Shown piece by piece: positions 1-64,000 of a stretch of 64,000 nt of DNA (positions are counted from its first letter, which is position 1; every line of letters starts with the position of its first letter). The DNA is from Mycobacterium sp. SMC-4 (GTDB lineage: Bacteria > Actinomycetota > Actinomycetes > Mycobacteriales > Mycobacteriaceae). The DNA lies in NCBI RefSeq assembly GCF_025263265.1, contig NZ_CP079869.1:4464001-4528000 (forward strand), in the 5' to 3' direction. The position numbers were made by a program, and so were the translations under genes. The notes beneath the pieces were generated by a model, which made no database searches, had not been told where the DNA came from, and saw nothing but the letters and a program-made list of their open reading frames with translations.

Positions 1-75
1 CATCTTCCGCTCGGCACGCAGGACACCGATGCGGTTGTGGATGGGCCGCGTCTCCCCTCGCCGGACTGGACTCAC
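1..75 (-). CDS. N-terminus of XRE/HTH-type regulator (partial)
   Basis: Reading leftward from a GTG at 75, the translation contains NRIGVLRAERKM, which resembles the first helix of small XRE-family DNA-binding proteins (pattern N-R-I-x-x-L-R-x-E-R). Only about 25 codons lie in the window and the rest runs off the left edge. A TTGACA-like -35 (minus strand, 106-111) stands upstream. The start is uncertain because no well-spaced ribosome site precedes the GTG. The family assignment rests on this short match only. Confidence 0.4.
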   Translation of the reverse strand, partial: MSPVRRGETRPIHNRIGVLRAERKM

Positions 76-82
76 CTCACCA

Positions 83-111
83 AGTGTTGGGAAAACCCAA
101 TGGTTTGTCAA
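83..111 (-). promoter_or_regulatory. possible promoter of the HTH gene
   Basis: On the minus strand TTGACA (111-106) is followed after 17 bases by AACACT (88-83), a weak -10. It would fire into the partial HTH reading frame. This rests on spacing alone. Confidence 0.25.
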
Positions 112-181
112 GTCAACCGATGGTTACGCCTGCTCTATGCGCGGTCGGGACTCCGCGCTACGCGGCAGCGGGTCCGGCGCT

Positions 182-931
182 TCACGCGAAGCGGTGGGTG
201 AACCGCGGGGGCAGCACCTTCATCAGCTCGACCAGCGGCCACCACGGCCAGCCGGGTACCACGGCCCGACCCTTTTCCTTCTCGATCGCCTCGATCATCG
301 CGCGCACGCCGGTCTCGTTGTCGACCATCAACAGGGTCTTGTTGGCCTTGGCGGTCATCTCCGACTCGATGTAGCCGGGCTCGATCACCGTGATCGCGAT
401 CGGCCCCGACGAGTACTCGGCACGCAGCGACTGTCCCAGCGAAGTCAGTCCGGCCTTGCTCGCGCAGTAGGCAGCCTTGTGCCCAGGGACACCAACATTG
501 CCCAGCACCGACGAGATCAACACCAGGTGCCCCGCGCCGGCCGCCTTGAAGATCTCAAGCGCGGTCTCGATCTGCACGAGCGCGGCGACGAGGTTGGTCT
601 CGATGGTGGCCTTGTTGGCCCAGGGCTTACCACCCCCGAGCGGGTAGCCCTTACCGATGCCGGCATTGACCACGACACGGTCGATGCCGCCGAGTTCGTC
701 GCGCAACTCGCCGAACACCTTGGGCACTTGTTCGTGATCGTTGACGTCGAGCGCCGCGATCGCGATCTTGATTCCTGGATACCGCTGGAGCAGCTCAGTC
801 TTGAGCTCGTCGAGACGGTCGGTGCGACGCGCGCACAACGCCAGGTCACGGCCCTTGGCGGCGAATGCGCGGGCCATCCCCGCGCCGAGCCCCGAGCTCG
901 CTCCGGTGATCAGGATCTTCTGCCGAGTCAT
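182..931 (-). CDS. SDR family NAD(P)-dependent oxidoreductase
   Basis: A 249-residue classical short-chain dehydrogenase. The N-terminal cofactor motif TGASSGLGAG (about residues 9-18), the NAG motif (VVVNAGIG), a catalytic Ser in LISSVLG and YCASK with Tyr and Lys are all present, so the enzyme should be active. The C-terminal part (PGYIESEMT, then PWWPLVELM) may favour a hydrophobic substrate. It lies directly before an Fpg/Nei glycosylase, the same pairing as Rv0945-Rv0944 in M. tuberculosis. The substrate is unknown. The ATG at 931 follows directly on a gap of about 50 bases from the glycosylase stop. Confidence 0.9.
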   Translation of the reverse strand: MTRQKILITGASSGLGAGMARAFAAKGRDLALCARRTDRLDELKTELLQRYPGIKIAIAALDVNDHEQVPKVFGELRDELGGIDRVVVNAGIGKGYPLGGGKPWANKATIETNLVAALVQIETALEIFKAAGAGHLVLISSVLGNVGVPGHKAAYCASKAGLTSLGQSLRAEYSSGPIAITVIEPGYIESEMTAKANKTLLMVDNETGVRAMIEAIEKEKGRAVVPGWPWWPLVELMKVLPPRFTHRFA

Positions 932-984
932 TGCGGCAGGATAACCCAGTTAGACAAGTGGCCTGCAACCGTCGTGACCGAGAG

Positions 985-1848
985 CTATTTGAGCAGCCGC
1001 GACATCCGGCGGTCGGCGAGCACCTTGCCGCCGGTCTGACAGGTCGGGCAGTACTGGAAGGACTTGTCGGCGAAGGACACTTCGCGCACGGTGTCACCAC
1101 ACACCGGGCACGGCAGACCGGTACGCGCGTGCACCCGCAGTCCGGACCGCTTCTCCCCCTTCAACGTCGCCGCCTGTTGTCCCACCAACCGGGTCACCGC
1201 ATCGGTGAGCACCGCGATCATCGCGTCGTGCAGATCGGCCAGCTGCGCGTCGGAGAGCTTGCCCGCCGTCGCGAACGGCGACAGCTTGGCCACGTGCAGG
1301 ATCTCGTCGCTGTACGCATTTCCGATGCCCGCGATCACCTTCTGGTCGGTGATGACGGTCTTGATCCGGCCGGACTGGCCGGCCAGCGCCTCGGCCAGTC
1401 CATCATCCGTCAACGACAACGCATCCGGTCCGAGCGCGGCGATCTGCGGCACCGCCTGCGGATCGGTGACCAGCCAGACCGCCAGACGCTTCTGGGTGCC
1501 TGCTTCGGTCAGATCGAAACCCGGCGCCTGCCCAGGTGGGCCCAAGTGCACCCGCAAGGCGATCGGCCCCTTGCCCGGACGCAGCGGCGCGGCGGCGAGC
1601 TTGTCCGACCAGCGCAGCCAACCCGCCCGGGACAGGTGGGTGATCAGATACAGCTCGCCGACACGCATGCCGAGATACTTGCCCCACCGCTGGGCCGCAT
1701 CGACCTGCTGGCCGTGCAGCGCCGTCGGCGGGGGATCGAACGTCTTGAGCACCGACAGCGCGGCCACGTCCACCCGCCCCACGGTCAGACCGACCGCGTG
1801 ACGACGCAGATGGTCGGCGAGTGCTTCGACCTCCGGCAGCTCCGGCAT
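985..1848 (-). CDS. Fpg/Nei family DNA glycosylase
   Basis: A 287-residue base-excision repair glycosylase/AP lyase that should remove oxidised bases. It begins MPELPEVE, so the catalytic Pro and Glu right after the initiator Met are intact. The middle carries GIGNAYSDEILH, matching the helix-two-turn-helix region. The C-terminus has a complete zinc finger, CPVCGDTV...CPTCQ, near residues 246-270. It resembles Rv0944-type second Fpg proteins but is full length with its N-terminal domain. It sits upstream of the SDR gene on the same strand. Confidence 0.93.
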   Translation of the reverse strand: MPELPEVEALADHLRRHAVGLTVGRVDVAALSVLKTFDPPPTALHGQQVDAAQRWGKYLGMRVGELYLITHLSRAGWLRWSDKLAAAPLRPGKGPIALRVHLGPPGQAPGFDLTEAGTQKRLAVWLVTDPQAVPQIAALGPDALSLTDDGLAEALAGQSGRIKTVITDQKVIAGIGNAYSDEILHVAKLSPFATAGKLSDAQLADLHDAMIAVLTDAVTRLVGQQAATLKGEKRSGLRVHARTGLPCPVCGDTVREVSFADKSFQYCPTCQTGGKVLADRRMSRLLK

Positions 1849-1852
1849 ATCC

Positions 1853-2236
1853 TCAGTGTGCCCTGACTGCCAGCGACAGCAACCAACTCACGAGGGACAA
1901 CACGATCGCGGCCCAGATCGCCGTCCACCAGAAGTTGTCGATCGCCAGGCCCCAGCCGGTGGTGTGTTCGGTGATCCACGCGGTGAGCCACAGCATGAAC
2001 GCGTTGATCACGATGTGGAACAGTCCCAGCGTCAGGATGTAGAGCGGGATCGACAGGATCTGCACCACCGGCTTGACGACCGCGTTGACCAGCCCGAAGA
2101 TCACCGCCACCACGAAGATGACACCGACCCGCGCGAGCGTGGTGTCACCGCCGACGAACGCGATGCCCGGCACCACCAGCGTGACGAGCCACAACGCAAG
2201 ACCGGTCAGCGCGGCACGCAACAGAAACGACGTCAT
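1853..2236 (-). CDS. phage holin family / YvlD-like membrane protein
   Basis: About 127 residues with four hydrophobic segments: around residues 3-22, 33-55, 60-85 and 98-120. The loop GLVNAVVKPVVQILSIPL and the LGLFHIVINAFMLWL stretch are typical of the small YvlD/phage-holin-4 family of integral membrane proteins of unknown role. An alternative GTG start at 2251 adds five residues; the ATG at 2236 is chosen because a weak GGGTGG precedes it. It ends 5 bases before the start of the glycosylase gene, so the two are probably co-transcribed. No phage genes surround it, so the holin name is a family label only. Confidence 0.75.
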   Translation of the reverse strand: MTSFLLRAALTGLALWLVTLVVPGIAFVGGDTTLARVGVIFVVAVIFGLVNAVVKPVVQILSIPLYILTLGLFHIVINAFMLWLTAWITEHTTGWGLAIDNFWWTAIWAAIVLSLVSWLLSLAVRAH

Positions 2237-2270
2237 CAGATCATGATCCACCCCAGCGGCCGAAGTGCAT

Positions 2271-2303
2271 CGGTACCGAAGGTATGCGGTACCGCAGGTA
2301 TTG
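2271..2303. promoter_or_regulatory. tandem palindromic operator candidate
   Basis: Two imperfect direct repeats of 16-17 bases (2271-2286 and 2287-2303) stand head to tail. Each contains the palindrome CGGTACCG followed by (A/C)AGGTAT. They lie 34-66 bases upstream of the diiron oxygenase start and also upstream of the divergent membrane gene. The geometry suits a dimeric repressor bound twice on one DNA face. Confidence 0.45.
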
Positions 2304-2336
2304 ACACCGCCTAGTGGAGCTCCCTAGTTTCGAAAG

Positions 2337-3227
2337 ATGACGGCGACCAAGACGACCCGCGGCGAATTCGCCGAGCGACTCCTCAAGGGGTCGGTCAAGA
2401 AGTCCTACGAGCCGGTGGTCGACATCGACTGGGACGCCCCACTGGATCCGGACAGATTCTTTCTGCCGCCGGAGGTCGTCACGCTCTACGGCACCGCGCA
2501 GTGGAACGCCATGAGCCGACCACAGCAGATCGAACTGAGCCGCCAGGAACTGGTCAACATTCTTTCGGCCGGCATCTGGTTTGAGAACATCCTCAACCAA
2601 GCACTGCTACGCGACCTGATGCACAAGAACCCCACCGCCGCGACCACCCACTACGCGTTGACCGAACTCGGCGACGAGACCCGCCACATGGTGATGTTCG
2701 GCAAGACCATCGCCCGGGTGGGTGGAATTCCGGTGCGCCCGAGACTCTTTCACCGCATCGTGATCAACTCGCTGCCCTTTGTGTTCCGTGGCGACTTGCT
2801 GTGGGGCGCGGCTCTGGTGGGTGAGGAGATCTTCGACGCGCTGCAACGCCAAATCCTCGACGACCCCGAATTGCAGCCGATCGTCTCGCGGCTCATGCGG
2901 ATTCACGTCACCGAGGAGGCGCGCCACATCCAGTTCGCCCGGGACGGCCTGCGCAGGTCCGCCCCGACCATGCCGCGCTACCGCCGCGTGCTGCTGGCCA
3001 ACCTGCACGGCCTGGGCGGGCCGTTCTACCGCATGTTGTTCACCCTGCCGATCCAGTACCGGCGCGCCGGGCTCGACGGCCGGCAGATGCGCGCGGCTGC
3101 GCGCCGAAATCCGCATTTCCGAGCCAGTTGCGTCTCGTCCTTCGCGTCGCTGGCGGCCTTCTTCGAGGAGGTGGGCCTGATGGGACGAGTCGGCCGAAGC
3201 CTTTGGCGCAGAGCTGGATTCCTGTGA
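2337..3227 (+). CDS. AurF-type diiron oxygenase
   Basis: A 296-residue ferritin-like diiron protein of the p-aminobenzoate N-oxygenase (AurF) family. Iron ligands are visible as ENILNQALL (Glu near residue 84), ELGDETRHM (Glu and E-x-x-H near 110-116), a Glu in GEEIFD and the late EEARHIQFARD (E-x-x-x-H). A basic N-terminal region precedes the helical core. It is coupled by a 4-base overlap (GTGA) to a DUF4873 protein, which suggests a two-protein oxidation unit. Mycobacterial homologues are often annotated only as hypothetical and the substrate is unknown. A tandem operator candidate lies upstream. Confidence 0.85.
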   Translation: MTATKTTRGEFAERLLKGSVKKSYEPVVDIDWDAPLDPDRFFLPPEVVTLYGTAQWNAMSRPQQIELSRQELVNILSAGIWFENILNQALLRDLMHKNPTAATTHYALTELGDETRHMVMFGKTIARVGGIPVRPRLFHRIVINSLPFVFRGDLLWGAALVGEEIFDALQRQILDDPELQPIVSRLMRIHVTEEARHIQFARDGLRRSAPTMPRYRRVLLANLHGLGGPFYRMLFTLPIQYRRAGLDGRQMRAAARRNPHFRASCVSSFASLAAFFEEVGLMGRVGRSLWRRAGFL

Positions 3228-3892
3228 GCACGATCGTGATCGGCGACGGTGACGGGTTCACCGGCATCGTCCTGGCAGATGCCACCGAGCGCAACTACGA
3301 CATCGAGACCGATATGTGGACGGTGCGGGCGTCCGATGGACGCACGGCGACCGCGCGCACCGTCGTGGACACCCGGTCCTCGACAGACCCGACGGTGGCC
3401 GTGCACGGCCTGCCGAACCACTTCCGCACACCCGGTCCCGACGTCGCTCGCCAGACCCGCTTCGTGGCGCGCTGCCTGGACCTGATGACCCGGTCGGGTC
3501 TCGCCCGGATAGAGGCGAAGTCGCGGGTGACCGTACGCCGGTGGCGTCCCCAACCGGTGCGGTCGCGCTTCTACCTCAGCGCGGCGGCGCCCGACGACGT
3601 TGACATCTACGACGGTCCCGTCTCGGTGACTCTGGAGGATCGCGAGATCCCGGCCCGCGCCCGCCTCCGCGGCCACGTCGCGGCCATCGACGGTCACTAT
3701 CACTGGCGCGGCACCCTCACCGGTGACCTGTCGCCCGACGTTCTGCATGGCCGACGTGTCCTGACGGTGTCGATCGCCGGACGGACCGGGCAGGCGCGGG
3801 TGGTCGAGCGGACGCCGTGGGGCAGCGTGACCGTTGCCGGCGACGGTGAACCTCCGTTCGGGTCGGCAACCCGACCGGTGACGAATTCGTGA
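3224..3892 (+). CDS. DUF4873 domain protein
   Basis: A 222-residue protein starting at GTG 3224, overlapping the oxygenase stop by 4 bases. The start is taken from that coupling; a longer in-frame ORF opening at 3128 inside the oxygenase gene is rejected. The C-terminal half, from YDGPVSVTLEDREIPARAR to the end, matches the DUF4873 beta-rich domain that is also found fused to flavin monooxygenases in mycobacteria. The N-terminal 100 residues are less clear. The role is unknown; coupling to the diiron oxygenase suggests a partner or accessory in the same oxidation. Confidence 0.75.
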   Translation: MSTIVIGDGDGFTGIVLADATERNYDIETDMWTVRASDGRTATARTVVDTRSSTDPTVAVHGLPNHFRTPGPDVARQTRFVARCLDLMTRSGLARIEAKSRVTVRRWRPQPVRSRFYLSAAAPDDVDIYDGPVSVTLEDREIPARARLRGHVAAIDGHYHWRGTLTGDLSPDVLHGRRVLTVSIAGRTGQARVVERTPWGSVTVAGDGEPPFGSATRPVTNS

Positions 3893-3907
3893 ATCGTCGG
3901 GATTAAA

Positions 3908-3923
3908 CTAGAACGTGTTCTAG
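3908..3923. promoter_or_regulatory. KstR operator
   Basis: A perfect 16-base palindrome, CTAGAACGTGTTCTAG, fits the published KstR box TnnAACnnGTTnnA exactly. KstR is the TetR-type repressor of cholesterol catabolism in mycobacteria. The site ends 10 bases before the GTG of the LLM oxidoreductase, so bound repressor would cover the transcription start. Confidence 0.85.
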
Positions 3924-3933
3924 TATCGCGGTC

Positions 3934-4806
3934 GTGCGATTCACTTATGCCGAAGCGATGACCGACCCGACGTACTACATTCCGTTGGCCCAGGCCGCCG
4001 AGGCGGCTGGCTACCACGCGATGACGATTCCCGACAGCATCGCCTATCCGTTCGAGTCGGACTCGAAGTACCCCTACACCCCCGACGGCAACCGCGAGTT
4101 CCTCGACGGCAAAGCGTTCATCGAGGCGTTCGTGTTGACCGCGGCGTTGTGCGCGGTGACCACCAGGTTGCGGTTCAACCACTTCGTGCTGAAGCTGCCG
4201 ATCCGGCCGCCCGCCCTGGTGGCCAAGCAGGCCGGTTCGCTGGCTGCGCTGTTCGACAACCGGCTCGGACTCGGGGTCGGCACCAGCCCGTGGCCGGAGG
4301 ACTACGAGTTGATGGACGTACCGTTCGCCAGACGGGGCAAGCGGATGGACGAGTGCATCGAGATCATCCGCGGCCTGACCTCCGGGGACTACTTCGAGTT
4401 CCACGGCGAGTTCTACGACATCCCCAAGACCAAGATGACACCGGCGCCGTCCAAACCAGTGCCGATCCTGATCGGTGGGCACGCCGACGCCGCGCTGCGC
4501 CGCGCGGCCCGCAATGACGGCTGGATGCACGGTGGCGGTGACCCTGAGGAGCTCGGCCCGCTGCTGGAGAAGCTCGACCGCTTCCGCGACGAGGCCGGGA
4601 CCGCCGACAAGAAGGACTACGAAGTCCACGTGATCTCGCTCGACGCCTACACCCCCGACGGCATCAAGCGTCTGGAGGACAAAGGCGTCACGGATGTGAT
4701 CGTCGGGTTCCGGATTCCCTACATCACCGGCCAGGACACCGAGCCGCTGGACGCCAAGATCCGCAATCTGGAGATGTTCGCCGAGAATGTGATCGCCAAG
4801 GTCTGA
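3934..4806 (+). CDS. F420-dependent LLM-class oxidoreductase (KstR regulon)
   Basis: A 290-residue TIM-barrel protein of the luciferase-like monooxygenase class. Diagnostic stretches are AAEAAGYHAMTIPDS, LGLGVGTSPWPEDY and VPILIGGHADAALRRAARNDGW. It should use F420 or a flavin for hydride transfer. The GTG start at 3934 lies only 10 bases from a perfect KstR operator and has no clear ribosome site, so the mRNA may be leaderless. It resembles the Rv0940c type, which lies near ligD and Rv0944-Rv0945 in M. tuberculosis. A role in steroid breakdown is inferred from the operator. Confidence 0.88.
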   Translation: MRFTYAEAMTDPTYYIPLAQAAEAAGYHAMTIPDSIAYPFESDSKYPYTPDGNREFLDGKAFIEAFVLTAALCAVTTRLRFNHFVLKLPIRPPALVAKQAGSLAALFDNRLGLGVGTSPWPEDYELMDVPFARRGKRMDECIEIIRGLTSGDYFEFHGEFYDIPKTKMTPAPSKPVPILIGGHADAALRRAARNDGWMHGGGDPEELGPLLEKLDRFRDEAGTADKKDYEVHVISLDAYTPDGIKRLEDKGVTDVIVGFRIPYITGQDTEPLDAKIRNLEMFAENVIAKV

Positions 4807-4807
4807 C

Positions 4808-6088
4808 TCAGGCGTCGCAACACCGCTTGAGCGCGTTGGCGATGGCGTCGATCGGCGTGACCGCCTCGATTTCGGCGCGCAGCCGTTGCGCAGACGCCCG
4901 GTAGCGGTCGTCATGGCGGACGCGGCTGACGGCTGCGCGCACCGCCTCAGATGTCGGAGTCGACGTTTTCAGATCGATGCCGACGCCGCTGTAGGACACC
5001 CGCGCAGCCACTTCGGCCTTGTCCGAGGTCTCGCCCGCGACCACCAGCGGAACGCCGTGGCTCAGCGCGTACTGCACGCCGCCGTACCCACCGTTGGTGA
5101 TCATCACGTCCACATGCGGCATCAGCGCCGAGTACGGCACCCAGTCGGTGACCCGCGCGTTGGCCGGGATGTGGTCGGGCAACTGTTGACCGGCCCGCCC
5201 GCCGGTGGTGGCGACGACGAGGACATCGTCACACGCAGCGAGCCCGCGCAGCGTGGGGGCGATCAGCTGGTCGAGGTCTGCATTGTCGAAGGTGCCCTGG
5301 GTGACCAACACGACCGTCGCGGCCGCGCGCAGTTCAGGCCACCAGGGGGGCGCCTCGAACGCTGCGTCGGCCGCGGGGAGCGCCGGACCGACGAACTCGA
5401 CCGTCTCGGGAAGGTCACCGCGTGGGTACTCGAATCCCGACACCGACAGCTGCACCACCGCTTCGGCCAGCCGCGGCCAGTCGCTGACGAACACCGGCGC
5501 TGCGCTGCCCCCGGCTCGCCGTAGCGCAGCGTCGAAGGCGCGTTGACTATCGCGCATGATCACGCGGTGCGTGGCCCGGGTCATCCGGCGATAGTCGCGC
5601 CCCTTCCTGGGTTGCCACGCCAGTCCGAACGGCGGCGTGTCCCGGCTCGACAGCGTCAGCGGAGCGACCCCGCACGCCACGATCGGCGGACGGGGCGCAT
5701 CGCCCGTCAGGACCGCCAAGGCGCCGGTGAACGTGACATCGGCCAAGATCGCGTCGAACGGTGCGCTGTCCAGGACTGCGCGCAGGGCGTCGGCTTCGGC
5801 GTTGAGCGGATCGACGAACACCGAGCGTAATTCAGCACGTCCCAGCCAGAACCGGCGAAGCGGCGCAGGCAGGTTGCGTAACAGCAGCGGCGCGGCGGCC
5901 GGTGGATCGATGCGGATCTCATCGGGCAGCGCGACCATGTTCAGTCCGGTGTCGCGCACCGCGTCGGCGAATTCTGCCCCGGTCAGCATGGTGACGTCGT
6001 GGCCGAGTGACCGCAGACCTGAGCCGACCACCATCAGCGGCATGAGGTGACCGCGAAGAGGGGTCGCCGCCAGCAGATAGCGCGCCAA
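4808..6088 (-). CDS. UGT/MGT-type glycosyltransferase
   Basis: A 426-residue GT-B glycosyltransferase of the family that includes macrolide glycosyltransferases and Rv1524/Rv1526c-type enzymes acting on glycopeptidolipids. The N-terminal acceptor domain opens with LLAATPLRGHLMPLMVVG, where the conserved His is present. The donor-binding domain has VVLVTQGTFDN and the nucleotide-sugar signature VDVMITNGGYGGVQYALSHG near residues 330-350, with G-G-x-x-x followed by H-G-V-P. It converges with the LLM gene, stops 1-2 bases apart. The sugar and acceptor are unknown. Confidence 0.88.
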   Translation of the reverse strand: MARYLLAATPLRGHLMPLMVVGSGLRSLGHDVTMLTGAEFADAVRDTGLNMVALPDEIRIDPPAAAPLLLRNLPAPLRRFWLGRAELRSVFVDPLNAEADALRAVLDSAPFDAILADVTFTGALAVLTGDAPRPPIVACGVAPLTLSSRDTPPFGLAWQPRKGRDYRRMTRATHRVIMRDSQRAFDAALRRAGGSAAPVFVSDWPRLAEAVVQLSVSGFEYPRGDLPETVEFVGPALPAADAAFEAPPWWPELRAAATVVLVTQGTFDNADLDQLIAPTLRGLAACDDVLVVATTGGRAGQQLPDHIPANARVTDWVPYSALMPHVDVMITNGGYGGVQYALSHGVPLVVAGETSDKAEVAARVSYSGVGIDLKTSTPTSEAVRAAVSRVRHDDRYRASAQRLRAEIEAVTPIDAIANALKRCCDA

Positions 6089-6298
6089 AACTCGTCCCTT
6101 ACTTCCCGGTAGGTGTCTCGGGAACCGGCCGGCTCCCCGAGCTGATCATCCTCGACATCTGTCGACTGTAGCCCTCTGCGCCGATCCATGGTTCCCGACC
6201 AGTCCGTTCTCGACCTTAAACACCTTGCCCACTAACGGTTTTGGAGGAAACTCGATACTGGGGTTGGGACTGGCCCGATACGGGTAAAGTGAAGCTCG

Positions 6299-7012
6299 AT
6301 GACAGCCGGGCCTTATGACGTTCCTGGTGCCTTCGACGCCGGGGCCAAGTCCTATGACGTGCTGGTCAGCGCCAACCCCGGCTATCACGAGCACCTGAAG
6401 TTGTCGGCCCGCCGGATGCAACTTCCCGATCAGGGGCGCGGCCTGCGACTGCTCGACATCGGCTGCGGCACGGGCGCCTCCACCGCGGCATTGTTGGATG
6501 CGGCACCGCACGCCGAGATCGTTGCCGTCGACGGTTCGGCCGGCATGCTCGAGGAAGCCAGGTCCAAGCACTGGCCGGACGCGGTGACCTTCGTGCACAG
6601 CAGGGCGGAGAACTTGGCCGACGCCGGCGTCACCGGGCCTTTTGACGGCATCCTTGCCGCCTATCTGGTGCGCAATCTTGGCGACCCCGACGTGGTGCTG
6701 CAGACCCTGTGCCGCCTGCTGCGCCCCGGCGGGGTACTTGCTGTGCACGAGTATTCGGTGCGTGACTCCCGGGCGGCCACCGCACTCTGGAACGCCGTGT
6801 GCGCGTCGGTGATCATCCCGGCGGGGCGCATCCGGTCGGGCGACGCGGGGCTCTACCGTTACCTGCGGCGCAGTGTCAACCGCTTCGACGGGGCGCGCGA
6901 GTTCCAGGATCGATTGCGGCGCATCGGGTTCGTCGACGTCCAGGAGATGACAGTTCCGGGCTGGCAGCGCAAAATCGTGCACACGTTCCTCGGCCGGCGT
7001 CCGTCGAATTAG
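6299..7012 (+). CDS. class I SAM-dependent methyltransferase
   Basis: A 237-residue Rossmann methyltransferase. Motif I is LLDIGCGTGASTAAL (about residues 51-65), followed by an acidic motif VAVDGSAGML and the post-motif DGILAAYLVRNLGDP, close to UbiE/COQ5-type enzymes. The C-terminal part with FDGAREFQDRLRRIGF is typical of that group. The ATG at 6299 follows GGGTAAAGTGAAG. It stands alone between a divergent glycosyltransferase and a small acidic ORF. The substrate is unknown; a quinone-like or lipid substrate is only a family-based guess. Confidence 0.85.
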   Translation: MTAGPYDVPGAFDAGAKSYDVLVSANPGYHEHLKLSARRMQLPDQGRGLRLLDIGCGTGASTAALLDAAPHAEIVAVDGSAGMLEEARSKHWPDAVTFVHSRAENLADAGVTGPFDGILAAYLVRNLGDPDVVLQTLCRLLRPGGVLAVHEYSVRDSRAATALWNAVCASVIIPAGRIRSGDAGLYRYLRRSVNRFDGAREFQDRLRRIGFVDVQEMTVPGWQRKIVHTFLGRRPSN

Positions 7013-7060
7013 CCGCGATCGGCCAGTTTAGCGACGCTGGGGATTTGGGCATTCCGCAGC

Positions 7061-7309
7061 ATGGCTTTCAAACTCACCTACTCCGATGGACAAGAATCTC
7101 AACACGGTGACGACACCGTCTGGGAAATCGATGACGGCGTCCTCAAGCTCGGGCGCAAAGACGGCCAATGGTCGGTGCTGCTCTCTCCGAGCCACTGGGC
7201 GGTGCTCGAGCTCAGCGGCGTGTCAGCGACGGACGGCGAGTCCGACTCCGACGACAACTCTGAGGATGACTCCGACGACGACTCCGGCGACAAGAAGGAC
7301 GGCGACTGA
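7061..7309 (+). CDS. small acidic hypothetical protein
   Basis: An 82-residue ORF. The first 55 residues (FKLTYSDGQESQHGDDTVWEI and then LKLGRKDGQWSVLLSPSHW) look like a compact beta-rich fold; the last 25 are almost all Asp, Ser and Glu with a short KK end. No family is recognised. The strongly acidic tail could keep the protein soluble or mimic DNA. There is no strong ribosome site. It converges with the LLM gene at 7321, and a hairpin spans the gap. Confidence 0.5.
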   Translation: MAFKLTYSDGQESQHGDDTVWEIDDGVLKLGRKDGQWSVLLSPSHWAVLELSGVSATDGESDSDDNSEDDSDDDSGDKKDGD

Positions 7310-7324
7310 GTCGTTGAGACTCAG
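7306..7324. terminator. small hairpin between convergent genes
   Basis: CTGAGTC, a 5-base loop GTTGA, then GACTCAG form a perfect 7-bp stem overlapping both stop codons. It may serve as a weak bidirectional end. No T-run follows. Confidence 0.3.
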
Positions 7325-8151
7325 CCGCGGTAAGCGCCGACCTTCTCGGCGATGGCGTCGAGCCGCTTGAGCGATTCGTCGAGCGGCTTGGTCGGCAGCA
7401 GCACGTTGGCTTGCCGATAGCCGAGTTCGTCCAGGGCAGCCCAGTAGTCGGGGTTGGCCGGGGTGCCGAATGTCGTCAGCGGTACGTCGCGGCCCGCACC
7501 GTCTCGGATCTGCTCGACCCGCCGAGCCAGCATGTCCGGCGGCAGCGGGTTGGAGATCCAGCCGGCGCCGTGTCGGATGATGCGCTTGACGGTGGCATCG
7601 GAATCACCGCCGATAAATATTGGCGGATGCGGTTTCTGCACCGGCTTGGGCCGTGAATAGGAGGCGTCGAAGTTCACGAAACGTCCGTGATACTCGGCGG
7701 GTTCATTCGTCCACAGCGCCCTGATCGCTTCGATGCGCTCGTCGAGCAGTGACCCACGGGTCTTCGGATCGGTGCCGTGATGGCGCAGCTCCTCGATGTT
7801 CCAACCCGCGCCGACACCGAACACGAAGCGTCCGTTGGAGATCACGTCGATACTGGCGGCCTCTTTCGCCGTGATGATCGGGTCGCGCTGAATCAGCAAC
7901 GCAATACCGGTGATCAACTCGATCCGGGACGTGACCGCCGCAGCTGCGGCGAGGGTGACAAAAGGGTCCAGGGTTCGGTAGTAGATGCCGGGTAGATCGC
8001 CACCGAGGGGATAGGCAGATTCGCGGCTGGCCGGAATATGGGTGTGCTCGGCAACCGCCAGCGCCGTAAATCCACGCTCTTCCACCGCACGCGCCAGCGA
8101 AACAGTGTCGATGGCGTCGTCGTTGACGAACGTCGAAATCCCGAACTCCAT
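7321..8151 (-). CDS. LLM-class F420-dependent oxidoreductase
   Basis: A 276-residue luciferase-like TIM barrel. It opens MEFGISTFVND and carries RGFTALAVAEHTHIPASRES, GRFVFGVGAGWNIEELRHHG and KPHPPIFIGGDSDATVKR, all standard for F420-binding members (TIGR03619-like). The ATG at 8151 is preceded by GGAGGCAGCGAG, a good ribosome site; an upstream in-frame start at 8193 lacks one. It converges on the acidic ORF. The substrate is unknown. Confidence 0.88.
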   Translation of the reverse strand: MEFGISTFVNDDAIDTVSLARAVEERGFTALAVAEHTHIPASRESAYPLGGDLPGIYYRTLDPFVTLAAAAAVTSRIELITGIALLIQRDPIITAKEAASIDVISNGRFVFGVGAGWNIEELRHHGTDPKTRGSLLDERIEAIRALWTNEPAEYHGRFVNFDASYSRPKPVQKPHPPIFIGGDSDATVKRIIRHGAGWISNPLPPDMLARRVEQIRDGAGRDVPLTTFGTPANPDYWAALDELGYRQANVLLPTKPLDESLKRLDAIAEKVGAYRG

Positions 8152-8326
8152 CTCGCTGCCTCCTGGCTCACTCGAACTCCGAGACCCCACCACCCCGGGC
8201 GGTTCTCGCCATTCCCGCCTCTGGTGTTCTTACTCCATCGCGCGCACCCGGTCGAGTACGGCGTGACTTCCGTCCTCCCGACAAGGCCGGGCCGAGGCGC
8301 CGGCATCGCCGAACTACGCTGGGCTG

Positions 8327-8968
8327 GTGACCGTCACTGTCGCCGAATTGCACGTGGCCGATTCGAGCGAGGTGTGGACGCAGGCAGGGTTCACCGTCGG
8401 CTCCGACGACGTGTGCCGGGTCGGTGGCGTCCGGATCCGACTGATCGGGCGTGAACACGGCAGCGGCATCGTCGGCTGGTCGCTGACCGGCCTTCCGCAG
8501 GATGCGCCGCGCGACCTCGACGGCATCCCCACCGAAGGCTGCGGCCCCGACCCGGCCCGACCGGCGACCCACGACAACGGCGTGACCGGAATCGACCACG
8601 TCGTGCTGATGTCGCCCGACCTGGATCGGACGGTCCGCGCGCTGGCCGCCGTCGGGGTCGCGCCCCGCCGCGAACGCGACGTAGAGCTCGGAGGGCGACC
8701 GCTACGCCAGATCTTCTTTCGGCTCGGCGAGGTGATCCTCGAGGTTATCGGCTACCCCGCCCGGCCGACGGAGGGACCGTCCACATTGTGGGGAATCACC
8801 TATGTCGTCGCCGACATCGACGCGACCGCCGCATTCTTCGGTGAGCGCACCGGACCGGTGAAGAAGGCCGTGCAACCGGGGCGTCGGATCACCACGGTGC
8901 GCAATCTCGACTTCGGGATGTCGGTCCGGACCGCGATGATCTCAGCCGCCTATCCTCGGAGCTCATGA
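8327..8968 (+). CDS. VOC (glyoxalase/dioxygenase fold) protein
   Basis: A 213-residue protein with a vicinal-oxygen-chelate domain from about residue 85: [22 protein letters not shown], then [16 protein letters not shown], and a second half [21 protein letters not shown]. His in GIDHV and Glu in LEVIG are the expected metal-ligand positions. It overlaps the RNase H start by 4 bases (ATGA), so the two are translated together. Catalytic role unknown. Confidence 0.8.
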
Positions 8969-9429
8969 GCGTGCCCGCCGATGACCCGGTCATCATCCAC
9001 ACCGACGGGGGATGCCGCCCCAATCCCGGTCCCGGCGGCTGGGGTGCCGTGCTGCGCCAGCGCGAACACGTGCGCGAGATGTTCGGCGGTGAGGCGGGCA
9101 CCACCAGCAACAACCGGATGGAACTGATGGCGCCGATCATGGCACTCGAAGCGCTCACCAGGCCGGTGCTGGTCCACCTGCACACCGACAGCACCTATGT
9201 GCGTAACGGCATCACCAAGTGGGTGCTCGGCTGGGAACGCAACGGCTGGCTGACCGCCGCCAAGCAGCCGGTCAAGAACGTCGACCTGTGGCAGCGGCTC
9301 CAGGTCGCCTGCGCGCGACACCGGGTCGAATGGTTCTGGGTGAAGGGTCACTCCGGGGTGGCCGACAACGAGCTTGCCGACCAACTTGCGACGCGCGGTC
9401 TGGTCGCGGCGGTCGCTGACACCGCCTGA
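8965..9429 (+). CDS. rnhA: ribonuclease HI
   Basis: A 154-residue RNase HI that cuts RNA in RNA-DNA hybrids. The four acidic residues are all in place: Asp14 in [10 protein letters not shown], Glu53 in NNRMELM, Asp75 in HTDSTYV and Asp134 in GVADNELAD. The handle region [20 protein letters not shown] is present, so it is the long bacterial form. The length is normal for the family. It starts inside the last codons of the VOC gene. Confidence 0.95.
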
Positions 9430-9453
9430 CGGCACAGGCAAGAACTACGCGCG

Positions 9454-10626
9454 TCATTGGAGTGCGACGCCGAGTTCCGCGGCGAACACCTTGATCATGT
9501 GTTGCACGCCGATCTCGTTGCGCCCGATGATCATGTGGTCATGCTGACCGTGCACAACAGCCTCACCGCACTGGGGCAACATGGCGAAGTCCTCGTCGAC
9601 GACGGCCGCGTGGACGCTCTCGTACACCTGGTCATACATGTTTCGCATCTCGTCGGTGGTGGCGGGAACTCGCGCCATCCAGCTGTGGCGCACTGAGCAC
9701 CGAGTGGGCTCCCCGGCGGGCAGGATGTCGATGACCTCCACCCCGACCGGGCTGTTGGCCAGGATCAGATTCGGATAGATCCAGTAGATGACGCCCATGT
9801 TCTGATGCGGATCCCACGACGCGGAGGCATCGTCACCGAGGTTGACGACCCAGGTGAACGGGAAACCGATGCGATGGTGCTTGCCGAACTCGTCATAGAC
9901 CCCGGTGTTGGGTAGCGTGTTCTGACCGATCACGCTCTCCCCGTGGACAAACGGGAAGTGGTACCCCTCGGCGAATGCCTCCAGGGCACCTTTCCAGGAC
10001 ACCTGCGACTGGAATTCCTTCTCGGTGTGGTAGCCGTAGGATGCGTAGTCCATCAGTGCCAACTCCGGCCCCAGGGCGCCCAGATGGGTGTCGACGTCGA
10101 TGGTCTCTCCGACGGTCAAGACCGCCCAGATGAAACCGTGTCGCTCCTGGTTCGGTAGCTCGACCAGGCCGTAGTCGGACGTGTCCATCGAGTCGAAGCC
10201 CGATTTGCCGGGGACGGTGAACAACTCGCCGGTGTTCTTATAGGTCCACGCGTGGTACGGGCAGGTGAACCTGGAAGCATTGCCCGCGCCGCAGGCCGGC
10301 TTCGCGCCGCGATGTCGGCAGTAGTTCAGGAAGACGTGACTGGCGCCGTCGCGGTCTCGGGTCACCAGGAGCGAGTCGCCGAGCACCGAACGCACGACGT
10401 AGTCGTTGACGCCTGGAATCTGGGCCGACGGAACGATCGCGAGCGGCAGCCGGCGCAGCAGCTGAGATTCCTCGACCTCGGTGATCTTCGGGTCGCGGTA
10501 GTAGTGCAGCGGTACCCGCAGTTCACGCTCCGCCATGTCGGTGGTCTTGTCGACCGCGTGGCGCAGAGCGCGTCGAGTCAATTCTTCGTCTCGATTGCTG
10601 ACCGGACCGTTGACGACCGCCGTCAT
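9454..10626 (-). CDS. Rieske non-heme iron oxygenase, alpha subunit
   Basis: A 390-residue ring-hydroxylating oxygenase large subunit. The Rieske 2Fe-2S motif is complete: C-x-H at 103-105 (NYCRHRG) and C-x-x-H at 122-125 (TCPYHAW). The mononuclear iron site is seen in EAFAEGYHFPFVHGES with two His. Start ATG 10626 follows AGGTGTGCA; longer in-frame starts lie inside the operator and are rejected. No ferredoxin or reductase gene is adjacent, so it must borrow partners. It is divergent from a TetR-type gene that probably controls it. Substrate unknown, probably an aromatic acid or amine. Confidence 0.9.
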   Translation of the reverse strand: MTAVVNGPVSNRDEELTRRALRHAVDKTTDMAERELRVPLHYYRDPKITEVEESQLLRRLPLAIVPSAQIPGVNDYVVRSVLGDSLLVTRDRDGASHVFLNYCRHRGAKPACGAGNASRFTCPYHAWTYKNTGELFTVPGKSGFDSMDTSDYGLVELPNQERHGFIWAVLTVGETIDVDTHLGALGPELALMDYASYGYHTEKEFQSQVSWKGALEAFAEGYHFPFVHGESVIGQNTLPNTGVYDEFGKHHRIGFPFTWVVNLGDDASASWDPHQNMGVIYWIYPNLILANSPVGVEVIDILPAGEPTRCSVRHSWMARVPATTDEMRNMYDQVYESVHAAVVDEDFAMLPQCGEAVVHGQHDHMIIGRNEIGVQHMIKVFAAELGVALQ

Positions 10627-10659
10627 TGCACACCTCATCTCATTCGCAGGACTGCCCAG

Positions 10660-10687
10660 ACCATACATCAATAGTTGATTGTATGGT
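10660..10687. promoter_or_regulatory. TetR-type operator between Rieske gene and regulator
   Basis: A 28-base inverted repeat: left arm ACCATACATCAA, centre TAG, right arm TTGATTGTATGGT (one extra T). It sits midway between the divergent starts at 10626 and 10733, so one bound dimer could block both promoters. Confidence 0.6.
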
Positions 10688-10732
10688 CAAGAGCGAGTTC
10701 TGCGACAGCCGGCGGAATGCAACGATGACGGG

Positions 10733-11356
10733 ATGCGCAGACACGGATGGTCGGGTGATATCCCCGTCGACGACGACGAAGCGGTGGCGCGCATTGTGGC
10801 CGCAGCACGAGCATCCATCGACGCACGAGGGTCGGTCAGCGTGTCGGAGGTCGCCTCCGAGCTCGGGATCACCCGCCAGACGGTGTATCGCTACTTCCCC
10901 ACCCTCGATGCTCTACTGACCGGCACCGCGATGTCAGCAGTCGGTGGCTTTCTGGACCGACTGGCTCGGGATCTGGCGTCGATAACCGATCCGACCGAAG
11001 CAGTCGTGGAAGGGATCGCCTATACCCTCGATCAGTTACCCCACGATCGTTATCTCGGCTTGGTCATGCAGCCAGGAAAGGCCAGCGCGTTCGCCGCCGG
11101 AGTCACCTCTGAGGTGGCGATCTCATTCGGCCGCTCAATCCTCGAACGCCTCAACGTCGACTGGGCCGATGCCGGGTTCAGTGGCCAAAGCCTCGACGAG
11201 CTCGCCGAATTCATGTTGCGCCTGCTGCAATCCTTCATCCTGGATCCAGGTGGTCCCGATCGCCACAACAGCGAACTCCGAACGTTCCTGTATCGCTGGG
11301 CCGGACCGGCAGTCAAGGGCCATCGCCACTCGAAGATGCCCGAGACGAGCCCTTGA
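10733..11356 (+). CDS. TetR/AcrR family regulator
   Basis: About 207 residues. The N-terminal helix-turn-helix reads SVSVSEVASELGITRQTVYRYFPTLDALL, a textbook TetR DNA-binding domain; the C-terminal helical domain would bind the inducer. ATG 10733 is preferred because the in-frame TTG at 10679 lies within the inverted-repeat operator. Its divergence from the Rieske oxygenase suggests that it represses that gene and itself and is released by the oxygenase substrate. Confidence 0.85.
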   Translation: MRRHGWSGDIPVDDDEAVARIVAAARASIDARGSVSVSEVASELGITRQTVYRYFPTLDALLTGTAMSAVGGFLDRLARDLASITDPTEAVVEGIAYTLDQLPHDRYLGLVMQPGKASAFAAGVTSEVAISFGRSILERLNVDWADAGFSGQSLDELAEFMLRLLQSFILDPGGPDRHNSELRTFLYRWAGPAVKGHRHSKMPETSP

Positions 11357-11422
11357 TCCGCCATCGCCAGATCGCGCACGACGGCGGCGGGACTTTCACC
11401 GCAGCCCGCTTTATCACCCTTG

Positions 11423-11434
11423 ACTTATATAAGT
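11423..11434. promoter_or_regulatory. palindrome before the ArsR gene
   Basis: ACTTATATAAGT is a perfect 12-base palindrome 20 bases upstream of the GTG of the ArsR-family gene, in an AT-rich patch of otherwise GC-rich DNA. ArsR proteins usually bind such short AT-rich dyads over their own promoter. Confidence 0.45.
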
Positions 11435-11454
11435 TGTGGCTTTATTTTTAGTGG

Positions 11455-11817
11455 GTGCATGCTTTCGATGTTCTGGGCGATCCGGTGCGGCGTCGCATCC
11501 TCGAATTGCTCGTGCACGGTGAGCAGTCGGCCGGTGACATCACCGCGGTCATCCGCGACGAGTTCTCGATCACCCAGCCGGCGGTATCACAGCATCTGAA
11601 AGTGCTGCGCGACAACGGCTTCACCGTGGTGCGCGCAGTAGGGCAGCGCCGCCTGTACGCCGTGGACGGCACCGCACTGCGCGACATCGACCACTGGCTG
11701 AACAGCTTCCGTCAGTTCTGGGCCCCGCGCCTGGATGCACTGTCCACCGAGATCGCCCGCGGAAAGCGGCAGCGTCGGCTCGGCCCACCGAAAACCGATG
11801 AAGGGAAACAGGACTGA
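11455..11817 (+). CDS. ArsR/SmtB family regulator
   Basis: A 120-residue winged-helix repressor starting at GTG. It shows DVLGDPVRRRILELL, then TQPAVSQHLKVLRDNGF and the wing VVRAVGQRRLYAVDG. No CxC metal site is seen, so it is likely not a metal sensor. Its stop overlaps the next start by one base (TGATG). ArsR plus SRPBCC/AHSA1 pairs are common in actinobacteria and usually autoregulated. Confidence 0.9.
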   Translation: MHAFDVLGDPVRRRILELLVHGEQSAGDITAVIRDEFSITQPAVSQHLKVLRDNGFTVVRAVGQRRLYAVDGTALRDIDHWLNSFRQFWAPRLDALSTEIARGKRQRRLGPPKTDEGKQD

Positions 11818-12473
11818 TGGATGTCAGCGAACATGTCAATGCGGTGCGGCGCACGGTCGGCGGCCGGGCTCTCGAGGCCGGGGAAGCCCGCGTCGTCACG
11901 CTGACGCGCTCGTATGCCACCGGCGCCACTGATCTGTGGGACGCATGCACCAACCCCGAACGTCTACCGCGCTGGTTCGCGCCCGTGCACGGCGACCTAC
12001 GACTGGACGGCAAATACCAGGTGGAAGGCAATGCGTCAGGCACGGTGCTCACCTGCGACCCACCACACAGCTTCACCGCCACCTGGGAGTTCGGTGGCGG
12101 GCTGAGCTGGATCGAGTTGACGATCACCGACGAGGGACCGGAGCAGGCCAGCCTGCAACTCGATCACATCGCCCTGGTCGGCGACGAGATGTGGCCGCAG
12201 TACGGGCCCGGCGCGGTGGGCATCGGTTGGGACCTGGCGTTGCTCGGTCTGGCCATCCATCTCGAGACCGGAGAAGCTGTGCCCGCCGAGTTCAGAGAAG
12301 AGGAGTGGGTGACCACCGGCGCGGGCAGAGACTACATCCGATCTGCGGGCGAGGGCTGGTACCGGGCGCAGGTCGCCTCTGGTGAGGACACCTCGGTAGC
12401 CCGTCGGGCAGCCGACAACTCGATCGCGTTCTTCCGCGGAGACCCGCTCCCGCACAACCAGAACGCAGACTGA
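11817..12473 (+). CDS. SRPBCC (AHSA1-like) domain protein
   Basis: A 218-residue protein. The N-terminal 150 residues form an AHSA1-type START-like fold: VTLTRSYATGATDLWDACTNPERLPRWF, then GTVLTCDPPHSFTATWEFG and WIELTITDEG. The C-terminal 60 residues are helical. Such proteins bind small hydrophobic ligands. It is translated together with the ArsR gene, which probably represses both. Function unknown. Confidence 0.85.
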   Translation: MDVSEHVNAVRRTVGGRALEAGEARVVTLTRSYATGATDLWDACTNPERLPRWFAPVHGDLRLDGKYQVEGNASGTVLTCDPPHSFTATWEFGGGLSWIELTITDEGPEQASLQLDHIALVGDEMWPQYGPGAVGIGWDLALLGLAIHLETGEAVPAEFREEEWVTTGAGRDYIRSAGEGWYRAQVASGEDTSVARRAADNSIAFFRGDPLPHNQNAD

Positions 12474-12507
12474 TCAGCGAGCGACAGGACGTTGCCCAGA
12501 GCAGCGG

Positions 12508-14013
12508 TCAGGCGGCGTGGTCCTCGGGCGGGGCGGGTCCGCCGGGCTGGCCGGGGTTGTCGGCCGGGTGTGGTGCAGCCTCTGAGTCCGCAGGCGTACC
12601 GTGGTCAGCGGGATCGGTTGCTGCAGTGCTGTTTTCGCGACAGACTTCCGGCTCGTCGTCGGGTGGTCTGAGGAGCCGTTCGGGTCGGTGGTAGTAGTTG
12701 ATGCGAGCTTGTCCGGTGTCCAGGCCGGGCGGCGGGATCCATTCGACCTCGCCGCGTTCGTTCATCCTGGTGGTCCATCCGTCGGTCCCCACGCTACGGT
12801 TGTCGGGTCCGCAGGCCAGGCCGAGCTCGTCAACATTGGTGTTGCCACCGTCGGCCCAATCGGCGGTGACATGATGCACCTGGGAGCCGTAGGCGCCGAC
12901 GGTGCAGCAGGGTTTGGTGCAGCCGCCGTCCCGTCCGATCAACATGATCCGCTGCGCCGGCGACGCGATTCGCTTGGCGCGGAACAGCTCCAGCGCCGAA
13001 CCGGTGGCTCGGTCGAACACAGCCAGGTAGTGATTGGCGTGGGCAGCCATCCTGATCACCTCAGCGATCGGTATCACCGTCCCTGCGCCGCTGACGCCGA
13101 CACCGGCGCGGGACTCCAGATCCTGCAGGGTGGTACGAATGATCACCGACACCGGCAACCCGTTGAGCTTCCCGAGCTCACCACTCATCAGCGCGATCCG
13201 GCCGGCGGCGAGCAGTGCGTCATGCTGACGCTGACCCAAGCTACGTCCGTCGTTGTCAATCTGGGCCTGGGACGGGGTTCCTGAGGTGCAGGGGTGAGGA
13301 TCGTCGGGATTACACATCCCGGGCGCAGCGAATCTGGCCAGGATCGGTTCCCACACCGCCCAGGCCTCCGGTGTCAGCGTGGCGCGCAGATCGATCATTC
13401 CGTCAGAGCGCTGTCTGCTCGCCGAGACCGAGCGTTTACGGGCGCGTTCGGTGTCATCCGGTTCCGGACCGTCCTGATCGAGCAAAAACAGCGTCCGCTC
13501 CGCGCAGTCTTTGAGTTCTCGGGGGCCGTGCTTGACTGCGGTACCGACCAACTGGATCTCGAACTGTTCCCGGGTAACGGGGTCGACGAAACCCGGCAGA
13601 TTGTCGACGGCTTTGCGGATGACCGCGACGTGCTCGTCATTGATCACCCCGAGAGCCTGGGCGGACGCGGTGGCGGATAACGCGGGCGGCAACGGAGATC
13701 CGGTCAATGCCTGCCGGGGCGCCAACAGGGAGGCTTCGGTCAACCGACGATGGGCCTCGCCGGCCGAGATCCGCCACCGCACCGAGAGCACCTGTTTCCA
13801 GGACTTGGCGCCCATCTCCTTCGGTGTCGCCTCCTTCTGCAACCGGGCCAACATCCGGTTCCTGACCGAAGGCATCTGGCACCACAGGGTTTCGAGCTCA
13901 TCGAGCGCACCGACGAGATCTGTACGGGTTAGTAGATCCACATCGCAGCCAGCCAATTCATCGAAGGCAGCGCGTACCGCCGCAACCGCGGCCTGCACTC
14001 CACCTGTCGACAT
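12508..14013 (-). CDS. 13E12-repeat DUF222/HNH endonuclease-like protein
   Basis: A 501-residue member of the 13E12 family that is repeated in mycobacterial genomes. DUF222 covers most of the N-terminus (AAVAAVRAAFDELAGCDVD onward). The HNH domain is near residue 370: GRDGGCTKPCCTVG, QVHHVTADWADGG and NVDELGLACGPDNR, with the His pair and Asn intact. The last 60 residues are Pro- and Glu-rich and look disordered. ATG 14013 is chosen over 14028 as the usual family start. These genes are often hot spots of recombination, and a transposase scrap follows here. Confidence 0.85.
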   Translation of the reverse strand: MSTGGVQAAVAAVRAAFDELAGCDVDLLTRTDLVGALDELETLWCQMPSVRNRMLARLQKEATPKEMGAKSWKQVLSVRWRISAGEAHRRLTEASLLAPRQALTGSPLPPALSATASAQALGVINDEHVAVIRKAVDNLPGFVDPVTREQFEIQLVGTAVKHGPRELKDCAERTLFLLDQDGPEPDDTERARKRSVSASRQRSDGMIDLRATLTPEAWAVWEPILARFAAPGMCNPDDPHPCTSGTPSQAQIDNDGRSLGQRQHDALLAAGRIALMSGELGKLNGLPVSVIIRTTLQDLESRAGVGVSGAGTVIPIAEVIRMAAHANHYLAVFDRATGSALELFRAKRIASPAQRIMLIGRDGGCTKPCCTVGAYGSQVHHVTADWADGGNTNVDELGLACGPDNRSVGTDGWTTRMNERGEVEWIPPPGLDTGQARINYYHRPERLLRPPDDEPEVCRENSTAATDPADHGTPADSEAAPHPADNPGQPGGPAPPEDHAA

Positions 14014-14169
14014 ACTTCGAACATACATTCGACCACCGACACATCCACTGACTCAAACTTCTTGGCAGGGTCGCCGGAGAATGATGGTGACACGTCCAGG
14101 AGGAGTCTCAGATGACGAGATCGCGGCGGTCGACAGTGTCGACTGAGGACGAAACCCGTTTCACGACCG

Positions 14170-14346
14170 CCCACCGAACGCAACCGGCTGTGGCAGACCG
14201 ACTTCTCGGAGTTCGAAACCGCCAACGGGGGTATCTGGCGTATCAGCGCTGTCATCGACTATGTCAGCAAGTACTGCCTAGCCGTCACTGTCACCCCCAC
14301 CTCCCGGGGCCTCGACGCCGTGCGCTGCATCCGGCAGTCCGTCGAA
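14170..14346 (+). pseudogene. transposase integrase-core fragment
   Basis: In one frame the DNA encodes NRLWQTDFSEFETANGG, WRISAVIDYVSKYCLAVTV and TPTSRGLDAVRCIR, matching the first part of an rve (DDE) integrase core, with the first two catalytic Asp (TDF, IDY). There is no start codon, no third catalytic residue and no N-terminal DNA-binding region. The match ends around 14346. It is the relic of an IS3- or IS481-like element. The rest of 14014-14517 shows no gene. Confidence 0.7.
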
Positions 14347-14517
14347 AAGGCGACTCGCATACTGAACCTGGCCGTTCTGCGCCTCGCACTCATCACAGCC
14401 GGAATACCTGAGCCCATTGACCAAGAAAACCCCGCGAACTTCTTGACTCAAGACACACATCCGCCCGCTAGGACTGCTGCGTGCACCTCTCGCCCGAGCC
14501 GGCGAATCTCGACTCAG

Positions 14518-14988
14518 CTACCCCGGAGGGTTCAGCGACTCGGCAATCCGATCGAGCAGTCGGGTCAGTTGGCGTTGTTCCTCAGCCGTGAGGCAGCTGA
14601 AGATATCCCCTGCGACGACGACGTAGTCGCCGACCCAGTTTCGCGCCTGCGCCTCCCCCTCGGGCGTGGTCGTCAGGCGTATCGCGCGGCGGTCGGTGTC
14701 GTCAACCCCGCGGGCGACCAGCCCATCGCGAACAAGTGCCTCTACCAGCGTCGACGCAGTACCCTGACTGACTCCTACTTCACGGGCCAGATCCGCGAGC
14801 CGCACCGGCTGCATCCGAGCCACTTCGGCGAGCAGTTTGGACCTCGGGGTCGAGACGCCGTGTTCGCCCAGGCGGTCGTCGAAGGCCCGGACCACCGATT
14901 TGGCCGCACGGCCGAACACATCGGCCAGGCGCCCCGCGCGCTGCGCCGATGCACCCGACGCAGCGCGTCCACCCGTCGCTTCTTTCAT
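14518..14988 (-). CDS. MarR family regulator
   Basis: A 156-residue winged-helix protein. DNA-binding region: MQPVRLADLAREVGVSQGTASTLVEAL with the wing VARGVDDTDRRAIRLT, characteristic of MarR. A Gly/Ala-rich start (MKEATGGRAASG) precedes it. It is divergent from an epimerase gene, and a palindrome lies between them, which suggests repression of both. The inducer is unknown. Confidence 0.88.
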   Translation of the reverse strand: MKEATGGRAASGASAQRAGRLADVFGRAAKSVVRAFDDRLGEHGVSTPRSKLLAEVARMQPVRLADLAREVGVSQGTASTLVEALVRDGLVARGVDDTDRRAIRLTTTPEGEAQARNWVGDYVVVAGDIFSCLTAEEQRQLTRLLDRIAESLNPPG

Positions 14989-15024
14989 GTTGACGAAATA
15001 CTATCAGCACCCATATAGTTTGAG

Positions 15025-15039
15025 ATCAAATGATTTGAT
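15025..15039. promoter_or_regulatory. MarR operator candidate
   Basis: ATCAAATGATTTGAT is an inverted repeat with arms ATCAAA/TTTGAT and a 3-base centre. It is located between the MarR start (14988) and the epimerase start (15060), in an AT-rich stretch that should contain both promoters. Confidence 0.55.
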
Positions 15040-15059
15040 ACGGAATGAATGGGAACGGC

Positions 15060-16049
15060 ATGAACATCTTCGTCACGGGCGGCAGTGGATTCGTCGGACA
15101 ACACCTGGTCAGGCGACTGGTCGGTGCGGGGCATGAGGTGCGCGCCCTCGCCCGCACGGACCGCGCCGCCGACCTCGTCGGCCGCGCCGGCGCGCAGCCA
15201 GTTCTCGGCGACCTGGCAGATCTGGTGGAAAGCGCTGCACCGCAATGGACGTCCGCACTGCGTGGGGTCGATGCCGTCGTGCACGGGGCCGCCTACATGG
15301 CGTTCTGGGGACCCGACGAAGTGTTCCGCCGGGCCAACCTGGAGCCCAGTGTCGCTCTCCACCAGGTCGCCGCGTCGTCGGGGGTGTCGAGGTTCGTCTT
15401 GATCAGCGCGGCCAGCGTGGCCAGCGGCACCCAACGCGCGCCAGTCGTCGACGAGCGCACCGACGAAGGTCGACCCAACATCGCCTATAGCCGCATCAAG
15501 CTCGAAACCGAGCGCACCCTGCTCAGCACGGTCACTCCGACGATGGCGACGGTGGCTCTTCGGCCTCCGTTCATCTGGGGTCGGGGCATGTCCACCCTGG
15601 ACGAATTCGTCAGCACGGCGCAAGCCGGCCGGTTCAGCTGGATTGACAACGGCACCCACACGGTCGACTTCGTCCACGTCGACAACCTCGCCGAGGCCGT
15701 CCACCTTGCACTCACCCGCGGCCGTGCCGGACGCGCTTACTACGTCACCGACGGCACGCCCATGTCGACGCGCGATTTCTTCACCCCACTACTGGCCACC
15801 CAAGGCGTGGACGTGAGCGCGGCCCGCAGCGTGCCGTTCGCGTTGGCGCGCCCCCTCGGGGCGCTCCTTGACGCAGGGGCACGGCTGTTGCGCCGGCCCG
15901 AGCCACCGATGCTGACCAATTGGATCACCACATTCATGGGCCGTGACCGCAGCTACGACATCACGGCTGCGAGAATCGAACTCGGCTACCATCCATCCGT
16001 CACAGTGGCCGAGGGACTCGCAGAGATGGCGGACTCTCTCGCGCGGTGA
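15060..16049 (+). CDS. NAD(P)-dependent epimerase / 3-beta-HSD-like dehydrogenase
   Basis: A 329-residue extended SDR. Cofactor motif VTGGSGFVGQHL at the N-terminus, then the catalytic region LISAASVASG with Ser, and IAYSRIKLETE with the Y-x-x-x-K pair. Later HTVDFVHVDNLAEAVHLAL is typical of this family, and LGYHPSVTVAEGLAEMADSL is the usual C-terminal helix. ATG 15060 follows GGGAAC; an in-frame ATG at 15045 is possible. It is divergent from MarR, likely its main target. Substrate unknown, perhaps a sterol or a small aldehyde. Confidence 0.87.
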   Translation: MNIFVTGGSGFVGQHLVRRLVGAGHEVRALARTDRAADLVGRAGAQPVLGDLADLVESAAPQWTSALRGVDAVVHGAAYMAFWGPDEVFRRANLEPSVALHQVAASSGVSRFVLISAASVASGTQRAPVVDERTDEGRPNIAYSRIKLETERTLLSTVTPTMATVALRPPFIWGRGMSTLDEFVSTAQAGRFSWIDNGTHTVDFVHVDNLAEAVHLALTRGRAGRAYYVTDGTPMSTRDFFTPLLATQGVDVSAARSVPFALARPLGALLDAGARLLRRPEPPMLTNWITTFMGRDRSYDITAARIELGYHPSVTVAEGLAEMADSLAR

Positions 16050-16050
16050 A

Positions 16051-18330
16051 CTACTCCCATCTGACCTCGTCAGGCGACTTGTCGTCGCGCAGCCCGCGCC
16101 AACTCGCCTGCCTCAGTCGGCCGTCGGAGGTGCTTTCGCTGTAGCGCACCTCCCCCACGAGTTCGGGACGCACGAACGTCACTCCCTTGGCGTCCTGCGC
16201 CGGAAGGCGTGCCGTGAAGGGTGATTCGTCGGTCGCCAGCGGCGCCAATGTCGCCTTCAGCGACGCCAACTCCTTGTCGGTGAAACCGGTTCCGACCCGT
16301 CCGACGAACTCCAAACCGCCAGCGCCGGGGACTCCGAGCATCAAAGCGCCGATGCCACTGGTGCGTCCGCCTTCACCTTGGCGCCAGCCACCGATCACGA
16401 CTTCCTGGGTATTCCAGAGCTTGTCCTTGATCCACGACGATGACCGGCGCCCGGGCTGGTATGTGGAGTCGCGCTTCTTGGCGACCACGCCTTCCCACCG
16501 CCTCGTGCGCGCCACCTCCAGCGCTTCACGTCCGTTCCCCGGCAACTGGTCGGGCACGATCAGACCGCCACCTTCGGCCAGCGCCTCGAGCAGCCTCCGG
16601 CGGTCGGAGTATTTGGCTTTGAGCAGCGACCGACCGTCGAGGAACAGGATGTCGAAGGCCCAGAACTCCACTCGGGTCGATCGCGCGCGGTTCTGCATCT
16701 CCCGGAAACTCGGGACGCCGGACTCGTCGAGAGCGACTGCCTCGCCGTCGAGAATCACATGATGGTCAGCAAGATCGGCGGCCACCGCCTGCAGTTGCGG
16801 GTACTCACCGGTGACATCGCGTCCGCGCCGCGACCGCAGTGACAGCGTTCCGTGGTCGGCCTCCATGAGTAGCCGATAGCCGTCCCACTTACCTTCGAAA
16901 GCCCACTGGCCCTTGGTGAGCCGGTCCACCGACCCTTCGGTGGACAGCATCGGGGCCAGGTCGGCGACGGTCGGCGCCGGCTGTTCCTTCATGCGGTGGG
17001 CCAGCCAGTTCTTGCCGTCGGTCTGGATCAGCGCGTAGCGTCCCCGGATCTTCTCGCCGTGCAGGGTGACGATCACCTCCCCACCCTTGGCGGGGCCGTC
17101 GGGCGGGTTGTCGCGGAACTTCTCGGTCTCGTAGATACCGGTGTCCCAGATGTGGACCTCGCCACCGCCGTATTCGCCTTTCGGGATTTCTCCGGAGAAC
17201 GTCAGATACTCCATCGGGTGGTCTTCGGTGTGCACAGCAAGGTGATTCACCGACGGTGTCTCGGGCAGATTCTTCGGTACCGCCCAGCTCACCAGCACAC
17301 CGTCGCGTTCGAGCCGAAAGTCGTAGTGCAACCGCCGCGCGTGGTGTTCCTGGATGACGAACGCGTCGTTGTTGCCGGTTCTGGGTGCGTCACCGGGAAT
17401 CGGTTCCGGCGTCTTGGCGGTGTCGCGCATGCTGCGGTAACGGGTCAGCCGGTCGGGCACCGGAAGTGCTGGATCGAGGTCGGCGAGCAGGTCACCGTCA
17501 CGGTCGAGACGGTCCAGTACCTCGTCGAACATCAGATGGCGTAGATCGGGGTCCTCGATCTCGTCCCATGTGCGCGGCGCAGCCACAGTCGGATGTTCGC
17601 GTCCGCGAAGCGAATACGGCGCGATCGTGGTCTTGTTGCCGTTGTTCTGGCTCCAGTCCACGAACACCTTCCCCGCGCGCAGGCTCTTGGTCATGGTGGC
17701 GGTGACCTGTTTGGGCATCATCTGCTCAAGCTGCTGAGCTACCCGCTTGGCCAGCACCGACGCCCCGCGCGAGCTGATCGGCGTCTCCAATGGAACATAG
17801 AGGTGAATTCCCTTGCTGCCGCTGGTCAACGGAAAGGTGGGCAGCCCGATATCGGCGATCAGATCCCGCACCTCATGGGCGACCTGGCACAGCTGACCGA
17901 ACGTGACCCCCTCCCCTGGGTCGAGATCAAAGACCACGCGGGTGGCGGGCCCCACGTCCCCGTGGGTGAACCGCCACTGCGGTACGTGCACCTCCAGGGC
18001 GGCCTGCTGGGCGATCCACGCCAACCCCTCGACGGTGTCGATCACCGGGTAGGTGGTGCTACCCGACTTGTGGACGATGGTGGCGCGCTCCAGCCAGTCC
18101 GGCGCAGACGAAGCCAACTGCTTCTCGAAGAAAGCCTCCTGCTCGACGCCGTTGGGCCACCGCTTGCGGGTCACCGCCCTGCCGGCGATGTGCGGCAGCA
18201 TCCCTGCAGCGACGTTGACGTAGTAGTCGAAGACCTCGGCTTTGGTGACAGCATGGCGTCGGTCTCCGGTCGCCGGGTACAGCACCTTGTCCGGGTTGGT
18301 CAATTTCACCCGGTCATAACGGTCCACCAC
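16051..18330 (-). CDS. ligD: ATP-dependent DNA ligase LigD (Pol-PE-Lig)
   Basis: A 759-residue end-joining polymerase/nuclease/ligase. The order is that of mycobacterial LigD. The polymerase domain (1-300) has catalytic Asp135 and Asp137 in VVFDLDPGEG. The phosphoesterase domain (about 315-450) has EHHARRLHYDFRLERDG with His335 and Asp337. The ligase domain (about 455-759) has nucleotidyl acceptor Lys481 in EGKWDGYR. With Ku it repairs double-strand breaks by non-homologous end joining. It starts at GTG 18330 or 18327, opposite the PfkB-Ku operon, with only about 40 bases for both promoters. Confidence 0.97.
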   Translation of the reverse strand: MVDRYDRVKLTNPDKVLYPATGDRRHAVTKAEVFDYYVNVAAGMLPHIAGRAVTRKRWPNGVEQEAFFEKQLASSAPDWLERATIVHKSGSTTYPVIDTVEGLAWIAQQAALEVHVPQWRFTHGDVGPATRVVFDLDPGEGVTFGQLCQVAHEVRDLIADIGLPTFPLTSGSKGIHLYVPLETPISSRGASVLAKRVAQQLEQMMPKQVTATMTKSLRAGKVFVDWSQNNGNKTTIAPYSLRGREHPTVAAPRTWDEIEDPDLRHLMFDEVLDRLDRDGDLLADLDPALPVPDRLTRYRSMRDTAKTPEPIPGDAPRTGNNDAFVIQEHHARRLHYDFRLERDGVLVSWAVPKNLPETPSVNHLAVHTEDHPMEYLTFSGEIPKGEYGGGEVHIWDTGIYETEKFRDNPPDGPAKGGEVIVTLHGEKIRGRYALIQTDGKNWLAHRMKEQPAPTVADLAPMLSTEGSVDRLTKGQWAFEGKWDGYRLLMEADHGTLSLRSRRGRDVTGEYPQLQAVAADLADHHVILDGEAVALDESGVPSFREMQNRARSTRVEFWAFDILFLDGRSLLKAKYSDRRRLLEALAEGGGLIVPDQLPGNGREALEVARTRRWEGVVAKKRDSTYQPGRRSSSWIKDKLWNTQEVVIGGWRQGEGGRTSGIGALMLGVPGAGGLEFVGRVGTGFTDKELASLKATLAPLATDESPFTARLPAQDAKGVTFVRPELVGEVRYSESTSDGRLRQASWRGLRDDKSPDEVRWE

Positions 18331-18371
18331 ATCACGGTATTACCCACCACGCAGCAGGTAGCGTCGACACG

Positions 18372-19304
18372 GTGCGGGCACTGGTCATCGGCGAAGCGCT
18401 CATCGACATCGTCGAGCGCAGCGAACAGCCCACGCGCGAGCACGTCGGTGGCAGTCCGCTCAATGTGGCCGTCGGTTTGGCCCGGCTCGGCCGCGATGTC
18501 GACTTCCTGACCCACATCGGCGCCGACGAACGCGGTCGGCGAATCACCGAGTATGTCGAATCCTCGGGAGCCCAACTGGTTTCGGGAAGCGTTACGGCCC
18601 CCCGGACCGCCACGGCACGTGCAGTGCTGGATGCCGCCGGTTCGGCCACCTACACCTTCGACATCGAGTGGCAATTGAGCGGCATTCCCGAGGTCGCGCC
18701 GCCACTGGTGGTGCACACCGGCTCGATCGCCGCGGTCCTCGAACCGGGATGCCTGGCCGCCAAGGCGCTGGTCGACACCTACCGCGTCTCGGCCACCGTC
18801 ACGTTCGACCCGAACATCCGCGCCGCTCTGATCACCGATGCCGACGCGGCTCGGTCCCGGATCGACCGGCTGCTGGAGCAGGCTGACGTCATCAAAGTCA
18901 GCAGTGAAGACCTGCACTGGTTGAGTCCGACGCGCACGCCCGAACAGGTGGGGCAGACCTGGCTGGCACTGGGCGCCTCGATCGTCGTGGTCACGTTCGG
19001 TGCGCACGGTTCGGTAGCGATGTGTGCCGGCGGGTCGGTCCGGGTACCTGCCGGAAATGTCGACGTCGTGGACACCGTGGGCGCCGGTGATGCCTTCATG
19101 ACCGGGCTGATCGACGCGTTGTGGTCGATGGATCTGCTCGGCGCCGCCCGACGCCCGCAGCTCGCCGCGATCGGGACCGACGCGCTGACCACCGCGGTGC
19201 GCAGCGCGACGGTGGCGTCCGCGCTGACGGTGCAGCATCCCGGCGCCGATCTGCCCGACCGTGTCAGCCTGGATGCGGCCATCGGATCGGACATACTGGG
19301 CTGA
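18372..19304 (+). CDS. PfkB-family carbohydrate kinase
   Basis: A 310-residue ribokinase-fold sugar kinase. It starts at GTG with RALVIGEALIDIVE, then GGSPLNVAVGLARLGRDVDFL and the C-terminal signature DTVGAGDAFMTGLI with the catalytic Asp. It resembles fructokinases. It ends one base into the ku start (TGATG), so it is the first gene of a two-gene operon with ku, divergent from ligD. Placement of a sugar kinase between ligD and ku is unexplained. Confidence 0.9.
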   Translation: MRALVIGEALIDIVERSEQPTREHVGGSPLNVAVGLARLGRDVDFLTHIGADERGRRITEYVESSGAQLVSGSVTAPRTATARAVLDAAGSATYTFDIEWQLSGIPEVAPPLVVHTGSIAAVLEPGCLAAKALVDTYRVSATVTFDPNIRAALITDADAARSRIDRLLEQADVIKVSSEDLHWLSPTRTPEQVGQTWLALGASIVVVTFGAHGSVAMCAGGSVRVPAGNVDVVDTVGAGDAFMTGLIDALWSMDLLGAARRPQLAAIGTDALTTAVRSATVASALTVQHPGADLPDRVSLDAAIGSDILG

Positions 19305-20245
19305 TGCGGTCCATCTGGAAGGGCTCCATCGCTTTCGGGCTGGTCAACGTACCGGTCAAGGTCTACAGCGCCACCGAGGACCACGACATCAAGTTCCACC
19401 AGGTCCACGAGAAGGACAACGGCCGAATCCGTTACAAGCGGGTCTGCGAGGTGTGCGGCGAAGTCGTCGAGTACCGCGACATCGCCAAGGCCTACGAGTC
19501 CGACGACGGGCAAACGGTGATCATCACTGACGACGACATCTCCACGTTGCCCGAGGAACGCAGCCGCGAGATCGAGGTGTTGGAGTTCGTGCCTGCCGCC
19601 GACCTCGACCCGATGATGTACGACCGGTCCTATTTCCTTGAGCCCGAGGGTAAGTCGTCGAAGTCCTATGTTCTGCTCGCCAAGACCCTGATGGAGACCG
19701 ACCGGGTTGCGATCGTCAACTTCGCGCTGCGCAACAAGACCCGGTTGGCAGCGCTGCGGGTCAAGGACTTCAGCAAGAGAGACGTGATGGTGATCCACAC
19801 GCTGCTGTGGCCCGACGAGATCCGCGACCCCGATTTCCCGGTGCTCGACAAGGAAGTCGATATCAAACCCGCCGAGTTGAAGATGGCCAGCCAAGTGGTC
19901 GATTCGATGACCGACGACTTCAACCCGGACCGGTACCACGACGACTACCAGGAACACCTGCGCGAACTCATCACGGCCAAACTCGAGGGCGGCGAGGCGT
20001 TCACGAGCGAAGAGCAACCGCAGGAACTCGACGAGACCGAGGACGTCTCCGATCTGCTGGCCAAGCTGGAGGCCAGCGTGAAGGCTCGCAAAGCGCAGAG
20101 CTCGTCGGACAAGTCCGGCGAGTCGGACTCCGATTCCAAGCCCGCCAAGAAGACCCCGGCAAAGAAATCGGCGGCCAAGAAGGCGCCCGCGAAGAAGGCG
20201 GCGAAGAAAGCGCCTGCGAAGAAGGCCGCCGCCAAGAAGAGTTGA
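19304..20245 (+). CDS. ku: non-homologous end-joining protein Ku
   Basis: A 313-residue bacterial Ku that binds DNA ends as a dimer and recruits LigD. The core (1-255) starts MRSIWKGSIAFGLVNVPVKVYSA and includes CEVCGEVVEYRDI, KSYVLLAKTLMETDRVAIV and VMVIHTLLWPDEI. After residue about 260 comes an acidic Ser/Asp patch and then a tail of about 35 residues of repeated PAKK/AAKK units. Mycobacterial Ku of the M. smegmatis type carries such a lysine tail for extra DNA binding; the M. tuberculosis form lacks it. ATG 19304 overlaps the kinase stop. Confidence 0.97.
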   Translation: MRSIWKGSIAFGLVNVPVKVYSATEDHDIKFHQVHEKDNGRIRYKRVCEVCGEVVEYRDIAKAYESDDGQTVIITDDDISTLPEERSREIEVLEFVPAADLDPMMYDRSYFLEPEGKSSKSYVLLAKTLMETDRVAIVNFALRNKTRLAALRVKDFSKRDVMVIHTLLWPDEIRDPDFPVLDKEVDIKPAELKMASQVVDSMTDDFNPDRYHDDYQEHLRELITAKLEGGEAFTSEEQPQELDETEDVSDLLAKLEASVKARKAQSSSDKSGESDSDSKPAKKTPAKKSAAKKAPAKKAAKKAPAKKAAAKKS

Positions 20246-20268
20246 ACCGGCGGCCCCGCCACCCCGAT

Positions 20269-20282
20269 TAGAACGTGTTCCA
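20269..20282. promoter_or_regulatory. KstR operator
   Basis: TAGAACGTGTTCCA matches TnnAACnnGTTnnA fully and shares the AGAACGTGTTC core with the perfect site at 3908-3923. It lies 66 bases upstream of the SDR start at 20348, a normal operator position. Confidence 0.75.
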
Positions 20283-20347
20283 GAAAGTGGCCACATCGGG
20301 CTGACTCCCTTGCTAGCGTGGCGCGCTGTGAGCATAGGGAGGCAGAC

Positions 20348-21139
20348 GTGATCCTGGACCGGTTCCGACTCGACGATCAGGTGGCGGTGGTGACCGGCGC
20401 AGGCCGCGGCCTCGGTGCCGCGATGGCTGTCGCGTTTGCCGAAGCGGGTGCTGACGTGCTGATATCGGCCCGCACGCAGTCTCAGCTCGACGATGTCGCC
20501 GAGCAGATCCGCGCGGCCGGGCGGCGCGCGCACGTGGTCGCCGCCGATCTGGCCCACGCCGAGGACACCGCCGCGTTGGCCGCGGCGGCGGTCGAGGCGT
20601 TCGGCAGACTAGACATCGTCGTCAACAACGTCGGCGGCACCATGCCCAATGCTCTGCTGAACACCTCGGTCAAGGACCTGCGCGACGCGTTCGCCTTCAA
20701 CGTGGCGACCGCGCACGCTCTGACAGTCGCCGCGGTACCGCTGATGCTCGAGCACGCCGGTGGCGGCAGCATCATCAACGTCACCTCGACGATGGGACGC
20801 CTGGCCGGCCGCGGGTTCGCCGCCTACGGGACCGCCAAGGCCGCACTGGCTCACTACACACGGTTGTCGGCGCTCGACCTGGCGCCTCGCATCCGGGTCA
20901 ACGCCATCGCCCCCGGCTCGATCCTCACCTCGGCGTTGGACATCGTGGCCAGCAACGACGATCTGCGCACGCCGATGGAGCAGGCCACGCCGTTGCGCCG
21001 ACTCGGCGATCCGGCCGACATCGCCGCCGCAGCGGTGTACCTGGCCTCACCTGCGGGCGGTTACCTCACCGGCAAGACCCTCGAGGTCGACGGTGGCCTG
21101 ACATTCCCCAACCTCGATCTGCCCATCCCCGACCTGTAA
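20348..21139 (+). CDS. SDR oxidoreductase (KstR-box operon)
   Basis: A 263-residue classical SDR with [22 protein letters not shown] in place of the usual [29 protein letters not shown] with Ser, Tyr and Lys, and VNAIAPGSI. The GTG at 20348 follows AGGGAGG at good spacing; the longer ORF from 20318 is rejected. Size and neighbour match Rv0927c. It is followed after 12 bases by the Rv0926c-like gene. The KstR box upstream suggests a function in sterol or propionate-linked catabolism. Confidence 0.9.
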
Positions 21140-21151
21140 GGACACCCACGC

Positions 21152-22228
21152 ATGGCAATCAAAGTCGCCGCCGTCGGCACCGGAAACGTCGGCCGGCATG
21201 CGCTCAGGCAGCTGATCAACGACCCCCGCTTCGAACTGACCGCGGTGTGGGTGTCCTCGCAGGCCAAAGTCGGCAAGGACGCCGGAGAGCTTGCCGGGCT
21301 CGACGTTTCGACTGGTGTCGCAGCGACATCCGACCTCGACGAGGTGCTGGCCAGCGGCCCGGACTGCGTCGTGTACACGGCCATGGCCGACAACCGCCTG
21401 CCCGAGGCGCTGGAGGACTACCGGCGGATTCTGGCCGCCGGCGTCAACGTCGTCGGTAGCAGCGCGGTCTTCCTGCAGCATCCGTGGAAGGTGCTGCCCG
21501 AGGAGATGGTGAGCCCGATCGAGCAGGCCGCCGACGCGGGATCGTCGACCATTTTCGTCAACGGCATCGATCCTGGATTCGCCAACGATCTGCTACCGAT
21601 GGCGCTGGCCGGTACCTGTCAGAGCATCCAGCAGATCCGGTGCATGGAGATCATCAACTACGACACCTACGACAGCGCTACGGTGATGTTCGACGTGATG
21701 GGCTTCGGGGGCAGCCTCGACGACACCCCGATGTTGCTGCAGCCCGGCGTGCTCAGCTTGGCCTGGGGCTCGGTGGTCCGCCAGCTTGCCGCCGGGCTGG
21801 ATATCGAACTCGACGAGGTCACCGAGGTCCACGAGCGGGTGCCGGCCCCTGAGGACTTCGACATCGCCTCCGGGCACATCGCCGAAGGCACCACCGCGGC
21901 AATGCGATTCGAGGTGCGTGGCATCAAGGACGGTCAGGTGGCCGTGGTCCTGGAACACGTCACCCGGCTGCGCGACGACCTGTGCCCGGACTGGCCGCAA
22001 CCTGCCCAGCACGGCGGCTCGTATCGCATCGAGATCACCGGCGAACCGTCCTATGCGCTGGACCTTTGCCTGAGTAGCCCCAACGGCGACCACAACCATG
22101 CGGGTCTGGTCGCGACCGCGGCGCGGGTGGTCAACGCCATACCCGCGGTGGTCGAAGCGGCACCGGGAATCATCACTGCGCGGAAGTTGCCTGCCATAAC
22201 CGGCAAAGGCTTGTACGCTGACGCGTGA
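21152..22228 (+). CDS. NAD(P)-binding DapB-like dehydrogenase (Rv0926c type)
   Basis: A 358-residue protein, the same length as Rv0926c. The N-terminal Rossmann motif VAAVGTGNVGRHALRQLI (residues 4-21) is of the DapB/2,4-diaminopentanoate dehydrogenase type. NGIDPGFANDLLPMAL and SVVRQLAAGLDIELDEV are characteristic of this mycobacterial family. It follows the SDR with a 12-base gap and shares its KstR-box promoter. It probably acts on the product or substrate of the SDR; the compound is unknown. Confidence 0.87.
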   Translation: MAIKVAAVGTGNVGRHALRQLINDPRFELTAVWVSSQAKVGKDAGELAGLDVSTGVAATSDLDEVLASGPDCVVYTAMADNRLPEALEDYRRILAAGVNVVGSSAVFLQHPWKVLPEEMVSPIEQAADAGSSTIFVNGIDPGFANDLLPMALAGTCQSIQQIRCMEIINYDTYDSATVMFDVMGFGGSLDDTPMLLQPGVLSLAWGSVVRQLAAGLDIELDEVTEVHERVPAPEDFDIASGHIAEGTTAAMRFEVRGIKDGQVAVVLEHVTRLRDDLCPDWPQPAQHGGSYRIEITGEPSYALDLCLSSPNGDHNHAGLVATAARVVNAIPAVVEAAPGIITARKLPAITGKGLYADA

Positions 22229-22251
22229 AACTCCCTGGAAGGAATCCTTTG

Positions 22252-22503
22252 ATGAAGGCTCGCCTGAGTTCAGTTGCCGCTCTCCTCGTCGCCGGCGGCG
22301 CATCCCTGGCCATCGCCGCGGCACCCGCTGCGCTCGCCCAACCCAACTGCGTCGAGACCGAGCAGGGCGGCGGATACGCCGGTGGCGCGACCACAGTCTG
22401 TGAGTCGCCCGGCAACGTCCAGATCGATTCGCGTCCGGGCGTGTATGCCCCCGGACCCATGGGTGGAATGTTCCCGTGGGACTACGGCATGTTCATCCTC
22501 TGA
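22252..22503 (+). CDS. small secreted protein A
   Basis: An 83-residue exported peptide. ATG 22252 follows GGAAGGAATCC. Residues 1-30 are a signal peptide (MKARLSSVAALLVAGG, cleavage probably after ALAQ or AAAP). The mature part has two Cys (PNCVETEQGGG and TTVCESPGNVQI), able to form one disulphide, and a Pro/Gly-rich end. It is a sister of the next gene. No known domain. Confidence 0.78.
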   Translation: MKARLSSVAALLVAGGASLAIAAAPAALAQPNCVETEQGGGYAGGATTVCESPGNVQIDSRPGVYAPGPMGGMFPWDYGMFIL

Positions 22504-22507
22504 CGTC

Positions 22508-22738
22508 ATGCGTACCCTGGTGGGTCTCGCGCTGGCCGGTGGCGCAGCCGTCGCACTCGCGACGGCTCCCACCTCGGCGGCTGCTCCCGACTGCACCGAT
22601 GTCGGGCCCTCGATCACGTTCTGCCAGACCAACGGCAGCACCCAGCTGTCGTCCAAACCCCCACCGATGAGCTACAACGGGTGGAGTGGCGTCGGAGTGT
22701 GGCCGCTGGTCGGTCCCTTCGGCATCGGTTCCTGGTGA
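22508..22738 (+). CDS. small secreted protein B
   Basis: A 76-residue exported peptide whose ATG lies 5 bases after the previous stop. Signal peptide MRTLVGLALAGGAAVALA, cleavage near TSAAA. The mature part repeats the pattern of protein A: PDC...ITFCQTNGSTQLSSKP, and ends with a GVWPLVGPFGIGSW tail. Two Cys are conserved. The pair looks like a tandem duplication of a mycobacterial secreted peptide family. It is too short for most gene finders. Confidence 0.75.
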   Translation: MRTLVGLALAGGAAVALATAPTSAAAPDCTDVGPSITFCQTNGSTQLSSKPPPMSYNGWSGVGVWPLVGPFGIGSW

Positions 22739-22792
22739 CGTCTTTCCGGCTGACGTTGAACTGACACCCGAGCCGCACCGTCGTCAGGCTGA

Positions 22793-23863
22793 ATGACCGT
22801 CCGTCACAAGTATTTCGCGTACGGGTCGAACCTGTGCGTGCAGCAGATGGCGCAGCGCTGCCCGGACGCCACCGATCCAGTACCCGCGACGTTGCGCGAC
22901 CACGACTGGTTGATCAATGAGCGCGGTGTGGCCACGGTGGAGCCATTCGCCGGCAGCGTGGTCCACGGTGTCGTGTGGCAGGTCTCCGAGCGCGATCTGG
23001 CCACCCTCGACAGTGCCGAGGGTGTCCCGGTGCGTTACCGACGCGACCGGATGACGGTCCGCACCGCTGCCGGTACGGCCGCGGCGTGGGTCTACATCGA
23101 CCACCGGGTCGAACCCGGTCCGCCTCGGCCCGGCTATCTGGACCGGATTCTGGACGGGGCGCGCCACCATCGGCTGCCCGGCGGCTGGATCGAGTTCCTC
23201 CAGCGGTGGGATCCCCGGCACTGGCCTCAGCGTCCCGAGCACGTCGACACGGTGGCCCCGCAGACACTCCGCGAGCTCCTCGCCGATCCCACTGTGTCCG
23301 AGGAGTCGGCGCTGCGGTCCCGGTTCGGGTTTCTGGCCATCCATGGCGGCGGCCTCGAGCAGATGACCGACGTCATCGCCGAACGGGCCGCAGACGCGGC
23401 GAACGCTTCGCTCTACGTGGTGCGTCATCCCGACCACTACCCGCACCACCTGCCGTCGGCGCGCTACGACCCTGGCCATTCGGCCCAGCTCGCCGAGTTC
23501 CTCGATCACGTCGACGTGGTGGTCTCGCTGCACGGATACGGCCGGCTGGGGCGCAGTACCCAGATCCTGGCGGGCGGACGTCGTCGCGATCTGGCAGACC
23601 ACGTCGCCGAGCACGTGGCGATCCCGGGCTACCGCGTCGTCACCGACTTGGCCGCGATTCCCCGCGAACTGCGCGGCCTGCACCCGGACAACCCCGTCAA
23701 TCGGGTCCGGGGCGGAGGCACCCAGCTCGAACTGTCCGCCCGGGTACGCGGAACCAGTCCGAGAAGCGGACTGCCCGGTGACGACGGCCTCGCGCCGGCC
23801 ACCTCGGCGCTGGTGCAGGGTCTGGTGCGCGCCGCACGCTCGTGGGAACTGCCGCCGAGTTAG
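22793..23863 (+). CDS. gamma-glutamylcyclotransferase / poly-gamma-glutamate hydrolase fusion
   Basis: A 356-residue two-domain protein. Residues 1-130 match the GGCT-like fold: YFAYGSNLCVQQM with the substrate loop, GVVWQVSERDLATLDSAEG with the catalytic Glu, and RRDRMTV. Residues 165-350 match the poly-gamma-glutamate hydrolase family (phage PghP type): FGFLAIHGGGLEQMTDVIAE with metal-binding His and Glu, and VVVSLHGYGRLGRS with a second His. Both domains act on gamma-glutamyl bonds, so a joint pathway for gamma-glutamyl compounds is likely. No signal peptide is seen, so it acts in the cytosol. Confidence 0.8.
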   Translation: MTVRHKYFAYGSNLCVQQMAQRCPDATDPVPATLRDHDWLINERGVATVEPFAGSVVHGVVWQVSERDLATLDSAEGVPVRYRRDRMTVRTAAGTAAAWVYIDHRVEPGPPRPGYLDRILDGARHHRLPGGWIEFLQRWDPRHWPQRPEHVDTVAPQTLRELLADPTVSEESALRSRFGFLAIHGGGLEQMTDVIAERAADAANASLYVVRHPDHYPHHLPSARYDPGHSAQLAEFLDHVDVVVSLHGYGRLGRSTQILAGGRRRDLADHVAEHVAIPGYRVVTDLAAIPRELRGLHPDNPVNRVRGGGTQLELSARVRGTSPRSGLPGDDGLAPATSALVQGLVRAARSWELPPS

Positions 23864-23944
23864 CGCGTCGGGCACCGGAGAAATCCGCGCCTTGGTCCGC
23901 TCCGAATAGAAGGTGTGAGACCCGACAGCCCAGGCGGGCACCGG

Positions 23945-24763
23945 ATGAGAGCGGCCCTTTACCGCACCCGCATCACTCATCTGCGGCGCGCGCCCGTCCA
24001 CCACTACTTCGAGCATCGCAGCTACAGCTGGTTCGTCGATCTCGATGCGCTGCCGCGTGTGCCCCGGTGGCTGCGCCCCTTCGCGACGTTCCGCGCCGGC
24101 GACCACCTGTGGGCGGCGCCGGATGACACCCTGCGCGGCCGGGTCGATGCCTATCTGGCCGGCCGGGGCATCGACCTGCGCGGCGGTACCGTCACCGCAC
24201 TGATGCACGCCCGGGTACTCGGTCATGTCTACAACCCACTCACGTTGTACTGGTGTCACGATGCCGCTGGAACACTGCGTTGCGTCATCGCCGAGGTCCA
24301 CAACACGAGCGGTGACCGGCACGCCTATGTGCTGCCGCCCTCCGAAGACCACGCCGTTGTGGTGGACAAGAAGTTTCGTGCCTCCCCGTTCGCCGGGGTC
24401 GACGGGCACTATCTGGTGCGGGCCCCGCAGCCCGGTGAGACGCTCGACGTGACCATTTCGCTGCACCGTGAGCATCAACCGGCCTTGGTGGCGACGATGC
24501 GCGGCTCGCGCCGTCCCGCCGGGATCCGACAGATCCTCGGGCTTCAGGTGACCGCGCCGATGGCCCCGCTGATGAACGTGCTGGGCATGCGGGTCCAAGC
24601 CGCCCTGCTGTGGTTGCGCAGGGTCCCGCTGGTGCCCGATCGAGTGCGCGACGAGCAGGTCGCGGTCGGGTCGCCGACGTCGCGGCGACGCATCGACGCG
24701 CGCCGAGAATGCCCGGTCAGCCCGATCTTGGCCAGGGAACGCCGGGAGCCAAGCTCACCATGA
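23945..24763 (+). CDS. DUF1365 protein (Rv0448c type)
   Basis: A 272-residue protein with the DUF1365 hallmarks RTRITHLRRAPVHHYFEHRSYSW, LGHVYNPLTLYWCHD and VVDKKFRASPFAGVDGHYLV. In M. tuberculosis the homologue Rv0448c lies in the sigK operon next to a flavin amine oxidase and UfaA1, linked to unusual fatty acid methylation. Here those two genes are missing and DUF1365 overlaps sigK directly (ATGA). ATG 23945 is the first Met that fits the family start. Confidence 0.87.
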   Translation: MRAALYRTRITHLRRAPVHHYFEHRSYSWFVDLDALPRVPRWLRPFATFRAGDHLWAAPDDTLRGRVDAYLAGRGIDLRGGTVTALMHARVLGHVYNPLTLYWCHDAAGTLRCVIAEVHNTSGDRHAYVLPPSEDHAVVVDKKFRASPFAGVDGHYLVRAPQPGETLDVTISLHREHQPALVATMRGSRRPAGIRQILGLQVTAPMAPLMNVLGMRVQAALLWLRRVPLVPDRVRDEQVAVGSPTSRRRIDARRECPVSPILARERREPSSP

Positions 24764-25347
24764 CCGCATCGCTCCTGGTGAAGGACGCTAGGCTACGGCT
24801 CGTGACCGCCGAACTCGACGCACTGCTGCGCCAGGTGGCCCACCGCGACGCCGAGGCTTTTGCCGCCTTCTACGACCAGACCCGGTCCCGGGTCTATGGC
24901 CTGGTCACCCGCGTGCTGCGGGACCCGGGTTACAGCGAGGAGACGACGCAGGACGTCTATCTGCAGGTGTGGCGCAACGCGGCGAACTACGACCCACAGG
25001 CCGGGTCACCGTTGGCCTGGTTGCTGACCCTGGCCCACCGTCGGGCCGTGGATCGGGTGCGCTCCGAGCAGGCCGCCACCACGCGGGAGTCACGGTACGG
25101 CGCCGCCACCGTCGATACACCCACCGACCATGTCGCCGACGAGGTGATCCTCGACGACGAGCGCCGCCGGGTGGCCGACTGTCTGGGCTCGCTGACCGAC
25201 ACCCAACGGGAATGCATCGAGCTGGCCTATTACGGCGGTCTGACGTATTCGCAGGTCTCGGAAAGACTCTCGGCCAACCTGGCTACCGTCAAGTCGCGGA
25301 TGCGTGACGCCATCCGCGGACTCCGCAGATGTTTGGGGGTGGCATGA
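24760..25347 (+). CDS. sigK: ECF sigma factor SigK
   Basis: A 195-residue ECF sigma factor. Region 2 reads DAEAFAAFYDQTRSRVYGLVTRVL and YSEETTQDVYLQVWRNAANYD; region 4 reads LTDTQRECIELAYYGGLTYSQVSERL. It aligns closely to mycobacterial SigK, including AWLLTLAHRRAVDRVR and ESRYGAA. ATG 24760 overlaps the DUF1365 stop; an internal GTG at 24802 would give a length nearer to M. tuberculosis SigK. Next to it is its anti-sigma factor. SigK directs mpt70/mpt83-type surface antigens in the tubercle complex. Confidence 0.93.
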   Translation: MTASLLVKDARLRLVTAELDALLRQVAHRDAEAFAAFYDQTRSRVYGLVTRVLRDPGYSEETTQDVYLQVWRNAANYDPQAGSPLAWLLTLAHRRAVDRVRSEQAATTRESRYGAATVDTPTDHVADEVILDDERRRVADCLGSLTDTQRECIELAYYGGLTYSQVSERLSANLATVKSRMRDAIRGLRRCLGVA

Positions 25348-26063
25348 CCAGCCCGCACAGCGAGTTCTTGTCGCTCGCCACGCCCTATGCGCTGCACGCT
25401 CTCAGCGCCGCCGAGATGGCTCGCGTCGACCGGGAATTGCGCGACGCCGACCCCGAGGTCGCCGACGCGTTCCTGACCGAGGTGCGCGCGGTGCACGAGA
25501 CGATGGCCGTGTTGGCCAGCGCCACTGCGGTCGAGCCGCCCGCGCAGCTGCGCGAAGCGGTGCTGAGTCAGATCGTCGACGACCCGGTCCGGGTGCTGCC
25601 CACCCAGCAGCGCTCGCGCCGCCGCGCCGCCGCAGTGCTGGGTGCCGCGGCCGCGGTGGTGATCGGGCTCGGCGCGCTCGGAGTCGGGTATGCCTTGCGG
25701 CCGACCGCACCGGGGCCTTCGACAGCCGAGCAGGTCTTCGCGGCGCCGGACGTGCGCACCGTGTCCGGGGAGATTCCGGGGGGCGGCACCGCCACGGTGG
25801 TGTTCTCCCGTGAACGTGACTCCGGCGTTCTCGTGATGAACAATGTGCCGCCGCCGCAACCCGGGACGGTGTACCAGATGTGGCTGGTCGATTCCGACGG
25901 TTCGCATTCGGCCGGCACCATGGACGCCGAGGCCGTCGCGCCGTCGACCACCGCGGAACTACCGGATCTCGGCGCGTCTCGCGCGCTGGCGTTCACGATC
26001 GAACCGGCCGGCGGATCCACTCAGCCGACCAGCCCGGCATTCGCCGAGTTGCCGCTCACCTGA
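25344..26063 (+). CDS. rskA: anti-sigma-K factor RskA
   Basis: A 239-residue membrane anti-sigma factor. Residues 1-90 form the cytosolic SigK-binding domain (SLATPYALHALSAAEMARVDREL). One membrane helix lies at about 97-118 (AAAVLGAAAAVVIGLGALGVG). The outer domain (120-239) has the RskA signature PPPQPGTVYQMWLVDSDG. It overlaps sigK by 4 bases. It should hold SigK at the membrane until cut by proteases. Its end overlaps the convergent ligase gene by 8 bases. Confidence 0.94.
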   Translation: MTSPHSEFLSLATPYALHALSAAEMARVDRELRDADPEVADAFLTEVRAVHETMAVLASATAVEPPAQLREAVLSQIVDDPVRVLPTQQRSRRRAAAVLGAAAAVVIGLGALGVGYALRPTAPGPSTAEQVFAAPDVRTVSGEIPGGGTATVVFSRERDSGVLVMNNVPPPQPGTVYQMWLVDSDGSHSAGTMDAEAVAPSTTAELPDLGASRALAFTIEPAGGSTQPTSPAFAELPLT

Positions 26064-27156
26064 GGACTTCCAGGGTCGCGACAGCCATCTCCGACAGCAC
26101 CTCGTCGACGTCGTTGCGGCGTGCAAAGGCGCGGCGCTGCCGGGTGGCACCGTTGCCTCGGGCCGCGACCTCGGCGAGACCGGCGGTGACGAAGTCGTAG
26201 TCACCGACCATCTCCAACGCCGGGCGCACCCGTGCGACCAACCGGTCGAGCACGGTCGTCATCGGCACCGCCGCGTGGTCCTGCCAATCGACACCGTCGC
26301 CGTCGATGCCGTCGCGGGCAGCCTTCCAGTAGGCCGCCTTGAGCGCGTACGGCGCCACCGGCTGCATCGGCGTGCCGCGACGCTCGTCCTCAAGGGCAGT
26401 CAGCACGCATCCGCGCACCAGTGCGGCCAACAGCACGGTCTCTTCTACGGTCGCAGGAACGTCGGCGACTCTGATCTCGACGGTCGGGAAGTCCGCCGAC
26501 GGTCGCACATCCCAATAGACCATTCCGTCGTCACGCATCGCCCCCGTCCTGACCAGCAGCTCTACCGCGGCGTCGTACTCGTCGGCGGAGTCGAAGTGCG
26601 GTGGCGGACCGGCGCTGGGCCAGCGTGCCCAGAGCACGCTGCGCCAGCTGGCGTGGCCGGTGTCGGAGTTGCGGTAGATCGCCGAATTCGCCGTCAACGC
26701 CAGCATCGCCGGCAACCACGGGCGGAGCCGATTGCTGACCTGGATCGCCGCCTCACGGTCGGGAACCTCGACATGCACATGGCACCCACAGATCCCCTGC
26801 TCGTGGGCGATCATGCCGAAACGCTCACCGATGTCCCGGTAGCGCGGGGTGTCGGTGACCGGAAACGCACGGGGCAAGGTCGGCGGCAGCGCCACGGCCA
26901 ACAGCTGAGCTCCGGCGCGCTGCGCGGCGGCCGCCGCCACCCGGCGTAGCCGAAGCAAGTCGCTGCGCAGGTCGGTGGTGGTGTCCACCACCGCGCTGGC
27001 GGTCTCGACCTGGCAGCTGGTCAGTTCCAGCTGGAGGTCGACGCCGTCCTTGGCCGCATGTTCGGCGACGGACCGGTTGTAGGGCACCGGGGCCCCGGAG
27101 GCTGGGTCGACGAGAAGGAACTCTTCCTCGACCCCGAATGTGGGTGTGCTGGCCAT
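26056..27156 (-). CDS. YbdK-type carboxylate-amine ligase (GCS2 family)
   Basis: A 366-residue ATP-dependent ligase of the glutamate-cysteine ligase 2 family (Rv0433/YbdK type). Metal- and substrate-binding motifs: FGVEEEFLLVDP at the N-terminus, ELTSCQVETASAV, CGCHVHVEVPDREAAI, RPSADFPTVEIRVADVP. ATG 27156 (MASTPTFGVEEEF) is chosen; a longer ORF from 27252 runs through a hairpin. It lies end to end with rskA. It probably makes a gamma-glutamyl or similar amide, which is notable given the gamma-glutamyl fusion enzyme nearby. Confidence 0.9.
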   Translation of the reverse strand: MASTPTFGVEEEFLLVDPASGAPVPYNRSVAEHAAKDGVDLQLELTSCQVETASAVVDTTTDLRSDLLRLRRVAAAAAQRAGAQLLAVALPPTLPRAFPVTDTPRYRDIGERFGMIAHEQGICGCHVHVEVPDREAAIQVSNRLRPWLPAMLALTANSAIYRNSDTGHASWRSVLWARWPSAGPPPHFDSADEYDAAVELLVRTGAMRDDGMVYWDVRPSADFPTVEIRVADVPATVEETVLLAALVRGCVLTALEDERRGTPMQPVAPYALKAAYWKAARDGIDGDGVDWQDHAAVPMTTVLDRLVARVRPALEMVGDYDFVTAGLAEVAARGNGATRQRRAFARRNDVDEVLSEMAVATLEVLR

Positions 27157-27169
27157 AGCCGAAAATATT

Positions 27170-27207
27170 GATCCGGCCCGTCGGATAGTTCGACGACGGG
27201 CCGGATC
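27170..27207. repeat. perfect 14-bp stem-loop between divergent genes
   Basis: GATCCGGCCCGTCG at 27170-27183 pairs with CGACGGGCCGGATC at 27194-27207 around a 10-base loop. It lies 14 bases before the YbdK start on the minus strand and 70 bases before the LLM start. There is no T-run, so it could be an mRNA leader structure or a DNA-binding dyad rather than a terminator. Confidence 0.6.
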
Positions 27208-27277
27208 GGTGCGATGAAAGTCGATTGCTTTTATGCCCCTGCCGATTCCCATTCAAACCTGGTCCTAGGATCACGAT

Positions 27278-28102
27278 GTGGCAACGAAATTCCGGTTCGG
27301 GGTCGGCGTCACCCGGGTCGGTTCCCGGGCCCAACTCCAGGACGCCGCCCGGCGAGCCGAGGACCTCGGCTTCGACGTCCTGCATGTCCCCGATCATCTG
27401 GGCGGCCCGGCCCCGTTCCCGGTGATGACCGCGGTCGCGATGACCACCTCCACACTTCGGGTGGGCACCTTCGTCATCAACTCGGCGTTCTACCGGCCCG
27501 CACTGCTGGCTCGTGACGTCTCCGCGCTGCACGACCTGAGCGGCGGCCGCTTCGAACTCGGGCTGGGCACCGGTTATGTCAAAGAAGAGTTCGACGCCGC
27601 AGGGATCGCGTTCCCCAGTGCCGGAGAGCGCGTCGATCACCTTGAGCTCACCACGCAGTACATCAGCGCACGCCTACCCGACGTCCCGATCATGATCGCC
27701 GGCAACGGAAACCGCGTGTTGCGAATCGCGGCGCGGTCGGCCGACATCATCGGGCTGACGGGCGGTGACCGGGCCGCGACAGTCGGGCAGGATCCGCTGG
27801 CCGAGCGGATTGCCCACGTCCGCGACGCCGCCGGTGAGCGTTTCGACCGCCTCGAGCTCAATCTGGCGATCACCGCGATGCCGGTCGATGACTCCGGTCG
27901 GCCCGATCTGACGATTCCCCGGATCTCGTTGCCCGGCCTCTCCGATGAGGAGCTGCTGCGCCATCCGGGAGTGTTGTCGGGCTCCGCCGATGAGATCGCC
28001 GAACGCATCCGCGGGTACCGCGACGTCTACGGCATCAGCTATCTGATCGTGCAGATGCGCCACGCCGAGGCGTTCGCGAAGGTGATCGAGCTGCTCGGGT
28101 AG
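27278..28102 (+). CDS. LLM-class F420-dependent oxidoreductase (TIGR03621-like)
   Basis: A 274-residue luciferase-like protein starting at GTG: FGVGVTRVGSRAQLQDAARRAEDLGF, DVLHVPDHLGG, GGRFELGLGTGYVKEEFDAAG and VPIMIAGNGNRVLRIAARSADIIGL. These match the subgroup often called TIGR03621, thought to bind F420. It is monocistronic and converges with the small oxidase subunit gene, 4 bases apart. Substrate unknown. Confidence 0.87.
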   Translation: MATKFRFGVGVTRVGSRAQLQDAARRAEDLGFDVLHVPDHLGGPAPFPVMTAVAMTTSTLRVGTFVINSAFYRPALLARDVSALHDLSGGRFELGLGTGYVKEEFDAAGIAFPSAGERVDHLELTTQYISARLPDVPIMIAGNGNRVLRIAARSADIIGLTGGDRAATVGQDPLAERIAHVRDAAGERFDRLELNLAITAMPVDDSGRPDLTIPRISLPGLSDEELLRHPGVLSGSADEIAERIRGYRDVYGISYLIVQMRHAEAFAKVIELLG

Positions 28103-28106
28103 CGAA

Positions 28107-28376
28107 TCACAGCCACAGGTACAGCGCCGAGAGCACGGCCCACAGCGCGACGCAGTAGCCCTCGAACGCGGCGCGCAGCGGGAGCGGCGCGTGCCGTAAC
28201 TCCATGAAGTCCAAGCCCACCAGCCGGACCTTGATCGCGGCGATCGCCAGCACGATCACCACCGCGGCAGACCCGGCTCCGTGGTCGGCGCCGACGGCCC
28301 AGGACACCACGGTGGCGGCCACCAGCAGCACCCAGGTGGACAGGGCGCGGGGTCCGATGAGGCGGAGGGCGGTCAT
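28107..28376 (-). CDS. cytochrome c oxidase subunit IV-like membrane protein (NorF type)
   Basis: An 89-residue protein with three hydrophobic helices (about 9-27, 34-52, 70-88). IKVRLVGLDFMELRHAP between helices 2 and 3 is the signature of the prokaryotic COX4/NorF family. It starts 2 bases after the stop of the subunit III-like gene and ends the three-gene unit. No catalytic subunit I is near, so it may serve another membrane oxidase or a P450 system. Confidence 0.85.
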   Translation of the reverse strand: MTALRLIGPRALSTWVLLVAATVVSWAVGADHGAGSAAVVIVLAIAAIKVRLVGLDFMELRHAPLPLRAAFEGYCVALWAVLSALYLWL

Positions 28377-28377
28377 C

Positions 28378-28965
28378 TCAGCTCACCAGATAGAGCAATG
28401 CGAACAGCACGATCCACAGCAGGTCCACCAGGTGCCAGAAGCACGCGGCGCTCTCCACCAGCGCGGTGCGCGTCGGGCTGAGTTCGGAGCGGCGGGCCTG
28501 GCTGGCCATGAACGCCAGTGCGCCCAACCCCAGGCACACGTGGAAGAGGTGCAGGCCGGTCAGGATGAAGTAGTAGAGGTAGAAGTCGTTTTCGCCGGGT
28601 CCGTGTCCGGCACCTGCCAGTGAGGCGTACTCGAAGACCTTGAGGGCGACGAAGGCCGCCCCGCAGGCTATCGCGGCCAGCGCCGCCCGGCCGGCCAGAA
28701 CCGGGAGTGCCGCGCGCTGCGCGGCGATGCTCAGCACGACGAACAGCGAGCTGGTGAGCAACACCAGGGTGTTGGTCACGCCGACGCCGAGGTGCAAGGT
28801 GGTGCGGGCCGCTTCGAACACCTCCGGCGCCGTCGCGCGCTGTACCAGGAAGGTCACGAAGAAGGCACCGAAGACGAGCATGTCCCCGAACAGGAACACC
28901 CAGGTGCCGGCTTCGCCGGGGACCCGTCGCGCGGCGCTCGGCAGCCTGGTGACCGTAGCGGTCAT
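28378..28965 (-). CDS. cytochrome c oxidase subunit III-like protein (NorE type)
   Basis: A 195-residue, five-helix membrane protein of the COX3 family: PGEAGTWVFLFGDMLVFGAFF, TNTLVLLTSSLFVVLS, LYYFILTGLHLFHVCLG and AACFWHLVDLLWIVLFALLYL. The short form and its pairing with a NorF-like gene indicate NorE rather than the aa3 oxidase subunit. ATG 28965 overlaps the upstream gene by 4 bases. No subunit I or II gene is present here. Confidence 0.88.
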   Translation of the reverse strand: MTATVTRLPSAARRVPGEAGTWVFLFGDMLVFGAFFVTFLVQRATAPEVFEAARTTLHLGVGVTNTLVLLTSSLFVVLSIAAQRAALPVLAGRAALAAIACGAAFVALKVFEYASLAGAGHGPGENDFYLYYFILTGLHLFHVCLGLGALAFMASQARRSELSPTRTALVESAACFWHLVDLLWIVLFALLYLVS

Positions 28966-29708
28966 ACCCGTTGTGCCTGTTCGGCGTTGATCGACTTCAA
29001 GAGCACCGCCGTCGTCGAGAACAGCCAGATCACCAGCACCAGGCCAGGGATGTAGAAGGCGAAGACCCCGTTCCAGGCCAGCGGCCCGTCGTTGAATACG
29101 ACCACCACGCAGCCGGGCAGCGACAGGGTGGCCACCCACAGGTTGAGATAGCCGTACCAGCGCGGAAATGTCGGCGGCTCGGCGGTGTCGACGAACGCGG
29201 CGATCGCGAGGGTGATGTTCTGAACGATGATCGTGCCGACGATGCCGATGAACCACAGCCAGAAGACGTCGTTGAGCGCCTGGGTCAGTTCAGCGGAGCG
29301 TTGCTCGGGGCGATAGGCCGCCACTCCGAGGAAGAACTGCGGAAAGATCAGCGCAGGCACGAACACCGTCGCAGCCATCAGCTGGGTCGTGGCCAGCATT
29401 CCCCAGCCACCCTCGACGCGGCGGATACGCACGATGATGGCAGCCAGGAACGGTAGCGCCAGAGCGGCGCTGAGCAGTGCGCCCGAGACGCCGAAACGAA
29501 TCCACAGCTTGTGGTCGACGAAGAAGGTGGCGATCTCGTCGGCCGACGACACCGGTGACAGCGGTGGAAACAGCTGGGCAATACCGGAAAAGCTCGCGCC
29601 GTAGAGCAGGATCATGATGCTGCCGCACCAGGCGCCGATACGTTGCAGGGTCAGCTCCACCTTGGGCACGGTACCGGCCCCACCCCGAAGTTTTGACATT
29701 TTTGCCAT
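28962..29708 (-). CDS. seven-helix-type membrane protein of unknown function
   Basis: A 248-residue protein with about six to seven membrane segments (around 27-45, 70-92, 100-125, 145-170, 190-207, 212-235). Notable loops are FPPLSPVSSADEIATFFVDH after helix 1 and AYRPEQRSAELTQALNDVFWLWF. No known domain is recognised. It is translationally coupled to the NorE-like gene, so it may be the missing membrane partner of the NorE/NorF pair. The start could also be Met4. Confidence 0.75.
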   Translation of the reverse strand: MAKMSKLRGGAGTVPKVELTLQRIGAWCGSIMILLYGASFSGIAQLFPPLSPVSSADEIATFFVDHKLWIRFGVSGALLSAALALPFLAAIIVRIRRVEGGWGMLATTQLMAATVFVPALIFPQFFLGVAAYRPEQRSAELTQALNDVFWLWFIGIVGTIIVQNITLAIAAFVDTAEPPTFPRWYGYLNLWVATLSLPGCVVVVFNDGPLAWNGVFAFYIPGLVLVIWLFSTTAVLLKSINAEQAQRV

Positions 29709-29732
29709 AACTTGTGCGGGCTCCCGCTGCTG

Positions 29733-30536
29733 TCACTGCGGTGTCGACCGCGGTGATCGGCTCAGCGTGATGGCGCTCTGGTAAGTGATGCGCACGGCTC
29801 CGGTGGCCGGCTCCCGGTCGATGACGGCGTCGACTTCGTAGACGTTTCGCAGCAGATCCTGGCTGAACACCTCGGCGGGTGCCCCTGCTGCGGCCACCGT
29901 CCCGCTGTCGAGCACGACGACGTGGTCACAGTAGCGAGCGGCCAGGTTGAGGTCATGCAGGGCGATGACGCACGTCGCGTTCAGCGAGCGCAGCAGCTCG
30001 AGCAGTTCCAGTTGGTGTCGGATGTCGAGGTGGTTGGTCGGTTCGTCGAGCAGGATCTCGCGCGGCTGCTGCGCCAGCGCACGGGCCAGTTGAGCGCGCT
30101 GCTTCTCACCGCCGGACAGGCTGTGCCAGTTGCGGTGTTGCTTGTCGGCGATGTCGACCTGCTCCAGCGCGGCGTCGATGATCTGATGGTCGGCTTCGGT
30201 GAGCGGGTCGAAGCGGCCCCGGAACGGAGTGCGGCCGAGCTCGACGACCTGGCGCACCGTGAGGTCGGTGTGCGCCGAGGTGTCCTGCTCGACGACGGCG
30301 AGTCGACGGGCGATCGTCCGGCGCCGCTGCGATGCCAGGTCGACGCCGTCGTAGTGGATCTGTCCGGCCTGCGGCCGCCGCAATCCGGCCAGCAGTCGTA
30401 GCAGCGTCGTCTTGCCCGACCCGTTCGGACCGAGCAGCCCGACCAGCTGACCGTCGTGGGCGTCGAGGTCGACCCGCTCGAGCAGTCGGGCATTCTTGAC
30501 CGAGAACGAGACCGCGGTGGCGCAGATGTGCCCCAT
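29733..30536 (-). CDS. ABC transporter ATPase (BtuD/FecE type)
   Basis: A 267-residue importer ATPase. Walker A GPNGSGKTT at 36-44, signature LSGGEKQRAQLARAL, Walker B EILLDEPTNHLD, and switch His in IALHDLNLAARYCDH. It is the last gene of the operon under the cobalamin riboswitch, after BtuC-like permease (43-base gap). It powers uptake of a corrinoid, or of F420-0 if the family label (TIGR03873) is right. Confidence 0.88.
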   Translation of the reverse strand: MGHICATAVSFSVKNARLLERVDLDAHDGQLVGLLGPNGSGKTTLLRLLAGLRRPQAGQIHYDGVDLASQRRRTIARRLAVVEQDTSAHTDLTVRQVVELGRTPFRGRFDPLTEADHQIIDAALEQVDIADKQHRNWHSLSGGEKQRAQLARALAQQPREILLDEPTNHLDIRHQLELLELLRSLNATCVIALHDLNLAARYCDHVVVLDSGTVAAAGAPAEVFSQDLLRNVYEVDAVIDREPATGAVRITYQSAITLSRSPRSTPQ

Positions 30537-30579
30537 CAGGACCTCACCCGCCGCAGGACGAGTGCGAACGCGACATCGA

Positions 30580-31659
30580 TCATGGCAACGGTCTTCGGCG
30601 CGCGAGGATCAACACGAAGATCGGCACCCCGACCATTGCGGTGACCACACCGACAGGCAGTTCCTGCGGTTCGAACACCGTGCGCGCCACCGCGTCCACC
30701 CACACCAGAAAGATCGCTCCGACCAGTGCGCTGACGACGAGCAGCCGACGGTGCAAGGGACCCACGACGATTCGTGCCGCGTGTGGGATCACGAGTCCGA
30801 CAAAGCCGATGGCACCCGCAGCACTGACCAGGACTGCGGTCAACAGAGCTGTGACGACCAACAGCACGATCCGGACCTGTGTGACCGAGATGCCAAGTGA
30901 GGCAGCGGTATCCCGGCCGAACACGAACGCGTCCAACGCGTCGGCCTGACTCAGGCACACCGCGAGGCTGAGCACGCAAATGGCGCCGCACAGCGCGACT
31001 TGATTCCAGCTGGCACCGCCGAGCGAGCCGAGCAGCCAGAACAGCACTCCGCGGGTCTGTTGGGCATCGGCAGAGGAAAACACCACGAAAGCGGTCACTG
31101 CCGAAAACAGTTCGGTGGCAGCAACACCGGCGAGAACGACGCGCGCCGTCCCACCGCCGACCAGCGCTGCGAGCACCAAGACGAAACCGAAAGCCGCCAG
31201 TGCGCCGGCAAACGCTCCCCCGGACAGTCCGAGAAACCCACCTACTCCGGTCACGATGACCAGCACCGCGCCGGTCGAGGCTCCCGAGGAGATGCCCAGA
31301 ATGAACGGATCGGCGAGCGGGTTGCGCATCATCGACTGCAGGACCACACCGACGACGGCCAGCCCCGCGCCGCAGATCGCTGCCAACAGCGCGCCGGGCA
31401 GACGCAACTGCCACACAATCGCGTCGTCGATCAAGGACAGGTCCGAGGGTGCGTTCCACACGTGCCGAGCGATGATGCGGTATACGTCACCGACGCTGAG
31501 GTCGGCCGGACCGATGGTGATCGCTGCCGCGATCGACAGCGCCAGCCCGCCGATTCCGATGAGCGCAACCAACGGCATCGCCACCGAGCGCGGACGTCGC
31601 CGGGCCGGGCGGCGCTGCGCTCCGAGCTGCGGTGTGGTCAGAGTCGACGGCGGGGTCAC
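30580..31659 (-). CDS. ABC transporter permease (BtuC/FecCD type)
   Basis: A 359-residue permease with about ten membrane helices. FecCD motifs: LRLPGALLAAICGAGLAVVGVVLQ, NPLADPFILGISSGASTGAVLV, GRDTAASLGISVTQVR (the loop touching the ATPase) and GAIGFVGLVIPHAARIVVG. GTG 31659 overlaps the methyltransferase stop by 4 bases. It forms the channel of the riboswitch-controlled importer. Confidence 0.9.
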   Translation of the reverse strand: MTPPSTLTTPQLGAQRRPARRRPRSVAMPLVALIGIGGLALSIAAAITIGPADLSVGDVYRIIARHVWNAPSDLSLIDDAIVWQLRLPGALLAAICGAGLAVVGVVLQSMMRNPLADPFILGISSGASTGAVLVIVTGVGGFLGLSGGAFAGALAAFGFVLVLAALVGGGTARVVLAGVAATELFSAVTAFVVFSSADAQQTRGVLFWLLGSLGGASWNQVALCGAICVLSLAVCLSQADALDAFVFGRDTAASLGISVTQVRIVLLVVTALLTAVLVSAAGAIGFVGLVIPHAARIVVGPLHRRLLVVSALVGAIFLVWVDAVARTVFEPQELPVGVVTAMVGVPIFVLILARRRPLP

Positions 31660-32429
31660 TTCATGCCGAGCACAACGTAGTCATCGAGGATTTGCCACAC
31701 CGTTGCCACTTCGGTGAATCCAGCTTGCACCAGCGCCGCCAGATGGAAATCCACCGCGGTCGGCGGGGAGTCGGGCCTGTCGGCGAAACGCTGCTCGCGT
31801 TGTGCGGCAAGTGCAGCTGCGCCGGGTCGGGAGCTCACGTCTTCCCACCACGCATCCCAGGTCAGCGCCCCGTTGGCATACGCACGCTGCTGGGTGGCCT
31901 CGTCATGTGCCGCGGCCAGGCGGCGCAACCTGGGCAGGCGGTGGTCGAAGCGGAAGTGGTCTCCATTCAACAGCACTCCGCCGGAAGCCAGCAGTGATGA
32001 AGCCCCGCAGTAGACGCGGACCAGTTCGTCGGGCGGTAGCCAGTGCAGGGCCGTGGTCGACACCACCGCGTCCGGCACGCGCCCGTCGAGTGCGGTGGTC
32101 ACGGCCGCCGTCCAACCGTCGTCCTGCAGGTCGGCATCCAACACGGTCATTCGCCGGCCGTGGACTCCCCCGACGGCGCGCGCGGCGATGTCGAGCAACA
32201 GCGGATCGTGGTCGACGGCCAGCACGGTCGCCTCGGGTATCGCGTCGAGAATCCGAGCGCTCAACGACCCTGGTCCGCAGGCCAAGTCGACCACCAACGG
32301 TGCCCGACCGCAGGCAAGTCCGACCGTTTCGACGATGATGCGGAATCGGCCTTCACGGTCAGCAATGTAGGCGGCCTGCTGGGCATCCCATGCTGCGAGC
32401 AGCGCACTGGGGTCACTGACTGCGGTCAT
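31656..32429 (-). CDS. SAM-dependent methyltransferase inside the transporter operon
   Basis: A 257-residue class I methyltransferase: motif I VVDLACGPGSLSARIL, acidic motif VLAVDHDPLLLD, and DAVVSTTALHWLPPDELVR, which is the trans-aconitate/ubiquinone methyltransferase type. ATG 32429 overlaps the binding-protein stop by 4 bases and its own stop overlaps the permease start by 4, so it is a true operon member. It may act on the imported cofactor or its breakdown product; this is inference from position only. Confidence 0.85.
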   Translation of the reverse strand: MTAVSDPSALLAAWDAQQAAYIADREGRFRIIVETVGLACGRAPLVVDLACGPGSLSARILDAIPEATVLAVDHDPLLLDIAARAVGGVHGRRMTVLDADLQDDGWTAAVTTALDGRVPDAVVSTTALHWLPPDELVRVYCGASSLLASGGVLLNGDHFRFDHRLPRLRRLAAAHDEATQQRAYANGALTWDAWWEDVSSRPGAAALAAQREQRFADRPDSPPTAVDFHLAALVQAGFTEVATVWQILDDYVVLGMK

Positions 32430-33487
32430 CGATCGACCATCCCCAGCGAGCGCAGCCCGGCCGCGACCTTCTCGACGGCATCGACGTTGCGCAGCGACGG
32501 GTCCATCTCGCTGCCGGACAACACGATCCACCGTCGTTCCCGCACCGCCGTCAGCTGACTGGCGACCGGATCTGACTCCAGGAACTCGATTTTGGCGGCG
32601 ATGCTGTCCCCATCGTCGCCGCGGGTGAGGTCAGCCAGCACCAGAACGTCGGGATCGCGGTCCAGAATCGCCTCCCAGGAAATCTCCGGCCACAGTTGGC
32701 GGTTGTCGGCGAAGGCGTTGGTCGCACCAACGGCTTCGGTGATGATGCCCGGTGCCCCACAGCAGCCCGCGATGTAGGGCGCCTTCGTCGAGGAATACCA
32801 CCACATCAACGAGAGGCCGTTGGCGTCCAGGCCATCCGCTGCGGTCGCCATTCTGCTGCTGAGGGAGGAGATCAGCTCTTCCCCACGCTCGGAAACACCG
32901 AAGATTGTTGCTACATCGCTGATTTCAGCGTAGAGGTCATCCGGTGTCAAAGCCCGCTCCTGCTGCGCATTCTGGCCGGTGCATTCGCTCGATGACTGAT
33001 AGGTCGGCACGCCGAGGCTTTCGAAGCGATCACGCGGCGCGACACCCTCGTCGGTGAACGACCAGTCGAAGATGGCGTAGATGAAGTCCGGCTTCTCACT
33101 AAGCACCCGTTCCAACGACGGATGGTCGTTGCTCAGGACGGGCACCTTGGCATTCTCGGCGGCAAGATCGGGCAGCACGGGGTCACTCCACGACGCGGTA
33201 CCGACCATCCGGTCGGCAAGCCCGAGGGTCAGCAGGAGTTCGGTTGCCGGCTGATCGATGGTGATCGCCCGTTGCGGCGGCGCGTTCACCACCACGGTGC
33301 GGCCGCAGTTCTGGACCGTGACGTGGTAATTCCCAGCCGAGGGGCCCGCGGGGGCGGCGGCCGGAGGGGCACCCGCGGTAGCGCTGCAACCGGCAAGCAG
33401 GCCGATCAGCAGAGCCGACAATCCGATATTTCGCCAACGTCCAGACACCCGACGCCTTCCGATCCGGGACCCAATCGCGAGGTCCAT
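32426..33487 (-). CDS. ABC transporter lipoprotein (BtuF-like, TIGR03868-like)
   Basis: A 353-residue substrate-binding lipoprotein. Signal and lipobox LLIGLLAGCSA end near residue 33. Binding-protein motifs are QRAITIDQPATELLLTLGLAD and WEAILDRDPDVLVLADL. The paired Cys in YIAGCCGAPGIITEAVG and the SSECTG loop are typical of the family labelled F420-0 ABC transporter binding protein. The cobalamin riboswitch upstream argues instead for a corrinoid. Start ATG 33487 is chosen for the signal peptide; a long ORF to 33832 would cover the riboswitch. Confidence 0.87.
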   Translation of the reverse strand: MDLAIGSRIGRRRVSGRWRNIGLSALLIGLLAGCSATAGAPPAAAPAGPSAGNYHVTVQNCGRTVVVNAPPQRAITIDQPATELLLTLGLADRMVGTASWSDPVLPDLAAENAKVPVLSNDHPSLERVLSEKPDFIYAIFDWSFTDEGVAPRDRFESLGVPTYQSSSECTGQNAQQERALTPDDLYAEISDVATIFGVSERGEELISSLSSRMATAADGLDANGLSLMWWYSSTKAPYIAGCCGAPGIITEAVGATNAFADNRQLWPEISWEAILDRDPDVLVLADLTRGDDGDSIAAKIEFLESDPVASQLTAVRERRWIVLSGSEMDPSLRNVDAVEKVAAGLRSLGMVDR

Positions 33488-33498
33488 CCGACAGTCGA

Positions 33499-33520
33499 GC
33501 CCGGCAATGTGCGCCGGGCC
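33499..33520 (-). promoter_or_regulatory. expression-platform hairpin
   Basis: On the minus strand GCCCGGC and GCCGGGC pair around a short loop directly after the cobalamin aptamer and 12 bases before the ATG. It could hide or reveal the start region, giving translational control. There is no T-run for a classical terminator. Confidence 0.45.
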
Positions 33521-33700
33521 CGAGCCAGCAGGTGTTCGGACTCGGGATCGTCCAGTCGGAGCGCCTTCCCAGACCCGTCGCCGGGTCCAGTGGCCGCTGC
33601 TCCGCCCGTCCCCCATACCGCTGCGCGTCAGCTCCGGCCTCTCACCGGATTCCCTGACCCAACCGAGGTGGGTGCAACTAGCTCGCTGGGACCATACCTC
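33520..33700 (-). ncRNA. cobalamin riboswitch
   Basis: Read on the minus strand, the leader shows the B12-element blocks in order: GGGAATCCGGTGAGAGGCC (33660-33640 region), the GCTGACGCGCAGCGGTATG arm, GCCACTG (33595-33589), GGGAAGGCG, and GAGTCCGAACACCTGC as the 3' block. Order, spacing and orientation fit a class I cobalamin riboswitch. B12 binding should switch off the downstream importer genes. Confidence 0.87.
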
Positions 33701-33767
33701 GCGCGGCGACGTGGTGGCATGGGTAGACCCCGGGCTGGACGCGCGTGACCGCCAGCGCCCGTCCGCT

Positions 33768-33790
33768 TTATTGAAAACCATTTTCAATAA
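33768..33790. promoter_or_regulatory. Zur/Fur-family-like palindrome
   Basis: A perfect inverted repeat: TTATTGAAAA, centre CCA, TTTTCAATAA. The TGAAAA-n3-TTTTCA core is close to mycobacterial Zur (FurB) boxes. It lies about 70 bases upstream of the riboswitch 5' end, where the operon promoter is expected, and is the most AT-rich patch of this region. Confidence 0.6.
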
Positions 33791-33894
33791 GGTATCCGAT
33801 GGCCCACCGACACTCAACCGCGTGGCCGACATCCCCTGCCACGGGACCCGAGAACCATCGCGGGCTCCGACCGACTAGATTCAAGGTGTCCCAC

Positions 33895-33967
33895 GCCCTC
33901 GTAGCTCAGGGGATAGAGCACGGCTCTCCTAAAGCCGGTGTCGCAGGTTCGAATCCTGCCGGGGGCA
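33895..33967 (+). tRNA. tRNA-Arg (CCT)
   Basis: A 73-base cloverleaf. Acceptor GCCCTCG pairs with CGGGGGC, the D arm is TAGCTCAGGGGATAGAGC, anticodon stem CGGCT/AGCCG with loop CTCCTAA gives anticodon CCT (codon AGG), and the T arm is CAGGTTCGAATCCTG. No CCA is encoded. Its 3' part from 33922 is the left attachment site of the island. Confidence 0.97.
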
Positions 33968-33968
33968 C
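33922..33968 (+). repeat. attL: 47-bp direct repeat in tRNA-Arg 3' end
   Basis: These 47 bases, covering the anticodon stem to one base past the tRNA, recur without change at 41454-41500. This is the classical footprint of site-specific integration into a tRNA gene, where the element restores the 3' end of the tRNA. Confidence 0.95.
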
Positions 33969-34016
33969 TTCTCGTTTTTGCAGATCAGGACATGTTTCCG
34001 GGCGGTTGCCCTACTG

Positions 34017-34136
34017 CTAGACCCTCCCCTCTGGTCGGTGCTTGGTCGGTGCTTCGTTGGCATCGGATGGCGTCCTTTAGACGCTGCAGCTGCGCCACCG
34101 AGACTTCGACCGCGCGGTTAGTCGTCGTCGCCATTA
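34017..34136 (-). pseudogene. possible integrase C-terminal relic
   Basis: A minus-strand frame ending at TAG 34017-34019 reads HPEMLMATTTNRAVEVSVA, then QLQRLKDAIRCQRSTDQAPT. It stops 49 bases from attL, exactly where the int gene of pSAM2-like elements ends. The similarity to tyrosine integrase tails is weak, the catalytic Tyr region is not certain, and an upstream in-frame stop isolates it. It could instead be a short ORF from ATG 34136. Confidence 0.3.
34032..34051 (+). repeat. arm-like repeat, left
   Basis: TGGTCGGTGCTTGGTCGGTG holds two copies of TGGTCGGTG. The same 20-mer with one change occurs at 41341-41360, in the same orientation. The two lie 64 and 94 bases inside attL and attR. 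This placement suits integrase arm-type binding sites. Confidence 0.5.
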
Positions 34137-34164
34137 ACATTTCCGGGTGCAGGGAACCGCATGG

Positions 34165-34392
34165 ATGCTAATGGGCTTGATAGCTCTAGTTATCTTGTTC
34201 ATGACTCGGGACGCCACTTTTACCAACGACAACTTCGTCGGTTGGGCACTTTGGCAGTACATAATGACCGCGGTCCCGTTCGCGCTGATCACAGCGGGGC
34301 TCTCAAAGAACCTCGGCCTAGCAACCCTCAGCCTCGGCGAACACCTCAGCCGAATGCTCACTCAAGTCCGAGGACCGGCGCGTAGCGCATAG
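34165..34392 (+). CDS. small two-helix membrane protein
   Basis: A 75-residue ORF from ATG 34165 (GTG 34147 is an alternative). Two hydrophobic helices: MLMGLIALVILFM and WQYIMTAVPFALITAGL, joined by TRDATFTNDNFVGWAL. The end is basic and polar. No family is recognised and no good ribosome site is seen. If real it is a cargo gene upstream of the cassette, possibly a membrane-acting toxin. From 34393 to 34793 no gene can be supported. Confidence 0.4.
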   Translation: MLMGLIALVILFMTRDATFTNDNFVGWALWQYIMTAVPFALITAGLSKNLGLATLSLGEHLSRMLTQVRGPARSA

Positions 34393-34793
34393 AGCTGCCT
34401 TCGACACACCACCATGATATTCGGAATGCTCGGAAGTCCCCTGGATGAACCCCTTCTACGGGCGACTGTTCCACGGCGACTTACACGCCGAATACCCGAC
34501 AACCTGAAACTATTGCCCTCACAACCATCAGCGACAGCCACCGTTCGCGGTGAGACAGCGAGCAGTCGCCGACGGTGCCGAAGGAATTCCAGCAGGCCCC
34601 ACTGCCGCATGTTCTCGCCGAAGCTCCGCCCTCGACCCGCACAACCATGTACCAACAGCACGGGTAAAGACCAGTTGAACTCATTCACTGGGGACACGCC
34701 GAACTCGTCGCGGCGGTGTAGGTCGTCGAAGGTCCATGACCGAGGAAGCAGCCGGGGCTACCATAACGGCTGGTGAAGGGATCAAGGGGCAGC

Positions 34794-35672
34794 GTGGACG
34801 CAGACGAAATACTTGATACAAAGATGTACCTTCGGCGGGTACGCGAATGGCCTGAGGCGGATAGGGTGAATCCGGTCCGTTGGCTGGAAGGGTTCTCAAC
34901 TCAGCACATTAACCATGCTACTGCCCTGCTCGATTCCTTCGTCTTCATCAGTGATAAGCAAGTTCGCAAGCTGTTCACCAGTACTGTGCACGCATTGTCG
35001 TGCGAGATCTCACGCCCTGGCTCTTCTTATGTGGAAAAGCAGCGCCTCTGGCGTGATTTCCTAGACTCCGTAATTGTTAGTGCGCCGACCGGTGAGGTGC
35101 CGAATCCCACCGACTCGGGCTTCATATTCCAGCGATGGGCACGGACAGAGGTAGGCATAGACGAGTCCCGTATAGTTCTCGCGTCTGACCTTCGGAGTGC
35201 CGTCGAAGCAAGGGGCGGTCCGCCATTGATAATGGTCGATGATTTCGCGGGCTCGGGGGAACAGTTTTTAAACACTTGGCAACGGCAAGTATGGCCCACT
35301 AGTCCCAAGACGTTAGAAGAACTGGCCGCGGTGCACTCGATAGACGTATATTACCTTCCCCTAATAGCAACTCAATACGCTATAGATCGAATTTCAAGGG
35401 AAGCACCGGGAGCCACACTAAGGCCTAGCCATGTCTTGAGTGACGTATACAACGCATTGGACCCGAATACTATAGTATTCCCCGATGACCTCAAGGCGGA
35501 TGCCGCAGCATTCATACGGGACGCCAGTGCCGCGGCAGGTATCACGAAGTGGGTCGACGGCTTCCATCATCTTGGATTGAACATCGCATTCGGACATTCG
35601 ATACCAGATGCATGTCTTGCACTGCTGTGGAGTGAGGAGGGGGGATGGAAGCCGCTGATGTCCCGAACATAA
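34794..35672 (+). CDS. PRTase-like protein (PRTase-CE type), cassette gene 1
   Basis: A 292-residue protein starting at GTG 34794 after AAGGGG (GTG 34773 is possible but has no ribosome site). The central motif PPLIMVDDFAGSGEQF (about 144-158) is a phosphoribosyltransferase PRPP loop, D-D-x-x-G-S/T-G. The C-terminal FGHSIPDACLALLWSE and WKPLM are like the end of PRTase-CE proteins, a group predicted in bacterial conflict systems. The N-terminal 100 residues are helical and unassigned. The gene overlaps the ATPase start by 28 bases. It may modify a nucleotide or RNA, or act as the effector; this is inference. Confidence 0.7.
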   Translation: MDADEILDTKMYLRRVREWPEADRVNPVRWLEGFSTQHINHATALLDSFVFISDKQVRKLFTSTVHALSCEISRPGSSYVEKQRLWRDFLDSVIVSAPTGEVPNPTDSGFIFQRWARTEVGIDESRIVLASDLRSAVEARGGPPLIMVDDFAGSGEQFLNTWQRQVWPTSPKTLEELAAVHSIDVYYLPLIATQYAIDRISREAPGATLRPSHVLSDVYNALDPNTIVFPDDLKADAAAFIRDASAAAGITKWVDGFHHLGLNIAFGHSIPDACLALLWSEEGGWKPLMSRT

Positions 35673-37564
35673 CTGCATCAGAGCTTTCAGTCACCGAGAA
35701 AGCTCAGCGCTTGAATGCTGTGTTCGGATCGCTAAGAGCCGAATATTTTCGCGACGAGCTGTTTGAGCTATTTACGCACCCCGCGTATTTCCCGGAGTTG
35801 CTTGACCGAGGTCCATGTTTACTCGTAGGCGGTCGTGGGACCGGCAAAACGACGGTACTTAAAACACTGACTTACGAAGGACAGGCGCATTTCAACACAT
35901 CACGGCCAGTAAGCGACTGGGACTTTGTAGGGCTGTATTGGCGAGTCGACACGAGTATAGTCAGGGCATTCGAAGGCGAAGAACTTTCCGAAGTCCGCTG
36001 GACGCGGCTATTCGCTCACTACGTCAATCTGACCCTATCGGGGCTAATCCTAGATTTCCACGAGTGGTACGAAAGCCGATCTGCTTGCCCACTCGAAGTG
36101 TCGAAGAAGAGCCTCGAAATGGCAGCCAGATCACTAGGCATACCGGGTGTAACCGAGACAATCGATCTTAAGTCAGGTATAGAGTCAGCACTTCTCGATT
36201 TAGAAACCACGATAAACAATCTTGGACGGGAAGGTGAGGCGTCCCCGACCATATCTGCCTCTGGCCGCCCAGTTCAATACCTCATCGAAGCGATCAACGC
36301 AGACAAGACTTTGCGTGGCAAAACGTACTATTTCTTGATCGATGAGTATGAGAATCTGAGCAATTATCAACAACGATTGATGAATACCTTGATCAAACAC
36401 GCAGGAGACCATCCCTATACATTCAAAGTCGGAATGCGTGAGATGGGTCATCGGGAACGTTCGACGATCAATCCGGATGAGCAGCTAATAGCTCCAGCGG
36501 ACTACAAGTACATTGATATTTCCGAGCGGTTTGATGATGCATCCTTTTCAAATTTCGCGAGACAGGTTTGCGAAAGCCGACTAGAACGCCTGCGCCAAGA
36601 ATTTCCAGTCTTGGACACGGTGGACGAACTTTTTCCTTCACTGAGTGAGGAAGCGGAGGCCGAGAAACTCGGCGTTGACAACCTAAACGAACGTACGCGC
36701 GCTGAGCTAAGTTCACTCGGTGCGTCCGAGGACGAGCTCGCCAGCTTCGACTCTCTTTCCCCATTGTCGGCTTACTTGGTCAAGTACTGGGCCGAATCCA
36801 AACGGATTGATTCGCTAACAGTGCTTAGAGAAGCGTTGACGTACAGCGAAAGATGGAATACGCGATTAAGTAACTATCAGCATGCAATGCTCTACACGAT
36901 TAGGCGTGGTAAGCGTGGTTTCAGAAAGTATTACAGTGGTTGGCCTACGTTCACCAAACTAGCCGATGGGAACATTCGATACTTACTCCAACTTGTCCAC
37001 GAAGCGCTTCAAACTCACCTTCGATCCCGTCCAGATGCTCTGGCTGTGCCTGTGGCTGCCGAAGTACAGACGGAATCAGCAGGAGTGATCGGTGCGCTAG
37101 TGGTGAGGCAACTTCAGGGTGTGTCAGCCAATAGCGCACGCCTCACGAGACTCGTGTTGGGTCTTGGCAGGATATTTCAAGTCATGGCCGCGCAGCCTGA
37201 AGGGCATTCTCCCGAGGTGTCACAATTTCGTTTGAGCTCGACGCCTGACGATGCGAGTGAGGATCTACTTCGCGCCGCTGTGATGCATTTAGCCGTTCGG
37301 CGTTTTGCCACTGATAAGATGGCGGCAGTGTCTGGGCAGACCAGGGACTTTAGTTACCAGCTGCACCCGATATTCGCACCGTTTTTCATTTTCAGTTACC
37401 GAAGCAAACGGCGGATGGATTTAACGCCGCAAGAGTTGAATGGGCTAGTTGATAGTCCTGCCGCGACTATTTCCAGCATCCTGCGGAAGAGTAACCGCTC
37501 TGTTGAAGAAGAGCTTCCTCCCCAATTGATGTTATTCAGTGGGTACTACAATGACCCTGATTGA
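35645..37564 (+). CDS. ORC/CDC6-like AAA ATPase, cassette gene 2
   Basis: A 639-residue P-loop NTPase. FGSLRAEYFRDELFELFTHP and FPELLDRGPC lead into Walker A GGRGTGKTT (62-70). Walker B is YYFLIDEYEN (228-237), followed by a sensor-like KVGMREMGHRERST (261-274). The remaining 350 residues are mostly helical with no clear catalytic motif and may sense or recruit. This matches proteins labelled ORC-CDC6 family AAA ATPase, which recur next to PRTase-CE genes. A strong GAGGAGGGGG site precedes ATG 35645. Likely role: NTP-driven sensor or switch of the system. Confidence 0.8.
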   Translation: MEAADVPNITASELSVTEKAQRLNAVFGSLRAEYFRDELFELFTHPAYFPELLDRGPCLLVGGRGTGKTTVLKTLTYEGQAHFNTSRPVSDWDFVGLYWRVDTSIVRAFEGEELSEVRWTRLFAHYVNLTLSGLILDFHEWYESRSACPLEVSKKSLEMAARSLGIPGVTETIDLKSGIESALLDLETTINNLGREGEASPTISASGRPVQYLIEAINADKTLRGKTYYFLIDEYENLSNYQQRLMNTLIKHAGDHPYTFKVGMREMGHRERSTINPDEQLIAPADYKYIDISERFDDASFSNFARQVCESRLERLRQEFPVLDTVDELFPSLSEEAEAEKLGVDNLNERTRAELSSLGASEDELASFDSLSPLSAYLVKYWAESKRIDSLTVLREALTYSERWNTRLSNYQHAMLYTIRRGKRGFRKYYSGWPTFTKLADGNIRYLLQLVHEALQTHLRSRPDALAVPVAAEVQTESAGVIGALVVRQLQGVSANSARLTRLVLGLGRIFQVMAAQPEGHSPEVSQFRLSSTPDDASEDLLRAAVMHLAVRRFATDKMAAVSGQTRDFSYQLHPIFAPFFIFSYRSKRRMDLTPQELNGLVDSPAATISSILRKSNRSVEEELPPQLMLFSGYYNDPD

Positions 37565-38516
37565 TGAGCCGCTTCTGACGCGAGTAATACCTCGGAAGGA
37601 TCTTCAGCTGGAAAAAGGTTCTTTTTATCTCTTCGGACGCGGAATTGAGGACAGGGCTGTCATTGACTCGAGTTGGAGAGCTGCTGCAGAAGCCGACGGA
37701 GTTCTTTTCCTTGATGTCATAGAAAACGGAGACGCTGTCATCCTCATGTCTTCTCAAGGCGAAGTTTTGAACTTCACGGGCCGAAGGCGTGAGCAAGCCA
37801 TTGCCTTCTTCCAGTCGAAGCCCAGTTACCTAGACATTACTGGTATGTCGTATTCAGCTTGGGGGCCACTTGTTCTGGCTGCGGTCGAGTCAGGGGCCCC
37901 GTTTAGAGTGGTCTACGTCGAACCAATGGACTATAGGCGGAGCGACACACCGACGCAGGGAATGAACTTTGACCTGTCTGAAGGTTTTGAGGGTATTCGG
38001 CCTATTCCCGGGTTCGCAACCCTGCGGCTAAGAACCAGTTCTGATTGGCACCTTGTGGCTGCACTCGGTTTCGAAGGTGTCCGTTTCTCGTATGTGCTGA
38101 ATGAGTTGGAGCCGGCTAGCGATAGAGTGCACCCTATAGTCGGCGTCCCCGGCTTTCGACCCGAATTTGCTTCACATGCATTCATCGCGAACCGTGCTGA
38201 CTTGGACGACGTGGCTATCGTTCCGAACATCAGACTGGCGAGAGCTAACTGTCCTTTCGACATGTTCCACACTCTTCGGAAACTGCATGAAGACATCGGT
38301 GGAGCGCAACTGAGGCTGGCCCCCATCGGCACAAAGCCGCACGGTCTCGGTGCGGTTTTGTACACGATAAGCAGTCCGTCTAATGTTCAACTGATCCATG
38401 ACCATCCGCGTCGGAAAGCCAAGCGAACTCTGGGTGTCTCGCAGGTCTGTTTGTACGAGGTATCGACGTTCTGCGAGTCGGATCTCTTTCGTAAGCCCGT
38501 GAGTAGCGGCCCGTGA
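37551..38516 (+). CDS. unrecognised protein, cassette gene 3
   Basis: A 321-residue protein of no family I can name. Its ATG 37551 lies within the end of the ATPase gene (14-base overlap), and it overlaps the methyltransferase by 4 bases, so it is a fixed part of the set. Conserved-looking motifs are DVIENGDAVILMSS (54-67), ANCPFDMF (232-239) and PIGTKPHGLGA (258-268); the last might bind a phosphate or nucleotide. No signal or membrane segment is seen. The end, DHPRRKAKRTLG, is basic. It might be a specificity or assembly subunit. Confidence 0.7.
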   Translation: MTLIDEPLLTRVIPRKDLQLEKGSFYLFGRGIEDRAVIDSSWRAAAEADGVLFLDVIENGDAVILMSSQGEVLNFTGRRREQAIAFFQSKPSYLDITGMSYSAWGPLVLAAVESGAPFRVVYVEPMDYRRSDTPTQGMNFDLSEGFEGIRPIPGFATLRLRTSSDWHLVAALGFEGVRFSYVLNELEPASDRVHPIVGVPGFRPEFASHAFIANRADLDDVAIVPNIRLARANCPFDMFHTLRKLHEDIGGAQLRLAPIGTKPHGLGAVLYTISSPSNVQLIHDHPRRKAKRTLGVSQVCLYEVSTFCESDLFRKPVSSGP

Positions 38517-39664
38517 CGCTTGAGAATGACCGGCACTACACGCCGATGTGGCTTGCTGATGAGCTTTCGCACCTGCTGCCGGCAGATATCAACAGCGTCG
38601 TTGATCTGTCGGCTGGTGTTGGGTCACTGCTCGAAGCGGCGTGCCGGCGCTTCGGTCGGTTGGCCGTGGGCGCAGCGGACCTGGATTCGGAGGCAGTCCG
38701 GCATCTTCGAAAGGCGCATCCGGACTGGAAGGTTAGTTATACCAACTCTCTTGTGCCAAAGTCGTACCGTGCGTCGGCTGCCTTTCGGCAGCTGTCCGGT
38801 TCCTACGACGCCGCGCTGCTGAATCCACCGTTTTCTTACAGAGGTGGCTCGCGTATCAACCTGGTTTGCAACGGCTCTACCTACAAGGTGACGCCTGCGA
38901 CTGCGTTTGTTGCCCATGCGATGAACTGGGTGCGGCCCGGGGGGACGATCGTCGCCATCGTGCCGAAGAACGTGATGGATATCCGAACCGATGCCAGCGT
39001 GTGGGGAGGTTGGAGATCGGAACTCCAAATCGACCGCGTGCGGGAGCTGGGCAGGCATACGTTCCAGAGCGCGCGTACAACAGCGATGGTTGTTGTGCTC
39101 AAGAAGTCAGCTCGTCGGAGGCGGGGGTCCCGAAATCTTGGCGCTGTGAGCGTTCCCTCGGTCTTGCCCGCCACCCTTGGCCAGCGCTGCACATGTGTCG
39201 AAGTGGTGCGTGGCCGCGTTCCGGTGTACCGGGCAAAGTCGTTCTGTGGCGATGCGGACACTGCGTTCGTTCATACGACAATGCTTCGAGAAGGGAGGCT
39301 CCAACTGACGAAGGCGATGGGCCCTAATGAGCTCGCGAGTGTTGGACCGATGATTCTAATACCGCGTGTGGGCAAGCCGTCGTCCCAGAAAGTGGTGCGG
39401 AACTCGTTACCGCTTCTGGTTCTCAGTGACTGCGTATTCGGCCTAAGAACCCTAGATCCGCGAGTGAGAAAGGTTCTCCACCGGGCGCTTGTCGACGAGT
39501 TTGACGATCTTGCAGAATGCTACACGGGTTCCTGTGCACCCTATTTGACAGTCGATCGGCTTGTGAATTGGCTAAAAGTGCGCGGCTTCAACGCTTCTCA
39601 CGTCGCTCCGTCGTCAAGTCCCGGGTGGTGTGAGTGCGGCGGCGCAGATGCCGAACTCGCGTGA
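38513..39664 (+). CDS. N6-adenine DNA methyltransferase, cassette gene 4
   Basis: A 383-residue methyltransferase. SAM motif I is VVDLSAGVGSLLEAA (29-43), HYTPMWLADEL is the usual N-terminal lead-in, and the catalytic motif IV is LLNPPFSYRGG (NPPF at 104-107), the adenine-N6 type. Residues about 200-383 (PRVGKPSSQKVVRN, then YLTVDRLVNWLKVRGF) would be the target-recognition part. GTG 38513 is coupled to gene 3 by a 4-base overlap. No restriction nuclease is next to it; it may mark self-DNA or modify target DNA. Confidence 0.82.
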   Translation: MTLENDRHYTPMWLADELSHLLPADINSVVDLSAGVGSLLEAACRRFGRLAVGAADLDSEAVRHLRKAHPDWKVSYTNSLVPKSYRASAAFRQLSGSYDAALLNPPFSYRGGSRINLVCNGSTYKVTPATAFVAHAMNWVRPGGTIVAIVPKNVMDIRTDASVWGGWRSELQIDRVRELGRHTFQSARTTAMVVVLKKSARRRRGSRNLGAVSVPSVLPATLGQRCTCVEVVRGRVPVYRAKSFCGDADTAFVHTTMLREGRLQLTKAMGPNELASVGPMILIPRVGKPSSQKVVRNSLPLLVLSDCVFGLRTLDPRVRKVLHRALVDEFDDLAECYTGSCAPYLTVDRLVNWLKVRGFNASHVAPSSSPGWCECGGADAELA

Positions 39665-39670
39665 TATTGG

Positions 39671-40273
39671 TTAGCCCGCTCGCTCCACCGTCCGCGCACG
39701 CTGACCGGTCCATTTGCGTGTACCGAACGCTGCTCTCCAGCCTGCACTCAGTCCATCCCATAGCTTGGCGAGGCGGTCCTTCGATGTATGACGCATCGTG
39801 AGCGTCAACAAGTACACGCTTCCGCCTTGCCGGTGGCATTCGCGGACCGCCGCAGCAATTTCCGCCGCCCTAGTGTGCGCGACCACTGCCGAGCACCGAG
39901 GGCACGACCACACAGATCCGCACGTCATCAATCCCTGATAGCTCGCAATCGACTGCCCATTCACTTCGCGCCTCTTGAGGGCGACCGTCTGACCGTCGTC
40001 GGCGTCCCCCACAGCGTCGTTGTGCAACATTCGACCGCAGCAACGGACGGCTTTCAAGGATGAAGCCTGCCAGAGCATCGCTCGGGCACCCCAGCGATCT
40101 CGGCGCTTCTCCGCAGAGGCCAACAACCCGGCCTCGACACCAGTTGTGAAGCAATAACTCTGAGTACTACCAAGAGCGCTCGCTGCGCTCGCGCCGTCGA
40201 CGCTCTGGACCTCCGCGCGAGCGCTCCGGTCCGCCGCGCCGCCGTCCTCGTCCAGCCAGATTCCGTTTGTCAT
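39671..40273 (-). pseudogene. truncated rolling-circle Rep protein
   Basis: A 200-residue fragment with CCGRMLHNDA, CGSVWSCPRCSAVVAHTRAAEI (Cys-rich) and GGSVYLLTLTMRHTSKDRLAKL, WDGLSAGWRAAF, as in actinomycete Rep proteins of the RepSA/pSN22 kind. Those are more than twice as long; here the frame stops just before the expected H-x-H catalytic motif and Tyr. Its stop is 6 bases from the convergent methyltransferase stop. It is coupled to the 144-aa gene by 4 bases. It is almost surely dead for replication. Confidence 0.75.
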
Positions 40274-40704
40274 GAGTGACGCTCTTCATTGGCGTCTCCA
40301 GGGAGTTCGACCCAGAGTCGGCGTTCGCGCACAACGAGTCCATCGAAATTGCCGGCACGAAGGAGAGCCAGCCCCGTAGCGATAGCTTCTTGCGGTGACA
40401 GCAGAAGATCCTCGCGGTCGCCCGTGAAGCGCAGTGTGATCGTGTCCGCGTTGCGCGTTTCGAGAGTCTGACGAAGGTCCCCGAAGCCGAATCCCTCCAA
40501 GTCCATTACGCGATCTACGGCAGATTGCATCTCATAGCTGCCGCCGTTCTGGGCAGCGATCAGATAAGCCAGATGCAGTTGATTCCTCAACCAACGTGCT
40601 TCTTGCGCAGTCAGACGGTGTAGGTCATCCGGTCGGCCCGATACACGAACAATCACTCTGGTCCCGTCGACATCGACTGACCAACCGTTGGGCATGGGAC
40701 TCAC
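40270..40704 (-). CDS. hypothetical protein of the Rep operon (144 aa)
   Basis: A 144-residue soluble protein with no recognised domain. It opens MSPMPNGWSVDVDGTRVIV and contains RLTAQEARWLRNQLHLAYLIA, typical of small beta-plus-helix proteins encoded before rep in mycobacterial integrative elements. Four-base overlaps with the gene before (40701-40704) and rep after it show coupled translation. Function unknown. Confidence 0.75.
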   Translation of the reverse strand: MSPMPNGWSVDVDGTRVIVRVSGRPDDLHRLTAQEARWLRNQLHLAYLIAAQNGGSYEMQSAVDRVMDLEGFGFGDLRQTLETRNADTITLRFTGDREDLLLSPQEAIATGLALLRAGNFDGLVVRERRLWVELPGDANEERHS

Positions 40705-41177
40705 TGGTCACCGCCCTTGCGGTCCGAATCCGTGGCCCGGCGGGAACGCGAGTCCGCAGCTGCCGTCGACTCTGTGGTGCGCACCGATCCTGACGACGCA
40801 TCGCTGCTGACAATCCCGCGGGCCGCGTCCAAGAACCATTCGCGAGTGCGCTCACAGCCGCTGTCGACCTCGACTTGCCCGCCATTCAGGCCCCAGAGGT
40901 CGAACGCCCTTCGCTCCCAGGCCGACTGCAAGCTCTCACCGAGCGCCGTCAATTCACCGTGGTCAGCCATCAGTGCCGCGACGCCGATGACCTCCCCTGT
41001 GGACCAGACCGCGCGATGGAGGCCCCAGCCGCCCACCTGAACCTGCATAGCCCTGGCGATTAGGTCGGCCCGAATCCGTGCTCGCTCCTCTTCCGTGGGT
41101 CCTCTGAAAAGGCGACTCAACGAGTCACCCTCCCCCGGCTCCCCCGTGCCGCCGGGAAGCTGATCCGCCGGCGTCAC
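40701..41177 (-). CDS. hypothetical protein of the Rep operon (158 aa)
   Basis: A 158-residue protein from GTG 41177, overlapping the stop of a 29-codon ORF by 4 bases. Polar and helical: PTEEERARIRADLIARAMQV and GLHRAVWSTGEVIGVAALMA, then an Arg/Ser-rich end. No known family. A longer ORF to 41372 is rejected because it passes through the leader peptide with no start signal. Part of the replication operon of the island. Confidence 0.65.
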   Translation of the reverse strand: MTPADQLPGGTGEPGEGDSLSRLFRGPTEEERARIRADLIARAMQVQVGGWGLHRAVWSTGEVIGVAALMADHGELTALGESLQSAWERRAFDLWGLNGGQVEVDSGCERTREWFLDAARGIVSSDASSGSVRTTESTAAADSRSRRATDSDRKGGDQ

Positions 41178-41263
41178 TTCTCGCCGCCATAGATCCAAGG
41201 ATCGATGACGTAGTTGTGCGCACGCGGTACGATTCGATCGCGCGCGCAAACGGTGGTTTTCAT
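41174..41263 (-). CDS. 29-aa leader peptide or small protein
   Basis: A 30-codon ORF, MKTTVCARDRIVPRAHN then YVIDPWIYGGEK, with an excellent GGAGGCAACT before its ATG at 41263 and a 4-base GTGA overlap with the next gene. A hairpin precedes it. It is below the size that most gene finders call. It could act in translational coupling or attenuation of the rep operon, or be a real small protein. Confidence 0.6.
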   Translation of the reverse strand: MKTTVCARDRIVPRAHNYVIDPWIYGGEK

Positions 41264-41277
41264 AGTTGCCTCCGTGG

Positions 41278-41303
41278 AGCCCCTTGGTTGCAGCCGAGGG
41301 GCT
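41278..41303. terminator. hairpin in the Rep-operon leader
   Basis: AGCCCCTTGG and CCGAGGGGCT pair (10 bp with one G-T wobble) around TTGCAG. It lies 15 bases upstream of the 29-codon ORF on the minus strand. No T-run follows on the minus strand, so leader structure is as likely as a terminator. Confidence 0.4.
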
Positions 41304-41340
41304 TCGCTCGTTTCTGAGCCCGGAATTCAACGCTGATCTG

Positions 41341-41360
41341 TGGTCGGTGCCTGGTCGGTG
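41341..41360 (+). repeat. arm-like repeat, right
   Basis: TGGTCGGTGCCTGGTCGGTG differs by one base from 34032-34051 and has the same direction. It stands 94 bases inside attR. Confidence 0.5.
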
Positions 41361-41453
41361 AGTCCGCGACACGCCATGGTTTCGGGTGGTACCGATTGGC
41401 GCTATATCGCCAGTTCAGAACCACTTTCGAGACCATGACTAGGTGAGCTTGCA

Positions 41454-41500
41454 GGCTCTCCTAAAGCCGGTGTCGCAGGTTCGAATCCTGCCGGGGGCAC
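41454..41500 (+). repeat. attR: 47-bp direct repeat
   Basis: Exact copy of 33922-33968. It holds the 3' two thirds of a tRNA-Arg without the acceptor 5' strand and D arm, so it is not a second tRNA gene. It marks the right border of the island. Confidence 0.95.
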
Positions 41501-41547
41501 CATGTGATGTCGCAAGACATCGGAATAGCCGTGGATCTGCTTTAGGT

Positions 41548-41815
41548 TCACGGTTTTTTCCGTTTGGGGCCTTTGGGGGCGCCGGTGGGTTGGTAGTCCC
41601 TGGTGGGGTCGAGGGTGAAGTCGCGGAGTACTTCTCCGGTGGCGGCGTTGATGACGGTGAGTGGTGGTCCTGGGCGAGGATCAAGACGCGGGTTCGGTGG
41701 TGGTGGCGGCCGATGCCGATGTGGTGCAGGCGGCCGTTGACGCGCAGGGTGACGGCGCCGGCTTGGTCGACGCGGTCGAGTCGAACAGGCACGATGGGTT
41801 GCGAACTTCTGAACC
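41548..41815 (-). pseudogene. IS481-family transposase C-terminus, frameshifted
   Basis: One frame gives VPVRLDRVDQAGAVTLRVNG and RLHHIGIGRHHHRTRVLIL; a second gives VINAATGEVLRDFTLDPTRD and YQPTGAPKGP. Both are the standard end of IS481-type transposases, so a small deletion has broken the frame around 41665. The N-terminal and catalytic parts are missing. Non-functional. Confidence 0.75.
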
Positions 41816-41887
41816 CCTGACCTGCGGCTATGCAACGGCTGCACGTCTCGGCTGCTGTCCGTCCCTTCCCGTGAAAGACTCCGCAGG

Positions 41888-42373
41888 GTGGGCAGACTCG
41901 AAGACGAGATGAAGGCGCAACGGCGACGCGATGCGGAGTGGGCGGCCAAAGAGGCTCAGTGGAGTGCTGAGGCCAGCCGCATCCGAGTTGAGTTCGTCCA
42001 GCTGATGCAGCGTCACCGTGTGCCGACCGAACCGCTGTTCGCGAAGGGCGAGGGAACGTTCCCCAGCGGGCTGTTTCGCACGAAGAGGAAGACCCTCAGC
42101 ACCTACTCCCACATTGGCGAGGTATGGCTAGTGCAGGCCGGGGAGTGGCAGGGCAACTGGACGGCGATGACCACCAACGCAGAACTTTGGGAGGTCACCA
42201 CCGTCAGCTTTCGAGGTCAGGAGGTTCATTCCTATCCCGGCTACGACGACCGTGCGAAGCGAGAGCTACTTGCAGTCGGGTGCATCCGCGTGCGCTCTCG
42301 TCCTTGTGTGTACGGGAATCGCCCCCAGGTGGCGGAACCCCTCGCAACCGCAGCAACGCGGCTTCTTGGCTAG
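41888..42373 (+). CDS. hypothetical protein in prophage debris
   Basis: A 161-residue protein from GTG (ATG 41909 possible). The first 40 residues are a charged helix (DEMKAQRRRDAEWAAKEAQW); the rest, TEPLFAKGEGTFPSGLF onward, looks globular with many Trp and Tyr. No family is recognised. It overlaps the convergent HNH gene by 4 bases. A phage origin is likely from the neighbours. Confidence 0.5.
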   Translation: MGRLEDEMKAQRRRDAEWAAKEAQWSAEASRIRVEFVQLMQRHRVPTEPLFAKGEGTFPSGLFRTKRKTLSTYSHIGEVWLVQAGEWQGNWTAMTTNAELWEVTTVSFRGQEVHSYPGYDDRAKRELLAVGCIRVRSRPCVYGNRPQVAEPLATAATRLLG

Positions 42374-42645
42374 CGGTCCCGCCTACTTGAGTTGCACCGC
42401 CCGCACGCGGGCAGCACGTTCGATGGGTGGTGGGTGCCGCCGCGCGACAGCGGGATTCGGTGCTCCCACGAGGTGGCCGGGGCGCCCTTGCATAGGATCT
42501 GCATTTGGCATGTCAGCCCGGTGGGCCGGCCGAGGGCGCGGTATTCGCGACTGTCATAGCCGGCGTTGCGGCGCTTGCGGTGGCAGCTGTGGCAGCGTGA
42601 AGCCGTGGTCAACCGACCGCAGTCAAGGCAGGGCCGGCGGATCAT
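42370..42645 (-). CDS. phage-type HNH endonuclease
   Basis: A 91-residue protein. Two C-x-x-C zinc knuckles (CLDCG and CHSCH) precede the HNH core EHRIPLSRGGTHHPSNVLP and ACGRCNSSRRDR. Such small HNH proteins sit near the cos site and terminase of phages and help packaging. It overlaps the gp10-like gene by 4 bases (ATGA). All core residues are present. Confidence 0.85.
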   Translation of the reverse strand: MIRRPCLDCGRLTTASRCHSCHRKRRNAGYDSREYRALGRPTGLTCQMQILCKGAPATSWEHRIPLSRGGTHHPSNVLPACGRCNSSRRDR

Positions 42646-42995
42646 TCGTCGTCTTCGGCGGGCGAGTTGAATACCGCGGCTGTGCGGTTCCATACGTCGA
42701 ACGCAGGCGTTGCGCCGTGTTCTTCGCCTTGACCGCGGCCGTGGATGATGGTGGCGACCTTAGCGGGGTCGTCGGTGCTGACGATGCGAGCCACGCGGGT
42801 CTTCTTGCCCATTTTCTTGTATTTGACTCGGCGGGTTTCGAGGCTGTCGCGGAAGTCGCCGGAATCCTCGGGTGCGATGGCTTTGGCCACGTCAAGTACG
42901 TCGTCGGCGATCTCGTAGAGGTTGGCGCGTAGATCCTCGTTAGCGGCGAACGCTTCACGCATTGCCTTCGCGAACTCTTTGTCTTGCTGTGCCAT
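42642..42995 (-). CDS. phage head-tail/neck-type structural protein
   Basis: A 117-residue protein: EDLRANLYEIADDVLDVAKAI, PEDSGDFRDSL and VARIVSTDDPAKVATIIHGRG, a pattern of HK97 gp10-like or minor neck proteins, where a helix is followed by the A-P-x-x-S-G motif. ATG 42995 follows GAAAGG. Normally this gene lies before tail genes; here it comes after a tape-measure relic, a sign of rearrangement. Confidence 0.7.
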   Translation of the reverse strand: MAQQDKEFAKAMREAFAANEDLRANLYEIADDVLDVAKAIAPEDSGDFRDSLETRRVKYKKMGKKTRVARIVSTDDPAKVATIIHGRGQGEEHGATPAFDVWNRTAAVFNSPAEDDE

Positions 42996-43016
42996 TCACA
43001 ACCTTTCGGGCTATGT

Positions 43017-43051
43017 GAAGGGCCGGAACCCTTTGAGAGTTCCGGCCCTTC
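43017..43051. terminator. strong hairpin after the tape-measure relic
   Basis: GAAGGGCCGGAAC and GTTCCGGCCCTTC form a perfect 13-bp stem with a 9-base loop. It is located between the tape-measure pseudogene and the gp10-like gene, and could end transcription from either strand. Confidence 0.65.
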
Positions 43052-43059
43052 GACATTGG

Positions 43060-45010
43060 GGCATATCCCGGATTCATCTGTGCTGCCTGCGTGGCGTAGG
43101 CCAGGTCGTTGCAGCCCTGCATGCCGTTCCGGTCTTCTGCCTGCACGAAACGCTCGATGTTGACTGTCGGCGCCTGCTGACCGTGCGGGCCGGCGGTACA
43201 GGGTTGTCCCGGCTGGCCGTTCTGGCCCTGGCATTGGTTCTGCGGGGCCTTGGGGTCGACCTGAGAGTTCTTGTCGGCCTTGCCCTCGTTCTGTCCATCG
43301 GCCGGCTTCATGCCAGCCAGGCCGCCGGCGATACGCTGCAACCACGAGACACCGAGGCCGTTGGAGCGCCAACGGGGTCACTTACGCCGAAGGTTTCCAT
43401 AAGCCTTTGCATCCCGATGCCGGCCGCTTGGCCATCAAAGGCGATGGTCCGCTGGATAGCCTTTTTGGGCCATGTCCGCCTGAGCCGCAGCACCACTGCC
43501 CGGGGCGAACATGTTCGCACCCATACCCGCGGCGCCTGAGACCAGGCCCATGGCCATGCCAAGGAATCCGGACCCGAGCTGGCCACCACCCTGGGGCTGC
43601 CAGAACGGTGCCGCCTGCTCCGACGGGGTGGTCGGAGCGTAGGACGCTGAGAACGCGTCCGGGAAAACACTGGAGAGTGGGCCACCCGTGGGGACGGTGC
43701 CCGGCGCCGGCAGTCCGCTGGTGAGCGCGGGATTGGTCAGTGCCGGGTTGGCGTTGGCCGCCGCCGATGACAGTGGCGGTGGGATTACCAAACCGCCCGT
43801 GCCGTTGCCGGCCTGCGGCATCCACGGTGTGGACGGTGCGCCGGTCGGCATCGTGGCCACCGGGCGGTAATACTGCTCGGTGAGCGCCGGGGCGGCCGCT
43901 CCGAGTCCACCCACACCACCGCGGGCCGCGGCAGCATCGCTACCCCAGTTCCACGGCGTGCCGCCGGGCACGGTGGCTTGCATGTGGCCGCTGTTGAACC
44001 CGAGTCGGAATGTGCCGGGTCCACCGGTACCGGGCAAGAACCCTTGCGCGGACAGCCATTCGTGGGCGTTACCGGTGGTGAGCTTCTGCCCGCCGGTCGA
44101 ATTGCCGTCCATGATGTTGACCAGATCGCCGATGGAGCTGGAGCAATCCGACAAGCCCTTAAGCAGGTCCCTATCGGGCGCCTGCGAGTAACGGCCAGGT
44201 CGCACGTTGACCAGGAGCGCCGCATCGCCTGCGTATCCACCACCATAGGACAGTGGGCCGAACTGCGGGAAGCCCTGTGCTGTTCCGCCTTGCGGATTGC
44301 ACCCGCCGCCGGCGATCTGGCTCAGAATCCCCTGCAGTGGTGCCGTGGCCAGATTGGCCAGGAACCGCACCAGATTGTCGGCCAGACCGGGCAGTCCCTT
44401 GGAGAAACCGAGGTCGCTATCGAGGTTGGCTCCGATCTCGGCGAAGTCAGACGAAATGTCCTGCATGCCTTCCGACATGCCGGTGGCCGCGGCGGTCATC
44501 TGTTCGTTGAACCGCAGTTGCGCCTGCAGCTGATCGGACCGCGCGGCCTGTAATTCACTGCGGGCCTTAGCGATATCGCCTTCGGTCGCGGTGTTGTCCG
44601 TCATAATCGCGTTCAGCTCGGCGGCCTCTTGCGCCACCTTGTGCTGTGCGTCCAGGAGTGACTGTGCGGCGCCGTAGGTGGTCGAGTTGACCGGGTGACC
44701 CTGCAGCAGATCCATGACATTGCCGGAGAACGGCACCACCGGGCCAGGTTGGCTAGCTCCCCCGCTGCTGCTGTAGTCCCTGTCGTACTGCGACCCGAAC
44801 CGAGGATTGTCCACGGGGCGGGTCACGTTCGGCCCCCACCACATGCCGGGAGCTGGCCCAGGTGCTGGCACCGCGGGTGCTGCGGGTGTGCCGCCGGCAT
44901 GCTGACCAGTGATTACATCCAAGGGGTTGAGGTTGCCGCCGGGTGTGCCGGGTGGAGTGATGGCCGGCCCCGACTGAAAGATGGGAACGCCGGGTGCACC
45001 TGGCGTGAGC
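43060..45010 (-). pseudogene. phage tape-measure protein, C-terminal relic
   Basis: The main frame holds QPGPVVPFSGNVMDLLQGHP, a helical stretch with ELNAIMTDNTATEGDIAKAR, then LSDCSSSIGDLVNIMDG, GFNSGHMQATVPGGTPWNWG, the usual C-terminal part of mycobacteriophage tape-measure proteins. Near 43460 an extra A in an A-run shifts the frame (next part KAIQRTIAFDGQAAGIGMQR), and near 43375 a second shift leads to WLQRIAGGLAGMKPADGQ and VNIERFVQAEDRNG. The N-terminal part is absent. Non-functional. Confidence 0.8.
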
Positions 45011-45022
45011 TGCGGGCGGTCG

Positions 45023-45068
45023 TATTCCGATGTCTTGAGACACCCTATTCCGATGTCCTGAAACACCA
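45023..45068 (+). repeat. two 23-bp tandem IS-end-like repeats
   Basis: TATTCCGATGTCTTGAGACA and TATTCCGATGTCCTGAAACA begin two 23-base units that agree at 20 of 23 positions. The same TATTCCGATGTCTTG word lies next to the transposase scrap at 41515-41530 on the other strand. The pair is probably the end of an IS481-type element. From 45069 to 45281 no further feature is seen. Confidence 0.55.
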
Positions 45069-45281
45069 CACTCCCGGGGGCTCTGCTGCGTTTCGGGTGA
45101 TGCTTGACACTCCCCGAATGAGGGAGTTGCGTGTGCGGCGGCGACCAACCCGGTTGATATTCGGTGGCACCGTCCCAGGTGCGAGCGATACGTTCACTTC
45201 CTCGAATTGCGGCGCGGCCCAAGGACGTGCTCTGGGACCAACGCCAGCCCCCTCGGCAATCCAATCCAAGGAGTGCTTCCG

Positions 45282-46028
45282 GTGGATCTGCCCCGTATCT
45301 TCACCATTCGCGAAAGCAGCCACCGCATCCACAACCCGTTCACCGCGGACAAACTCGCCGTTCTGGGGCAGGCACTGTGGCTGGAGCCCGGAACGCGGGT
45401 GCTCGACCTGGCCAGCGGTTCCGGAGAAATGCTGTGCACCTGGGCTCGTGACCATGGCGTCACCGGAACCGGGGTGGACATCAGCACGGTGTTCACCGAG
45501 CAGGCTCGCCGTCGCGCCGACGACCTCGGTGTCGCCGACCAGGTCAGCTTCGTCCATGCCGACGCCTCCACCTTCGTCGCGGACCAGCTGGTCGACCTCG
45601 CCGCGTGTCTGGGTGCGACCTGGATCGGCGGCGGCGTGGCGGGCACCGTCGCGCTGCTGAACAGCAGTCTTCGTCCCGGCGGCCTGCTGCTGATCGGTGA
45701 GCCTTACTGGCGCCAGGCAGTGCCCGACCGGGATACCGCCACCGCCTGCGGTGCCGGCGGCGTCGACGACTTCCTGGTACTGCCCGAGTTGATCGAGCAG
45801 TTCGGCGATCTGGGACTCGACGTCGTGGAGATGGTGTTGGCGGACCAGGACAGCTGGGACCGATACCGGGCAGCGCAATGGCTCAACTTGCGCCGCTGGC
45901 TCGACGCCAATCCCGGCGATGAGCTGGTCGCCGAGGTCCGGGCCGAACTGTCCACCGAACCCGTCCGCTACACCAGGTATCAGCGGGAGTACCTGGGCTG
46001 GGGAGTCTTCGCGCTGATGGGCCGCTGA
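45282..46028 (+). CDS. class I SAM-dependent methyltransferase
   Basis: A 248-residue enzyme from GTG 45282, preceded by AAGGAG at 8 bases. Motif I VLDLASGSGEMLCTWA, acidic motif GVDISTVFTEQARRR, then FVHADASTF and LLIGEPYWRQAVP. It resembles small-molecule methyltransferases of the cyclopropane/ubiquinone superfamily. The upstream extension to 45207 is rejected for lack of a start signal. It is the first backbone gene after the debris zone. Confidence 0.87.
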   Translation: MDLPRIFTIRESSHRIHNPFTADKLAVLGQALWLEPGTRVLDLASGSGEMLCTWARDHGVTGTGVDISTVFTEQARRRADDLGVADQVSFVHADASTFVADQLVDLAACLGATWIGGGVAGTVALLNSSLRPGGLLLIGEPYWRQAVPDRDTATACGAGGVDDFLVLPELIEQFGDLGLDVVEMVLADQDSWDRYRAAQWLNLRRWLDANPGDELVAEVRAELSTEPVRYTRYQREYLGWGVFALMGR

Positions 46029-46034
46029 TTCCGC

Positions 46035-46724
46035 TCACGAACCCCTGGTGTCGATGACCCGTTGCGCGAGATCGGCGAGCTTGACATTGCCGTCCTGCGA
46101 CAGCCGGCGCAGCATGTCGAAGGCGGCGACGTCGGAGACGTTGTAACGCTCCATGATGATTCCCTTGGCCTGACCGATCCGATCGCGGGTCGTCAACGCC
46201 GACTGCAGTTGCTCGGTATGGCGGCTGGCCAGGATCGCCGCCGCGGCATGGGCGGCAAGCACCATGCCCATCGTCTCGGAATTGCCGTCGAAGGCTCCCG
46301 CGCGGGTGGCGAACAGGTTCAACGCGCCGGCGGTCTGGGAGCTGGTGTAGAGCTTGAACGACAGCGAACTGAGCACTCCGAGCTCGACGGCAGCAGGTGA
46401 GTACTGCGGCCAACGCTGCTCGGTGCGCAAGTCGTCTGATCGCACGACGAGGTCATCGGTCGCCGCATCCAGGCAGGGACCTTCGTGAAACGTCGCCTGC
46501 AACTCATCGAGTCGATGCGGCAGCTCCGAGGTACCGGCCACCGACTGGAAGCGCCCCTCCTTACCGACGAAGAGCACCCCCGCCGCGGCGACCCCGGGGA
46601 CCAGCCTCATCACCTCTGCGGTCACCTCGGACAGCACCTCATCCACGCTGCGCGGTGCGGCCACGGTTCGGGCCAGCTCGGCCATTCGCCGGGCCAACTC
46701 ATGATTCGGCGTCTCAGCGGTCAT
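46035..46724 (-). CDS. GAF-ANTAR domain regulator
   Basis: A 229-residue antiterminator-type regulator. Residues 20-150 form a GAF domain (SVDEVLSEVTAEVMRLVPGV, then FHEGPCLDAATDD, the usual GAF-ANTAR motif). The last 60 residues are the RNA-binding ANTAR domain: LTTRDRIGQAKGIIMERYNV and AAFDMLRRLSQDGNVKLADL. Such proteins bind paired hexaloop hairpins in mRNA leaders. ATG 46724 is chosen; the longer ORF to 46856 crosses the neighbour promoter region. The ligand is unknown. Confidence 0.92.
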   Translation of the reverse strand: MTAETPNHELARRMAELARTVAAPRSVDEVLSEVTAEVMRLVPGVAAAGVLFVGKEGRFQSVAGTSELPHRLDELQATFHEGPCLDAATDDLVVRSDDLRTEQRWPQYSPAAVELGVLSSLSFKLYTSSQTAGALNLFATRAGAFDGNSETMGMVLAAHAAAAILASRHTEQLQSALTTRDRIGQAKGIIMERYNVSDVAAFDMLRRLSQDGNVKLADLAQRVIDTRGS

Positions 46725-46881
46725 GATGTCGAGGGTCCCATCTCGGGCACCGTACACCGAATGGGGTTTGCGCCACCCCGTGCTGGGCAATGCAGCCTCG
46801 CAGGCAAGCGCGGCGGTCGACAGTCGCGCCTGTCGAGGTCTCGCCGGTTCAGTCACGAGCCGGCGGGACCGTTCTGCATAT

Positions 46882-46910
46882 TTGACCAGTCACTCTGTTA
46901 GTTGTAGTAC
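46882..46910 (+). promoter_or_regulatory. promoter of the thiolase operon
   Basis: TTGACC (46882-46887), 17-base spacer, TAGTAC (46905-46910). The -10 ends 10 bases before the ATG, so transcription would begin at or next to the start codon, as in leaderless mycobacterial mRNAs. Confidence 0.45.
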
Positions 46911-46920
46911 GGTCGCGGGC

Positions 46921-48132
46921 ATGGGCCAGGTGTGGATTCTCGGTGGCTGGCAGAGCGATTTCGCGCGCAATCTCGATCGCGAAGGCGTCGACTTCGCCCA
47001 GCTGACCGCGCTGACAGTCGACGCCACGCTGCAACAATCCCGCCTCGACGCCGCCGACGTCGAGGTGGTTCATGTCGCCAATGCCTTCGGTGAGCTGTTC
47101 GCCGGCCAATCTCACCTGGGCGCCATGCCGGCCACCGTCAACGACGACCTGTGGGACACACCGGCCACGCGGCACGAGGCTGCGTGTGCCTCGGGCAGCG
47201 TCGCGCTGCTGGCCGCCATGGCCGACCTGCGCTCCGGCGCCTACCGCTGTGCGCTGGTCCTTGGCATCGAGCTGGAGAAGACCGTTCCCGGTGACACCGC
47301 CGCCTCCATCCTGGCCGCCGCGGCCTGGGCGGGCCACGAAGGCGCAGAAGCCAAGTTCATGTGGCCTTTCATGTTCGACGCGGTGGCCGCCGAGTACGAC
47401 CGTCGGTATGGCATCGACGAAGCGCACCTGCGCGCGATCGCGTCGATCAACTTCGCCAACGCCCGGTCCAATCCGCGCGCCCAGACCCGCACCTGGGAGA
47501 TCCCGTGCCCGCTGACAGCCGACGATGTCAGCAACCCGGTCGTCGAAGGACGGCTGCGCCGCTTCGACTGCAGCCAGGTCACCGATGGCGGCGCCGGTGT
47601 GGTGCTGGTGACCGACGAGTGGTTGCGCGATCATCCGACCGCTCAGCCGCTGGCCCGCATCGCGGGCTGGGGGCACCGCACCGTCGGATTGGGCCTGCGA
47701 CAGAAGCTCGACCGAGCTGCCGACGATCCCTACGTTCTGCCCCACGTCCGCGGTGCCGTTCTCGACGCATTCGACCGCGCCGGGGTAACCCTCGAGGACG
47801 TCGACGGTTTCGAAGTCCATGACTGCTTCACTCCCAGCGAGTACCTCGCCATCGACCACATCGGCCTGACCGAGCCCGGCCAATCGTGGCAGGCCATCGA
47901 AGGCGGCGACATCGAGATCGGCGGTCGCCTGCCGCTCAATCCGAGCGGCGGCCTCATCGGCGGTGGCCACCCGGTCGGCGCCTCGGGGATCCGGATGGTC
48001 CTCGACGCGGCGCGTCAGGTCAGTGCGACCGCCGGCGACTACCAAGTCGAAGGTGCCGACACGTTCGGCACCCTGAACTTCGGCGGAAGTACCGCCACCA
48101 CTGTCAGTTTCGTCGTCAGGAGTGTCCCGTGA
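46921..48132 (+). CDS. thiolase / acetyl-CoA acetyltransferase (Rv0914c type)
   Basis: A 403-residue thiolase. Nucleophilic Cys89 in HEAACASGS, His in GFEVHDCFTPSE, and the end motif GGGHPVGASGIR; the final Cys of biosynthetic thiolases is replaced by GTLNFGGS, as in SCP2-type lipid thiolases. It starts at ATG 46921 right after a likely promoter and overlaps the dioxygenase start by 4 bases (GTGA). The pair matches Rv0914c-Rv0913c. Probably cleaves or condenses long acyl-CoA. Confidence 0.92.
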   Translation: MGQVWILGGWQSDFARNLDREGVDFAQLTALTVDATLQQSRLDAADVEVVHVANAFGELFAGQSHLGAMPATVNDDLWDTPATRHEAACASGSVALLAAMADLRSGAYRCALVLGIELEKTVPGDTAASILAAAAWAGHEGAEAKFMWPFMFDAVAAEYDRRYGIDEAHLRAIASINFANARSNPRAQTRTWEIPCPLTADDVSNPVVEGRLRRFDCSQVTDGGAGVVLVTDEWLRDHPTAQPLARIAGWGHRTVGLGLRQKLDRAADDPYVLPHVRGAVLDAFDRAGVTLEDVDGFEVHDCFTPSEYLAIDHIGLTEPGQSWQAIEGGDIEIGGRLPLNPSGGLIGGGHPVGASGIRMVLDAARQVSATAGDYQVEGADTFGTLNFGGSTATTVSFVVRSVP

Positions 48133-49667
48133 CCGTCAGCGCCCACCCCGAGATCGTCGGCAGGTTCCTGTCCACACTGCCCGCCGACGACGATCACCCG
48201 TACCGGACCGGACCGTGGCGGCCACAGACCAGCGAGTGGGATGTCGACGACCTCACGGTCATCGAGGGACAGATCCCTGATGACCTTGATGGGGTCTACC
48301 TGCGCAACACCGAGAACCCGCTGCATCCGGCGCTGAAGTACTACCACCCGTTCGACGGTGACGGCATGCTGCACATGGTCGGATTCCGGGACGGAAAAGC
48401 GTTCTACCGCAACCGGTTCGTGCGTACCGACGGTCTGCTGGCAGAGAACGAGGCGGGCGGTCCGCTGTGGGCCGGCATCGCCGAACCGATCGAACTCAGC
48501 CGCCGTGACTACGGCTGGGGTGCGCGCACGCTGATGAAAGACGCGTCGTCCACCGACGTCGTCGTCCACCGCGGGGTCGCCCTGACCAGCCACTACCAGT
48601 GCGGCGACCTGTACCGCATCGACCCGTGTACCGGGGCCGACCTCGGCAAGGAGGACTGGCACGGTAGCTTCCCGAACGACTGGGGTGTCTCGGCGCACCC
48701 CAAAGTCGACGAGGCCACCGGCGAACTGTTGTTCTTCAGCTACAGCAAGACCGCGCCCCATCTGCGCTACGGCGTGGTCAGCCCGTCCGGCTCCGTCGTC
48801 CACAACGTCGATGTGCCGCTGCCCGCACCACGACTGCCGCACGATATGGCCTTCACCGAAAACTACGTGATCCTCAACGATTTCCCGCTCTTCTGGGACC
48901 TCGACCTGCTCGAGCACAACATCCACTTCCCGAAATTCCACCCTGACCTCCCCTCGCGCTTCGCCGTCGTTCCCCGCCGCGGCGACACCTCGCAGATCAT
49001 GTGGTTCGACGCGGCGCCGACGTACGTGCTGCACTTCCCCAACGCCTACGAAGACGGCGACGACATCGTGCTCGACGGGTTCTTCCAGGGTGATCCACAA
49101 CCGCTGCAGGGCGTCGACAACGGCATGCAGCCCAAGTGGCAGACGATCTTCCGCGGGCTTTCCCTCGACGGCATGCAGACGCGGCTGCACCGCTGGCGCT
49201 TCAACCTGGTCACCGGCCAGACCCGCGAAGAGCAATTGACCGACAGCATCACCGAATTCGGCATGATCAACCCCGGCTACACGGGCCGTCCCTACCGCTA
49301 CACCTACGCCGCCACCGGAAAGCCGGGCTGGTTCCTGTTCGACGGGCTGGTCCGCCACGACCTGCACACCGGCGCTGAGGAGCGTTTCGCCTTCGACGAC
49401 GGCGTCTTCGGTAGCGAGACCGCCATGGCGCCGCGGCAGCCAGGACACCGCGAGGACGACGGTTACCTGATCACCCTGACCACTGATATGAACACCGACG
49501 CGTCCTACTGCCTGGTGTTCGACGCCGCCCGCGTCGGCGACGGCCCGGTGTGCAAACTGCAACTGCCCGAACGTATCTGCAGCGGAACCCACTCTACGTG
49601 GGTTGCGGGATCAGATCTGCCGCGTTGGCGGCACACCGACTCCGCCGCCCAGGCCGTCGGGCTGTAG
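48129..49667 (+). CDS. carotenoid oxygenase family protein (Rv0913c type)
   Basis: A 512-residue seven-bladed propeller iron enzyme. The four iron His are expected in YYHPFDGDGMLH, the LPHDMAFTENY stretch, the HFPNAYEDGDDIVLDG region and the C-terminal HSTWVAG. The substrate could be a carotenoid, stilbene or lignin-like phenol. It is co-translated with the thiolase and followed directly by a double HxlR regulator. Confidence 0.9.
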   Translation: MTVSAHPEIVGRFLSTLPADDDHPYRTGPWRPQTSEWDVDDLTVIEGQIPDDLDGVYLRNTENPLHPALKYYHPFDGDGMLHMVGFRDGKAFYRNRFVRTDGLLAENEAGGPLWAGIAEPIELSRRDYGWGARTLMKDASSTDVVVHRGVALTSHYQCGDLYRIDPCTGADLGKEDWHGSFPNDWGVSAHPKVDEATGELLFFSYSKTAPHLRYGVVSPSGSVVHNVDVPLPAPRLPHDMAFTENYVILNDFPLFWDLDLLEHNIHFPKFHPDLPSRFAVVPRRGDTSQIMWFDAAPTYVLHFPNAYEDGDDIVLDGFFQGDPQPLQGVDNGMQPKWQTIFRGLSLDGMQTRLHRWRFNLVTGQTREEQLTDSITEFGMINPGYTGRPYRYTYAATGKPGWFLFDGLVRHDLHTGAEERFAFDDGVFGSETAMAPRQPGHREDDGYLITLTTDMNTDASYCLVFDAARVGDGPVCKLQLPERICSGTHSTWVAGSDLPRWRHTDSAAQAVGL

Positions 49668-50561
49668 ATGACCGACGCCCCCGCGGGCCCCAATGCCGTC
49701 GCGAAGATGCTGGGCCTGCTCGGCGATGAGTGGACACTGCTGATCATCCAGCGCGCGCTGCTGGGAGCGGCACGCTTCGGCCAGTTCGCCGCCGAGTTGC
49801 CGGTGTCCAACGCGGTGCTGTCGAACCGACTGCAGACGATGACGGCTGACGGCCTGCTCGTGCGCCGGGAGTATCAGACCAAGCCGCCGCGCTCGGAGTA
49901 TCTCCTGACCCCCACCAGTCGATCCTTGTGGCCGATGCTGACCTCGATCTGGCACTGGGAGCGGCGCTGGGTGCCCGATCACCACCCCGCCCTACCGGGA
50001 ATGCGTCACCTCGATTGCGACTCCGAGTTCGCCCCGACCGTCACCTGCACATCCTGCGGGGCAGTAACCGGGGCACAAAGCGTTGTCGCCCAATGGGGTC
50101 CGAGCGGGTCGTGGCCGCGCTCCATTCCAGCAGGAACGCACCGCCGGCGATCGGCCGGTCGCCGCGACGGCGCCGGAACCCTGTTCCCCGAAACCATGAG
50201 CGTGATCGGCGACCGTTGGGCATTCGCACTGCTGGTGGCGAACTTCGTCGGAGTCAGTCGCTTCTCGGAGTTCCAGAGCCAACTGGCTGCACCGCCCGCA
50301 ACGGTTGCCGATCGTCTGGCGTCGTTCTGCCGACAAGGTGTGCTCGCCAATCCGGCCGGCCGATACACCCTGACCGACAAGGGCCGAGACTTCTTCCCGG
50401 TACTGGTGTGCGCTCTGGCGTGGGCCCAGCGCTGGTTCAGCTCGCCAGAGGGGCCGGCGGTGATCCTGACCCACACCGTCTGCGGGCGAAGATTCAATGC
50501 GAGGCTGGCCTGCGATCGCTGCGGCCAACCGCTGCGGGGCGCACACATCCGGCCGGTGTGA
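49668..50561 (+). CDS. tandem HxlR-type regulator
   Basis: A 297-residue protein with two winged-helix HxlR domains. The first (1-100) shows GLLGDEWTLLIIQRALLGAA and VLSNRLQTMTADGLLVRREY; the second (about 170-260) shows MSVIGDRWAFALLVANFVGV and VADRLASFCRQGVLAN. Each is followed by a Cys-rich part: CDSEFAPTVTCTSCG and CGRRFNARLACDRCG. A tandem fusion can bind as a monomer. It begins at the base after the dioxygenase stop, so it likely controls that operon. Confidence 0.9.
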   Translation: MTDAPAGPNAVAKMLGLLGDEWTLLIIQRALLGAARFGQFAAELPVSNAVLSNRLQTMTADGLLVRREYQTKPPRSEYLLTPTSRSLWPMLTSIWHWERRWVPDHHPALPGMRHLDCDSEFAPTVTCTSCGAVTGAQSVVAQWGPSGSWPRSIPAGTHRRRSAGRRDGAGTLFPETMSVIGDRWAFALLVANFVGVSRFSEFQSQLAAPPATVADRLASFCRQGVLANPAGRYTLTDKGRDFFPVLVCALAWAQRWFSSPEGPAVILTHTVCGRRFNARLACDRCGQPLRGAHIRPV

Positions 50562-50599
50562 CACTTCGACCGAGCGCCTGCGATCGAGCCGAAAAAATT

Positions 50600-50626
50600 C
50601 TGGCACTCTCATCCGTCGAGTGCTAA
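50600..50626. promoter_or_regulatory. CIRCE element (HrcA operator)
   Basis: CTGGCACTC, nine bases, GAGTGCTAA: only one base from the CIRCE consensus TTAGCACTC-N9-GAGTGCTAA in the left arm beyond a G for A change. It is located 72 bases before the Hsp20 start. Confidence 0.88.
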
Positions 50627-50697
50627 TCTCGCAGGTGCACAGTGATTTAGCTGCCCGCCAGGGTGGTGGGCCCGAGTGACATAGGAGGTGGATTACT

Positions 50698-51147
50698 GTG
50701 CTTCGCTTCGATCCCTTCAGCGACATTGACGCTTTGACCCGGGGCCTGCTGAGCAGCCAGACCGGTTCAAACCGCGCCCCCCGTTTCATGCCGATGGACT
50801 TGTGCAAGATCGGCGATCACTACGTCCTGACCGCCGACCTGCCCGGCATCGATCCCGGCTCGGTCGACGTCAACGTCGACAGTGGCACGCTGACGATCTC
50901 GGCCCACCGCACTGCCCGGTCGGAAGAGTCCGCCCAGTGGCTGGCCAACGAGCGGTTCTTCGGCAATTACCGGCGGCAGCTCTCGCTCGGCGAGGGCATC
51001 GACACCGGCGCGATCTCCGCGACCTACGAGAACGGTGTACTGACCGTGACCATCCCGGTCGCCGAGCGCGCCAAGCCCCGCAAGATCGAGGTCAACCACG
51101 CCGGCGCCCAGACGTCGATTCAGACCACCACCGTCGACGCCGAATAA
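50698..51147 (+). CDS. Hsp20/alpha-crystallin small heat-shock protein
   Basis: A 149-residue chaperone that holds unfolded proteins. MLRFDPFSDIDALTRGLL leads into the alpha-crystallin domain (about 40-130): YVLTADLPGIDPGSVDVNV, RRQLSLGEGIDTGAISATYE, and the end motif GVLTVTIPVAERAKPRKIEV. GTG 50698 follows AGGAGGTGG. The CIRCE element upstream puts it under HrcA, so it should be induced by heat. A strong hairpin follows the gene. Confidence 0.95.
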   Translation: MLRFDPFSDIDALTRGLLSSQTGSNRAPRFMPMDLCKIGDHYVLTADLPGIDPGSVDVNVDSGTLTISAHRTARSEESAQWLANERFFGNYRRQLSLGEGIDTGAISATYENGVLTVTIPVAERAKPRKIEVNHAGAQTSIQTTTVDAE

Positions 51148-51162
51148 CGCAGGATCAGCCGA

Positions 51163-51195
51163 TGCGCTGCACCCGGGAAAGCCGGGTGCAGCGCA
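51163..51195. terminator. bidirectional terminator hairpin
   Basis: TGCGCTGCACCCGG, loop GAAAG, CCGGGTGCAGCGCA: a perfect 14-bp GC-rich stem between the Hsp20 stop and the convergent membrane gene. No T-run, as is usual in mycobacteria. Confidence 0.75.
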
Positions 51196-51209
51196 CGGAG
51201 ATCAACGGG

Positions 51210-51647
51210 TTACGGTGATGCGTTTCTGACCCCTCGCCACGCGGCGAGCATCGCCCACACCGACAGCAACGCTGCCACCAACGCCAGAGCGCCGGCCAGG
51301 TACAGGCCGTAAGCCGCCGACACGGGCGGGTAAACGTAAAGCCGGTAATACCACGCGGCCAGTGCCACCAGCACCACCGAGATCGTCAGCGCCGCTGAGG
51401 AAGCCAGCCGGGCCGAGATGTCGCGCGCCGACATCGCCCCCGCGACGACCAGCACCGAGGCCAGCAGCACGATCAGCTGACCGACCCCGAAGCCGGGGGG
51501 AGGGACCGGCATCGCACCCGCCACCCCGCCGATGGCGTTGGCCCGTCCGCCGCCGTCGGCCGAGGACCTCAGCCACGGCAGCCACGCACTCACCGCGACC
51601 ACCAGCGCACACAACGCGACCAACCAGCCGGGACGCGCACGAGCCAT
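51210..51647 (-). CDS. four-helix membrane protein, hypothetical
   Basis: A 145-residue protein with four hydrophobic segments (about 8-24, 53-72, 82-100, 112-136). The N-terminal WLVALCALVVAVSAWLPWL and the loop GGGRANAIGGVAGAMPVPPP resemble small mycobacterial membrane proteins of unknown role. It starts 25 bases from the divergent cupin gene. Confidence 0.75.
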   Translation of the reverse strand: MARARPGWLVALCALVVAVSAWLPWLRSSADGGGRANAIGGVAGAMPVPPPGFGVGQLIVLLASVLVVAGAMSARDISARLASSAALTISVVLVALAAWYYRLYVYPPVSAAYGLYLAGALALVAALLSVWAMLAAWRGVRNASP

Positions 51648-51672
51648 GGCCAGATACTAATAGGGTGGGCCG

Positions 51673-52119
51673 ATGAGCGATCTTCCCGATTGGGCGCGTC
51701 GGCTCGACTTCGCCCCACATCCCGAGGGCGGGTGGTATCGGGAGACGTGGCGCAGCGACCTGATGATTCCGCAGTCGTCGCTCCCCCCCGATTACGCCGG
51801 TCCACGCAACGCCGGCACCGCCATCCTCTTCCTGCTGATGGCGGGTCAGCAGTCGGCGTGGCACACCGTGCGCAGCGCCGAGCTGTGGCTGTATCACCGT
51901 GGCGGCCCGCTGTTGCTCGAAGTCGGCGCCGAACAGCACAGTGCGACCACCCACCTGCTCGGATCCGATATCGCAGCCGGCGAGACCCCGCAGTTTCTGG
52001 TACCTCCGGGGCACTGGCAGCGCGCCCGTCCTCGTGCCGACGAACCCTGCCTGGTCAGCTGCGTCGTCGTGCCCGGTTTCGACTTCGCCGACTTCGCGCT
52101 CGGGGCGCCCAGCGAATGA
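51673..52119 (+). CDS. DUF985 cupin domain protein
   Basis: A 148-residue cupin: LDFAPHPEGGWYRETWRSD, then FLLMAGQQSAWHTVRSAELW with the metal His, LYHRGGPLLLEV, and VPPGHWQRARP, the usual DUF985 pattern. A single-domain metal-binding barrel, sugar- or acid-related in other bacteria. Function unknown. It is located upstream of the mycolate-type methyltransferases with its own start at ATG 51673. Confidence 0.87.
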   Translation: MSDLPDWARRLDFAPHPEGGWYRETWRSDLMIPQSSLPPDYAGPRNAGTAILFLLMAGQQSAWHTVRSAELWLYHRGGPLLLEVGAEQHSATTHLLGSDIAAGETPQFLVPPGHWQRARPRADEPCLVSCVVVPGFDFADFALGAPSE

Positions 52120-52216
52120 CGGGCCGCCAGCCGTTTCTCCGACCCGCAGTCTGGGTATCAAAACCGGGCGTGCCGGGGGCGCGCCAGCATGCCTACCGCA
52201 GACAGGATGGTCTCTG

Positions 52217-53143
52217 ATGACGAACACCTCGGGTCAGCCCGAAGCCACCGCTCAGTCGAAGTGGCTCTCGAAGTCCGCCTCGCAGACGCGCGGATCGGAC
52301 AAGGACGAGGTCCAGTTCCACTACGACATCTCCAACGACTTCTTCAAGTTGTGGCAGGACCCGAACCAGGTGTACAGCTGCGCCTACTTCGAGAAGGACG
52401 ACTACAACCTCGAGCAGGCGCAGATGGCCAAGATCGACCTCTCGCTGGGCAAGCTGGGCCTGCAGCCCGGCATGACGCTGCTCGACATCGGCTGCGGCTG
52501 GGGCGCGACGATCATGCGCGCGGTTGAGAAGTACGACGTCAATGTCATCGGCCTGACCTTGTCGGAAAACCAGAAGGAACACATCGAGAACCATTGGTTC
52601 GCCAACTCCACCAGCAAACGCAATATGGAGGTACGGCTACAGCCGTGGGAGGATTTCGACGGCAAGGTCGACCGGATCGTGTCGATTGGCGCGTTCGAGC
52701 ACTTCGGATTCAACAAGTACGACGACTACTTCAAGAAAACCTTCGACTGGCTTCCCGACGACGGCGTCATGATGCTGCACACGATCATCATCCCCGAGGA
52801 TGAGGAGATCAAGGCCAAGGGATTGCCGCTGACCATGTCGAACGTGCGATTCATCAAGTTCATCATGGACTACATCTATCCCGGTGGCCGGCTGCCGCTG
52901 GCCTCGATGGTGCGTGACCACGCCGTCAAAGCCGGCTACACCATCACGCAGGAACAGCACCTGCAGCCGCACTACGTCAAAACCCTCGACACCTGGGCAG
53001 CAAATTTAGAAGCAAAGAAGGACGAAGCCATCGCGATCACGTCCGAGGAAATCTATGAGAGGTTCCGCCACTACCTCACCGGCTGTGCCGACCTGTTCCG
53101 GGACGGCTATACCGACGTCGCTCAATTCACCTGCGCCAAATAG
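52217..53143 (+). CDS. cyclopropane/mycolic acid methyltransferase family protein 1
   Basis: A 308-residue SAM-dependent lipid methyltransferase. Family blocks: VQFHYDISNDFFKLWQDPNQ, YSCAYFEKDDYNLEQAQ, motif I TLLDIGCGWGATI, IGLTLSENQ, RIVSIGAFEHFG with the bicarbonate-site Glu, and a C-terminal YTDVAQFTC. The HTIIIPEDEE part and the ending place it nearer to CmaA2 than to UmaA. ATG 52217 is the family start. It modifies double bonds of mycolic acids by cyclopropane or methyl addition. Confidence 0.92.
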   Translation: MTNTSGQPEATAQSKWLSKSASQTRGSDKDEVQFHYDISNDFFKLWQDPNQVYSCAYFEKDDYNLEQAQMAKIDLSLGKLGLQPGMTLLDIGCGWGATIMRAVEKYDVNVIGLTLSENQKEHIENHWFANSTSKRNMEVRLQPWEDFDGKVDRIVSIGAFEHFGFNKYDDYFKKTFDWLPDDGVMMLHTIIIPEDEEIKAKGLPLTMSNVRFIKFIMDYIYPGGRLPLASMVRDHAVKAGYTITQEQHLQPHYVKTLDTWAANLEAKKDEAIAITSEEIYERFRHYLTGCADLFRDGYTDVAQFTCAK

Positions 53144-53234
53144 AAACTGACGTCCGTGTAGTACGTTTGTGGGCACGCGTGGGACCAGAAAGCGTGCACC
53201 AGAACCCACTCACCGGATGGAGGTCTGCCGAGGG

Positions 53235-54101
53235 ATGGCTGAGCAGATGAAGCCGCACTTCGAAGAGGTGCAGGCGCACTATGACCTCTCCGACGACTTC
53301 TTCGGTCTCTTCCAGGACCCCTCCCGCACCTACAGCTGCGCGTTCTACGAGCGCGACGACATGTCGCTCGGCGAGGCGCAGATGGCCAAGATCGACCTGG
53401 CACTGCAGAAGTTGCAGCTCGAGCCGGGCATGACGCTGCTCGACATCGGTTGCGGGTGGGGTTCGGTGCTGCAACGGGCGATCGAGAAGCACGACGTCAA
53501 CGTGGTCGGGTTGACCCTGAGCAAGAACCAGTGCAAGTTCGTCCAGGACCTGCTCGACGGTCTGCCGACCGAGCGGTCCCGGCGCGTGCTCCTGCGCGGG
53601 TGGGAGCAGTTCGACGAGCCGGTCGACCGGATCATCAGCCTCGAGGCCATCGAGGCCTTTCCGCAGGAGCGCTACGCCCCGTTTTTCAAGATGTGCAGCA
53701 GCGTGCTGCCCAGCGGTGGTCGCTTCGTCATCCAGGCCATCCTCGGTCACCCGCTCAAGCGCTGGGCCGAGATGGGCATCCCGATCACGATGACCGACCT
53801 GCGGTTCATGCGGTTCATCGCCAAGGAGATCTTCCCCGGCGGTTCGGTCCCCGGCGAGGACGACATCGTCAACCTCTCCAGGGACGCCGGCTTCACCCTG
53901 GAGCACAAGCAAATGCTCAACGAGCACTACGTGCGCACCCTCGACAGCTGGGCCGAGGCGTTGCAGGCCAACCATGACGCCGCCGTCGCGGCGACTTCCG
54001 AAGAGGTCTATCAGCGCTACATGAAGTACCTGACCGGCTGCAGCGATTTCTTCCAGCGCGGAATCAGCGAACTCGGCCAGTTCACCCTCGTCAAGGGCTG
54101 A
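53235..54101 (+). CDS. cyclopropane/mycolic acid methyltransferase family protein 2
   Basis: A 288-residue paralogue 91 bases after the first. FEEVQAHYDLSDDFFGLFQD, SCAFYERDDMSLGEAQ, motif I TLLDIGCGWGSVL, and RIISLEAIEAFPQERY, where the usual F-E-H-F is changed to I-E-A-F; UmaA-type proteins have the same kind of change. The end GISELGQFTLVK also fits UmaA. ATG 53235 follows GGAGG at 11 bases. May act on a different double bond than its neighbour, or be much less active. Confidence 0.9.
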   Translation: MAEQMKPHFEEVQAHYDLSDDFFGLFQDPSRTYSCAFYERDDMSLGEAQMAKIDLALQKLQLEPGMTLLDIGCGWGSVLQRAIEKHDVNVVGLTLSKNQCKFVQDLLDGLPTERSRRVLLRGWEQFDEPVDRIISLEAIEAFPQERYAPFFKMCSSVLPSGGRFVIQAILGHPLKRWAEMGIPITMTDLRFMRFIAKEIFPGGSVPGEDDIVNLSRDAGFTLEHKQMLNEHYVRTLDSWAEALQANHDAAVAATSEEVYQRYMKYLTGCSDFFQRGISELGQFTLVKG

Positions 54102-54165
54102 CCGTCTTCCTTACCGGCCGGTGACACCGGGTGCCGGTCTGCGCACTTGCGGGTATCCGCCCCCC

Positions 54166-54381
54166 ATGGGTCAGCAGAAATTCTCCAAGGGCGACAAGGT
54201 CACCTGGCAAAGCCACGGCAGCACCGCCGAAGGCACGGTCGAAGAAAAGATCACCTCCGATACCGAGGCTGCCGGACGCACGGTGCGGGCGTCGAAAGAC
54301 GAACCTCAGTATCGGGTGCGCAGCGACAAGAGCGGCAATGACGCCGTGCACAAGCCCGACGCACTGAAGAAGAAATCATGA
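54166..54381 (+). CDS. DUF2945 (HVA1/Tudor-like) protein
   Basis: A 71-residue protein: FSKGDKVTWQSHGSTAEGTV and QYRVRSDKSGNDAVHKPDAL are the two halves of the DUF2945 beta-barrel. ATG 54166 is used; an upstream GTG at 54121 lacks a ribosome site. It overlaps the DUF3140 gene by 4 bases. The pair recurs in actinobacteria; function unknown, perhaps nucleic-acid or stress related. Confidence 0.85.
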   Translation: MGQQKFSKGDKVTWQSHGSTAEGTVEEKITSDTEAAGRTVRASKDEPQYRVRSDKSGNDAVHKPDALKKKS

Positions 54382-54719
54382 GCAACACCGACCACAGCCA
54401 GACCTACGAGGACTTCCGCGGGGCAGTGAACATGACGGCCGCCGAGATCGAGAAGTGGCTCGACACCGACGCCTCGCAGTCGGTCGGACAGAAGTCCTCA
54501 GACGGCAGCGAGTCCACCGGCCACCGCAGCGGCCGGCGGATCGTCGACATCCTGCACACCAAGAAGTCCGACTTGTCCGACGACGATTACACCCACATGC
54601 GCAAGGTCGTCGGCTACGTCAACCGCCACCTGGCACAACGCCCGTCTGGCGACGTGCGGGACACGGACTGGCGCTACTCGCTGATGAACTGGGGCCACGA
54701 CCCGACGAAGACGTCGTGA
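54378..54719 (+). CDS. DUF3140 protein
   Basis: A 113-residue protein: FRGAVNMTAAEIEKWLDTDA, then SGRRIVDILHTKKSDLSDDD and HMRKVVGYVNRHLAQRP, the standard DUF3140 pattern, ending with WRYSLMNWGHDP. It starts within the DUF2945 stop (ATGA). Likely DNA-binding or stress related; no proven role. Confidence 0.87.
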   Translation: MSNTDHSQTYEDFRGAVNMTAAEIEKWLDTDASQSVGQKSSDGSESTGHRSGRRIVDILHTKKSDLSDDDYTHMRKVVGYVNRHLAQRPSGDVRDTDWRYSLMNWGHDPTKTS

Positions 54720-54728
54720 TGTCGCCGG

Positions 54729-55499
54729 TCAGCTCTGGATCGACGACAGGTTGAACTGCGCGCCGGTCGGGTCGGCGAGCGCCGCCAACCGACCGTATGG
54801 CGTGTCCTCGGCTGCGCGCACCACACTGCCGCCGTTCTCTACGATCATCTCGATCGTCTTGTCCACATCGTCGGCGGCCAGGAAAACCGTCCATTCCGAC
54901 GGGGCGGCATCGGGTAACACCGAACCGTCCATCACGCCCAGCAACTCTTCGCCGTCGAAAGACGCCGTGCTGTAACGGAATTCGTCGGTGTCGGACACGG
55001 TGTTGGTCTGCCAGCCGAACACCGCGCGGTAGAACTGGAGCGCCGAGGCGTAGTCGCCGACGGTGAGTTGGTGGTAGACCGCGGCCCCGTGCTCGTTGAC
55101 CAGCTCGAAGCCGTGATGACCGGTCGGCTGCCAGAGCCCGACGACGGCACAGGTCGGGTCAGTGAGGATCGCCATCCAGCCCTTCTCCGGAACCTCCATC
55201 GGCGCCATGCAGGTCGTGCCACCGGCCTCGGCGGCTTTCGCCACGGTGGCCGCGATGTCGGCGGTGTGCAGATACGTCGTCCAGCCGTCCGCGGCGTTCC
55301 ATTGCGGGTCGTTGGCCATCAGTCCGGCCACGGGCCGGCCGTCACGGAACGCGTTGACGTAACCGCCGTAGTCCGGCCCGGCCGACTCGAACGTCCATCC
55401 GAATACGGTGCCGTAGAACTGCTGGGCGCGTTCCAGATCCGATGTCCCGAGATCGATCCAGATCGGGGCACCCAGCGGGGTCGAGGAGCGGACGGGCAT
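54729..55499 (-). CDS. two-domain VOC family protein
   Basis: A 256-residue protein with two glyoxalase-like halves: APIWIDLGTSDLERAQQFYG, TVFGWTFE and then AAVYHQLTVGDYASALQFYR, AVFGWQTN. Both halves end in an ADPTGA or TDPTCA motif. ATG 55499 is preceded by AGGAGG at 6 bases. Such proteins bind small hydrophobic ligands or detoxify them. Function unknown. Confidence 0.88.
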   Translation of the reverse strand: MPVRSSTPLGAPIWIDLGTSDLERAQQFYGTVFGWTFESAGPDYGGYVNAFRDGRPVAGLMANDPQWNAADGWTTYLHTADIAATVAKAAEAGGTTCMAPMEVPEKGWMAILTDPTCAVVGLWQPTGHHGFELVNEHGAAVYHQLTVGDYASALQFYRAVFGWQTNTVSDTDEFRYSTASFDGEELLGVMDGSVLPDAAPSEWTVFLAADDVDKTIEMIVENGGSVVRAAEDTPYGRLAALADPTGAQFNLSSIQS

Positions 55500-55570
55500 C
55501 AAAGCCTCCTGTCGGTGGGGTTGGTGTCGGTCACCGAAACAGACCCACCGCCGCGCCGAAACTCATCGCA

Positions 55571-55628
55571 CGCGCCGAGCACCGCGCCGAGCACCGCGCC
55601 GAGCACCGCGCCGAGCACCGCGCCGAGC
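55571..55628. repeat. 12-bp tandem repeat, five units
   Basis: CGCGCCGAGCAC is repeated four times without change, followed by a fifth copy lacking its last two bases. It stands in the gap between the VOC gene and the aldehyde dehydrogenase, beside a long inverted repeat. Confidence 0.9.
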
Positions 55629-55675
55629 GTACGGTTTCTGACGAATTTCGGCCTCAGATGCGTCAGAAACCGTAC
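55629..55675. repeat. 15-bp perfect inverted repeat
   Basis: GTACGGTTTCTGACG and CGTCAGAAACCGTAC surround a 17-base centre. It follows the tandem repeat without a gap and lies 40 bases after the aldehyde dehydrogenase stop on the minus strand, so it may be the operon terminator or a dispersed palindromic element. Confidence 0.8.
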
Positions 55676-55714
55676 TTTCGGCGACGAGGATTACGACCAG
55701 GACGGCGACCACTA

Positions 55715-57139
55715 CTACGCCGGTGCGTACCCCAGCGCAGCCTTGACCTCCAGGAACTCGTCGAACGCGAAGGGGCCCCATTCACGGCCGTTTCCGCTGC
55801 GCTTGTAACCACCGAACGGGGCGGCCATGTCGAAGCCGTGATTGATCGCCACCGAACCGGCCCGGATCCGACGTGCCACCGCGCGCGCCTGCTCAAGGTC
55901 GGCGCCCGAGACGTAGCCGGCCAGCCCGTACTCGGTGTCGTTGCCGATGTCGACAGCCTGGTCGATGTCGTCGTAGCCCAGGATGCACAGCACCGGCCCG
56001 AAGATCTCCTCCCGGGCGATGGTCATGTCGTTGGTGACGTTGGCGAACACCGTCGGCTGCACGTAATAGCCCTTCTCGAGCCCGTCTGGCCGTCCGGGCC
56101 CTCCGATGACGAGCGTGGCGCCCTCGTCGATGCCCTTCTGGATCAGGCCCTGGATCTTGTCGAACTGTGCCTTCGAGGCGACCGGCCCGATCGCCGTCTT
56201 GTCGGACGGATCGCCGACCTTGACCGCACCGGCGGTGTCGCGCGCGATGGCGATGGCCTCCTCCATCCGCGAGTTCGGCACCAGCATGCGCGACGGAGCA
56301 TTGCAGCTCTGGCCGCTGTTCATCATCATCACCGAGGTGCCGGCGGCGACGCTCTTGGCGAAGTCGTCGTCATCGAGCACGATGTTCGGGCTCTTGCCGC
56401 CGAGTTCCTGGGTCACCCGCTTGACCGTCGGCGCCGCGTTGCGCGCCACCTCGACCCCGGCGCGGGTGGATCCGGTGAACGACACCATGTCCACGTCCGG
56501 GTGGCTCGACAGCGGCACCCCGACACCCGGGCCGTCGCCGTAGACCAGGTTGTACACGCCGGCGGGAACTCCGGCGGCGTCGAGGATCTCGGTGAAGATC
56601 TGTGCTGAGTACGGAGCGACCTCCGACGGCTTGAGCACCATCGTGCAGCCGGTGGCCAGTGCCGGGAAGACCTTGCACGCGATCTGGTTGAGCGGCCAGT
56701 TCCACGGTGTGATCAGCCCGCACACCCCGATCGGCTCGCGGACCACCATGGTGGTGCCGTGCTGTTCTTCGAACTGGAAGTTCTTCAGCACCTCGATGGT
56801 GGTCGACAGGTGTCCGATGCCGAGGTTGACCTGTGGACCGGAGGCCAGCGACGGCGGCGCACCCATTTCCTCGTGAACGGCGTCGGCCAAATCGCCGCTG
56901 CGCTTCTGGTATTCGCCCATGATCGCCCCGAGCAGGTCCAGGCGTTCTTCGCGGGAAGTCTGCGACCAACTCGCGAAAGCCCGCCGGGCGGCGGTGACGG
57001 CCAGGTCGACATCGGCCGACGAGCCCAGCGCGATCTTGCCGGAGATCTGCTCGGTGGTCGGGTTGTCGACTTCCAGGGCGTTGGGCCGGACCGATTCGGC
57101 CCACTGGCCGTCGATGTAGTGCTTCAGATACTCGCGCAT
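55715..57139 (-). CDS. aldehyde dehydrogenase
   Basis: A 474-residue NAD(P)-dependent aldehyde dehydrogenase. PWNWPLNQIACKVFPALATG, FTGSTRAGVEVARNAAPTVK, catalytic Glu245 in QELGGKSPN and nucleophile Cys279 in NSGQSCNAPSR; EIFGPVLCILGYDD and NHGFDMAAPFGGYKRSGNGR complete the family. ATG 57139 follows GAGGAGACGTG. It ends the catabolic operon and likely oxidises the aldehyde released by the ThDP enzyme just upstream. Confidence 0.94.
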   Translation of the reverse strand: MREYLKHYIDGQWAESVRPNALEVDNPTTEQISGKIALGSSADVDLAVTAARRAFASWSQTSREERLDLLGAIMGEYQKRSGDLADAVHEEMGAPPSLASGPQVNLGIGHLSTTIEVLKNFQFEEQHGTTMVVREPIGVCGLITPWNWPLNQIACKVFPALATGCTMVLKPSEVAPYSAQIFTEILDAAGVPAGVYNLVYGDGPGVGVPLSSHPDVDMVSFTGSTRAGVEVARNAAPTVKRVTQELGGKSPNIVLDDDDFAKSVAAGTSVMMMNSGQSCNAPSRMLVPNSRMEEAIAIARDTAGAVKVGDPSDKTAIGPVASKAQFDKIQGLIQKGIDEGATLVIGGPGRPDGLEKGYYVQPTVFANVTNDMTIAREEIFGPVLCILGYDDIDQAVDIGNDTEYGLAGYVSGADLEQARAVARRIRAGSVAINHGFDMAAPFGGYKRSGNGREWGPFAFDEFLEVKAALGYAPA

Positions 57140-57161
57140 CACGTCTCCTCGGTTCACGGGC

Positions 57162-58883
57162 CTACTGCGTACCTTCTGCATACCAGGTGCGGAATCGGTC
57201 GTACTTGGGCATCTCCTCGGAGTTGGCTTTCGGGTCGATGCACACATGGACCACCGCGGTCTTACCGCTGGCGAAGGCCCGCTGGATCGCCGGGCCGATT
57301 TCGTCGTCCTTCTCGACATACTCACCGTGGCAGCCGAAGCCCTCGGCGATCTTGTCCATCCGGACGTCCTTGCTCCAGTGCACACCGGGTTGCGGTGACG
57401 GCTGCTCGAAGGTGCGCTTGTAGACACCGACCTCAAGCCCCCACTGATGATCGACGCCGACGACGCACACCAGCGGCAGGTTCTCCCGCGCCGCGGTCTC
57501 CAGTTCGGCGATGTGGAACAGAAATGCCGAATCGCTGGTCAGCAACATCACCGGGCGCTTGCGGCCGTCGGCGACCGACGCGCCCACAGCGTAGGGCAGG
57601 CCTGTGCCGAGGTGACCGAAGTTCTGATTCCAGATCACGTCACGCGGCTTGGCCTGGGAATAGGTCCACTGGAAGATCACCGTGGCGCCGCCGTCGCGGA
57701 CCAGGATGCCGTCGCGCGTGTGCTCCTTGAACGCCTTGGTGGCCTCGACGACGTAGCGAGCCGGGTGGATCGGAGTGCGCCCGCTCGGCGCTTCCTCGGC
57801 AACGCGGGCCAGCTCGGCGGCGTCGGCCTCGATCAACGTCTCCAGATTCGCCGCGGGAGCCCGTGGTGTGTCGCGCAGCGCCTCGACCAACTGTGGCACC
57901 ACCCCGCGCAGATCACCGACCAGCGGCACGTCGAAGGACCTGTTGACGCCGATGGCGGTGGGGTCCTGCTCGACATAGATCCACTTGCGTTCGGCGTCGT
58001 TGCCGGCCCAGTGCTGGGTCCGGCCGTAGTGCATGGGCTCGCCGAGTTCGGTGCCCAACGCCACACACAGGTCGGACTGCTCGACGGCCTCGTTGGCCGC
58101 CGGGGAGAACAGGTAGGGGAAGGTGCGGTCCTGCAGACCGGGGATGAACGAGGTCCCTCCGGAGGTCTGGATCACCGGGCAGGCCATCAGCTCGGCCAGT
58201 TCCCGCACCTGTTCCTGGGTACGGGAGGTGTGAACGCCGTGGCCCACCAACAGAATCGGGCTCTTCGCGGCGCGGATCAGTCGGACCGCCTCGGCGACCT
58301 CACGGCCACCTGCACCCTGATTCACCAGCCGGTAGGTCGACGGCGACGGCGCCTGCCCTACCTCGAGTTCGTCGAGGATGACGTGGGACGGGAACTCGAT
58401 GTAGGCCGGTCCGGGGGTGCCCGACATGGCCCGGCGGATGGCCTCGTGCACGATCTCGTCGGTCTGATCGGCATACTCGATCGAACTGCTGTACTTCACC
58501 GACGGCGCGAAAAGCCCCTCCTGCTGTACGAATTGGATGCGACCACGACGCACCCGCCGCTCGGTGATGCGCGCGCGCTGGCCACCGAGGAAGATCACCG
58601 GTGAGTTCTCCACCAGTGCGCACATCATCGCTCCGGCGATGTTGGCAACCCCGGGACCGAGCGTGCCGATGCACAGCCCCGGCTTGCCGGTCATCCGTGA
58701 TGCCGCCTCGGCCATGAATCCGGCGGACAACTCGTGGTGCGGCGCGACGACCGACCACCCGCGGGCGTCGGCTTCGGTGAACATGTGCACGAAGTTCGGG
58801 TCCGGGATGCCGAACAGCGTGTTGACGCCCTCGGCTTCGAAGAGATCCAGAATGCGTTTGTAGACAGGGACACCCATGGTCAT
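57162..58883 (-). CDS. ThDP-dependent enzyme (acetolactate synthase / 2-oxo acid decarboxylase-like)
   Basis: A 573-residue thiamin diphosphate enzyme. Catalytic Glu in HHELSAGFMAEAASRMTGKP, central domain VAEAVRLIRAAKSPILLVGHG, and C-terminal ThDP region NFGHLGTGLPYAVGASVADG with LLTSDSAFLFHIAELETAA, where the usual G-D-G is S-D-S. The last change and the HQWGLEVG stretch separate it from true acetolactate synthase. With the aldehyde dehydrogenase next to it, decarboxylation or lyase action giving an aldehyde is the best guess; the substrate could be an acyl-CoA. Confidence 0.88.
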   Translation of the reverse strand: MTMGVPVYKRILDLFEAEGVNTLFGIPDPNFVHMFTEADARGWSVVAPHHELSAGFMAEAASRMTGKPGLCIGTLGPGVANIAGAMMCALVENSPVIFLGGQRARITERRVRRGRIQFVQQEGLFAPSVKYSSSIEYADQTDEIVHEAIRRAMSGTPGPAYIEFPSHVILDELEVGQAPSPSTYRLVNQGAGGREVAEAVRLIRAAKSPILLVGHGVHTSRTQEQVRELAELMACPVIQTSGGTSFIPGLQDRTFPYLFSPAANEAVEQSDLCVALGTELGEPMHYGRTQHWAGNDAERKWIYVEQDPTAIGVNRSFDVPLVGDLRGVVPQLVEALRDTPRAPAANLETLIEADAAELARVAEEAPSGRTPIHPARYVVEATKAFKEHTRDGILVRDGGATVIFQWTYSQAKPRDVIWNQNFGHLGTGLPYAVGASVADGRKRPVMLLTSDSAFLFHIAELETAARENLPLVCVVGVDHQWGLEVGVYKRTFEQPSPQPGVHWSKDVRMDKIAEGFGCHGEYVEKDDEIGPAIQRAFASGKTAVVHVCIDPKANSEEMPKYDRFRTWYAEGTQ

Positions 58884-58905
58884 TTGCCTTTCGGTCGGGG
58901 TGAGC

Positions 58906-59892
58906 TCACAGGTAGCGGGCTGAGAGGGTCTTGCGGTGAGCCGCCGTCGATCCGAACCACGAACGGTTCAGGGCGGCGCGTTTGAGGTAGCGGTGGATGC
59001 CGCTTTCCCACGTGTAGCCGATGCCGCCGTGCAGCTGCATGGCTTTTCCGGCAACGGCGACGGCGACGGCGCAGGTATGCGATTTGGCCATCGCCGCCGG
59101 AATCGTGGCGTCGCGCCGTTCGGCGACGGCGATGATGGCATCGCCGACGAGTTGGCGTGACACCGCGATGTCGACGAGCATGTCGGCGCAGGCATGCTTG
59201 ACAGCCTGAAACGAGCCGATCGGTCGGCCGAACTGCCGGCGGACCGAAACGTAATCGACGGTGGCGGTGAGCATCTGCTCGGCCAGTCCCAGACTGTCAC
59301 ACGCGATCGCCACCGCTGCTCGCTGTCGCACCGCAGCGGCGGCCGGATCGGCGGCACCGAGCACCTGCACCGGGGCGGCATCGGCGGTGACGATGGCCAA
59401 CCGGCGTGTCTCGTCGACGACTGGTTGCGGGAGCACTGTCAGATCCGTGGCCTGCGCGAGCACCACGGCAGAGTCGGTGAGCACCAGCAGCTGATCGGCG
59501 TCGACGGCATCCGCGACGAACTCGGCATGACCGGTCAATCGACCCTCGGCACAGGAGAAGGCATCGGTGACCACGGCCAGCCGCGTCTGGCCCGCGGCCA
59601 CCGCAGCCAGCAGCGCCTCGATGCGGTCGTCAACCGGAAGCGCGTTGAGCACACCGACCGGTAGCACCGCGCCACCCAGGAAACGGTTGACTCCCGCGGC
59701 GCGCCCGATCTGGTCGAGGACCACCGCGGTTTCGCCGAAGCTGCCCCCAGCGCCGCCGAGCCGGTCGGGGACCTCCAACCCGACCCAGCCGGCGTCGATG
59801 AGATCGGACCACTCGGTCTGCGGGTCCTTGGCCAGCAGGTCACCGGCGACCGAACGGAGTTCATCGTGAAACTCAGCGAAATCCTCTGCCAT
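58906..59892 (-). CDS. acyl-CoA dehydrogenase family protein (short)
   Basis: A 328-residue acyl-CoA dehydrogenase. The N-terminal domain (FAEFHDELRSVAGDLLAK, WVGLEVPDRLGGAGG) and C-terminal domain (YVSVRRQFGRPIGSFQAVKH, MQLHGGIGYTWESGIHRYLK) are present, but the middle beta domain is reduced. This fits one half of a mycobacterial FadE heteromer. It starts one base into the previous stop (TGATG). Confidence 0.9.
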   Translation of the reverse strand: MAEDFAEFHDELRSVAGDLLAKDPQTEWSDLIDAGWVGLEVPDRLGGAGGSFGETAVVLDQIGRAAGVNRFLGGAVLPVGVLNALPVDDRIEALLAAVAAGQTRLAVVTDAFSCAEGRLTGHAEFVADAVDADQLLVLTDSAVVLAQATDLTVLPQPVVDETRRLAIVTADAAPVQVLGAADPAAAAVRQRAAVAIACDSLGLAEQMLTATVDYVSVRRQFGRPIGSFQAVKHACADMLVDIAVSRQLVGDAIIAVAERRDATIPAAMAKSHTCAVAVAVAGKAMQLHGGIGYTWESGIHRYLKRAALNRSWFGSTAAHRKTLSARYL

Positions 59893-61058
59893 CACGCCAC
59901 GCTCGGTTCTCTGGGCAGCCCCAGTCCGCGCTCGGCGATGATCGTTCGTTGGATCTCGCTGGCACCGCCGGGGATGGTCCACTCCCATGAGCCGACGAAA
60001 TCCAAGACCCAGGAACCCGATTCCCATCCGCTCGACAGCGGCTTGGTCAGCACGGTGTGCGCGGCCGGACCGCCGAGCTCGGCACCGAAGTCGGTGAGCC
60101 GCTGCAGCAGCTCGCTGTAGTAGAGCTTGACAATCGAGGCATCGGCGGGGCCGCGGGCGCCGTGCTCGACGATCTGGCGGCACAGCCCGCGCAGTCCGGT
60201 GATCTCCGCTTCGAACCCGGCCAGCCGATCGGCGACCACCGGGTCATCCGCCGGTGCGGACTGCACCAGCCACCGGAAGCCGGCGTTGCCCAGCCGCTCG
60301 GCCAGCTCCAGCATGGTCATGCCGCGTTCGGCGCCCAGCGTCGCCTGCGCCACCTGCCAACCCTCGTTCTCGGCACCGATCAGGTTGCCCGCCGGGATGT
60401 GCACATCGTCGAGGAAGATCTCGCAGAAATGCGAGTCGCCGACGGCGTTGCGGATGGGCCGGACGTCGATGCCCGGGCTGTTCATGTCCAGCAGCAGATA
60501 CGAGATGCCCTTACGCTTCGGCGCGTCCGGGTCGGTGCGGGCCAACAGCAGACACCAGTCGGCGTGCAGAGCACCGCTGGCCCAGAGCTTCTGGCCATTG
60601 ACGATGTAATGTCCATCGCCGCCGTCGCCACACCGGCGAGCGGTGGTGCGCAGCGCCGCCAGGTCCGATCCGGCCTCCGGCTCAGAGAAGCCCTGCACCC
60701 AGATCTCTCCATCCAGGATCGCCGGCAGATGCCGTCGGCGTTGTTCGTCGGTGCCGGCCACCAGCAGGGTCGACGCGGCGTGATGGATACCGACGAACGC
60801 GAGCACCAGTCGCGGGGCGTCGTGGGCGGCCAGCTCCTGATAGAGCACCACCTGCTGCGCCACCGAAAGCCCCCCACCCCACTCGGCGGGCCAATGCGGC
60901 ACCGCGTACCCGGCCGCGTGCAGCTCGGCGAACCACCACTTCTGGAACCGGACGAACTCGTCGTCACCCACCCCGGTCTGCTGGGCTCGCCAGTGCGCGG
61001 GGACGTGTTCGCGACACCAGTCGCGCACCTCGACACGGAAGTCGTCCAGCGCAGTCAT
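59892..61058 (-). CDS. acyl-CoA dehydrogenase
   Basis: A 388-residue enzyme with all three domains: VPHWPAEWGGGLSVAQQVV, WVQGFSEPEAGSDLAALRTT (FAD contact), and the C-terminal SWEWTIPGGASEIQRTIIAE. It is probably the partner of the 328-residue protein. ATG 61058 overlaps the next upstream gene by 4 bases. Confidence 0.93.
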   Translation of the reverse strand: MTALDDFRVEVRDWCREHVPAHWRAQQTGVGDDEFVRFQKWWFAELHAAGYAVPHWPAEWGGGLSVAQQVVLYQELAAHDAPRLVLAFVGIHHAASTLLVAGTDEQRRRHLPAILDGEIWVQGFSEPEAGSDLAALRTTARRCGDGGDGHYIVNGQKLWASGALHADWCLLLARTDPDAPKRKGISYLLLDMNSPGIDVRPIRNAVGDSHFCEIFLDDVHIPAGNLIGAENEGWQVAQATLGAERGMTMLELAERLGNAGFRWLVQSAPADDPVVADRLAGFEAEITGLRGLCRQIVEHGARGPADASIVKLYYSELLQRLTDFGAELGGPAAHTVLTKPLSSGWESGSWVLDFVGSWEWTIPGGASEIQRTIIAERGLGLPREPSVA

Positions 61059-61972
61059 ACGTACAATCCCGTCAGACCGTGCCGACCAGCTCTGCGGGTC
61101 AGCAGGTTTCGCGTGCCGGACAATCCGAACGGCAACCGCCGCAACGGCTGGCTGTACCGCGACAGCCATGACAGCGTCGTCTCGTCACAGAAGCCGACGG
61201 CGCCGTGGAGCTGATGGCACACCCGGAACACCACATCGGCGGCCTCGATCGCCGCCATCCGCAAGGCAAGTGCGTCATCGACAGCTGCCGGCCGGCCGGA
61301 GGCTGCACTCCACAACGCGTGCTTGGCCAGGATATCGAGGCCGTTGCGCTCCACCTCGGCGTCGGTGAGCTGGAACTGCACGCTCTGAAACGCCGCCAAC
61401 TGCTGACCGAACTGCTTACGCAGATTCACGTGCGCAACGGTCAGTTCCACGGCACGATCCAGCATCCCCAGCAGTGTCCAGCACGGTAGTACCAATCCTA
61501 GAGCGACGTCGCCGGCCCCGGTACCGTCCACCGGGGACAGCTCCAGTTCGGCGACGAAGCCCGGCTGTGCCGCGCCGAGCCCAGAGACCAGCGACCGATC
61601 GCCGTCGACAGTGACTGCGGCCCAGCGGCTTTGCAGTCCGTCCAGGGTGCCGGCCGGCCGGATCCCGCCGATCACGACCAGCCCGTCGACGTCCAGGTCG
61701 GTCGGGGTGGCCAGTCGTTCGGCCAGCGGGTAGGGCAGCGCCCAGTATCCCGCGCTGCGGCACAGCGCCGCGGCTGCCTCCAGACCGTCGGCATCGGCGC
61801 GAGGATCGAGATCCCACGCGCCGAGCCCGTCGAGCACCGGCCGCACCAACACTTCCCGGGTGTCGGGCGCAACCTGCGCACGCTGCACCAACTCGTCACC
61901 GCCGGCCGCGGCGAAGGCCTGTTTGGCCTGCCGGCCGTACTCCAGCGCGTCGTCGCTGAGATCGAGGATCAT
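61055..61972 (-). CDS. acyl-CoA dehydrogenase family protein (short)
   Basis: A 305-residue protein. C-terminal domain: VNLRKQFGQQLAAFQSVQFQ and CHQLHGAVGFCDETTLSWLS. The N-terminal half is shortened and divergent (ILDLSDDALEYGRQAKQAF). It is likely a non-identical subunit of the 386-residue dehydrogenase, which it overlaps by 4 bases. Confidence 0.88.
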   Translation of the reverse strand: MILDLSDDALEYGRQAKQAFAAAGGDELVQRAQVAPDTREVLVRPVLDGLGAWDLDPRADADGLEAAAALCRSAGYWALPYPLAERLATPTDLDVDGLVVIGGIRPAGTLDGLQSRWAAVTVDGDRSLVSGLGAAQPGFVAELELSPVDGTGAGDVALGLVLPCWTLLGMLDRAVELTVAHVNLRKQFGQQLAAFQSVQFQLTDAEVERNGLDILAKHALWSAASGRPAAVDDALALRMAAIEAADVVFRVCHQLHGAVGFCDETTLSWLSRYSQPLRRLPFGLSGTRNLLTRRAGRHGLTGLYV

Positions 61973-63129
61973 CGCGCGGCTCCGCGTAACAGTGAACGGG
62001 ACAGCAGGATGCGTTGCATTTCGCTGCTTCCCGACGACACCGTGGAGGCCTGGGAGTAGCGCCAATGGTCCTCCACCTCCCCGAGGAACCACGCTGCCCT
62101 GGGGTCACTGCGCTCCACTTCCGCGGCGATGTCCATCAGCACCTCGGCACTGTCCTGGTCGAGGGTGGTGACCGCGATTCGGTAGGCCGCGGCGTCACCC
62201 GGATTGACCCGGCCACTGCTCTGCTGCGCGACGACGCGATAAGCCAGCAACCGGGCGCGCCGGCAGTGCGTCAGCATCCGGATCCAGCGTCCGCGCAGCT
62301 CGTCGGACAGCGTGTCCCAGCGTCCCCCGAGGACGGTGGGCGCCGCCGCGAGCAATCGCTCACAGCGCGCGTAGCGTGCGATACCCACCCGTTCGAAAGC
62401 CATCACGTCTCCGACGATCGACCAGCCTTCGTCCACGGTGCCCAGCACATCGGCCTCGGTGACCCGCAGGTCGTCAAAGAACACTTCGTTGAGGTGGTGT
62501 GGGCCCATCATGCACGGGATCGGACGCACCGTGATGGCCGGATCATCCATCGGCACCAGGAAAATGGTCAGGCCCTGTTGTTTTCGCTCACTCTTGGACG
62601 TTCGCGCGAGGAGAAAGCACCACTGTGCCATCGTCGCGTACGACGTCCAGATCTTCTGTCCGCTGACCAACCAGCCGTCGCCGTCTCTGCGTGCGGTGGT
62701 ACGCAGTGAGGCCAGATCCGACCCTGCTTCAGGTTCGGAGAAGCCCTGGCACCAGATCACCTTGCCGGCCGCGATCGGCGGCAGGTGGGTGCGCTGCTGC
62801 TCGGGGGTGCCGTGGCGCATGATGATCGGCCCCACCCAGTTGACTCCCATGTACTGGGCGCCGCGTGGTTCGTGGTGGGCCCACATCTCCTCACGCACGA
62901 CGGTCTGCTCCCACACCGAGGCACCGCCACCGCCGAACTCCTGCGGCCAGGCCAGGCAGAGAAGGTGTCGTTCGGCCAGCGTGCGGCAAAACCGTTGCGC
63001 GATATCGAGATCAGCTGGGTCATCGGTGAAGGCGCCCAGGTAGTGTTCGGGCACCTGCTCGGCGACCAAGGCCCGCAGCTCGCGGCGCAGGTCTTCGGCG
63101 CGTTGACCCATGTCGAAATCCATCGCCAT
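61969..63129 (-). CDS. acyl-CoA dehydrogenase
   Basis: A 386-residue enzyme: LCLAWPQEFGGGGASVWEQT, IWCQGFSEPEAGSDLASLRT, GWLVSGQKIWTSYA, and YSQASTVSSGSSEMQRILLS at the end. Full three-domain form. The start is ATG 63129 or 63123, 2 bases after the CoA transferase stop. It heads the dehydrogenase set. Confidence 0.93.
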   Translation of the reverse strand: MAMDFDMGQRAEDLRRELRALVAEQVPEHYLGAFTDDPADLDIAQRFCRTLAERHLLCLAWPQEFGGGGASVWEQTVVREEMWAHHEPRGAQYMGVNWVGPIIMRHGTPEQQRTHLPPIAAGKVIWCQGFSEPEAGSDLASLRTTARRDGDGWLVSGQKIWTSYATMAQWCFLLARTSKSERKQQGLTIFLVPMDDPAITVRPIPCMMGPHHLNEVFFDDLRVTEADVLGTVDEGWSIVGDVMAFERVGIARYARCERLLAAAPTVLGGRWDTLSDELRGRWIRMLTHCRRARLLAYRVVAQQSSGRVNPGDAAAYRIAVTTLDQDSAEVLMDIAAEVERSDPRAAWFLGEVEDHWRYSQASTVSSGSSEMQRILLSRSLLRGAAR

Positions 63130-63131
63130 CG

Positions 63132-64000
63132 CTAACTCGATCCGACCGGGTCGACGGCACCCAGACCGAGTTCGGCGAGCACCGCGGCGGTGTCAGCACC
63201 CAGTTCCGGAGCCGGCCCGCGGACCTTGCCGGGGGTCCGGGAGAACCACGTCGGCACCCCGGGGAACCGCACCGGGCCGTGCTGGGTGTCGACCGTTTCG
63301 AACAAGCCGACCGCATCCAGATGGGGATCGTCGAACAGTGCGTCGGGGGTGTTCAGTGGCGCGGCCGGGATCTCCAGTTCCCGGAACAACGCCAGCCACT
63401 CCTCAGTGGTACGTTCGACCAGCGTCTGCGCCACCAGGCCGTAGACGGCGTCGATGTGGTGGGCGCGAGATTCCAACGTGGCGTACAGCTCTGAGGCCCA
63501 GGGCGGCTGCACCGCGCCGACGAACGCATGCCAATGTTTGTCGTTGTAGATCAGCGCGGCGATGTACCCGTCCTTGGTGCGGTATGGACGTCGGTTGGGC
63601 GCCACGGTTCGCGGATACACCGCCGGGCCCAAAGGGGGGTCGAACATGGCGCCGTTGGCATGTTCGACCAGCATGAACGACGCCATCGTCTCGAACATGG
63701 CGACCTCGACTTCTTGTCCCTCGCCGCTACGTTCGCGGTGGAACAGCGCCATCATGGTGGCGTACAGCGCGGTCAGACCGGCGACCTTGTCGGCCATGAT
63801 GGTGCCGACGTAGTCGGCTTGGCCGGTGAGCTGCTGCTGCACCGCGGGCAGACCGCATTCGGCTTGGATGGTGTCGTCGTAGGCAGGGCGATCCCGCTCC
63901 GGGCCGCGGCGCCCGTAGCCGTAGCAGTTGGTGTAGACGATCGCCGGATTCAGCGCCGCTACATCGGCATAACCCAAGCCCAGCTTGGCGATCGCCTTGG
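63132..64000 (-). CDS. CaiB/BaiF family CoA transferase (partial)
   Basis: The C-terminal 289 residues are visible; the start lies beyond the window. NPAIVYTNCYGYGRRGPERD, then VEVAMFETMASFMLVEHANG and PNRRPYRTKDGYIAALIYND are the class III CoA transferase pattern (Asp, the intermediate-forming residue, would lie earlier). It should activate a carboxylic acid to its CoA ester, which the acyl-CoA dehydrogenases then oxidise. Confidence 0.9.
   Translation of the reverse strand, partial: KAIAKLGLGYADVAALNPAIVYTNCYGYGRRGPERDRPAYDDTIQAECGLPAVQQQLTGQADYVGTIMADKVAGLTALYATMMALFHRERSGEGQEVEVAMFETMASFMLVEHANGAMFDPPLGPAVYPRTVAPNRRPYRTKDGYIAALIYNDKHWHAFVGAVQPPWASELYATLESRAHHIDAVYGLVAQTLVERTTEEWLALFRELEIPAAPLNTPDALFDDPHLDAVGLFETVDTQHGPVRFPGVPTWFSRTPGKVRGPAPELGADTAAVLAELGLGAVDPVGSS

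Follow-up and report, generated by a model that had tools for sequence, protein, structure and literature searches.

Described systems related to the operon

The effector families PRTase-CE, HD-CE and Calcineurin-CE (Pfam PF24390, PF24391 and PF24408) were reportedly named by Nicastro et al. (NAR 2023, 51:11479). The four-gene operon described here draws on the same set, as its first gene encodes a PRTase-CE protein and relatives of the operon carry an HD-CE or Calcineurin-like protein in the corresponding slot. The families of both gene 1 and gene 2 are already named in Pfam, and their pairing may already have been described in an earlier paper. PADLOC models cover gene 1, as a retron PRTase, and gene 3, as CARF6; a limited literature search found no paper on CARF6, PRTase-CE, HD-CE or Calcineurin-CE.

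The PRTase effector of type III-A retrons is related to gene 1, which matches the PADLOC PRTase_III-A models at 2.6e-18; unlike a type III-A retron, the operon has no reverse transcriptase among its four genes. The CARF proteins of type III CRISPR systems (Csm6, Can1, Can2, Card1 and Cam1) are alike in fold to gene 3, which fits the CARF6 profile, but neither a nuclease nor a membrane part is fused to gene 3 within its 321 amino acids, and no Cas gene is among the operon's four. BREX, DISARM, MADS and Dnd/Ssp also pair a DNA methyltransferase with an ATPase, and excerpts of two papers describe the use of ORC/Cdc6 ATPases in BREX (PMC12839542) and in Ssp (PMC10853773). The operon differs from all of these in having no PglZ, large BrxC, nuclease or helicase among its four genes. 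BREX was rejected on finding weak PglX matches alone (E 0.01), with no PglZ or BrxC match in the four genes, MADS on a MAD2 score of 15.5 bits against a curated cut-off of 720, and type II or III restriction-modification on the lack of an endonuclease family among the four genes.

Defences that act on nucleotides show a likeness of another kind. Clover, made up of the dGTPase CloA and the nucleotidyltransferase CloB, is described in an excerpt of PMC12265719 as having an effector that destroys nucleotides and is itself controlled by those of the thymidine branch, and is thus alike in principle; it differs from the operon in its gene set, and no protein family was seen in common. AvcID, whose toxin is a deoxycytidylate deaminase, is alike in placing defence on the dC to dU branch, but it is a two-part system of toxin and RNA, and overexpression of Dut left its defence unaltered, according to the accessible part of PMC10511110.

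A recurrent four-gene operon

The operon lies in a 64-kb window of the Mycobacterium sp. SMC-4 genome, in which ORF calling reproduced the four plus-strand genes of the initial annotation, with overlaps of 28, 14 and 4 nt between genes 1 and 2, 2 and 3, and 3 and 4, respectively. Gene 1 (34773..35672, 299 aa) encodes a PRTase-CE family protein, the predicted nucleotide-targeting effector; gene 2 (35645..37564, 639 aa) encodes an ORC-CDC6-like ATPase; gene 3 (37551..38516, 321 aa) a CARF-fold protein, the predicted sensor of a nucleotide ligand; and gene 4 (38513..39664, 383 aa) a DNA methyltransferase with an NPPF motif and a conserved C-terminal region. The motifs first read in genes 1, 2 and 4 are each found in the translations. 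The start originally given for gene 1, at 34794, is indeed an in-frame GTG that yields a protein of 292 aa, but the ORF reaches back a further 21 nt to 34773. Gene 3 has its ATG at 37551, the longest ORF beginning at 37539.

It had been proposed that the four genes form one system, which would be found together elsewhere, and a neighbourhood census located all four at 85 of the 89 loci examined, in many bacterial groups. Among these 85 complete loci the order is 1-2-3-4 on one strand in 79 and 4-1-2-3 in five, with gene 4 on the opposite strand in one. Genes 1 and 2 lie no more than 30 nt apart or overlapping in 84/84 measured pairs, genes 2 and 3 in 82/84 and genes 3 and 4 in 76/79. The four-gene unit is real and recurrent, beyond chance. 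The 89 loci include seven pairs with at least 90% identity in gene 2. Because every ORF was taken mechanically to begin at its first start codon, some genes reach too far at the 5' end, and some of the ORFs in the flanks are not genes. Two loci (L066 and L037), both from metagenome bins, have a gene 2 that closely resembles one from another phylum and may be misbinned, and L108 is filed as phage, yet its neighbours look chromosomal. Four of the first five relatives fetched from random genomes were very divergent. For the Moraxella version, the E. coli genomes searched held no close copy.

The four proteins

Gene 1 scores 144.9 bits against Pfam PRTase-CE (gathering score 27), and fold comparison gives it a PRTase fold, with uracil PRTase ahead of other PRTases by about 1 Z unit, which the tool counts as a tie. 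Its PRPP-type loop (DDxxGSG) reads VDDFAGSGEQ, and the pattern DD[FLY]xG[ST]G is kept in 80 of 89 relatives while nine depart from it; a sequence profile search against the PDB gave chance matches alone. By family and by fold, the early description of gene 1 as PRTase-like holds. Distant relatives have another protein in place of PRTase-CE ahead of the ATPase, either a Calcineurin-like protein together with wHTH-Calcineurin_assc (L111, L112, L146, L147 and L151, the wHTH of the last being under the Pfam cut-off) or an HD-CE protein (L159 and L164-L167). Because of this exchange, gene 1 is probably a swappable effector. The suggestion that the PRTase is the effector gains support in that gene 1 fills this swappable slot, its nucleotide chemistry being predicted.

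Gene 2 was taken for an ORC/CDC6-like ATPase from the start, and this is upheld by its match to Pfam ORC-CDC6-like PF24389 (3.4e-137, 459 bits, gathering score 27) and by its Walker A (GGRGTGKTT) and Walker B (FLIDEYEN) motifs. The Walker A pattern is present at 85 of the 89 loci and DE[YF]EN at 86. Profile searches of the PDB returned other P-loop proteins, the best being Midasin at 3.3e-9, and found no relative confirming an ORC fold; PADLOC gave no strong model match.

In gene 4, a SAM motif is followed by NPPF, and NPP[FYW] occurs in 85/85 of the relatives found. Pfam matches are to MTS, at 2.5e-6 and above the cut-off, and to N6_Mtase, at 15.7 bits and under the cut-off of 20.4. A profile search of the PDB favours N6A enzymes, with EcoR124II M at 5.8e-16, BseCI at 3.6e-14 and TaqI at 1.2e-8, and N6-adenine DNA methyltransferases, the class first assigned, are thus supported as the most similar one. 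The conserved C-terminal region may read the target.

Gene 3, previously left as an unknown protein, can now be placed among CARF-fold proteins. It matches PADLOC CARF6 (PDLC01913) at 9.4e-90 over residues 8-312, and its confident predicted model has a Rossmann-like CARF fold with best matches to Csm6, Can2, Card1 and Can1; there are probably two CARF-like domains in the single chain. Foldseek with this model returned no CARF match below E 0.001, a sequence profile search of the PDB gave no CARF and chance matches alone, and no relative was found by a single-protein scan of genome contigs or an alignment scan of viral contigs. Since gene 3 has a CARF fold, the sensor is likely to be gene 3 rather than the ATPase alone. 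We know of no ligand for a CARF protein outside CRISPR.

A restriction-like or BREX-like system could operate with these proteins and no nucleotide signal: the ATPase and the methyltransferase would compare methylation, the CARF protein would be no more than a structural adaptor, and unmethylated DNA alone would release the PRTase. Such a system would account for the methyltransferase at 85 of the 89 loci, with a different one upstream at L110 and L114, and for an ATPase of the ORC/Cdc6 type, which is central to BREX and related DNA systems in excerpts of PMC12839542 and PMC10853773. However, the conservation of gene 3 equals that of the other genes, as it is found at 88 of 89 loci with its GTKP motif kept in 73 of the 88, which is hard to square with a mere adaptor, and the deoxyuridine enzymes that adjoin some loci would go unexplained. 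We consider a system of this type unlikely.

Mobility of the operon

The tRNA island recognized in the initial annotation is real and can be delimited more sharply. A tRNA-Arg(cct) on the plus strand (33895..33968) is the integration site, and its 3' half is the left copy (33922..33968) of an exact 47-nt att-like direct repeat, whose right copy lies 7,532 nt away, also on the plus strand (41454..41500). The two copies bound a low-GC island of 7.5 kb around the operon, and both resemble attP or tRNA-end DNA of actinophages, e.g., RP3, VWB, SF3 and OnionKnight. The GC content, noted earlier as lower than in the flanks, is 0.49-0.60 in the six 1-kb windows between 34 and 40 kb, against 0.61-0.71 in every other 1-kb window. 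A 20-nt repeat seen by eye, TGGTCGGTGCTTGGTCGGTG, is present just inside the left end (34032..34051) and, with one difference, just inside the right end (41341..41360), both on the plus strand, as possible integrase arm sites. On the minus strand, a shortened homologue of a phage/plasmid protein (39671..40273; phrog_11698, covering 16-154 of 394) ends 7 nt past gene 4 and, judged by sequence, is possibly a replication initiator.

Relatives of the operon occur on conjugative plasmids, with Klebsiella contributing 129 of the 150 plasmid records. A Pfam scan of neighbours took in 133 ORFs that a fixed rule had selected at 79 loci and five accessory genes added by hand, and among the 25 families listed phage integrases made up 8 of the 138 neighbours. 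On the basis of the att-like repeats, the conjugative plasmids and the integrase neighbours, the operon is a mobile module. The plasmids, the tRNA island and the integrases would also suit a module that is not antiviral and serves the maintenance or competition of mobile elements, such as the stabilisation of plasmids or islands, in which the PRTase would be the toxin. This is very improbable in our judgement, as members of the effector families also turn up in different settings (16 of 18 PRTase-CE loci have no ATPase nearby, and gene 1 matches a retron effector in PADLOC) and single neighbours, among the 25 families listed in a further scan, match defence models such as BrxL, AbiE and a type I MTase.

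Deoxyuridine enzymes beside the operon

At 22 of the 89 loci the operon is adjoined by ThyX, a DCD-like protein or a dUTPase, the dUTPases being of two folds; 60 loci have none, including the window's own, and seven are not assessable. Loci with a dUTPase include L015 (Polaromonas) and L023 (Massilia), relatives from soil or water. All 24 genes at these 22 loci are in contact with the operon or at most 154 nt away, the one exception being a member of a DCD pair, 574 nt off. The flanks, followed for up to 9 kb per locus, held no dUTPase, DCD or ThyX match further out, and the four profiles had no other match among 6,487 ORFs of 92 loci; as these profiles derive from the neighbours seen first, they could miss distant versions elsewhere, although trimeric dUTPase is a very conserved family. 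The rule-chosen set of 133 ORFs by itself gave 19 accessory genes. On the tree, dUTPase_2, which overlaps or abuts the start of gene 1, forms one clade of 11, and trimeric dUTPases, DCD and ThyX are each on scattered branches, for at least 11 changes in all.

Phages and mobile elements often carry genes of the dUTPase, DCD and ThyX type, and it is possible, though doubtful, that these neighbours are passengers of mobile DNA. The operon is mobile, a new sample had a deoxyuridine-enzyme neighbour at just 1 of 13 independent PRTase-type loci, and a single old event could account for the whole main dUTPase_2 group of 11 loci. Passengers would nevertheless not be expected to sit so consistently against the operon, at the very start of gene 1 in the case of dUTPase_2, nor to recur on scattered branches.

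The neighbours might instead belong to a pure metabolite sensor, in which gene 3 would sense dUTP or another deoxyuridine nucleotide rising in infection, the dUTPases would be an off-switch comparable to CRISPR ring nucleases, and gene 4 would have some other role. The CARF fold of gene 3 is consistent with this, as are the two unrelated dUTPase folds, DCD-like proteins and ThyX next to the operon and the switching of a Clover defence enzyme by dTTP (excerpt of PMC12265719). A sensor of this sort is nonetheless distinctly unlikely, as most loci are without such neighbours, the methyltransferase has no explanation, and DCD and ThyX are not simple off-switches for dUTP.

Proposed mechanism and implications

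The explanation that we favour, with a confidence that is about even, is a mobile antiviral (conflict) module of four proteins that would be CARF-gated, attack nucleotides and be tied to deoxyuridine nucleotides. It builds on what is observed here, namely four genes conserved as an operon, their families and folds, the exchange of the effector and the association with neighbours, and from there we infer the effector chemistry, the ligand, the order of events and the antiviral role. The ORC/CDC6-type ATPase of gene 2 would assemble on DNA, and gene 4 would methylate the host's DNA, which would then not be mistaken for foreign. The double-CARF protein of gene 3 would be the gate, releasing the effector when a nucleotide ligand is bound; the operon's four genes include no second-messenger synthetase, although one may lie nearby, outside the 25 families that each neighbour scan listed. 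The effector, the PRTase-fold enzyme of gene 1, would then split or drain nucleotides, most likely those of uracil or another pyrimidine, and DNA replication in the infected cell would stop. The neighbouring dUTPase, DCD-like and ThyX enzymes would hold down the level of deoxyuridine nucleotides, as a guard against false triggering or as a shield of the host from the effector. Against this, a DCD enzyme would produce dUTP instead of clearing it, so that the neighbours give mixed signals, and most loci have no such neighbour. Clover, with a dGTPase that is activated by dTTP in an excerpt of PMC12265719, is a precedent for a nucleotide-degrading defence that responds to a pyrimidine deoxynucleotide.

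A narrower form of this mechanism, which we think improbable, would be a non-CRISPR CARF defence that answers not to cyclic oligoadenylate but to a deoxyuridine nucleotide from the thymidylate pathway, either dUTP or something made from it. Remodelling of the dNTP pool by phage would set off gene 3, the signal would pass through the ORC ATPase, and the effector, resembling a uracil PRTase, would strip pyrimidine nucleotides. The dUTPase, DCD-like and ThyX enzymes, acquired on several occasions and from unrelated folds, would adjust the threshold as ring nucleases do in type III CRISPR.

One compact operon would bring together a predicted CARF sensor, a DNA methyltransferase, an ATPase of the ORC/CDC6 type and an exchangeable effector predicted to attack nucleotides, with dUTP enzymes next to it at a quarter of the loci. 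The question of which ligands CARF proteins bind outside CRISPR thereby becomes concrete, with deoxyuridine nucleotides as candidates for gene 3 and dUTPase as a possible control of the threshold. The operon would also join the self-marking of DNA and a defence based on the nucleotide pool in one machine.

A conserved four-gene operon

The initial annotation had described four open reading frames with their overlaps, motifs and low GC content in a tRNA-Arg island, and all of these features were confirmed in the window sequence. The operon encodes a PRTase-CE protein and an ORC-CDC6-like ATPase (genes 1 and 2, 34773–37564), a CARF-fold protein known to PADLOC as CARF6 (gene 3, 37551–38516) and a DNA methyltransferase with an NPPF motif (gene 4, 38513–39664), all on the plus strand. 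The suggestion that they form a unit was borne out by a gene-neighbourhood census across genomes, with the complete set present at 85 of 89 loci. The 89 comprised 80 loci kept from the 117 relatives that the gene 2 alignment picked up in genome contigs, two obtained by scanning viral contigs, the operon in the window, four loci on named plasmid or phage records and two taken from random genomes. The order was 1-2-3-4 in 79 of the complete loci and 4-1-2-3 in five, with gene 4 reversed in locus L082, and across the census the genes mostly overlapped or lay less than 30 nt apart. No gene 4 match was present at L010, L110 and L114, the last two of which have a different methyltransferase upstream, and the incomplete L065 extends beyond its contig end. 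L043 has its gene 4 at a distance of 2.7 kb, behind another ATPase; an extra P-loop protein (L043:11922–13610) separates gene 3 from the methyltransferase. Going by record titles, the hosts of relatives include Actinomycetota, Pseudomonadota, Bacteroidota, Planctomycetota, Acidobacteriota, Myxococcota, Nitrospiria, Ignavibacteriales and Pseudodesulfovibrio, and one genome (G006) has two distinct copies, L079 and L158.

The system is rare. Counting the centre genome in each case, near full-length gene 2 occurred in 2 of 396 genomes from the phylum of the L001 host, and gene 2 at E 1e-20 in 5 of 395 from that of the L047 host, one being a 235-position partial match. Frequencies of 10/249, 7/248 and 10/251 come from three families chosen because they were known to contain the system. 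A divergent version ordered 4-1-2-3 (L106:5588–10694) resides on the conjugative plasmid pKPHS2; Klebsiella accounts for 129 of 150 plasmid records matching gene 2, and the pKPHS2-type version was seen in 4 of 5,426 E. coli genomes, every copy plasmid-borne, in strains with conjugation-type names. Elsewhere, an N6_N4_Mtase gene adjoins the gene for a protein of 1,236 aa, part of which is ORC-CDC6-like (L113:7560–11270).

The island and its surroundings

An exact 47-nt direct repeat of the tRNA-Arg 3' half bounds the island at both ends (33922–33968 and 41454–41500). This att-like repeat resembles the attP cores of actinophages RP3, VWB, SF3 and OnionKnight, and the island therefore sits in a known phage integration site. 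Gene 4 is followed, before the right repeat, by three minus-strand ORFs, the first a shortened phrog_11698 homologue. Since the searches run recognised no integrase within it, the island could be the decayed remains of an integrative element. Past the right repeat, minus-strand homologues of HNH, HK97-gp10-like and tape-measure proteins (42370–45264) constitute a separate prophage or remnant, flanked by inverted and direct copies of a sequence of about 20–26 nt (41503–41528 and 45023–45070).

A probably exchangeable effector slot

Immediately before the ATPase of divergent relatives, PRTase-CE is replaced by a Calcineurin-like phosphoesterase (L111, L112, L146, L147 and L151) or by HD-CE (L159 and L164–L167). 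A gene 3 homologue is still detectable at L111 and L164–L167; at L112, L146, L147 and L151 its position is filled by an unassigned ORF of comparable size. Among 398 genomes from the phylum of the L014 host, 16 of 18 PRTase-CE finds had no ORC-CDC6-like ATPase within about 1.5 kb, the other two being loci already in the census. Slot swapping and stand-alone PRTase-CE are the pattern expected if the effector is interchangeable.

Deoxyuridine enzymes beside the operon

Clustering of flanking ORFs and Pfam scans revealed 24 deoxyuridine-enzyme neighbours at 22 of 89 loci: a dimeric dUTPase (PF08761) immediately upstream of gene 1 at 11, a trimeric dUTPase (PF00692) at 8, three DCD-like genes (PF22769) at 2 and ThyX (PF02511) at 2. 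Such a neighbour was absent from 60 loci, including the window operon, and 7 were too near a contig end. Profile searches of 6,487 ORFs from 92 loci found no dUTPase, DCD or ThyX away from the operon. These kinds made up 19 of 133 rule-picked neighbours; with five accessory genes added by hand, the Pfam ranking of 138 was dUTPase_2 (11), DCD (10, overlapping dUTPase), dUTPase (9) and Phage_integrase (8). In a quick tree of gene 2, the loci with a dimeric dUTPase fall into a single clade of 11 (support 100) and the other kinds are scattered, requiring at least 11 neighbour-state changes, gains and losses pooled. An out-of-sample set of 25 further loci held 16 of PRTase type, three of them duplicates of earlier loci (L150, L154 and L168). 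The link is real and recurrent, yet rarer than the first sample implied, because only 1 of the 13 new PRTase-type loci has a dUTPase (L156, after gene 3). The DCD-like neighbours L024:4684–5472 and L025:6914–7528 have hydrophobic, membrane-like ends. Judged by eye against the motif, they miss the usual catalytic glutamate, and are perhaps sensors instead of enzymes.

Proposed mechanism and novelty

We infer a gated defence attacking nucleotides, in which the DNA-bound ATPase and methyltransferase would discriminate self from non-self, the double-CARF protein would be a gate responding to a nucleotide ligand and the PRTase would be the effector. There is precedent in Clover, where a pyrimidine deoxynucleotide acts as the switch for an effector that degrades nucleotides (PMC12265719). 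AvcID is a defence acting on the dC-to-dU branch, although Dut overexpression made no difference to it (PMC10511110). In DefensePredictor, dUTPase is among the defence domains predicted but unvalidated, and a legend names a PRTase, 'ORC' being absent from the main text (PMC13092281).

Pfam already has names for two of the four families, and PADLOC for a third. PRTase-CE, HD-CE and Calcineurin-CE reportedly originate from Nicastro et al. 2023, who may well have already described the PRTase–ORC pair. The parts of the literature covered by our search yielded nothing on the four genes as a unit, on their CARF protein or on the association with dUTPase. With the families themselves already named, the new and testable elements of this system are the proposed CARF gate and the link to deoxyuridine enzymes.
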